From Candidatus Limivicinus faecipullorum (lineage in GTDB: Bacteria; Bacillota; Clostridia; Oscillospirales; Oscillospiraceae), in the NCBI GenBank assembly GCA_018711755.1, contig DVHY01000137.1:1-34633 (forward strand): DNA of 34,633 nucleotides, in the 5' to 3' direction. Position numbers and translations under genes: made by a program. The notes beneath the pieces are model-generated. The model saw only the letters and a program-made list of their open reading frames with translations. It did not search any database and was not told the DNA's origin. Shown here in pieces: positions 1 through 34,633 of the stretch; position 1 is the stretch's first letter, and each line of letters starts with the position of its first letter.

Positions 1-67
1 GCCCTGCTCGGGTCCCCCAGCCTCCTCAGCCGCAGGGAAAAAGGGGCTAAATTATCATTGCGGCAGA

Positions 68-1141
68 TTGGAGAATGCCTCTATGCACGACCTGTCCACC
101 GATATCCTGTCCCTCTCCGGGGAGGCTGCCCTGCTTATTCGCCGCAATCTGGTGTATTTTGCCAACTCCGCCGCCTGCCGTATTCTGGGCCAGGACTGCC
201 TTGGAAAGTCCCTGAGATCCCTGCTGGGTCCCGGCGTGGCCGAGAGCCAGGCCTCCTCTTTTATCGTGGAAATCAGCATAGGCGGCAGCCAATATGCCGT
301 CCGGGTCAACCGTTTCGAGGACAGCCAGCTGGTCTTCCTGCGCCAGTGCAGCAATTCTCCCCTGCTGCTCAACGACGCCCTCATCTTCTCCATGAGAAGC
401 AGCCTGATGAATTTCAGCCTTTCGGCGGATATGCTCCGCACCCGGGCCGAAGATAAGGAGGATGCGGAGCTGCTTTGCGCCCTGCGCTCCATCACCCACA
501 GCTATTACCGCATGATGCGGGTGCTCACCAACGCCTCCGCAGTGCTCTCCATCACCCAGGGCAGCCTCATCTTCTCCCCGGAGGAACTGGACGTGGCCCG
601 TCTGGTCTCCGGCCTGGTGGAGACGGCCGCCATGCTCTCCCCCCAGGTGGAGCTGAAGCTCGTATGCGAGCAGGTGCAGCCCATCGTGGCCGACAGGCAG
701 TTGGTGGAGCTGATAATCCTGAACCTGATATCCAACTGCCTGGTCCACGCCGTCGGCTGCACCCGGATCGCTCTCAGCCTCATGGGCACCAGGGACAGTC
801 TCATTATCTCCGTGGACGACGACGGCTGCGGCATAGCCCCGGAGCAGCTGGGCAGCGTCTTCGACCGCTACTGCCACGGCTTCGACATGGGCAGCATGCT
901 CTCCGGCGCCGGGCTGGGCCTCACCGTGGTCCGTTCCGCCGCCTGCCTCCACGGCGGCACGCTGCTGCTGGAGAGCCGCCAGGGGAAGGGCACTACGGTG
1001 CGGGTCTCCCTGAGCCGCCATATCAGCAGCTCTGTCCTGAAAAGCCCCGGAGAAGACCTGGAGCCCGGCATAAAGACCGTGCTCACCGGCCTGGCCGACT
1101 GCCTCCCCGACGAATGCTACACCGAAAAATATATGGACTGA
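68..1141 (+). CDS. PAS-like / histidine-kinase-like protein with HATPase_c domain; phosphoacceptor His apparently missing
   Basis: 357-aa ORF; N-box-like LNLISNCLVHA, G1 DDDGCGI, G2 GAGLGL and C-terminal GGTLLLESRQGKGTTVRVSLS typical of HATPase_c. TTG start at 68, or ATG at 83 preceded by GGAG. Confidence 0.8.
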   Translation: MENASMHDLSTDILSLSGEAALLIRRNLVYFANSAACRILGQDCLGKSLRSLLGPGVAESQASSFIVEISIGGSQYAVRVNRFEDSQLVFLRQCSNSPLLLNDALIFSMRSSLMNFSLSADMLRTRAEDKEDAELLCALRSITHSYYRMMRVLTNASAVLSITQGSLIFSPEELDVARLVSGLVETAAMLSPQVELKLVCEQVQPIVADRQLVELIILNLISNCLVHAVGCTRIALSLMGTRDSLIISVDDDGCGIAPEQLGSVFDRYCHGFDMGSMLSGAGLGLTVVRSAACLHGGTLLLESRQGKGTTVRVSLSRHISSSVLKSPGEDLEPGIKTVLTGLADCLPDECYTEKYMD

Positions 1142-1165
1142 GCTCCTGTTTTATATTGAACGTCT

Positions 1166-1199
1166 AAAAGGCTCTGCGTTTTTCCGCAGAGCCTTTTTT
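1166..1199 (+). terminator. Intrinsic terminator, bidirectional (convergent genes)
   Basis: aaaaggctctgcg-ttttt-ccgcagagccttttttt stem-loop with T-tract between convergent ORFs. Confidence 0.85.
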
Positions 1200-1212
1200 A
1201 ACATCAGCCCCC

Positions 1213-2043
1213 TCAGGGCAGGTTCAGCCGGTACTTCAGCAGCAGCCGGGTGGGGATATAGAGTACCGCAAAGAACACCAGGGCGTACAGGAAAGCTCCC
1301 AGCAGTACCAGGTGTACCGCCGCCGGACCGCTGATATTCTGGGCGCTGTTGGCCATGAAGTCCAGCAGTCCCGCATTGCCGGTGAAGACCAGAAGCAGGG
1401 GCTGGAGTATGGACAGGGCCACGTTTATCGCAAAGAAGAACACTACGGACAGCAGCAGCTTGTGGTTGGAAAAGCTGTAGCCTATAGCCATGGCGCTGTA
1501 AAACTGCATGCAGGTAAAGCAGCAGGCGGCAAAGACGAGCGCCAGCAGTTCCAGGATGTAGGCTATGATATGCAGCAGGCCGAAGTCCAGGAGCTTAGCC
1601 CAGACCTCACCCATGACATAGCTGATTTCGGACCAGTCCACATCCATCAGGTCCAGGTTGCACAGGAACATCAGGACAAAAGCCAGCATACACACCAGCC
1701 AGGTCGCTACGAACCACACGGAGGAGACTATGAGCTTTGCAAAAATGTGTTCATCCACGCTCACCGGCAGGGTGAACATGAGATAGCCCTCGTCCCCCAG
1801 GAGGTTTTTCCTGAAGCGCTCTATGCACACCACCAGGGCCATGATGCACACTGCTATAAGCCCCGCCGCAAAGAGGAACATCACTATGCCGAAGAGCACC
1901 GTGAACCAGCCGTAATCCTGAAGATTTTCCATGCCCCTTATGGACAGGCCCGCCAGCACCGACAGTCCCAGGCATACCAATATAAAGGGGACCATGGTGC
2001 GCCCGCTGCCCTTGAACTCATGCTTTATAAGTTTGCCTAGCAT
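1213..2043 (-). CDS. ABC transporter permease (multi-TM)
   Basis: 276-aa hydrophobic protein; start overlaps the stop of the upstream ABC ATPase gene (ATGCTAG). Confidence 0.8.
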   Translation of the reverse strand: MLGKLIKHEFKGSGRTMVPFILVCLGLSVLAGLSIRGMENLQDYGWFTVLFGIVMFLFAAGLIAVCIMALVVCIERFRKNLLGDEGYLMFTLPVSVDEHIFAKLIVSSVWFVATWLVCMLAFVLMFLCNLDLMDVDWSEISYVMGEVWAKLLDFGLLHIIAYILELLALVFAACCFTCMQFYSAMAIGYSFSNHKLLLSVVFFFAINVALSILQPLLLVFTGNAGLLDFMANSAQNISGPAAVHLVLLGAFLYALVFFAVLYIPTRLLLKYRLNLP

Positions 2044-2735
2044 TTGAATACCTCCCTGAAATACTCATCCACGCTCTTGCCATACTGCTGGCGTATATCG
2101 TCCACCGATGCCTGGAGAGCTATCTGGCCCTGGTTTATGAACAGCACCTCGTCCAGGACCTTCTCCACGTCGCTTATAAGGTGGGTGGAGATGAGCACCA
2201 CCGCCTCCGGGTCATAGTTTCTGATTATCGTGTCCAGGATGTAGTCCCGTGTGGCCGGGTCCACACCGCCGATGGGCTCATCCAGCAGGTACAGCTTAGC
2301 CTTGCGGCTCATGACCATGATGAGCTGGACCTTCTCCTTGGTGCCCTTGGACATCTGTCTCAGCTTCTTTTTCCTGTCCAGGCCCAGGCGGTCCAGCATG
2401 GTCTCCGCCCGCTGCCGGTCAAAATCGGCATAGAAGTCCTGGAAGAAATCCATCAGCTGCTCCACATTCATCCACATGGGCATGCAGGTCTTGTCGGGCA
2501 GGTAGCTCACCAGAGCCTTGCTCTCCGGCCCCGGCTCCTCCCCGCATATCAGCACCTCCCCATGGCTGGGGCTCAGCAGGCCGTTGGCCAGTTTTATAAG
2601 GGTGGTCTTGCCGCTGCCGTTGGGGCCCAGCAGTCCCACTACCCGGCCGGGAGCTATGCTTATGTTCACATTCCTCAGCGCCTGGGTAGAGCCGAAGCTC
2701 TTGCCTAGGTCCCTGCACTCAAAGGTGGCCGTCAT
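2037..2735 (-). CDS. ABC transporter ATP-binding protein
   Basis: Walker A GPNGSGKT; Walker B LYLLDEPIGGVD; H-loop STHL. Confidence 0.93.
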   Translation of the reverse strand: MTATFECRDLGKSFGSTQALRNVNISIAPGRVVGLLGPNGSGKTTLIKLANGLLSPSHGEVLICGEEPGPESKALVSYLPDKTCMPMWMNVEQLMDFFQDFYADFDRQRAETMLDRLGLDRKKKLRQMSKGTKEKVQLIMVMSRKAKLYLLDEPIGGVDPATRDYILDTIIRNYDPEAVVLISTHLISDVEKVLDEVLFINQGQIALQASVDDIRQQYGKSVDEYFREVFKC

Positions 2736-3103
2736 TGTTTATCCTCCTCTTTTCCCTCTTTTATCAGGTTTATTATCTCCTGAGGCGTATAGCCCAGTTT
2801 CTCCATGTTCTCCATAAACCCCAAAATGTACTGCCGGGCCATGGCCTTTTTTGCCTCCATTATTACCTCCATGTCCTCCGTCACAAAACGTCCGCTGCTG
2901 CGCTGGGAAAATACCAGGCCCTCCCGCTCCAGCTCCTGGAACGCCCGCTGCATTGTGTTGGGGTTCACCTTGGCCTCCGCCGCCAGGTCCCTCACCGTGC
3001 TCAGCTTCTCCCCGGGCGGCAGCTGCCCCGACACTATGCTCAGCTTTATCTTATCCACCAGCTGACTGTATATGGGCATGTCGTTGTTGAACGTCCAGTC
3101 CAT
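2732..3103 (-). CDS. GntR-family (YtrA-like) transcriptional regulator
   Basis: 123 aa; N-terminal wHTH IYSQLVDKIKLSIVSGQLPPGEKLSTVRDLAAEAKVNPNTMQRAFQELEREG; AGGAGG RBS; overlaps the ABC ATPase start. Confidence 0.92.
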   Translation of the reverse strand: MDWTFNNDMPIYSQLVDKIKLSIVSGQLPPGEKLSTVRDLAAEAKVNPNTMQRAFQELEREGLVFSQRSSGRFVTEDMEVIMEAKKAMARQYILGFMENMEKLGYTPQEIINLIKEGKEEDKQ

Positions 3104-3116
3104 GTCATCCCTCCTT

Positions 3117-3152
3117 TGTGTTATTGTATTAAGCGATTAGTACAATAACACA
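3117..3152 (-). promoter_or_regulatory. Palindromic operator candidate upstream of gntR, overlapping the promoter -10
   Basis: Perfect 12-nt arms TGTGTTATTGTA / TACAATAACACA separated by 12 nt. Overlaps TTGACA(3165-3170)-17-TATTGT(3142-3147) on the minus strand. Confidence 0.75.
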
Positions 3153-3331
3153 GCTCTGCCCGTTTGTCAATAGAGCGGCGAAATTTTTTTGAAAAAAGTT
3201 TGCGGGCAGTCGCGTCGGTCCCATGTATCCTCCAAGACAGCTTTTCCCCTCTGCATCTGGGGGCTTGACTTCGCTGTTGGCATCGTTCACAATATATGCA
3301 AGGTATGAAAAAGCATACAGGAGGTGGAAAC

Positions 3332-3586
3332 ATGCCAAAGCCCATATCCAAGGGCGGGGAGAAAAATCTTATCACCCGGCGGCTTATTCAGCTGCGCAGG
3401 CTCAGGGGCCTGTCCCAGCGGCAGCTGGCCGCCCGCCTTCAGCTGGAGGGCTATGACATGGACAAGAATGTGATAACCCGGATAGAGACCGGGAATCGCT
3501 ATGTGACGGATATCTAGCTGGCGGCTCTGTGTAAAGTGCTGGATGTCTCCTGCGGCTATCTGCTGTACGGGGACGAGGAAGTATAA
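3332..3586 (+). pseudogene. XRE/Cro-type helix-turn-helix regulator interrupted by in-frame TAG at 3515-3517
   Basis: ATG at 3332 after AGGAGGTGG; MPKPISKGG...RIETGNRYVTDI*LAALCKVLDVSCGYLLYGDEEV*. Homology-like sequence continues in the same frame after the TAG to TAA at 3584-3586. Confidence 0.75.
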
Positions 3587-3614
3587 AGGCCGGCTGTGTT
3601 TACAGCCGGCCTTT
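3585..3614 (+). terminator. Intrinsic terminator between convergent genes
   Basis: aaaggccggctg-tgttta-cagccggccttt stem-loop. Confidence 0.8.
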
Positions 3615-3634
3615 GGTATGGTTATGAACTTTTC

Positions 3635-4063
3635 TCAGTCAGAGCAGTGCTCGCAGCTCTGCACCTTGAACTTCTCCGGGTCGTAGGCTATGCCGTGCTT
3701 GTCGTAGTAGTCCTTCACCGCCGCCTGTACGGCCTCCTCGGCCAGCACGGAGCAGTGTATCTTCTGGGGGGGCAGACCGTCCAGGGCCTCTACCACAGCC
3801 TGGTTTGAAAGCTGCAAAGCCTCCTCCACAGGCTTGCCCTTGATGAGCTCGGTGGCCATGGAGCTGGTGGCTATGGCGCTGCCGCAGCCGAAGGTGTTGA
3901 ACTTGCAGTCGGTGATGATGCCGTCTTTCACCTTTATATACATACGCATTATATCGCCGCACTTGGCGTTGCCCACTTCGCCTATGCCGTCGGCGTCATC
4001 CATCTTGCCCACGTTCCGGGGATTCTGGAAATGGTCCATGACCTTGTCGCTGTAAAGTGCCAT
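3635..4063 (-). CDS. nifU: Fe-S cluster assembly scaffold NifU/IscU
   Basis: MALYSDKVMDHFQNPRNVG...GNAKCGDIM...FGCGSAIATSSMATELIKGK...HCSVLAEEA; three conserved Cys. Confidence 0.95.
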   Translation of the reverse strand: MALYSDKVMDHFQNPRNVGKMDDADGIGEVGNAKCGDIMRMYIKVKDGIITDCKFNTFGCGSAIATSSMATELIKGKPVEEALQLSNQAVVEALDGLPPQKIHCSVLAEEAVQAAVKDYYDKHGIAYDPEKFKVQSCEHCSD

Positions 4064-4097
4064 TATATTTTCCTCCTGTATATCTGGTGTTGTCTAT

Positions 4098-5288
4098 TTA
4101 TATGAGATGGGGCCTCTGGCCCTTCTCCAGCTCGTCCCACACCGGGGACATGTTCCGCAGGTACTCCACCACCTGGGGCACCACCTTGCAGATGTGGTCT
4201 ATCTCCTCCATGGTGTTGTACTCGCCGATGGACAGGCGCAGGGAGCCGTGGGCCACCTCGTGGGGCAGGCCCAGGGCCAGCAGCACGTGGCTGGGGTCCA
4301 GGGAGCCGGAGGTGCAGGCGCTGCCGGAGGAGGCGCAGATGCCCTTGGCGTCCAGCATCAGCAGCAGGCTCTCCCCTTCTATGCCCTCAAAGCACATGTT
4401 CACGGTGCCGGGCACATGGTGCTCCAGGCTGCCGTTTATCTTGCTGTGGGGTATTTTGGACAGCTCCGCAAAGAGCTTGTCCCTCATGGCTATCATCTTT
4501 TTGCTGTCGGCTTCCATATTGTCCACCGACTCCTTGAGAGCCGCCGCCATGGCCACGATGCCCGCCACGTTCTCGGTGCCGGCCCGCTTGCCCCGCTCCT
4601 GGGCGCCGCCCTCTATCAGATTGAAGAGGGGGATGTTCTTGCGCACGTACAGGGCGCCCACGCCCTTGGGGGCATGGAACTTGTGGCCGGAGATGGACAG
4701 CATGTCTATATTCATTTTCTCCACATCTATGGGCATGTGGCCTGCGGCCTGGACGGCGTCGCAGTGGAAGGGGATGCCCTTCTCCCGGCAGAGGGCGCCT
4801 ATCTCCTCCACGGGCTGGACGGTGCCTATCTCGTTGTTTGCAAACATGATGGTCACCAGGCAGGTGTCCTCCCGGATGGCGGCCTTCAGGTCCTCGATGC
4901 GCACCACGCCGTCCTCATGGACGTCCAGCAGCGTCACATCAAAGCCCTCTTTCTCCAGGCGCTTGAGAGTGTGGAGCACGGCGTGGTGCTCGAACTTGGT
5001 GGATATCAGGTGCTTTTTGCCCTTGCGCGCCCCCACCCGGGCAGCAGACATGATGGCCTGATTGTCCGCCTCGCTGCCGCCGGAGGTAAAGTATATCTCC
5101 TTGGGGCTGGCGGCGCCCAGGCACTCCGCCACGGTGGCTCTGGCCTGGGCCAGGGCCTCGGCGGCTCTCTGGGCAAAGCCGTACAGGCTGGAGGGATTTC
5201 CGTAATCCTCGGTGAGGAAAGGCATCATGGCGTTCAGCGCAGTCTTGCTGACGCTGGTGGTGGCTGCGTTATCAGCATACACGAACAT
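4098..5288 (-). CDS. nifS: Cysteine desulfurase NifS/IscS
   Basis: MFVYADNAATTSVSKTAL...SISGHKFHAPKGVGALYVRK (PLP Lys)...SSGSACTSGSLDPSHVL (active Cys). Start taken at 5288 rather than the ORF-track 5324. Confidence 0.95.
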   Translation of the reverse strand: MFVYADNAATTSVSKTALNAMMPFLTEDYGNPSSLYGFAQRAAEALAQARATVAECLGAASPKEIYFTSGGSEADNQAIMSAARVGARKGKKHLISTKFEHHAVLHTLKRLEKEGFDVTLLDVHEDGVVRIEDLKAAIREDTCLVTIMFANNEIGTVQPVEEIGALCREKGIPFHCDAVQAAGHMPIDVEKMNIDMLSISGHKFHAPKGVGALYVRKNIPLFNLIEGGAQERGKRAGTENVAGIVAMAAALKESVDNMEADSKKMIAMRDKLFAELSKIPHSKINGSLEHHVPGTVNMCFEGIEGESLLLMLDAKGICASSGSACTSGSLDPSHVLLALGLPHEVAHGSLRLSIGEYNTMEEIDHICKVVPQVVEYLRNMSPVWDELEKGQRPHLI

Positions 5289-5351
5289 ATTTATATCTCC
5301 ATTTCCTTTATTATTTCCTATCATTCTACTGGGAATTATACCACAGCCCTA

Positions 5352-5783
5352 TTATTTGTCAATGGGCTTTTTCCACTTTTCCCCGCTGAGCAGGTCTTTC
5401 AGGGTGACTGTATCCAGGTAGCTGTTGGTGATGTCGTCCAGTTCCTTCCACATAGGGGCCGTCATGCACACCCCGGCCAGCTCGCAGCAGACTCCCCCGG
5501 ACTTGATGCAGGACACCGGGGCCAGATTGTCCTCTATGCAGCGGAGTATCTCCCCCACGGTGTAATCCTCCGGCGGCCGGTTGAGCTTATAGCCCCCCTC
5601 TTTGCCCCGGGTGCTGCTGAGCAGCTCCGCCTTTTTCAGCTGCCCCACTATCATCTCCAGATATTTCATGGAGTAGCCCTGGCGGTCGGCCACGGTCTTC
5701 AGGGAGATATAGCCCTCCTCCCGGTGCTGGGCCAGGTCCAGCATCACCTGCAAGGCGTAACGCCCCTTGCTGGTTATATTCAA
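5352..5783 (-). CDS. Rrf2-family regulator (IscR-like, Cys-containing)
   Basis: MNITSKGRYALQVMLDLAQHREEGYISLKTVADRQGYSMKYLEMIVGQLKKAELL...; SCIKSGGVCCELAGVC motif. TTG start with strong RBS. Confidence 0.9.
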   Translation of the reverse strand: MNITSKGRYALQVMLDLAQHREEGYISLKTVADRQGYSMKYLEMIVGQLKKAELLSSTRGKEGGYKLNRPPEDYTVGEILRCIEDNLAPVSCIKSGGVCCELAGVCMTAPMWKELDDITNSYLDTVTLKDLLSGEKWKKPIDK

Positions 5784-5822
5784 AGGCTCGCCTCCTTCTT
5801 TGGTATTTCCTACTGTTTTAAT

Positions 5823-5844
5823 ATACCATAAGTTTTATAGGAAT
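5823..5844 (-). promoter_or_regulatory. Candidate Rrf2/IscR-type operator
   Basis: 22-bp imperfect dyad ATACCATAAGTTTTATAGGAAT upstream of the Rrf2-nifS-nifU operon. Confidence 0.55.
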
Positions 5845-5990
5845 TAAAGTCCCTTTCCCCCTTTATTTTTCCCGAAGAGGTCTTTTCGGCGTGCAAAAAT
5901 TGCACATCAAAAGCAAAATTTCCTCTTGCTTTATCTCGCTAATGTGTTATTATACTACCGTGATAAAAACCTGTATGGAGGATATGAAAA

Positions 5991-6833
5991 ATGAAAAAAC
6001 TGCTTGCTCTTCTCCTGGCTCTGTCCATGGTATTTGCCCTCTGCGCCTGCGGCGGCTCCGGCGAGCCCGCTGCCGATACTGCCGATGATACCGCCGAGGC
6101 TCCTGCCGATGACGCTGCTGCCGACAGCGACCTGGCCTATGTCCAGGGCAAGGGCAGCCTCATCGTAGGCATCACCGACTTTGCCCCCATGGACTACAAG
6201 GATGCCAACGGCGAATGGATAGGCTTTGACGCAGACATGGCCAAGGCCTTTGCCGAGAGCCTGGGCGTGTCCGTGGAGTTCATCGAGATAGACTGGGACA
6301 ACAAGATACTGGAGCTGGACTCCAAAAGCATCGACGCCGTATGGAACGGCATGACCCTCACCGACGAGGTGCTCAATTCCATGGAGTGCTCCAATCCCTA
6401 CTGCAAGAACGCCCAGGTAGTGGTCGTGAAGTCCGAGGTGGCCGACCAGTACCAGGATACTGAAAGCCTCAGCGGCCTGGCTTTTGCCGTGGAAGCCGGT
6501 TCCGCCGGTGAGTCCGCCGTGAAGGACCTGGGTATTGAGGACTACACCGCCGTGCCCACCCAGGCCGACGCCCTGATGAACGTTGCCGCCGGTACCGCCG
6601 ACGCCTGCGTCATCGACCTGCTCATGGCCGGCGCCATGATAGGCGAGGGCACCAGCTACGACCAGCTCACTTACACCGTCTCCCTCACCGAAGAAAATTA
6701 CGGCGTGGGCTTCCGCAAGGGCAGCGACCTGGCCGCCGCCTTCAATGAGTTCTATGCCGCCGCCTTTGCCGATGGCACTGTGGAAGAGATCGCCACCACC
6801 TACGGCGTGCAGGAATCCATAGTTGCAGAATAA
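5991..6833 (+). CDS. Polar amino-acid ABC transporter substrate-binding lipoprotein
   Basis: Lipobox LCACGG after signal peptide; LIVGITDFAPMDYKDANGEWIGFDADMAKAFAESLGV typical of SBP_bac_3. Confidence 0.93.
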   Translation: MKKLLALLLALSMVFALCACGGSGEPAADTADDTAEAPADDAAADSDLAYVQGKGSLIVGITDFAPMDYKDANGEWIGFDADMAKAFAESLGVSVEFIEIDWDNKILELDSKSIDAVWNGMTLTDEVLNSMECSNPYCKNAQVVVVKSEVADQYQDTESLSGLAFAVEAGSAGESAVKDLGIEDYTAVPTQADALMNVAAGTADACVIDLLMAGAMIGEGTSYDQLTYTVSLTEENYGVGFRKGSDLAAAFNEFYAAAFADGTVEEIATTYGVQESIVAE

Positions 6834-6851
6834 GGAAAGTTCCTGTATAAT
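6823..6851 (+). promoter_or_regulatory. Candidate internal sigma-A promoter for the permease/ATPase
   Basis: TTGCAG (6823-6828)-17 nt-TATAAT (6846-6851). Confidence 0.55.
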
Positions 6852-6872
6852 AAAATAGCTTGCTAAATCGTT

Positions 6873-6901
6873 AAGCAGAGGGAGCACCGCTCCCTCTGCT
6901 T
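6873..6901 (+). other. Intercistronic stem-loop (mRNA stabiliser or attenuator) after the substrate-binding protein gene
   Basis: Perfect 13-bp inverted repeat aagcagagggagc-acc-gctccctctgctt with no following T-tract. Confidence 0.7.
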
Positions 6902-6951
6902 GCGGACTGTCTTGAAACATTTTACCCTATACATACAAAGTGAGGTCAGCC

Positions 6952-7608
6952 ATGTTCCAGACCGTTGTAATGAGCCTGAACGAGGGCTTTGTCAAATCCC
7001 TGGAGATCTTCATACTCACCCTGCTGGGGGCCATACCCCTGGGGCTTATAATGTCCTTCGGCTCCATGAGCAGCTTCAAACCCCTCAACGGTTTTGTGCG
7101 CACGGTGGTGTGGATATTCCGGGGCTCCCCTTTGATGATACAGCTGCTGCTTATCTACTACGCCCCCGGCATGATGGGCTACAACATCTGGGGCACAGGC
7201 TCCTCCGGCCGCTTTGCCGCCGCCATGGCCGCCTTTATCCTCAACTATGCCTGCTACTTCTCGGAGATATTCCGGGGCGGCATAGAGAGCATACCCCGGG
7301 GCCAGAAGGAGGCGGGCCAGGTGCTGGGCATGACCGGCACCCAGATATTCTTCAAGGTCACCCTGCTCCAGGTCATAAAGCGCATAGTGCCCCCCATGGG
7401 CAACGAGATAATCACCCTGGTGAAGGACACCTCCCTGGTACGTGTCATCTCCGTGTACGAGGTGATGTGGAACGGCCAGGCTTTCATCAAGTCCTCCGGG
7501 CTCATCTGGCCGCTGTTTTTCACCGCCGTCTACTACCTGGCCTTCAACGGCCTGCTGACCATACTCTTCGGCTGGCTGGAAAAGAAGCTGGACTATTTCA
7601 AGGTTTAA
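6952..7608 (+). CDS. Amino-acid ABC transporter permease
   Basis: MFQTVVMSLNEGFVKSLEIFILTLLGAIPLGL...FRGSPLMIQLLL...SEIFRGGIESIPRGQKEAGQVLGMT (HisM/EAA loop). Confidence 0.93.
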   Translation: MFQTVVMSLNEGFVKSLEIFILTLLGAIPLGLIMSFGSMSSFKPLNGFVRTVVWIFRGSPLMIQLLLIYYAPGMMGYNIWGTGSSGRFAAAMAAFILNYACYFSEIFRGGIESIPRGQKEAGQVLGMTGTQIFFKVTLLQVIKRIVPPMGNEIITLVKDTSLVRVISVYEVMWNGQAFIKSSGLIWPLFFTAVYYLAFNGLLTILFGWLEKKLDYFKV

Positions 7609-7620
7609 GGGGGCTGCGCC

Positions 7621-8406
7621 ATGGCACTGCTTGAAGTTACCGATCTCCATAAGAATTTTGACCAGCTCCAGGTCCTGAAAGGCATCAGCTTCTCCCTGGA
7701 AAAGGGGCAGACTCTGTCCGTTATCGGCCCCTCCGGCGGCGGCAAGACCACCCTTCTCCGCTGCCTCAACTTCCTGGAAATGCCCAGCGCCGGGAAAATA
7801 GCCATAAACGACGATAAGGGCAGCCATGTGCTCTTTGACGGCAGCGCCGGGAAAGAGCTGAAGGCCGCCCAGATACGGGAGAACCGCCTCCACTTCGGCC
7901 TGGTGTTCCAGAGCTTCAACCTCTTCCCCCAGTACACCGCCCTGCAGAACGTGTCCCTGGCCCCCCAGCTGCGGGCCAAGGGCAAGGAGGACAGGAAAGC
8001 CCAGCTCCAGGCCATAGAGGAAAAGAGCGTGGACCTGCTGCGCCGTGTGGGTCTGGGGGACAAGCTGAACTACTACCCCCACCAGCTCTCCGGCGGCCAG
8101 CAGCAGCGGGTGGCCATAGCCCGGGCTCTGGCCCTCACCCCCGACGTGCTCTTCTTCGACGAGCCCACCTCGGCCCTGGACCCGGAGCTCACCGGGGAGG
8201 TGCTGAGCGTCATCCGCCAGCTGGCCCAGGAGAACATGACCATGGTGGTGGTCACCCACGAGATGGGCTTTGCCCAGGCGGTGTCCGACCAGGTGCTGTT
8301 CATTGACGGCGGCGTCATCGTGGAGCAGGGCCCGCCGGAGCAGGTGCTGGGCGCCCCCGCCGAGGAGCGCACCCGGCAGTTCCTCCGAGGCTTTGCAAAA
8401 GACTGA
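7621..8406 (+). CDS. Amino-acid ABC transporter ATP-binding protein
   Basis: GPSGGGKTTLLRCLN, LSGGQQQRVAIARAL, VLFFDEPTSALDPELTGEVL. Confidence 0.95.
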   Translation: MALLEVTDLHKNFDQLQVLKGISFSLEKGQTLSVIGPSGGGKTTLLRCLNFLEMPSAGKIAINDDKGSHVLFDGSAGKELKAAQIRENRLHFGLVFQSFNLFPQYTALQNVSLAPQLRAKGKEDRKAQLQAIEEKSVDLLRRVGLGDKLNYYPHQLSGGQQQRVAIARALALTPDVLFFDEPTSALDPELTGEVLSVIRQLAQENMTMVVVTHEMGFAQAVSDQVLFIDGGVIVEQGPPEQVLGAPAEERTRQFLRGFAKD

Positions 8407-8414
8407 TATACATG

Positions 8415-8464
8415 AAAGGCCCCCGGGTCGGTACGGACCGTTCCGTGCTGACCCGGGGGCTTTT
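8415..8464 (+). terminator. Bidirectional intrinsic terminator
   Basis: gcccccgggtc...gacccgggggc followed by tttta, between convergent genes. Confidence 0.85.
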
Positions 8465-8470
8465 ATCGTT

Positions 8471-8956
8471 TTATTCCGCGCTCTCCAGGCGGCGGGATAT
8501 GTAGTCCTCCACTTCTCCTACTTCCAGGCCCAGGGCGGTGGCCAGCTCCCCGTGGAGCATGTCCCTAGCCCGCTTCATTATGGCCTCGGCCCGGCTGCTC
8601 TTGGTCTTGCGCTGGGACATCCTGCTGCTCAGGCCCTTGACTATGCTCACCAGAGCCTCGCAGCTGTGCTGCTTGAAAAGCTCCTTATAAAAGGCGTCCA
8701 CATGGTTGAAGCGGTTGTCGCTGCATATAGCCGGCTGGATATCGGGTATGCTGTCGATAAAAGCCTCCGCCGCCGCCCGGCTCATCACCGGGCGCATAAA
8801 AGCCTTGGTATCTACCGGGGCAAAGTAGGTGCCGCTGCCTATCAGGGGCCTGAGATAGTAATACAGTTTCCCGTCCCCCGACTCCAGGGGCGCTATCTTC
8901 TCTACGGTGCAGACGCCGTTTTCCCCGTATATTATTTTTTCTCCTATCTCATACAT
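8471..8956 (-). CDS. CarD/CdnL-family RNA polymerase-binding regulator
   Basis: MYEIGEKIIYGENGVCTVEKIAPL...YYYLRPLIGSGTYFAPVDT typical of the CarD_CdnL_TRCF domain. Confidence 0.9.
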   Translation of the reverse strand: MYEIGEKIIYGENGVCTVEKIAPLESGDGKLYYYLRPLIGSGTYFAPVDTKAFMRPVMSRAAAEAFIDSIPDIQPAICSDNRFNHVDAFYKELFKQHSCEALVSIVKGLSSRMSQRKTKSSRAEAIMKRARDMLHGELATALGLEVGEVEDYISRRLESAE

Positions 8957-9093
8957 TATAAAATACCCCTATGTTAATTCTCATGTCTATATATTACAAC
9001 AAACCGGGAGAAATTTCCAACATTATTTTCAATTTATTAAAGATTTTTCCCGGTATTCTGATAACATTAACTTTTAAAAAATGCTTTGCCTTG

Positions 9094-9122
9094 TTGTGCC
9101 CGGGGATTTTTGATGCTATAAT
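9094..9122 (+). promoter_or_regulatory. hemZ promoter candidate with extended -10
   Basis: TTGTGC-17-TATAAT, with TGC immediately before TATAAT. Confidence 0.6.
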
Positions 9123-9155
9123 TATGTCTACCCAATTTTTCTTGCAGAGGCCGAT

Positions 9156-10643
9156 ATGAAACTGTATTTCAGAGGACACGACTACAAATACGCCGCCGAG
9201 CAGATGCTGCTGACCATGTTCCCCCAGGAGCGGCCGGAGTATCCCCGGGGCGCGCCGGAGGGGGACCGGATGGAGCTGAGCCTCAGCTCCGGCGGGCGTT
9301 ACACCACCGCCCTCTGCTCCCTGTACCGGGGCGGGCAGCTGTACCGCAGCCGGGCGGCGGCGGAGATCCCGGCGGAGCTGGGAGACCTGGAGGCGGACAG
9401 GATACGCCAGAGGCTCATTAAAAACGCCATGTACCGCTCCGCATTGAAAAGCGGGGTGAAGAAGCCCGCCTGGGGCGCCCTCACCGGGGTGCGGCCGGGA
9501 AAGCTCCTGGAGGCCAAGCTCTCCTCCGGCATGGGAGAGGAACAGGCTCTGAGGCAGTTTGTCCGGGAATACGACGTGAGCCCGGAGCGCGCCGCCCTGT
9601 GTCTGGACACCAGCCGGGAGACCATGAAGGCCGCCGCCTCCCTGGGGCCCCGGGACGTCTGTCTCTATGTGGGCATACCCTTCTGCCCCACCCGCTGCGC
9701 CTATTGCAGCTTCGTGAGCCAGTCGGTGGAGAAGAGCATGAAGCTGATAGCTCCCTTCCACGCCGCTTTGCACAAGGAGCTGAAGGCCACGGCGGAGCAG
9801 CTGAGAGAGCTGGGGCTCACTCCCGTGTCCATATACATGGGGGGCGGCACCCCCACCACCCTCAGCGCCGGGCAGCTGGATGAGCTCTGCTCCTGGATAG
9901 AGGAGGAATTTGACCTGTCCTCCCTGCGGGAGTACACCGTGGAGGCCGGCAGGCCCGACACCATAACCCAGGAGAAGCTCCTGGTCCTGGGCCGCCACGG
10001 GGTGGACCGGCTCAGCGTCAATCCCCAGACTATGGAGGACTCCGTGCTGGAGCTCATAGGCCGCAGGCACACGGCGGCGGACATAATCAAAGCCCTGGAG
10101 CTGGTGCGCTCCTCAGGCGGCTTTGCCGTGAACATGGACCTTATAGCCGGCCTGCCCGGGGACAGCGTCCCCGGCTTTCAAAGCAGCCTGGAAAAGCTGC
10201 TCTCCCTGGAGCCGGAGAATATCACGGTGCATACCCTGTCTCTCAAAAAAGGCTCCCGCATCACCCTGGAGGGCAGCCCCCTGCCCTCGGCGGAGGAGGT
10301 CTCCGCCATGCTGGACTATGCCGGAGAGCGGCTGAGAGCCCGGGCTTACAGCCCCTATTACCTGTACCGGCAGAAGTTCATGTCCGGGGGCTTCGAGAAC
10401 CTGGGCTGGGCCAAGCCCGGATATGTGAATCTGTACAACATCTGTATAATGGAGGAGCTGTGCAGCATCATCGCCCTGGGAGGCGGCGGCTCCACCAAGC
10501 TGATACGCCCGGACCAGGGGCGGAACATACGCCTCATGGCCCCGAAATATCCGCTGGAATATATAGAGAATATAGACAAGACCTGCGGAGATAAAATTAA
10601 AATAGCCGAATTTTACAGGGAATTTCTACTTCGGGAGGACTGA
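9156..10643 (+). CDS. hemZ: HemZ-type oxygen-independent coproporphyrinogen III dehydrogenase (radical SAM)
   Basis: MKLYFRGHDYKYAAEQMLLTMFP N-terminus; radical SAM CPTRCAYCSF; GGGTPTTL; family-typical C-terminus NLGWAKPGYVNLYNICIMEELCSIIALGGGGSTK. Confidence 0.93.
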   Translation: MKLYFRGHDYKYAAEQMLLTMFPQERPEYPRGAPEGDRMELSLSSGGRYTTALCSLYRGGQLYRSRAAAEIPAELGDLEADRIRQRLIKNAMYRSALKSGVKKPAWGALTGVRPGKLLEAKLSSGMGEEQALRQFVREYDVSPERAALCLDTSRETMKAAASLGPRDVCLYVGIPFCPTRCAYCSFVSQSVEKSMKLIAPFHAALHKELKATAEQLRELGLTPVSIYMGGGTPTTLSAGQLDELCSWIEEEFDLSSLREYTVEAGRPDTITQEKLLVLGRHGVDRLSVNPQTMEDSVLELIGRRHTAADIIKALELVRSSGGFAVNMDLIAGLPGDSVPGFQSSLEKLLSLEPENITVHTLSLKKGSRITLEGSPLPSAEEVSAMLDYAGERLRARAYSPYYLYRQKFMSGGFENLGWAKPGYVNLYNICIMEELCSIIALGGGGSTKLIRPDQGRNIRLMAPKYPLEYIENIDKTCGDKIKIAEFYREFLLRED

Positions 10644-10645
10644 TT

Positions 10646-11578
10646 ATGAAGTACCAGTTGGAAGACATCAACTTCAGGACCGTATCTGACCCTGCGGCCT
10701 TTATGGCCGAGAGCGACGAGGCCTACCGGCACAAGGTGAAGCAGGCGGCAGACCTTATAGCGGCCAACAGGAAGCGCAGCCCCATCGTGCTGCTCTCCGG
10801 CCCCTCCGGCTCCGGCAAGACCACCACCTCCATGAAGATCGCCGAGGAGCTGAACCGCCGGGGAATAAACACCCACTATGTGGCTCTGGACGACTACTTC
10901 AAGACCATTGACGAGAACAGCCCCCGCACCGCCGACGGACAGCTGGACCTGGAGTCGCCTCTGTGTGTGGATATGGAGCTGCTCAACCGGCACTTCGAGA
11001 TGCTCAGCCGGGGAGAACGGGTGTTCATCCCCAAGTACGAGTTCTCCCGGCGCATGCGTGTCCAGGAGCCCTCCAAGTCCATAAAGCTGAAAGGGGACGA
11101 GGTGGTCATCTTCGAGGGCATCCACGCCCTCAACAGCAGCATCACCGATGTACACCCGGAGGCCTTCAAGCTGTATATCTCCGCCCGCAGCGACGTGGAG
11201 TTCCAGGGGCAGATAGTCTTCAAGCGCACCTGGTTCCGCCTGGTGCGCCGCCTGGTGCGGGATTACAATTTCCGGGGCTCCGATGCGGCGGAGACCATGA
11301 GCATGTGGGCCAATGTCCGCCACGGTGAAAAGCTGTATATCTCCCCCTTCAAGGACAAGGCGGACTTCCAGTTCGACACCGCCGCCCCCTATGAGCCCGC
11401 AGTATTCAACCGCACCGCCACGGAGCTTTTCAAGTCCGTGCCTGAGGGCATAGAACGCTTCGAGGAGCTGAGGGCCGTGCTTCCCGCCTTGCAGCTCTTC
11501 GGGGAGATAGACGAAAGCCTGGTGGCCCCCGACGCCCTCATCCGGGAGTTCATCGGCGGCGGCATATACGAGTACTGA
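10646..11578 (+). CDS. Uridine kinase-like nucleoside kinase
   Basis: P-loop GPSGSGKTTTS; VALDDYFKTIDENSPRTADGQLDLESP; VVIFEGIHALNSSI. Confidence 0.88.
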   Translation: MKYQLEDINFRTVSDPAAFMAESDEAYRHKVKQAADLIAANRKRSPIVLLSGPSGSGKTTTSMKIAEELNRRGINTHYVALDDYFKTIDENSPRTADGQLDLESPLCVDMELLNRHFEMLSRGERVFIPKYEFSRRMRVQEPSKSIKLKGDEVVIFEGIHALNSSITDVHPEAFKLYISARSDVEFQGQIVFKRTWFRLVRRLVRDYNFRGSDAAETMSMWANVRHGEKLYISPFKDKADFQFDTAAPYEPAVFNRTATELFKSVPEGIERFEELRAVLPALQLFGEIDESLVAPDALIREFIGGGIYEY

Positions 11579-11605
11579 GAGCTTTTATTCGGAGGAGGGT
11601 TTACG

Positions 11606-11896
11606 GTGAAGGATTTTCTCACGACCCTGGCAATATGGATAGTCATAATGTTCGTCGGGCTGTTCTTCTTCGGGAATTTTTTCCTCTCCGGGCGGCACAT
11701 CTACGGCGCCACCCTGGTATTCTCTTTTGTCCCGGCTATCATCACCTACATCTTCTGCCGCCAGTCCGAGGAGCTGGATGCTCTCCGGGAACGGGTGAAA
11801 AAGCTGGAAGAAGCATTCTCCCAGGAAAAGGAGGCCGGTGCTGAGCCCGGCGGCCAGGAGGCGAAGCAGCCGGAGGCCGGGGCAGAAAAGCCCTGA
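11606..11896 (+). CDS. Small membrane protein (two hydrophobic segments plus charged C-terminal tail)
   Basis: 96-aa ORF; GTG start after ggagga; hydrophobic FLTTLAIWIVIMFVGLFFFGNFF and IYGATLVFSFVPAIITYIF, then coiled-coil-like charged tail. Confidence 0.6.
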   Translation: MKDFLTTLAIWIVIMFVGLFFFGNFFLSGRHIYGATLVFSFVPAIITYIFCRQSEELDALRERVKKLEEAFSQEKEAGAEPGGQEAKQPEAGAEKP

Positions 11897-12050
11897 GCTT
11901 GTGGTAATATCTGGTTTGACAGGCAGCCATACTCTGTGGTATCTTTATAATGTATAAATATATGTTTTCGACTGGATGCCGGGTTCTTTCCGCAGCCGTC
12001 AAAGATCCGGAAACAATCTGGAAAAGGAACCTCGGTAAAGGAGAAGAGGC

Positions 12051-14357
12051 ATGAAAAAGAAAATTATAGCCATGACCCTGTACATAGCCCTGCTGCTGAC
12101 TTCCCTCATCCCCGTCACTGCTCTGGCAGTGGGAGATGAGGGGGATGGCACGGGCCCCTCAGTCCGCTCCGCCACAGAATTGAGCATTAGCGGCGTATCC
12201 CTGGCCCCCAAGACCTATGACGGCAAGACCGACGGCACGGTGGAAAGCGTGAGCTTCTCCAGCACAGACGATTCTGTAACAGCTCCCACCCTCACGCCGG
12301 GCGTTGACTACACCGCCACGGTGGAATATGACAGCGCCAATGCGGGCGATAACAGGACTGCCACCGTCACCGTGATGCTGAAAAACCCCAACTATACCTT
12401 TAGTAATGGCAGTACGACTACATATATACAGAAAAATCAGACGATAAGCCACTTGCCTGTGGCACTGGATTGGGGAAGCACCAGCTTCTTCTATGACGGC
12501 ACGGAGAAGAGCGTCTTCGCCGCCATCACCAACTTGGTGGGTGACGACCAGGTCAGCCTGATTTACGGCGGCACCACCAGCGCCACCGAAGCAAGGGCGG
12601 ATAATTACACCGCCAGCGTCACCGATCTGGAGGGCGCCGACGCCGGCAATTACACTCTGACCGGCGTGACCAACCTAAGCCAGGAATGGAGCATCAAAAT
12701 TGATATCAGCTCTTTTACTGTCTCTTGCGATTTAACGTCATCCCCTCTTACTTATACCGGCCAAAGTTGCGAACCCGACTCCTACTTGATCACTGTTTAC
12801 GATTCTTCTTCAAATTCTCTGAATCCCGACACGGACTACACACTGAGTTACGCGAATAATGTCAATGCAGGTGATGATGCCAAAGTCATTGTCACCGGCA
12901 CAGGCAAGTACGCCGGCATAGCCGAGGGATTCTTTACAATTCTTCCCGCCAAGCTGAGCATCGGAGATGTGACCCTGGCCACCAAGACCTATGACGGCAA
13001 GACCGGCGGCACGGTCACCGACGTGAGCTTTACTGGAGTGCCACCAGAGCAGACCCTCAAGCTGGGCGTTGACTACACCGCCACGGTGGAGTATGACAGC
13101 GCCGATGCGGGAGATGGCAAAACCGCCACCGTCACCGTGACGCTGAAAAACTCCAACTACAGCCTGAAGGTAAACACCTTTACTCTCCCAAACCAGACCA
13201 TAGAGAAAGCCGACTATGAGGGCAATAAAACTGCCGACGGCTATATCGTGGCGGACAGCAGCCTTCATTCCGTCAAGCTGCCAGACATCCCCGAGGGGGC
13301 CAGCTACGGCAAGCCCGAATATTCCGGCGGCGACGATGCCGTGACCAGTTTGAGCATTACGGACGGCATACTGCACTACAGCGGCGGCAGCATTACGTCA
13401 GGCAGCAAATACACCGTCACTGTGCCGGTGGCTGGCGGCAACAATTATGAAGACTATGATATCACCGTCAGCCTCACCGGCAGCGACAATGTGGTGCTCA
13501 GCGGAGAGCCCACTCTGAGCAGCGACACCATCACCTACGGACAGAAGCTGAGCGACATCACCCTCTCCGGCTCCATGTATGCGGGAGCCACCCAGGTGAG
13601 CGGCGTCTTTACCTGGAACGCCCCCAATACCATGCCGGGAGCGGGAACTTATCCGGCCCAGTGGACATTCACTTCCAATGAAGGCACTGCCACGGACAGC
13701 ACCCAAATCACCGTTAAGCAGCGGCCCGTGGAGCTGGATTGGGGAACCACCGTCTTCACCTATGACGGCGAACCCCATTCCGTATCCGCCACTATCAGCA
13801 ATGTGGTGGGGAACGACGATGTGCAGCCGGTCTACGGCGGGACCACCAGCGCCACTGACATAGAGACCTATACCGCCACTGTCACCGGCCTCAATGGCAC
13901 CAACGCCGGCAATTACACTTTGGTGGGAGTGAGCAACGTCAGCCAGGAATGGAGTATCAAGTCCCCCGTTACCCTGGTCAGCAGCGTGACCATGAGCCGC
14001 AGCAGCCTGCGTATATACGAGGGCAAGAGCTACAGCCTCAGCGCTGCGGTCTCTCCGGCAGATGCCACGGACAAGAGCCTGTACTGGGGCAGCAGTAACC
14101 CGGATATAGCCACTGTGGACCAGAACGGTAAGGTCACCGGCAAGGCCCCCGGCGTCTGCACCATATTCGCCCAGGCTCAGGACGGCAGCAAGGTATTTGC
14201 CGCCTGCTCCGTGCGGGTGCTGCACTGGTACCCCGGCGCCACACCCATCACTGGGGACAGCTCCCACCTGGGGCTGTGGATAGGTGTGCTGGCGGTGAGC
14301 GCCTGCGCAATAGGTGCAGCAGCCTTTATCCTGATAAAGAAGCGGAAGAGCAAATAA
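12051..14357 (+). CDS. Secreted, probably cell-wall-anchored protein with YDG/MBG-like repeats, a BIG_2 domain and sortase-like C-terminus
   Basis: Signal peptide MKKKIIAMTLYIALLLTSLIPVTALA; repeated KTYDGKT..VDYTATVEYDSA and LDWG..FxYDG units; BIG2 VTLVSSVTMSRSSLRIYEGKSYSLSAAVSPADATDKSLYWGSSNPDIATVDQNGKVTGKAPG; TPITGDSS, TM segment and KKRKSK tail. Confidence 0.9.
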   Translation: MKKKIIAMTLYIALLLTSLIPVTALAVGDEGDGTGPSVRSATELSISGVSLAPKTYDGKTDGTVESVSFSSTDDSVTAPTLTPGVDYTATVEYDSANAGDNRTATVTVMLKNPNYTFSNGSTTTYIQKNQTISHLPVALDWGSTSFFYDGTEKSVFAAITNLVGDDQVSLIYGGTTSATEARADNYTASVTDLEGADAGNYTLTGVTNLSQEWSIKIDISSFTVSCDLTSSPLTYTGQSCEPDSYLITVYDSSSNSLNPDTDYTLSYANNVNAGDDAKVIVTGTGKYAGIAEGFFTILPAKLSIGDVTLATKTYDGKTGGTVTDVSFTGVPPEQTLKLGVDYTATVEYDSADAGDGKTATVTVTLKNSNYSLKVNTFTLPNQTIEKADYEGNKTADGYIVADSSLHSVKLPDIPEGASYGKPEYSGGDDAVTSLSITDGILHYSGGSITSGSKYTVTVPVAGGNNYEDYDITVSLTGSDNVVLSGEPTLSSDTITYGQKLSDITLSGSMYAGATQVSGVFTWNAPNTMPGAGTYPAQWTFTSNEGTATDSTQITVKQRPVELDWGTTVFTYDGEPHSVSATISNVVGNDDVQPVYGGTTSATDIETYTATVTGLNGTNAGNYTLVGVSNVSQEWSIKSPVTLVSSVTMSRSSLRIYEGKSYSLSAAVSPADATDKSLYWGSSNPDIATVDQNGKVTGKAPGVCTIFAQAQDGSKVFAACSVRVLHWYPGATPITGDSSHLGLWIGVLAVSACAIGAAAFILIKKRKSK
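12180..12401 (+). repeat. Intragenic repeat unit A1
   Basis: LSISGVSLAPKTYDGKTDGT...GVDYTATVEYDSANAGDNRTATVTVMLKNPNYTF; paired with 12954-13166. Confidence 0.85.
12453..12698 (+). repeat. Intragenic repeat unit B1
   Basis: LPVALDWGSTSFFYDGTEKSVFAAITNLVGDDQVSLIYGGTTSATE...AGNYTLTGVTNLSQEWSIK; paired with 13722-13961. Confidence 0.85.
12954..13166 (+). repeat. Intragenic repeat unit A2
   Basis: LSIGDVTLATKTYDGKTGGT...GVDYTATVEYDSADAGDGKTATVTVTLKNSNYSL; near-identical DNA stretch to A1. Confidence 0.85.
13722..13961 (+). repeat. Intragenic repeat unit B2
   Basis: RPVELDWGTTVFTYDGEPHSVSATISNVVGNDDVQPVYGGTTSATD...AGNYTLVGVSNVSQEWSIK; paired with B1. Confidence 0.85.
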
Positions 14358-14381
14358 AGGATAAATAATTATTAAATCCTG

Positions 14382-14413
14382 AAGGCTGCCCGCAGGAAAC
14401 TGCTGGCAGCCTT
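14382..14413 (+). terminator. Stem-loop / weak terminator after the surface protein gene
   Basis: aaggctgcc...ggcagcctt followed by t. Confidence 0.6.
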
Positions 14414-14456
14414 TACCATGTCTGTCCATTCTTCACTCCTCACTCTTCACTGGAAT

Positions 14457-14491
14457 AAAAATCCCTCAGGCCGACGGCCTGAGGGATTTTT
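14457..14491 (+). terminator. Strong bidirectional intrinsic terminator (end of V-ATPase operon on the minus strand)
   Basis: aaaaatccctcaggcc-gac-ggcctgagggattttt. Confidence 0.9.
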
Positions 14492-14508
14492 ATTGCTTAT
14501 TTGGCGTT

Positions 14509-15159
14509 TTACTTGAAGTTATGGGCATCCTGAAGCACCATTTCCTTGACCTTCAGCAGACGCACCTTGGTGGAGTTCTCGTTCTCCTCCAGCTTCATGG
14601 CGATATACTTTATGTTCTCCTCCAGTTCAGGTATCATCACGTACTCCAGCGCGTTGACCCGGCGGCGGGTCTTTTCTATCTCCTCCGCCAGCAGCTGCAT
14701 GGTCTTTTCCACCTGAGCCAGCTCCAGCATGTCCTGGAACACTCTGGCCATTTTATCCAAAGCGTCGTCCAGCTCGCCGGAGGTCTGGGCGAAACCGTAG
14801 GGGTATATCTCGGATGGGTCGTTGTTCTTGGTCCGGAAACTGTAGAGCGGCACATTGACGCTCATCACGTTCTTGTACTTCAAGCCCAGCTCAACACTCT
14901 GCCTGGGGTAGAGCAGCGCCTGCTCCAGCATTTCGGGGGACATGATGGCGCTGGCCACCTGCAATGAGGCAAAGGCCCCTGTCAGCCCCTCCTCCACCTT
15001 GGTACGCAGCTCCTTGTTGAGCTTCACCACATCCATGAACTGGCGCATCAGCTCGTCCCGCTTGTCTTTCAGGAGCTTGTGGCCCCGGCGGGCGGTCTTT
15101 AGTCTGCCCTTGAGCTGTTTGAGCACCATTCTGGTGGGGGTTATCGCAGTGCCTGCCAA
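14509..15159 (-). CDS. ntpD: V-type ATP synthase subunit D
   Basis: ITPTRMVLKQLKGRLKTARRGHKLLKDKRDELMRQFM; RRVNALEYVMIPELEENIKYIAMKLEENENSTKVRLLKVKEM. Confidence 0.95.
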   Translation of the reverse strand: MAGTAITPTRMVLKQLKGRLKTARRGHKLLKDKRDELMRQFMDVVKLNKELRTKVEEGLTGAFASLQVASAIMSPEMLEQALLYPRQSVELGLKYKNVMSVNVPLYSFRTKNNDPSEIYPYGFAQTSGELDDALDKMARVFQDMLELAQVEKTMQLLAEEIEKTRRRVNALEYVMIPELEENIKYIAMKLEENENSTKVRLLKVKEMVLQDAHNFK

Positions 15160-15211
15160 AAAGCATCACCTCCGTTTAGAATAATTAGAAGTCCTACTTT
15201 CCGGGCAGGTC

Positions 15212-16585
15212 TCATTTCTTGGGCATGTACTTCTCTATCATCTCGGGCTTGACACGCTTCAGCTCACGGCGGGGCAGGATGCTCAGCAGCTCCCAGCCCA
15301 GATCCAGAGTCTCCTGAATGCTGCGGTTGGTGGTGTTGCCCTGGGATACGTAGCGCTTTTCAAACTCGTCGGCAAACTTGGCAAAGAGCTTGTCGTCCTC
15401 AGACAGGGCGGCCTCGCCCAGTATGGTCATAAGCTCCTTTGCGTCCTTGCCTCGGGAGTAGCCGGCAAAGAGCTGGTTCATGGTGCCGGCATGGTCCTCA
15501 CGGGTCTTGCCTTCGCCTATGCCCTTGTCCTTCAGACGGCTCAGAGAGGGCAGCACGTCCACAGGGGGAACTATGCCCTTGCGGTGCAGTTCACGGCTGA
15601 GGATTATCTGGCCCTCGGTGATGTAGCCGGTGAGGTCGGGGATGGGGTGGGTCTTGTCGTCCTCGGGCATGGTGAGGATGGGGATCATGGTGATGGAGCC
15701 CTTCTTGCCCTGGCGGCGTCCTGCCCGCTCGTACATAGTGGCAAGGTCAGTATACAGGTAGCCGGGATAGCCCCGGCGGCCGGGAACTTCCTTCTTTGCG
15801 GCGGAGACCTCGCGGAGGGCCTCGGCATAGTTGGTTATATCGGTGAGGATGACCAGCACCTGCATGCCCTTCTCAAAGGCCAGGTACTCGGCGGCGGTGA
15901 GGGCCACACGGGGGGTGGCTATACGCTCAACGGCGGGGTCGTTGGCCAGGTTGGAGAAGACCACGGTGCGGTCGATGGCGCCGGTGCGGCGGAAGTCGTT
16001 GATGAAGTACTCGGACTCCTCAAAGGTGATGCCTATGGCGGCAAACACCACGGCGAAGGTCTCGTCGTCCCCCAGGACTCTGGCCTGGCGGGCTATCTGG
16101 GCGGCCAGGGCGGCGTGGGGCAGACCGGAGCAGGAGAAGATGGGCAGCTTCTGGCCGCGGACCAGGGTGTTCAGGCCGTCAATGGTGGACACGCCGGTCT
16201 GTATGAACTCGGCGGGGTAGGCCCGGGCTGCCGGGTTCATGGGCAGGCCGTTGATGTCTATGTGAGCTTCGGCCAGGATATCCGGGCCGCCGTCTATGGG
16301 CTGGCCCATGCCGTTGAAAACACGGCCCAGCATGTCCTCGGAGACGGCCAGCTGCTGGGGATGGCCCAGGAAGCGGGCCTTGGACTGGGCAAGGTTGATG
16401 CCCTGGGCGGACTCAAAGAGCTGGACGACGGCTCTGTCGCCCTCAACTTCCAGCACCTTGCAGCGGCGGACCTCGCCGCTGGGAAGCTCTATCTCGCCCA
16501 GCTCGTCGTAGGTAACGCCTTCAACGTGCTCTACCACCATAAGGGGGCTGGCGATCTCTTTTATGGTCTTATACTCTTTTATCAT
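15212..16585 (-). CDS. ntpB: V-type ATP synthase subunit B
   Basis: [63 protein letters not shown] overlap with ntpA. Confidence 0.97.
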
Positions 16586-18351
16586 GCTTCCTCACCTCCG
16601 GCGATCACTTTTGCTATCTCGTCCTTCATCTGCGCTTCGATGGCGTCGTAGTCGGCTGCGAAGCTGTCGGCGTCGGCCATCTTGGCCCGGCCGATCTTCT
16701 CTCTGGCGTCGATGGCAAAGAGGCCGTTCATGTCGGCGCCCTTGTCCAGAGCCTCCCGGCACAGCTCGTCGTATTTCAGGACGATATCCAGCAGGCGGAA
16801 CTGCTTGGCATAGGAGGAATAGGCGTCCTCATCCACGAAGGCGTTCTGCTGCAGGAAGTCCTCACGGATCATCTTGGCAGTCTCCATGGTGAGGCGGTCG
16901 GAAGCGGACAGGGCGTCCTGGCCCACCAGGCGGACGATCTCCTGCAGCTCGTTCTCCTCCTGGAGGATGTGCATGGCCTTGCTGCGGTTCGCCATATAGG
17001 TCTCGCCGAACTGCTGAGTGTACCAGCCCTCCAGGCTGTCCAGGTACAGGGAGTAGGAGGTGAGCCAGTTGATGGCAGGGAAGTGACGGGCATAGGCCAG
17101 GCTGGAGTCCAGAGCCCAGAAGACCTTGACTATACGCATGGTGGCCTGGGATACGGGCTCGGAGATATCGCCGCCGGGAGGCGACACGGCGCCGATGGCG
17201 GTGACGGAACCCCGGCGCTCCTCGCTGCCCATGCACTCCACAACGCCGGCCCGCTCATAGAACTGGGCCAGACGGGAGGCCAGGTAGGCGGGGTAGCCCT
17301 CTTCGCCGGGCATCTCTTCCAGACGGCCGGACATCTCACGCAGGGCCTCGGCCCAGCGGGAAGTGGAGTCGGCCAGGACGGCCACATCGTAGCCCATGTC
17401 ACGGAAGTACTCGGCTATGGTGATGCCGGTGTAGATGGAGGCCTCACGGGCCGCCACCGGCATATCGGAGGTGTTTGCTATAAGCACGGTGCGCTTCATC
17501 AGAGGCTCGCCGTTGCGGGGGTCTTTAAGTTCCGGGAACTCCATGAGCACGTCGGTCATCTCGTTGCCGCGCTCGCCGCAGCCTATATAGACGACTATGT
17601 CCACGTCGGACCACTTGGCCAGCTGGTGCTGCACCACGGTCTTGCCGGAGCCGAAAGGTCCGGGGACGGCGGCGGTGCCGCCCTTGGCGATGGGGAACAT
17701 GGTGTCGATTATACGCTGTCCGGAGTTCATGGGGCGGTTGGGGACGTATTTTTTCTGGTAGGGTCTTGCGATACGCACGGGCCAGCGCTGGATCATGGTG
17801 AGCTTGTGCTCTGCGCCCTTGGCGTCACGCACCACGGCTACCACGTCTTCCACCACGTGCTCGCCGCTCTCCACGCTCACTACCTGGCCGCTGATGCCGT
17901 TGGGGACCATGATCTTGTGGAGGATGGCGCTGGTCTCCTGGACGGTGCCCAGCACGTCGCCGGGGCCCACCTTGTCGCCGGGCTTTGCCACGGGGACGAA
18001 GTCCCATTTCTTCTCCCGGTTCAAAGCGGGCACGTCGATGCCTCTTGCAATGCAGTCCCCGGACAGGTCCCGCATCTCCGGCAGGGGGCGCTGGATGCCG
18101 TCGTAGATGTTGTCCAGCATGCCGGGGCCAAGCTCCACGGACATGGGCATGCCGGTGGTGACCACCTCGGCGCCGGGGCCAAGGCCGGAGGTCTCTTCAT
18201 AGACCTGGATGGAGGCCTGGTCGCCGGTCATATTAAGGATCTCGCCTATCAGCCGCTGAGAACCCACACGGACAACGTCGGAGACGTTGGCGTCCGCCAG
18301 GCCCTCGGCCACGACAAGCGGCCCTGATACTTTAGTAATAGTTCCGCTCAT
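16582..18351 (-). CDS. ntpA: V-type ATP synthase subunit A (catalytic)
   Basis: [31 protein letters not shown]-loop [17 protein letters not shown]; start moved to 18351. Confidence 0.97.
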
Positions 18352-18391
18352 GTAACTACCTACCTTTTCAGAGTTTGATGGGCGGCGGGTC

Positions 18392-18712
18392 TCAGTCGCC
18401 CAGAATGTTGGTGCCCACGGCACGCTCGACAGCCGCCCTCAGGGCCGACTGTCCCAGACCTATGGAGCCCTCCCTGCCGGGGATGAGGATTATCGCCGGG
18501 GTGGGGCTGTCCTTGAATTTGTTTATCTCTGCGCTCAGCTCCGCTGCAAAGCCCTCTTCGATGTAGATGATGGCATACTCGCCGCTGCCCCGGGTCAGGC
18601 TCTTGAGCACCCGCCCGGCTTCCGCCGCGTCCGCCGCCGGATAGGTCTCCAGGCCCAGAGCCTTGAAGCCCATGACGGTGTCCCTGCCGCCGATGACTGC
18701 AATTTTAAGCAT
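18392..18712 (-). CDS. ntpG: V-type ATP synthase subunit F
   Basis: [25 protein letters not shown]...[14 protein letters not shown]...[32 protein letters not shown]. Confidence 0.93.
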
Positions 18713-19715
18713 ACATATCACGCAGCCTTTCCCGGATGACCTGAGGGGCTATGCCCGCAAGCCGTCCCGTAAGAATCATTCTTATGGCGGTTATCTCGCC
18801 CTCCACGGCGGCCATATAGGCCAGCACCGGCTCGGCTCCGTAGCTTATGAGCTTTGCACCCCTGAGATAGGTGTTCACCGCGTTGTCGCAGGCCAGCTCA
18901 AAGGCGGTCATGCTGCCCCCGGTCATGCACTCGGCCCCCAGGGCTCCCGCCTTCTCCAGCACGCTGTGGGCATACAGAGCGGCAAGGCTGTCCTTGTCGC
19001 CCGCTGCCGTCAGGCGCTCCACGCCTATATTGCCTCCGGGCACCAGCACCTCTGCCAGGAAGTCCTGGTTCTTGCCCATGCGCAGGGTGCGCACCAGGCT
19101 GCGGAGATTGCTGCTGTCTATGAGCAGGCGGGCATAGCCCTGGATGAAAGGGCTCTCCACGGCCTCCGCCAGGCTTTGCAGCTCGGCGAAATAGGCCTTG
19201 TCCAGCACAAAGTCCGCCGCCTGGGGATTGCCGGTGCGGGCCAGCACGCCCTTGGCCTCGTCCATGGCCGCCGCCAGAGCCTCCGGCAGCAGCACGGGCT
19301 TGTCCTCATTGTATATCTCCAGCAGCTTTTCCCCGGGTATGCGCCCGGAGTCGCTGAGCAGGCGCTTGAGGTCCTGCCCCATGGCCTCCGCCTTCAGGAT
19401 GACCTTGGCGTTGTGGTAATCATAGCGCAGCTTGAATATGTCCACCAGACGGCCGTCCGGGCAGAAGCGCCCCAGCTCCTCATATATGGCGGAGCGGTGC
19501 TTTGCCAGGCTCTCCTCGATCTCCTTGGCGCTCATCTGGGACATGTCCTCATAGCCGCTGTCGCTCAGGAGCTTTGCCGCATCCTCAAAGCTGGCGGCGT
19601 CCAGCATGCGCTCGGCCTTCTCCCGGCTGAGGAGCTTGGGCTCCCTGGAGCGAAGCATGGCTGATATGCAGAGAAACGCTTCTTTTTTATTAGCCAATTT
19701 TTTCCCTCCCTGCAT
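18705..19715 (-). CDS. ntpC: V-type ATP synthase subunit C
   Basis: Position in operon; C-terminal [50 protein letters not shown]-like motif typical of AtpC/NtpC; stop overlaps the ntpG start. Confidence 0.9.
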   Translation of the reverse strand: MQGGKKLANKKEAFLCISAMLRSREPKLLSREKAERMLDAASFEDAAKLLSDSGYEDMSQMSAKEIEESLAKHRSAIYEELGRFCPDGRLVDIFKLRYDYHNAKVILKAEAMGQDLKRLLSDSGRIPGEKLLEIYNEDKPVLLPEALAAAMDEAKGVLARTGNPQAADFVLDKAYFAELQSLAEAVESPFIQGYARLLIDSSNLRSLVRTLRMGKNQDFLAEVLVPGGNIGVERLTAAGDKDSLAALYAHSVLEKAGALGAECMTGGSMTAFELACDNAVNTYLRGAKLISYGAEPVLAYMAAVEGEITAIRMILTGRLAGIAPQVIRERLRDMYA

Positions 19716-19720
19716 GGGGA

Positions 19721-20308
19721 TTATTCAAAAAGAACCTTGGCAAGCTGTGCGGACATGTCGCCCCGGCACAGCTCCACCAGCAGCTCTATGGTGCAGTTCG
19801 CTTCTATGCTGCCCCGCCTGAGTATCAGCCCGCCGGCAAAGTCGCCGGTGGAGTCGGAGAGGCTGAGCTTGCCGCCGGAGAGCAGGGCGTTTGCCCTGTC
19901 CACCACGGCCTGGCCCACGGCCTTCCGGTCCCGGGCGTTGAGGACTATCTCCTCGTCCCCGGTGGTGCTGGCCTGGACGGCCAGCTTAGCCAGCAGCTCC
20001 ACATACTTGTCCTGGGGGAGCTGGGAGAGCATACGGCATGCCGTATCAAAGCTCTTGGACACCATCTCCTGCTTCAGGGCCAGGATGGCCTTGCGGGCCT
20101 CCATCTGGTTGATGCGCTCCACGCTGTCTATGTTGTCCTGGCAGGTCTTGACGCCCTGGCGTATCTTCTCGGCGTAGCGCTCCTTGGCCTTGGCCTCGTA
20201 GCTCTTGCGGATCTCAGCGCACTGCAGCTCGGTTTGAGCAAGTATCGCGTCGGCCTGAGCCTTGGCATCAGCCTGGATGTGCGCGATTATTTTTTCAGTG
20301 CCTTTCAT
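19721..20308 (-). CDS. ntpE: V-type ATP synthase subunit E
   Basis: MKGTEKIIAHIQADAKAQADAILAQTELQCAEIRKSYEAKAKE coiled coil; operon position. Confidence 0.88.
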   Translation of the reverse strand: MKGTEKIIAHIQADAKAQADAILAQTELQCAEIRKSYEAKAKERYAEKIRQGVKTCQDNIDSVERINQMEARKAILALKQEMVSKSFDTACRMLSQLPQDKYVELLAKLAVQASTTGDEEIVLNARDRKAVGQAVVDRANALLSGGKLSLSDSTGDFAGGLILRRGSIEANCTIELLVELCRGDMSAQLAKVLFE

Positions 20309-20362
20309 TGACGATCTCCAATCTGATATAAATTTTTTGTGGCTGTGGCTGATCTGTCCCTA

Positions 20363-20863
<501 letters not shown>

Positions 20864-22813
20864 TTATTCTGCTACATTATAGTATTTGGTCTTTACTTCA
20901 AGGGGATTGAAGGGCCGCCCGCCGTCCTCATAGAACTTGCCGAAATACTCCAGGCACTGGAGTCGCAGGTCGTGGACATAGCAGCCCAGCAGGTTGAGGG
21001 CGAAGTTCAGGCTGTGGCCTATTATGAATATCACGGCAAAGAACACGATGTTGTTGGCTATGGCCCCTATGGTGTTGAACACCGTGGCTATTACGGAGCC
21101 GGCCAGCATCAGGGCCATGATACGGGAATAGGACAGAATGTCGCCGAACCAGCCGGTGGCGGTGTTGTACAAAGTGGTGAACACGCTCAGGACCTTGCCT
21201 ATGCCCTTGGCGCTGCGGCTGCCGCCGTAGAACACCATCAGCAGGCCAATAACGAGTACCACCGGCACACCGGAAATGTTGCCTATCCTCAGGGCAAAGA
21301 GGATTATGCCTATGAGCGTCACCCACAGGGCGCCCTCTTCCCATATTGCATCGGCCAGTTGTCCGCGCCTCGTCTTCTTCACAAAGTTTATTACCATACC
21401 GGTGTTCAGGTGGATAAGGCCCAAAACCATGGCTCCTATGAGTACCACCATGCTGTCGGTCATGGGGTTAAAGAGGGAAGGCAGCACGCCCCAGCCCTCG
21501 CCAAGGTTCAGTATTATACCTATCTGCTCCAGAGCATTTCCGAAGAAGCCGCCTGTTAGGGCGCCCATCACAAAGGTGGAGATGCCGCCGTAGAGCAGCA
21601 GCTGGCAGAAGGACAAGGTGCCTCTTCTGGGCTTTATCTTCTTCATCGCCACAAGAGCGGCAATGATCATCAGCAGGCCGTAGCCCATGTCCGCCATCAT
21701 CAGCCCGTAAAACAGGATGAAGAAGGGGGCCATCAGGGGGTTGGGGTCCAGACTGCCGTAGGCGGGCAGGCTGTACATGTCGGTGACCATGTTGAGGGCG
21801 TTGGTCAGCTTGTTGTTCTTGAGCTTAACGGGGACTTCCGGATACTCGCTCTCCTCCGGCGTCAGGGTCTCCCAGGCACAGCCGAAGTCCTCAAACACCT
21901 TTATGAGCTCCTCTTCCCTCTCCTCGGGGATCCAGCCCTCCATCACCACCGTGGACTCGGTGCCGTAGAGCTTTTCGTCCGCCTCCGCCAGGGCTATCTT
22001 GGTGCTGACCCGGTCGGCGGCCAGCTTCAGCTCGTCCCGGCGCACGGCCTCCGCCACGATGTTTTCCACGCAGCCGGCCTTCTCTTTCGCCAGCTCGTTC
22101 AGCTGCTGCCTGGCCTGGAGCATGCACTCCTTTGCCGTGCCGTTCATGCCGCTCATATTGCTGGCACTGAAGGCGAAGCCCCTCAGGCACTCCTGCATGG
22201 CGGGTATCTTCTCCCGCATGGCCACAAGCAGGACATATCTGTCCCTCTTGTCCTCGTTGATCTGGAAAAGCTCGCTCTCCTCGTCCACGGCCTCTATGGC
22301 CGCCTGCACCTGGTCCAGGGGTATCTTCCCGGAAATCGTTCCCATCAGGACCCCGCAGCGTTCCGTGCCCTCGGTGTTCAGGGGCAGATCCAGATCCAGC
22401 CAGGGCCGGAGGCTCTCGATGATGCTGCGCTGGCGGCTCTCCTCCGCGCTGATGCGCTTGATGCGGGAGTCGTAGCCCTCGATGGTCTCGGCAACGCGCA
22501 GAGCCCCGGTGAGCCCGGTGTCGTCCAGGAAGACCACATCCTCCAGCTCGGGCTTGGCCGAGAGCATCTTCTCCTTTTTGGGTGCGTATGTATTCAGCAG
22601 GGCAATGGCGTGATTGAGACTGGTATACTGGGATTTCAGAGTTGCCGTGTCGCTGCTCTCCCGGCTGACAAGGTTTTCCAGCTGGGATCCCTGTATCTCT
22701 CCCTCCAGCTCCGAAAACTCCACGCAGCCATGGCGGATAAGCTCTCGCAGCAGCTCGTCCTTCTTGGAACGGACAGCCATGAGCCGGAGCTTTTTCATTT
22801 TTAAAATGGCCAT
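20864..22813 (-). CDS. ntpI: V-type ATP synthase subunit I (a subunit)
   Basis: MAILKMKKLRLMAVRSKKDELLRELIRHGCVEF; MAPFFILFYGLMMADMGYGLLM; TATGWFGDILSYSRIMALMLAGSVIA. Confidence 0.96.
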   Translation of the reverse strand: MAILKMKKLRLMAVRSKKDELLRELIRHGCVEFSELEGEIQGSQLENLVSRESSDTATLKSQYTSLNHAIALLNTYAPKKEKMLSAKPELEDVVFLDDTGLTGALRVAETIEGYDSRIKRISAEESRQRSIIESLRPWLDLDLPLNTEGTERCGVLMGTISGKIPLDQVQAAIEAVDEESELFQINEDKRDRYVLLVAMREKIPAMQECLRGFAFSASNMSGMNGTAKECMLQARQQLNELAKEKAGCVENIVAEAVRRDELKLAADRVSTKIALAEADEKLYGTESTVVMEGWIPEEREEELIKVFEDFGCAWETLTPEESEYPEVPVKLKNNKLTNALNMVTDMYSLPAYGSLDPNPLMAPFFILFYGLMMADMGYGLLMIIAALVAMKKIKPRRGTLSFCQLLLYGGISTFVMGALTGGFFGNALEQIGIILNLGEGWGVLPSLFNPMTDSMVVLIGAMVLGLIHLNTGMVINFVKKTRRGQLADAIWEEGALWVTLIGIILFALRIGNISGVPVVLVIGLLMVFYGGSRSAKGIGKVLSVFTTLYNTATGWFGDILSYSRIMALMLAGSVIATVFNTIGAIANNIVFFAVIFIIGHSLNFALNLLGCYVHDLRLQCLEYFGKFYEDGGRPFNPLEVKTKYYNVAE

Positions 22814-23127
22814 CAGCTATTCACTATCCTTTCCACTACGAGACTTGCCGCCTGCTCCAGCCTTGCTTCGGCTCTGGAGCGCAGAGCAGCCTTTTGGTTT
22901 TCCAGCTCCCCCGCCAGTGCTCTGGCGCTGCCTTTGGCCTTCTCCTTGGCCTGGCGGTTGAGCTCGGCCAGTTCCTCCTCGGCCTTGGAGCCTGCGGCCT
23001 CTACTGCGGCCTTTCCCGCAGCCTCCGCATCGGAGAGCATCTGCTTTGACCGCCCTTCCGCCGCCGCAACAGCTGTCTTTGCCTCATGTTCGGCCCGGGC
23101 GATACTGCTTATCGCTTCAAATGACAT
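22813..23127 (-). CDS. ntpF: V-type ATPase peripheral-stalk subunit G/H (NtpF-like)
   Basis: Ala/Glu/Lys-rich coiled coil, first gene of the operon, TGATG overlap with ntpI; start MSFEAISSIARAEHEAK. Confidence 0.8.
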   Translation of the reverse strand: MSFEAISSIARAEHEAKTAVAAAEGRSKQMLSDAEAAGKAAVEAAGSKAEEELAELNRQAKEKAKGSARALAGELENQKAALRSRAEARLEQAASLVVERIVNS

Positions 23128-23212
23128 TGGCACACCCCCTCTTCGGTTGAGTTTGAGTATTAACAGGACAATATGCTCGGTTAAGCTGTTAACACTTGTT
23201 AACGGTATTTTA

Positions 23213-23241
23213 ATGATACCTCATGAAGGCAATTGTTTCAA
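23213..23241 (-). promoter_or_regulatory. Proximal V-ATPase operon promoter candidate
   Basis: Minus strand TTGAAA (23236-23241)-17-TATCAT (23213-23218). Confidence 0.6.
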
Positions 23242-23378
23242 GGCAAATCTTCCCTTTTCCTTGACAAAATTATTGCATCCCGTCATGTAAAGGCAGACAG
23301 CCCGCCGCTCCGCGCCGAGCATCTCCGCCGCCGGGGGCCCGGTTCCCCCGGCTTGCGAAGGCTTTCAATACTCAAATT

Positions 23379-23407
23379 ATTATAATGTTTTGCAAGTAAA
23401 TTGTCAA
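23379..23407 (-). promoter_or_regulatory. Distal V-ATPase operon promoter, perfect sigma-A consensus
   Basis: Minus strand TTGACA (23402-23407)-17-TATAAT (23379-23384). Confidence 0.8.
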
Positions 23408-23509
23408 ACCATAGGCTCCGGGTATGGAATAGATTTTTATTCGTTTTTCCGCTTATATTTCGTCATTATGTACATGAAAAGTTTAAGTCCGGCCCCTGCG
23501 CCCAAGCTC

Positions 23510-23544
23510 TTCGGCCCCGCCGGGAAGTTCCCGGCGGGGCCGAA
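23510..23544 (-). terminator. GC-rich 35-bp palindrome just after ypeB (terminator or other structure)
   Basis: ttcggccccgccgggaa-g-ttcccggcggggccgaa, 17-nt perfect arms; weak T-tract. Confidence 0.5.
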
Positions 23545-23552
23545 AGGCGCTG

Positions 23553-24812
23553 TCAGATATCTATTCTGCACTGTTTTCCCGTCTCCGCATTCACGTATAT
23601 GGTCAGGCTCTCACCCTGGCTGCCCACACAGCTGAACTCATAGCAGGGCAGCTCCCTGCCGCCCTCGCTCTCTATGGTCACCCGGCGCTGTCCCTGGCTG
23701 CTCACGTTCTCCGGCAGCTGCCCGGCGGCGGTCTCCTGGTCGGTATTCCAGTTCAGCTCCGCCTCTTCATAGCTGTAATCCTCCCCGTTATAGGAGTATA
23801 TGCTCCCGTCGTCCAGGGCCACGGATACCTTCACCCCGCTGCCCAGGCGCAGCGCCTCGTCCTGGACCTGGGCGAAATTGAAGGAGGCAATGGTGCCGCT
23901 GTCGCTGTAGCTCACCAGTGCCAGCTCCTCCAGCTCCAGGGAGGAGAGGAACTCCTCCGCCTTCTGCCGGGCCTTTTCGGTGCTGAGCCTGCCGCTGCTC
24001 ACCAGGCGGGAGCTGCCCATGGACTCCAGGCCCCGGCTGCTCACGCAGATGATCAGATCCCCCGCGCTGTAGCAGCGGCGGCCGTCGGTACCGGCATAGC
24101 TGTACTCCTCCTTCAGCTCCATGGGGTCCACCCCCGCCACCTGGGCAGCCAGCTCTTTGGCCTGCTCCTCACTGAGGTCCCCGGCCGCCTGCTCTTCTTT
24201 CAGGCCATACTTGCCGTCATATTCAAAACTGCTGCCGTCAAAGCCGCTCTCATAGTCCAGCAGGGCGGCGCTTATCTTCTGCCCCTCCGGCTCTCCCACG
24301 TTCTCCAGCCGCTCTTCCCGGCTGTCCAGCAGCACAAGCCCGTTGTTCAAATCCATCTGCAGCTGCCTCAGCAGGGCGGCAAAGTCCACCGCCTGCCCCG
24401 AAAGGCTCTCCAGCTGCTCCAGCTGCTCCTGGCTGAAGCCGTTCTCCGCCGCCGCCGGGGCCAGGCTGTAGGCATAGTCCCCCGCCAGGTTCAGAAAGGA
24501 TGCCAGGTTCTCCAGCTCCTCCGTGGCAAAGGGCAGGCTTAGCATGGCCGCCTCCGCCGCGGAGGCGGAGGCATAGACCTGGCCGCAGAGGCTGGAGCAC
24601 AAGCCCCCGTCGGTGGCATAGAGGCTCTTCTTCATGGCCGCGCCCATGGAGTCCACCGCCTTCACGGTGGTCTCAAAGGCGGCCCTGGAGCTGTAGGCAG
24701 CAGCCCGGCGGTAGTCCGTCAGGCGGCTGTAGCCTATGGCACAGCACAGGCTCAGCGCCACCAGAGCGGCGACAATATAGGTTCCAAAAATAAACTTGGC
24801 TTTTTGAGACAT
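23553..24812 (-). CDS. ypeB: Germination protein YpeB
   Basis: N-terminal TM followed by TDYRRAAAYSSRAAFETTVKAVDSMGAAMKKSLYATDGG; PepSY-like C-terminal repeats. Start at 24812 because the upstream GTG lies in the SD. Confidence 0.88.
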   Translation of the reverse strand: MSQKAKFIFGTYIVAALVALSLCCAIGYSRLTDYRRAAAYSSRAAFETTVKAVDSMGAAMKKSLYATDGGLCSSLCGQVYASASAAEAAMLSLPFATEELENLASFLNLAGDYAYSLAPAAAENGFSQEQLEQLESLSGQAVDFAALLRQLQMDLNNGLVLLDSREERLENVGEPEGQKISAALLDYESGFDGSSFEYDGKYGLKEEQAAGDLSEEQAKELAAQVAGVDPMELKEEYSYAGTDGRRCYSAGDLIICVSSRGLESMGSSRLVSSGRLSTEKARQKAEEFLSSLELEELALVSYSDSGTIASFNFAQVQDEALRLGSGVKVSVALDDGSIYSYNGEDYSYEEAELNWNTDQETAAGQLPENVSSQGQRRVTIESEGGRELPCYEFSCVGSQGESLTIYVNAETGKQCRIDI

Positions 24813-24813
24813 A

Positions 24814-24857
24814 AAAAACACCTCTTCTGGTCTATCATTTCCAAAAGAGGTGTTTTT
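24814..24857 (-). terminator. Terminator-like hairpin after gltX whose 3' arm contains the ypeB SD
   Basis: 17-nt arms aaaaacacctcttctgg / ccaaaagaggtgttttt (one G-U), 10-nt loop. On the minus strand the 3' arm AAGAGGTGTTTTT runs into TATG. Confidence 0.8.
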
Positions 24858-24891
24858 ATGAATTGCCGGGAAATTTGTCCCGGCCGGGCTT

Positions 24892-26376
24892 TTATTTCAG
24901 CTTTTCAAGGCCCAGGCCCAGGCGGCGGAGAGTCTCCTCCCGGCCCAGGATGCGGCAGATCTCCACAGCTCCGCCGGGGGTCACCGCCTTGCCGGCGGCG
25001 GCTATGCGCACCGGCCACATCACCACGGAGTTCTTCACTCCCAGCTCCTGGGCCAGCTTGAGCATGGCGTCCATGATGCTCTCGTCCTCCCAGCTCTCCA
25101 GAGCCCGGAAACGGGGTATCATCAGCTCCAGGGCCTGCTTTGCGCTCTCCAGGCTGGACTTGGACTTCTTGTGGACGAAGAGCTCCCTGTCATAGTCCGG
25201 CAGGCTGTCGAAGAAGTCCAGCTTCTCCGGGATATCCGTGAGCACTTCCGTGCGCTGCTGGAGCAGGGCGGCTATGGCTGCGGCGTCGTAAGCCGGGTCC
25301 TTCACCGTCTGGCGGATATAGGGCTCGGCGATCTTGGCGAAAGCCTCCGGGCTCATGGCGCGGATATACTCGCTGTTGAAGTATTTCAGCTTCTCAATGT
25401 CAAAGATCGCTGGGGACTTGGAAATGCCGGCTATGTCGAAGCAGTCCACCAGCTCCTGCATGGAGAATATCTCCTGCTCCGCCTGCTCCCCTCTGGGGCT
25501 CCAGCCCAGAAGGGTCACGTAGTTTATCACCGCGTCGGTGAGGAAGCCCTGGGCAATAAGGTCCTCATAGGAGGGGTCCCCGTGGCGCTTGGACATTTTG
25601 TTGTGGGCGTCCCGCATCACCGGGGAGCAGTGGACATACTTGGGTATCTCCCAGCCGAAGCCCTCATACAGCAGGTTATACTTGGGAGCGGAAGACAGAT
25701 ACTCGCTGCCTCTCACCACGTGGGTGATGCCCATAAGATGGTCGTCCACCACGTTTGCAAAGTTGTATGTGGGCAGGCCGTCCCGCTTCAAAAGCACCTG
25801 GTCGTCCAGGGTGGAGTTGTCCACGGTGATGTCCCCAAAGATCTCGTCGTGGAAGGTGGTGCTGCCCTCATGGGGGATGAGCTGGCGGATGACATATGGC
25901 TCCCCCGCCTCAGCCCTCCGGTCCGATTCCTCCCGGCTCAGGCTGCGGCAGGGGTCGTCTCCCCGGTCGAAGTCCCCGCTGTCCTCCTCGCTCTCGGTCT
26001 TCTCGCAGAAGCAGCGGTAGGCATGTCCCCGCTCCATGAGCAGCTGCGCATATTCCTTATAATAAGGCTGCCGCTCCGTCTGGATATAGGGGGCCACAGG
26101 GCCGCCCACATCCGGGCCCTCGTCGTGCTCCAGGTGGCACTGGGCCATGGTCTTGTATATGACCTCCACGGCGCCCTCCACCTGACGCTGCTGGTCGGTG
26201 TCCTCGATGCGCAGGATGAACTTGCCCCCGGCGTGGCGGGCGATGAGATAGGTGTACAGGGCGGTGCGCAGGTTCCCCACGTGCATATACCCGGTGGGAG
26301 AGGGGGCAAAACGGGTGCGGACCTCCCCATGGGGTATCTTATCCTCCATCTCTTTGAACCAGCTCATGTCTTTCAT
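24892..26376 (-). CDS. gltX: Glutamyl-tRNA synthetase
   Basis: VRTRFAPSPTGYMHVGNLRTALYTYLIAR; KMSKRHGD. Confidence 0.96.
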   Translation of the reverse strand: MKDMSWFKEMEDKIPHGEVRTRFAPSPTGYMHVGNLRTALYTYLIARHAGGKFILRIEDTDQQRQVEGAVEVIYKTMAQCHLEHDEGPDVGGPVAPYIQTERQPYYKEYAQLLMERGHAYRCFCEKTESEEDSGDFDRGDDPCRSLSREESDRRAEAGEPYVIRQLIPHEGSTTFHDEIFGDITVDNSTLDDQVLLKRDGLPTYNFANVVDDHLMGITHVVRGSEYLSSAPKYNLLYEGFGWEIPKYVHCSPVMRDAHNKMSKRHGDPSYEDLIAQGFLTDAVINYVTLLGWSPRGEQAEQEIFSMQELVDCFDIAGISKSPAIFDIEKLKYFNSEYIRAMSPEAFAKIAEPYIRQTVKDPAYDAAAIAALLQQRTEVLTDIPEKLDFFDSLPDYDRELFVHKKSKSSLESAKQALELMIPRFRALESWEDESIMDAMLKLAQELGVKNSVVMWPVRIAAAGKAVTPGGAVEICRILGREETLRRLGLGLEKLK

Positions 26377-26418
26377 ATTCCAAAGCCTCCAAAAAAGCAG
26401 TTATTTTTACCCACGCAC

Positions 26419-26447
26419 ATATTATTTTATATTTTACCTGTTGTCAA
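26419..26447 (-). promoter_or_regulatory. gltX promoter
   Basis: Minus strand TTGACA (26442-26447)-17-TAATAT (26419-26424). Confidence 0.75.
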
Positions 26448-26469
26448 GCCGAACTTATTTTGGTAGAAT
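26441..26469 (+). promoter_or_regulatory. trpS promoter
   Basis: TTGTCA (26441-26446)-17-TAGAAT (26464-26469). Confidence 0.7.
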
Positions 26470-26526
26470 ATGAAGACATGTGAAAAAACGCAATTTGAAT
26501 TGTTCTTTATGGATAGAGGTATGATT

Positions 26527-27543
26527 ATGGAAAACGCTGCGGTTTCTAAAAAAGTTATGCTCTCCGGCATACAGCCCTCCGGGGACCTGCATCTGGGCAA
26601 CTACCTGGGGGCCGTCAAGAACTGGGCTGCCCTGGCCGAAGAGTTCGACTGCTACTATTTCATGGCGGACCTGCACAGTATCACCGTGCGCCAGAATCCC
26701 GCCGAGCTGCGCCGCCGCTCCCTGGCTCAGCTGGCTCAGTACATTGCCTGCGGCCTGGACCCGGAAAAGAACACCCTGTTCATCCAGAGCCATGTCCACG
26801 AGCATGCGGAGCTGGGCTGGATACTCAACTGCTACACCATGTTCGGCGAACTCAGCCGCATGACCCAGTTCAAGGACAAGTGCGCCAAAAATGCCGACAA
26901 CATAAACGGCGGCCTCTTCACCTACCCCTCCCTCATGGCGGCGGACATTCTGCTGTACCAGGCGGACTATGTACCCGTGGGCGAGGACCAGAAGCAGCAC
27001 TGCGAGCTGACAAGAGATATCGCCATACGCTTCAACAATCTCTACGGTGAGACCTTCAAGGTCCCCGAGCCCTATATCCCCAAGGTGGGCGCCCGCATCA
27101 TGAGCCTGATGAACCCCACATCCAAGATGAGCAAGTCCGACCCCCAGGGCTGCGTCTTCCTGCTGGACAGCCCCGAGGAGATAGCCCGGAAGTTCAAGCG
27201 GGCCGTCACCGATTCCGACACGGAAAACTGCGTGCGCTACGACCCCAGCGAAAAGCCGGGAGTGGCAAACCTCATGAGCATCTACTCCTCCGTCACCGGC
27301 AGGAGCTTCGATGAGATAGAAAAGGAGTTCCAGGGCAAGGGCTACGGCGCCTTCAAGAGCGCAGTGGGCGAGGCCGTCATCGAGGCCCTGCGCCCGGTGC
27401 GGGAGGAGGCCCAGCGCATCATGGCCGACAAGGCCTACCTCCAGCAGGTCTACACCCAGGGAGCCCAGAAAGCCTCCTATACGGCCCGCAAGACCCTGCG
27501 CAAGGTGTACAAGCGGGTGGGCTTTGTGGAAAAGCCCTTTTGA
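26527..27543 (+). CDS. trpS: Tryptophanyl-tRNA synthetase
   Basis: MLSGIQPSGDLHLGNYLGAVKNW; MNPTSKMSKSDP. Start 26527 chosen from the AGAGGT SD and predicted TSS; the ORF-track start 26470 lies at the promoter. Confidence 0.95.
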   Translation: MENAAVSKKVMLSGIQPSGDLHLGNYLGAVKNWAALAEEFDCYYFMADLHSITVRQNPAELRRRSLAQLAQYIACGLDPEKNTLFIQSHVHEHAELGWILNCYTMFGELSRMTQFKDKCAKNADNINGGLFTYPSLMAADILLYQADYVPVGEDQKQHCELTRDIAIRFNNLYGETFKVPEPYIPKVGARIMSLMNPTSKMSKSDPQGCVFLLDSPEEIARKFKRAVTDSDTENCVRYDPSEKPGVANLMSIYSSVTGRSFDEIEKEFQGKGYGAFKSAVGEAVIEALRPVREEAQRIMADKAYLQQVYTQGAQKASYTARKTLRKVYKRVGFVEKPF

Positions 27544-27594
27544 GCCGCGAGCTCTCTAATTCCAATTTAGTCCAACAGGACAGGAGAAGATCTG

Positions 27595-28692
27595 ATGATT
27601 CCAGATATTGAAGATTGGCTCAAAATGCTGCTGGCCTTCATAGTGGCTCTTGCGATATCCTTCTTTATGACCCCGCCGGTAAAGGAATTTGCCGAAAAGG
27701 TGGGAGCAATGGATGTGCCTAAAGACGGCCGCAGAGTCCACGACCACCCCATTCCCCGTATGGGCGGCCTGGCCATTTTCCTTGGCTTTGTAATAAGTCT
27801 GCTGCTCTTTGTGAATATGTCCACCCAGGTCATGGGCCTGCTGGTGGGCGCTGTTATAATAGCGATGATGGGCGCCGTGGACGATATAGTAAACCTCAAC
27901 CCCTGGGCAAAGCTGGCCGCCCAGCTGCTGGCGGCAATAGTCGCCGTACGCTCCGGCCTGGTCTTCGACGCCATCTCCAACCCCAACGTCTTTTCGGAGG
28001 AGACTACTATTTACATCGGCCATCTGTCCATCCCCCTTACCATAATATGGATAGTGGGCTGCACCAACGCCATGAACCTGATAGACGGACTGGACGGGCT
28101 GGCGGTGGGCGTGTCCGCCATAAGCTCCACCTCTATGCTGATAGTCTCCCTGCTGGTGGCGGAGCCGGTGGTCTCCGTCATCCTGGTAGCCCTCACCGGG
28201 GCCTGTCTGGGCTTTATGCCCTACAACATGAACCCGGCCAAGATATTCATGGGGGACGTGGGCTCCCAGCTGCTGGGCTTCGTGCTGGCTACCGCCTCCA
28301 TAATGGGACTGTTCAAGTTCCACGCCGTGTTCACCTTCTTCGTGCCCATGCTGTCCCTGGCCCTGCCCCTCACCGACACAATCTTTGCCTTCTGCCGGCG
28401 CATCTCCCACGGCCAGAGCCCCTTCCATGCCGACAAGGGACATTTCCACCACCGGCTCCTGGCCATGGGTCTGAGTCAGAGGCAGGCTGTGGCGGTGCTC
28501 TACTCCATATCCGCAGTCATGGGCCTGCTGGCCGTAATCCTGGCGGCGGACACTCCGGCGCTGCGCATCATATGCCTGGCGGCCATTGGGGCGATAGTCT
28601 TTTCTATCTGGCTTTTCGTATTTCACAAAAATCCCAATTTGGGCAAGAAAGCCGCCCCGGCCCTTAAGCCCCAGGAAAAGAGCGAAGAATAA
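27595..28692 (+). CDS. Undecaprenyl-phosphate GlcNAc-1-phosphate transferase family (WecA/TagO/MraY-like)
   Basis: DHPIPRMGGLAIFLGF; GAVDDIVNLNPWAKLAAQLLAA; NLIDGLDGLAVGVS; NPAKIFMGDVGSQLLGF; DKGHFHHRLL. Confidence 0.93.
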   Translation: MIPDIEDWLKMLLAFIVALAISFFMTPPVKEFAEKVGAMDVPKDGRRVHDHPIPRMGGLAIFLGFVISLLLFVNMSTQVMGLLVGAVIIAMMGAVDDIVNLNPWAKLAAQLLAAIVAVRSGLVFDAISNPNVFSEETTIYIGHLSIPLTIIWIVGCTNAMNLIDGLDGLAVGVSAISSTSMLIVSLLVAEPVVSVILVALTGACLGFMPYNMNPAKIFMGDVGSQLLGFVLATASIMGLFKFHAVFTFFVPMLSLALPLTDTIFAFCRRISHGQSPFHADKGHFHHRLLAMGLSQRQAVAVLYSISAVMGLLAVILAADTPALRIICLAAIGAIVFSIWLFVFHKNPNLGKKAAPALKPQEKSEE

Positions 28693-28696
28693 CTTA

Positions 28697-28736
28697 CTGC
28701 CTCCCTTGGCGCAAGATCCCAGGGAGGCAGCTTTTA
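28697..28736 (+). terminator. Intrinsic terminator
   Basis: CTGCCTCCCTTGG...CCCAGGGAGGCAG then cttttat. Confidence 0.85.
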
Positions 28737-28743
28737 TAAATTT

Positions 28744-29046
28744 TCACAGCAGAAACATGGCCCCCATTATTATGAGCAGCTCGCTGTCTCCGCTCTCCCG
28801 GTACATGAGATACAGGATGAGCAGGAGGATGATGTCCTCCGTTTCCAGCTGGCCTATCCGCTCCGGCAGCAGCTTACCCAGGTCTTCCAGGCTGCCCAGG
28901 ATATTCGGGGAGCGGAGGCTCTGCTCCCGGGGCTTTTCTTTTCGGGGCGGAGGGCTCTGGCCGGAGCCACGGCTTCCGTGGCCCGGCTCCCCCGGCTCCG
29001 CATAGCGGCTAACCTTGCCGCTGTTGCCCTGATAGCGATTAATCAC
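28744..29046 (-). CDS. Uncharacterised small protein, basic/disordered N-terminus and hydrophobic C-terminal helix
   Basis: 100-aa ORF; GTG start overlapping the upstream stop (GTGATTAA); DIILLLILYLMYRESGDSELLIIMGAMFLL tail. Confidence 0.7.
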   Translation of the reverse strand: MINRYQGNSGKVSRYAEPGEPGHGSRGSGQSPPPRKEKPREQSLRSPNILGSLEDLGKLLPERIGQLETEDIILLLILYLMYRESGDSELLIIMGAMFLL

Positions 29047-29404
29047 CGCCTTCTCCCCCCATCTCCCCCATGGCCAGCCGGGCTATCTTAGCCAGGCGCG
29101 CCAGCTTGATGGCCTTATCCATCTTGCTGCGCCGCTTCTCGGACAGGTAGGGCCTCATGGCCTCCAGCAGCGCCCGCTCCTGGGGCTTTTGTTCTCCGCT
29201 GCGGCTGAGCAGCCGTCCCAGTCTTTGCAGGGACGCCGCATCTATGCCCAGGTCTTCCCCCAGGGCGCTCTCCGCCCTGCCCCCGGCCTCGCCGCCGCTC
29301 TCTCCCCCTGCGCCTCCCATGAGGCTCCTGGCCACCTTTGTTATCTGCTCCATCTGCTTGGGATCGCCCAGGATGGAATTTATCTTGTCTTCCAGCTCGC
29401 TCAC
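29039..29404 (-). CDS. Uncharacterised small helical protein
   Basis: 121-aa ORF, co-directional; ALLEAMRPYLSEKRRSKMDKAIKLARLAKIARLAM amphipathic segment. Confidence 0.7.
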   Translation of the reverse strand: MSELEDKINSILGDPKQMEQITKVARSLMGGAGGESGGEAGGRAESALGEDLGIDAASLQRLGRLLSRSGEQKPQERALLEAMRPYLSEKRRSKMDKAIKLARLAKIARLAMGEMGGEGGD

Positions 29405-29426
29405 GGCAGGCTCACCCCCTGTTCTG

Positions 29427-29666
29427 TCAGTCCTTCATCAGCTGCTGCACGCTTTGGGCCAGCTTCTGTCCCTCCTGGGTACTCAGCAGGGAGCTCAAAA
29501 GCTCTCTCAGGGCCTGGCTGTCCCCGCTTCTGGCAGCCCGCTCCACTTCCGCCGTATCCAGCATCTGGCCCAGCTTCCGCACTTCCCGGCTGTCCGCCAG
29601 GGCTTTCAGTTTATCCGTCTTGCCCCGGCGGTCCAGCTCCCGGCCTAATTCTTCAAAATTTTGCAT
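29427..29666 (-). CDS. Uncharacterised small helical protein
   Basis: 79-aa ORF; RBS-like GGGAGTGAG before ATG; first of the three co-directional ORFs. Confidence 0.65.
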   Translation of the reverse strand: MQNFEELGRELDRRGKTDKLKALADSREVRKLGQMLDTAEVERAARSGDSQALRELLSSLLSTQEGQKLAQSVQQLMKD

Positions 29667-29734
29667 TGAAACTCACTCCCATTCGTTCTATTATATTCAA
29701 TAGCTCATGCTATGATTACGAAAGGAACTTTGCC

Positions 29735-30205
29735 ATGAAAGCTGCCGTTTTTTCCGATACCCACACCAATATCGCCCTGTGCCTGGAGGCGGTGCGCCGC
29801 TGCAGGCCGGATGTGATCATCCACCTGGGTGACCACGACCGGGACGCCCAAGCCATCGCCCAGAAGTTCCCGGATATCCCCATGTACAATGTATGCGGCA
29901 ACTGTGATATTGCCCCCGTCGCCCCCGCCTCCCAGGTGATACAGCTGGGGCCGGTGAAGGCCTTCATCACCCACGGCCACCTGTACAACGTGGACTACGA
30001 CCGCATCGACTCCCTGGTCTATGCCGCCCAGGAACAGGACTGCAGGCTGGCCATGTTCGGCCACACCCACAGGACCCTCTACCAGGAGGTGGGGGGAGTC
30101 ACCGTTCTCAACCCGGGCACCGCCGGCAAGGGCCGCAAGCTCACCTGGGCCCTGGTGGAAATTTTCGATAACGGCGGCATAATCTGTTCCATACAGGACC
30201 TGTAA
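29735..30205 (+). CDS. YfcE/MJ0936-family metallophosphoesterase
   Basis: MKAAVFSDTHTN; HLGDHDRD; VCGNCD; THGH; FGHTHR; NPGTAG. Start 29735, not the ORF-track 29189. Confidence 0.93.
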   Translation: MKAAVFSDTHTNIALCLEAVRRCRPDVIIHLGDHDRDAQAIAQKFPDIPMYNVCGNCDIAPVAPASQVIQLGPVKAFITHGHLYNVDYDRIDSLVYAAQEQDCRLAMFGHTHRTLYQEVGGVTVLNPGTAGKGRKLTWALVEIFDNGGIICSIQDL

Positions 30206-30256
30206 GTCCCGGCCCCCAGGCCGCAAACCATTCTTCCTGTTCACGGAGTTGAAACC

Positions 30257-31630
30257 ATGAATCTGAAAGCCACAATCGCCATTATTATCTGCAAGCTGCT
30301 CCGCTCCTTCTCCCGCCTGGTCCACCGGGGGGGCACAGCCATGCCCGGGCGTATCGCCCTGAAATTCTGCCCTGAGCTCTTGTCCATAGTCTCCAAAGGG
30401 GTCAAGACCGTGGCCATCACCGGCACCAACGGCAAGACCACCAGCTCCCGCATGGTGGAGCAGGCCTTCCTGGAGCAGGGCAAAAGCTACTTTGCCAACC
30501 GCTCCGGGGCAAACCTCATCAGCGGCATCACCACGGAGTTCGTGATGAACAGCACTCTCTCCGGCAAATGCCGGAAGGAATACGCCGTCATCGAATGCGA
30601 CGAGGCGGCGGCCCGCCGGGTCTTCCCCCAGCTCAGGCCCCAGGTGGTGGTGGTCACCAACCTCTTCCGGGACCAGCTGGACCGCTACGGCGAAGTCACC
30701 CACACCCTGGGCAACATCCGGGCGGCTCTGGAGCCCATACCCCAGGCCAGGCTCTGCCTCAACGCCGACTGCTCCCTCACCTCCTCCCTGGCCCTGGACC
30801 TGGAAAATCCCGTGGTCTACTTCGGCATAGAAAAGGGCGCCGCCCCCTCCCGGCCCAAGCCCGAGATATCCGACGCCACCCACTGCATCCGCTGCAAGGC
30901 GGAATACGACTACGACTATATCAGCTACGGCCACCTGGGAGGCTTTCGCTGCCCCCGCTGCGGCTACAGCCGCCGCAAGGCCGACTACGCCGTGACGGAG
31001 ATACTCTCCCAGGGGGCCGACAGCAGCAGCCTCATCATGGACATCCGGGGAGAAAAACACATGGTCACGGTGAACCTGCCCGCCATGTACAATATATACA
31101 ACGCCATCGGAGCCGTCGCTGCCGTCAGTGAGATGGGTCTGGGGGCCCAGGCCGCCATCTCCGCCCTTGGAGATTTTCAATGCGGCTTCGGCCGCATGGA
31201 GCGCTTCCAGCTGGGCAAGGGCGGCGCCAGGATGATGCTGGTGAAAAACCCCGCCGGATGCAGCCAGGTGATAGAGTTCCTGGAAAATGTCCGGGAGAAG
31301 TTCTCCCTGGTGGTCTGCCTCAACGACCGCAGCGCCGACGGCACCGATATCTCCTGGATATGGGACGCCGATTTCGAGGGCCTGACCAAGCTCTCCGGCC
31401 GCCTGGAAAATGTCCTGGTCTCCGGGGACCGGGCCTCCGACATGGCCCTGCGCATAAAATACGCCGGCATTGCCCCGGAACACATCCGGACAGAGCGCAG
31501 CTATGAAAAGCTGGTGGAGTGGATAGAGCGCCAGGAAGCGCCGGTGTTCATCATGCCCACCTACACCGCCATGCTGGAGCTGCGGGAAGTGGTGATAAGC
31601 CACTGCGGCGGCAGCGAGTTCTGGGAATAA
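30257..31630 (+). CDS. murT: Lipid II isoglutaminyl synthase subunit MurT
   Basis: Mur ligase P-loop TGTNGKTTSSRM; zinc-ribbon CIRCKAEYDYDYISYGHLGGFRCPRCGYSR; followed by gatD. Confidence 0.94.
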   Translation: MNLKATIAIIICKLLRSFSRLVHRGGTAMPGRIALKFCPELLSIVSKGVKTVAITGTNGKTTSSRMVEQAFLEQGKSYFANRSGANLISGITTEFVMNSTLSGKCRKEYAVIECDEAAARRVFPQLRPQVVVVTNLFRDQLDRYGEVTHTLGNIRAALEPIPQARLCLNADCSLTSSLALDLENPVVYFGIEKGAAPSRPKPEISDATHCIRCKAEYDYDYISYGHLGGFRCPRCGYSRRKADYAVTEILSQGADSSSLIMDIRGEKHMVTVNLPAMYNIYNAIGAVAAVSEMGLGAQAAISALGDFQCGFGRMERFQLGKGGARMMLVKNPAGCSQVIEFLENVREKFSLVVCLNDRSADGTDISWIWDADFEGLTKLSGRLENVLVSGDRASDMALRIKYAGIAPEHIRTERSYEKLVEWIERQEAPVFIMPTYTAMLELREVVISHCGGSEFWE

Positions 31631-31642
31631 GGAGGGGCGACT

Positions 31643-32368
31643 ATGGAACTTAGAATATGCCACATGTACCCGGACGTGCTGAACCTCTATGGGGACCGGG
31701 GCAACGTGATTTGCATGACAAAGCGCCTGGAGTGGCGGGGCATAGACGTGTCGGTGACAAAGCTGCCCATCGGGGACAGCCGCTCCCTGGCGGACTTCGA
31801 CCTGATATTCATAGGCGGCGGCCAGGACTTCGAGCAGCAGGTGCTGCTCTCGGACCTGCACCGGGGCAAGGACAGGGAGATAAAAGCCGCCGTGGAAGAC
31901 GGCGTCACCTTCCTGGCCATATGCGGCGGCTACCAGATGCTGGGCGCCTACTATGAGACCTTCGACGGCAAACGCTGCGATTTTATCGGGGCTCTGGACC
32001 TGTACACCAGGGGCTCGGTGAAGCGGATGATAGGCAACTACAAATTCCAGTGTTCCCCCTCTGCCGGGGGCAGCACCGTGGTGGGCTTTGAAAACCACAG
32101 CGGCAAGACCTGGCTGGGCAGCGGCCTGGAGCCCTTGGGCAAGGTGCTCTCCGGCTTCGGCAACAACGGGGAGGACGGCAGCGAGGGCGCCCACTACAAA
32201 AACGTCTTCGGCACCTACAGCCACGGCCCCCTTCTGCCCAAGAACCCTGAGCTCTGCGACTTTATACTGAAGACCGCCCTGGAGCGGAAATACGGCTCTG
32301 CGGAACTCTCCCCCCTGGATGACGGCTTCGAACTGCTGGCCCACGACGAGATGTGCGCCAAGCTCTGA
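31643..32368 (+). CDS. gatD: Lipid II isoglutaminyl synthase glutamine amidotransferase subunit GatD
   Basis: CHMYPDVLNLYGDRGNVICMTKRLEWRGI; FIGGGQDFEQQ; AICGGYQMLG; FENHSGKTWL; GTYSHGPLLPKNP. Confidence 0.95.
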   Translation: MELRICHMYPDVLNLYGDRGNVICMTKRLEWRGIDVSVTKLPIGDSRSLADFDLIFIGGGQDFEQQVLLSDLHRGKDREIKAAVEDGVTFLAICGGYQMLGAYYETFDGKRCDFIGALDLYTRGSVKRMIGNYKFQCSPSAGGSTVVGFENHSGKTWLGSGLEPLGKVLSGFGNNGEDGSEGAHYKNVFGTYSHGPLLPKNPELCDFILKTALERKYGSAELSPLDDGFELLAHDEMCAKL

Positions 32369-32387
32369 CACCTTTTGGAGGACACCG

Positions 32388-33653
32388 ATGATAAGATTTT
32401 ACAACGGGAAGACCCTCAGCTTCGGCGGCGGCATGAAGCTCAGCGGCCACGAGGTCTGGGTGGATGGAAGCACCATAGTCTATGTGGGCCCGGCAAAGGA
32501 GGATATGCCCGTCTTTCAGCGGCAGATAGATTTGAAGGGCGACCTGCTCATCCCCGGCTTCAAGGACGCCCACACCCACACCGCCATGGTCTTTCTCCGC
32601 TCCTACGCCGACGACCTGCCTTTGCAGGACTGGCTGTACAACAAGGTCTTTCCCCACGAGGCCAGGCTCACGCCGGAGGCCGTATACCAGTTCACCCGCC
32701 TGGGCATTCTGGAATACCTCTCTTCCGGCATAACCGCCAGCTTCGACATGTACTACTACAATGAGGCCTACGCCAAGGCCAATGTGGACTGCGGCTTCCG
32801 CACCGTCATCTGCTCGGCCATGAACGACTTCGACGCCGACCCCACCAACATAGAGCGGGAATACCTGCGCTTCAACAACTACAGCGAGCTGGTGAGCTAC
32901 AAGCTGGGCATCCACGCCGAGTACACCACCGGCCTTCAGCGCATGGAGTACATGGCCTCCCTGGCGGAGAAGTATCAGGCCCCCTGCTACATGCACTGCT
33001 GCGAGACCAGGGCGGAGGTGGAGGGCTGCCTGGAGCGCCACGGCCTCACTCCGCCCCAGCTGCTGGGCCGAATGGGCCTGTTTAACTACGGCGGCGCCGG
33101 CTTCCACTGCGTATGGATGAGCGATGAGGACATAGAGCTCTTTGCCCGCAAGGGCATCTACGCCGTCACCAACCCCGCCTCCAACGTGAAGCTGGCCAGC
33201 GGAGTTGCCCCGGTGGACAAAATGCTCTCCGCCGGAGTGCCCATGGCCATAGGCACCGACGGGGCTGCCAGCAACAACGCCCTGGACATGTTCCGGGAGA
33301 TGTACCTGGCCAGCTGCATGCAGAAGCTCAGCCTCATGGACGCCTCCGCCGGTAAAGCGGAGGAGATACTCACCATGGCCTGCGCGGGGGGAGCCCGGGC
33401 CATGGGCCTTGATGATTGCGACGATATAGCCCCGGGGAAAAAGGCGGACCTGTGCGTCATCGACCTGCACCGGCCCAACATGCAGCCGGAGCTGAACATA
33501 CCCAAAAACCTGGTCTATTCCGGCTCCAAGGAGAACGTGCGCCTGACCATGGTAAACGGCCGCATACTCTATGAAAACGGGGAGTTCTTCGTGGGGGAGG
33601 AGCCGGAGGAGATATACCGCCAGGTGAACCGGCTCTGCAGGAGTATTTTATGA
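32388..33653 (+). CDS. Amidohydrolase (SsnA / MtaD-SAH deaminase-like)
   Basis: LLIPGFKDAHTHTAMVFLRSYADDLPLQDWL; MHCCETRAEV; GTDGAASNNALDMF; ends PGKKADLCVIDLHRPN. Start 32388. Confidence 0.9.
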   Translation: MIRFYNGKTLSFGGGMKLSGHEVWVDGSTIVYVGPAKEDMPVFQRQIDLKGDLLIPGFKDAHTHTAMVFLRSYADDLPLQDWLYNKVFPHEARLTPEAVYQFTRLGILEYLSSGITASFDMYYYNEAYAKANVDCGFRTVICSAMNDFDADPTNIEREYLRFNNYSELVSYKLGIHAEYTTGLQRMEYMASLAEKYQAPCYMHCCETRAEVEGCLERHGLTPPQLLGRMGLFNYGGAGFHCVWMSDEDIELFARKGIYAVTNPASNVKLASGVAPVDKMLSAGVPMAIGTDGAASNNALDMFREMYLASCMQKLSLMDASAGKAEEILTMACAGGARAMGLDDCDDIAPGKKADLCVIDLHRPNMQPELNIPKNLVYSGSKENVRLTMVNGRILYENGEFFVGEEPEEIYRQVNRLCRSIL

Positions 33654-34492
33654 GGTACATAGACCTGCACGCCCACAGCACCGCCTCCGACGGCACCGTC
33701 TCCCCCGGGCAGCTGGCGGAGCTGGCTGTTCGCCAGGGGCTCTCCGCCCTGGCCCTTACCGACCACGACACCGTCCTGGGCTACCCGGAGCTGAAAAAGG
33801 CCGGGGAGAAGCTGGGGCTGGAGACCGTCCCCGGCATAGAGATAAGCACCAAGTTCCACCGGGCCGTCCACATCCTGGGCTACTACATCGACCCCCACTC
33901 CCCCCAGCTGGAGCCGGTGCTCAACTGGGTGGTGGAGGACCGGGACAAGCGCAACCGGGAGATGTGCCGGCTCATGGCCGCCGACGGGCTGCCGGTGGAC
34001 TACGAGGATATGAAAAAACGCTTCGGCCCGGTGATAGGCAGGCCCCACTTTGCCGATCTGCTGGTGGAGCTGGGCCTGGCCGAGAACGTCCGGGACGCCT
34101 TCGACCGCTATGTGGAGAAGGGACAGCGCTACTATGTGGGCCGCACCATCCTCCCCATAGAGAGGGCCATTGAGATAATCCGCCTCTCCGGGGGCGTGCC
34201 GGTGCTGGCCCATCCCTTCCAGTATAAATTGGATGACGCCGGCCTGCGGGAACTGATAGAGCACTGCATGGCCCAGGGCCTGCGGGGCATGGAATGCCGC
34301 TACAGCGGCTACGGCCCGGAGCAGAGCGCCTATCTGGAGAAGCTGGCGGAGGAATACGGCCTTGTAAAGACCGGGGGCAGCGACTTCCACGGCAGCAACA
34401 AGCCCCAGATCTCCCTGGGCAGCGGCACTGAAAACGATCTCCATGTGCCCTGTGAGTGGCTGGAACGGCTGAAGGAAGAGGCCGGGATATAA
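33650..34492 (+). CDS. PHP-domain phosphoesterase (TrpH/YciV, RNase AM-like)
   Basis: MRYIDLHAHSTASDGTVSPGQLAELAVRQGLSALALTDHDT; GIEIST; VLAHPFQYKL; GGSDFHGSN. Confidence 0.92.
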   Translation: MRYIDLHAHSTASDGTVSPGQLAELAVRQGLSALALTDHDTVLGYPELKKAGEKLGLETVPGIEISTKFHRAVHILGYYIDPHSPQLEPVLNWVVEDRDKRNREMCRLMAADGLPVDYEDMKKRFGPVIGRPHFADLLVELGLAENVRDAFDRYVEKGQRYYVGRTILPIERAIEIIRLSGGVPVLAHPFQYKLDDAGLRELIEHCMAQGLRGMECRYSGYGPEQSAYLEKLAEEYGLVKTGGSDFHGSNKPQISLGSGTENDLHVPCEWLERLKEEAGI

Positions 34493-34523
34493 ATGGGAGC
34501 GGGAAAAATTCCCGCTCCCATTT
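34491..34523 (+). terminator. Intrinsic terminator / stem-loop
   Basis: aaatgggagcggga...tcccgctcccattt. Confidence 0.8.
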
Positions 34524-34633
34524 CAGCCTGTCAAAGAACCCCGGGATTCAGGAAGAGAATCCCGGGGATTTGGCATATATGGGGTTAAAAATCGTGAGAA
34601 TGTAGCGGAAAAAGGAGTTGTTCCAACTCCATA

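Follow-up and report, generated by a model that had tools for sequence, protein, structure and literature searches.

The window, the whole stretch of DNA that was analysed (34,633 nucleotides), carries on its minus strand gltX (24892-26376), which encodes glutamyl-tRNA synthetase (Pfam PF00749, 4.5e-91, and PF19269), and downstream of it ypeB (23553-24812), which encodes the germination protein YpeB (PF20769, 7e-20, and PF14620, 4.9e-17). Because the YpeB protein scores 134 bits (7.5e-39) against NCBIfam TIGR02889, under the cut-off of 304 bits, we call it, from its sequence, a diverged member of the family. On the plus strand, an ORF at 26470-27543 that looks like a tryptophanyl-tRNA synthetase (named from sequence alone) is divergent from gltX. 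In the long intergenic stretch 3' of ypeB lies a perfect sigma-A consensus, TTGACA-N17-TATAAT (23379-23407, minus strand), which precedes a cluster of V-type ATPase-looking genes (ORFs at 19721-23133, likewise named from sequence).

A hairpin at positions 24814-24857 of the minus strand abuts the ypeB start codon (ATG, 24812-24810), with the T at 24813 directly before the ATG. It has 17 pairs, including one G-U, and a 10-nt loop. The 5' arm (AAAAACACCTCTTTTGG, 24857-24841) serves as the anti-Shine-Dalgarno (anti-SD) arm, the loop (AAATGATAGA) occupies 24840-24831, and the 3' arm (CCAGAAGAGGTGTTTTT, 24830-24814) holds the SD core GAGGTG of ypeB (24819-24824) and most of a U-run. The run of six T residues 3' of the SD (24813-24818) is both the terminator-like U-run and the spacer between the SD and the ATG. 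The sequence-only reading had described a 17-bp stem with one G-U, a 3' arm with the SD and the U-run, and a ypeB start at 24812, and exactly this structure is present.

RNAfold gave the hairpin -24.8 kcal/mol (z = -5.24), and none of 200 dinucleotide shuffles reached equal stability. Among the 126 start codons of the window that have an SD before them, ypeB ranks fifth by the raw duplex energy of the 5' and 3' arms. Since the four starts that outrank it resemble GC-rich coding stretches, the composition-corrected z-score and the conservation described below are the stronger evidence. A simple terminator scan of the window did not pick up the ypeB hairpin because the scan permits loops of at most 8 nt, and an Rfam search with the hairpin returned only chance matches far under the gathering scores and thus no family.

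The folding has a direct consequence for the predicted accessibility of the SD, which sequence, RNAfold and opening cost all place in the 3' arm of the stem, a stable one. In the window, the predicted cost of opening the ypeB SD is 17.1 kcal/mol on a read-through RNA vs 2.9 kcal/mol on an RNA from the predicted start described below. Over the ypeB loci of the genus, the predicted medians are 15.4 for the long RNA and 3.2 for the short RNA, whereas for the SASP genes, the standard forespore reference and control set, they are 3.7 and 3.5. The roughly 3 kcal/mol that remain at many ypeB loci on RNA from the predicted start are due to pairing with the coding region; the leader predicted for ypeB, at about 14 nt, is very short.

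A putative promoter lies across the hairpin. Its -10 element, AATGATA (24833-24839, minus strand), lies entirely in the loop; its -35 element, TCATA (24857-24861), ends at the first base of the stem, and the 5' arm is the spacer between the two. The predicted start region (24824-24828, around 24826), placed 6-7 nt after the -10, would fall within the 3' arm, immediately 5' of the SD. A matrix derived from 20 SASP promoters of this genus, with the consensus GHATA-N17-AAAGATA (H = A, C or T), gives TCATA-N17-AATGATA a score of 12.4, and one of the SASP promoters (L095) also contains the 7-mer AATGATA. Compared with the layout of a GHATR-type -35, 17-18 nt and an xAnnhTA -10, the window -10 matches and the -35 matches at four of five positions, beginning with T where the consensus has G; several relatives (L009-L012) also have poor -35 elements. 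Because the SASP matrix alone is too narrow (AAAGATA), most ypeB -10 elements are not its top-scoring sites, and conservation of the loop columns was used instead. In the aligned hairpin loci, the xAnnhTA pattern is kept in the loop, with the first A in 51 of 51, the T in 48 of 51 (the other three are off by one base) and the last A in 49 of 51. Relatives that are free of the hairpin have the same promoter alone at a similar distance, for example GTATA-N17-AAAGCTA in L016 and GAATA-N17-AAAGCTA in L021. The sequence-only reading had suggested looking for a sigma-G/-F promoter within the 3' end of gltX; the motif instead straddles the hairpin itself. In C. difficile, sigma-F promoters have a conserved G upstream of the -10 (PMC3789822), and the GG three bases 5' of the window -10 is sigma-F-like, but these bases also pair in the stem, and we therefore describe the putative promoter as of forespore type (sigma-F/sigma-G class) only.

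We read the upstream regions of ypeB at 70 loci of the genus, in which ypeB is present in 74 of 101 genomes (public assemblies, mostly metagenome-assembled). The direction of the upstream gene was assigned by homology, as longest-ORF calling is unsuitable where long antisense ORFs are common. At 48 of the 70 loci gltX lies upstream of ypeB on the same strand. Where the upstream gene is co-directional, the hairpin was found at 51 of 58 loci; where it is divergent, at 0 of 12, and these 12 belong to two clades only; the Fisher value of 5e-9 thus overstates the independent evidence, the two clades being two associations rather than twelve. The divergent genes are of two kinds, a member of the Beta-lactamase2 family and a conserved gene that looks glycosyltransferase-like (a name given from sequence alone). 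The tree draws the divergent Beta-lactamase2 clade inside a clade that bears the hairpin (inner grouping supported at 84/58).

The hairpin could be a plain intrinsic terminator of gltX that abuts ypeB, with the SD and the -10-like loop incidental. Indeed, the window hairpin has the anatomy of such a terminator, a GC-containing stem followed at once by a U-run, and a T-run of at least 5 follows the hairpin at 40 of the 59 ypeB loci with an occluded SD. Six of the seven co-directional exceptions also speak for this explanation: L029 and L030 retain a hairpin with a U-run and a -10 in the loop while the SD lies outside, which suggests that termination alone can suffice there, and at L013, L015, L037 and L038 the SD hairpin is lost or weakened while a terminator-like hairpin of its own lies a short way upstream. 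The same six loci also agree with the lock proposed below. On the other hand, the hairpin tracks ypeB and not gltX, since it persists where genes for LUD-domain, FAD-binding or HAD proteins stand in place of gltX (L031/L032, L043/L044, L046), and it therefore belongs to ypeB. Several loci retain the SD stem with a weak or broken U-run (gggggaattatt in L036, gggggaatttt in L043/L044), and a plain terminator would not be expected to conserve xAnnhTA in its loop. The role of gltX terminator that the sequence-only reading had given the hairpin thus does not appear to be its primary one, and termination seems dispensable at the ClpP-like gene described below and in clades whose U-run is broken. We consider the plain terminator unlikely, although it is the best placed of the rival explanations.

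If pairing of the two arms matters for ypeB, the arms should change together, and they do. The hairpin is found at most ypeB loci of the genus, and the arm sequences vary (CACCTCTTTT/AAAAGAGGTG, CCCCCTTTTTGC/GCAAAAAGGGGG, CCCCTTTCAGG/CCTGAAAGGGG). Conservation of the stem in relatives had been set beforehand as a check that could refute the sequence-only reading; the stem is conserved, and in 43 distinct genus sequences, uncorrected for relatedness, both sides have changed in a compensatory manner at 9 of 15 pairs. In the same sequences, again uncorrected for relatedness, doubly changed cells number 54 vs 16.3 +/- 3.0 in shuffles, and 90% of stem cells are paired vs 81.5% in shuffles; sliding the partner column by 1-3 positions lowers pairing to 47-73% and destroys the signal. 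At pair 19-54, the SD side stays U while the other side is G (17) or A (16), giving 17 GU, 16 AU and 8 CG pairs, a pattern that reads as RNA-type wobble. The ypeB arms gave -21.0 with their own partners vs -13.9 +/- 0.46 when swapped between genomes, a difference of about 15 standard deviations with relatedness uncorrected. The SASP control gave -7.75 for own arms vs -7.90 +/- 0.47 for swapped arms, with no arm covariation. The compensatory changes and the comparison of own with swapped arms argue that the ypeB stem is under selection.

In wider samples, the gene order differs. In the class-level sample, ypeB lies behind sleB in an operon at 26 of 27 loci and complementarity was found in 1 of 26, with no excess; in the order-level sample, sleB is upstream in none and significant complementarity was found in 12 of 28. 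In another genus of the same family (L400, L402), the hairpin loop holds CATACTA. A covariance model of the element gave strong scores essentially for ypeB alone, and weaker matches together with a pattern search led to other genes. One is a ClpP-like gene (PF00574), which we take to be TepA/YmfB-like. It is present in most genomes of the genus, and in many of them its SD lies within a stem whose loop holds TAAACTA, CAAAATA, ACACTA or similar. The U-run is usually absent there, and a T-run of at least 5 occurs at just 12 of 44 occluded ClpP-like loci, which also argues against the plain terminator. Own arms of the ClpP-like gene gave -15.1 vs -11.7 +/- 0.32 when swapped. In the window's own genome the ClpP-like hairpin is weak and by itself not significant (p = 0.36; predicted opening cost 6.4 vs 2.1 kcal/mol).

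A second is a gene for a SleB-like hydrolase (PF07486), with GCGTATACT at the loop and own arms at -16.0 vs -13.0 +/- 0.54 when swapped; in the window's own genome its hairpin is moderate (11.6 vs 4.0 kcal/mol). In these hydrolase genes (L344-L373; L434, G000:C199), GCGTATACT sits at the top of the SD-hiding hairpin, and a conserved TGACA is found about 21 nt upstream of it, a spacing at odds with both sigma-A and the usual sigma-E/K layout. The promoter-in-hairpin arrangement was not found at the SASP control genes, and the part of the SpoVA upstream regions that was inspected had no comparable hairpin.

A survey of 1.2 Mb, partly biased because some stretches of G029, G075 and G077 had been picked for earlier hits, gave 66 SD hairpins vs 13 in shuffles among 42,560 candidate starts, many of the 66 preceding spurious ORFs. 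Side observations include a 59-aa ORF (MAKKKNRQKQ...) without a Pfam match that lies behind an SD hairpin with an AACACTA loop in two genomes (L165/L436 region; G084:C24:29018-29075 and G036:C88:4173-4232), and a YqzL-like small ORF (PF14006; L252, G075:C11:40497-40537, minus strand) with GATAATA in the loop of its SD hairpin. At L235 (G075:C1), a perfect inverted repeat (AATCCCCCCTGATGTAG/CTACATCAGGGGGGATT) hides the start of a transposase-looking ORF and recalls the protection of insertion sequences from outside transcripts.

Two further explanations of the hairpin have to be weighed. Quasi-palindromes beside the SD might be perfected by template switching and have no function, and the ClpP-like hairpins around the -10, which come and go among loci, would fit such a mutational artefact. 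However, the long-term covariation at ypeB, the centring of the hairpin on the -10 with the SD spanned, its tie to a co-directional context and its absence at SASP genes all speak against it, and we regard the artefact as very improbable. Slightly less credible still is a DNA palindrome bound by a regulatory protein with the RNA hairpin as by-product, as the stem is indeed near-palindromic and lies on a promoter, but the frequent one-sided G-U at pair 19-54 breaks DNA symmetry, the stem sequence varies freely among clades and genes, and the -10 in the loop is asymmetric.

We propose a promoter-in-hairpin lock on ypeB as the probable explanation of the element. A read-through RNA from the co-directional upstream gene would contain both arms, so that the hairpin would hide the SD, and the hairpin with its U-run would probably also end much of the read-through RNA. 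The forespore promoter would have its -35 at the base of the 5' arm and its -10 in the loop, with the arm itself as the spacer between them, and would start transcription within the 3' arm. An RNA from this promoter, without the 5' arm, would form no hairpin, would not be terminated there and would expose the SD near its 5' end. YpeB would then be made only while the forespore sigma factor is active, regardless of the upstream gene. The switch suggested by the sequence-only reading, in which read-through masks the SD and a start inside the loop or the 3' arm exposes it, agrees well with the anatomy and the comparative evidence (the -10 in the loop, the compensatory changes and the difference in opening cost); the start itself is a prediction.

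In such a lock, one element of 50 bp would serve as promoter, terminator and translational lock and would insulate a developmental gene from its neighbours. The natural contrast between co-directional and divergent upstream genes makes the read-through idea directly testable. Annotated terminator hairpins before spore genes may hold the promoter of the next gene, and deletions of the 5' arm in such constructs could give unintended vegetative expression. We are evenly divided on the broader proposal that a -10 in an SD-hiding loop is a general, repeatedly evolved way in the order of making developmental genes deaf to vegetative read-through, with forespore-type promoters (ypeB and the ClpP-like gene) and another promoter type (the SleB-like hydrolase with GCGTATACT).

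A literature search of open-licence papers found no earlier report of the ypeB hairpin. Related arrangements have been described elsewhere. At B. subtilis sigG (spoIIIG), a hairpin of at least 20 bp has been proposed to block translation of read-through from the spoIIG operon, and a transcript from the forespore promoter of the gene itself is unable to fold into it (Mearls et al. 2018, PMC5942855, citing earlier work). By anatomy, the ypeB hairpin resembles it as a putative lock against read-through with a putative forespore promoter of its own, but gene, lineage and upstream gene are different, and the ypeB hairpin has a terminator U-run, a -10 in the loop, covariation and a design common to other spore-type genes. 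The sigG ribosome-binding site also has a small 5-bp hairpin, which arises in the transcript of the gene itself and dampens expression constantly (PMC5942855); it likewise occludes the SD of a forespore gene, whereas the ypeB hairpin is predicted in the read-through RNA only. In phage T4, gene e and also soc, 49 and I-TevI have structures that sequester the SD and whose 5' strand contains a late promoter; the early read-through RNA hides the SD, and the late-promoter RNA without the 5' strand is translated (PMC3014915). The likeness of ypeB to gene e, with a predicted hiding of the SD on read-through RNA and a predicted own-promoter RNA without the 5' strand, is again one of anatomy; the T4 genes are phage genes with a gp55 late promoter, no terminator and no homology. 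Intrinsic (rho-independent) terminators share the stem and the U-run of the window hairpin, but at ypeB the loop holds a conserved, putative promoter -10, the 3' arm contains the SD of the next gene, and some homologues have no U-run. While the precedents of B. subtilis sigG and a few T4 genes are single cases, the comparisons made here point to a design that recurs among uncultured Oscillospiraceae. The principle is thus known from B. subtilis sigG and T4 gene e; what the ypeB case adds is a new gene and lineage, the combination with a terminator, covariation documented for the stem, and a design that recurs at several spore-type genes.
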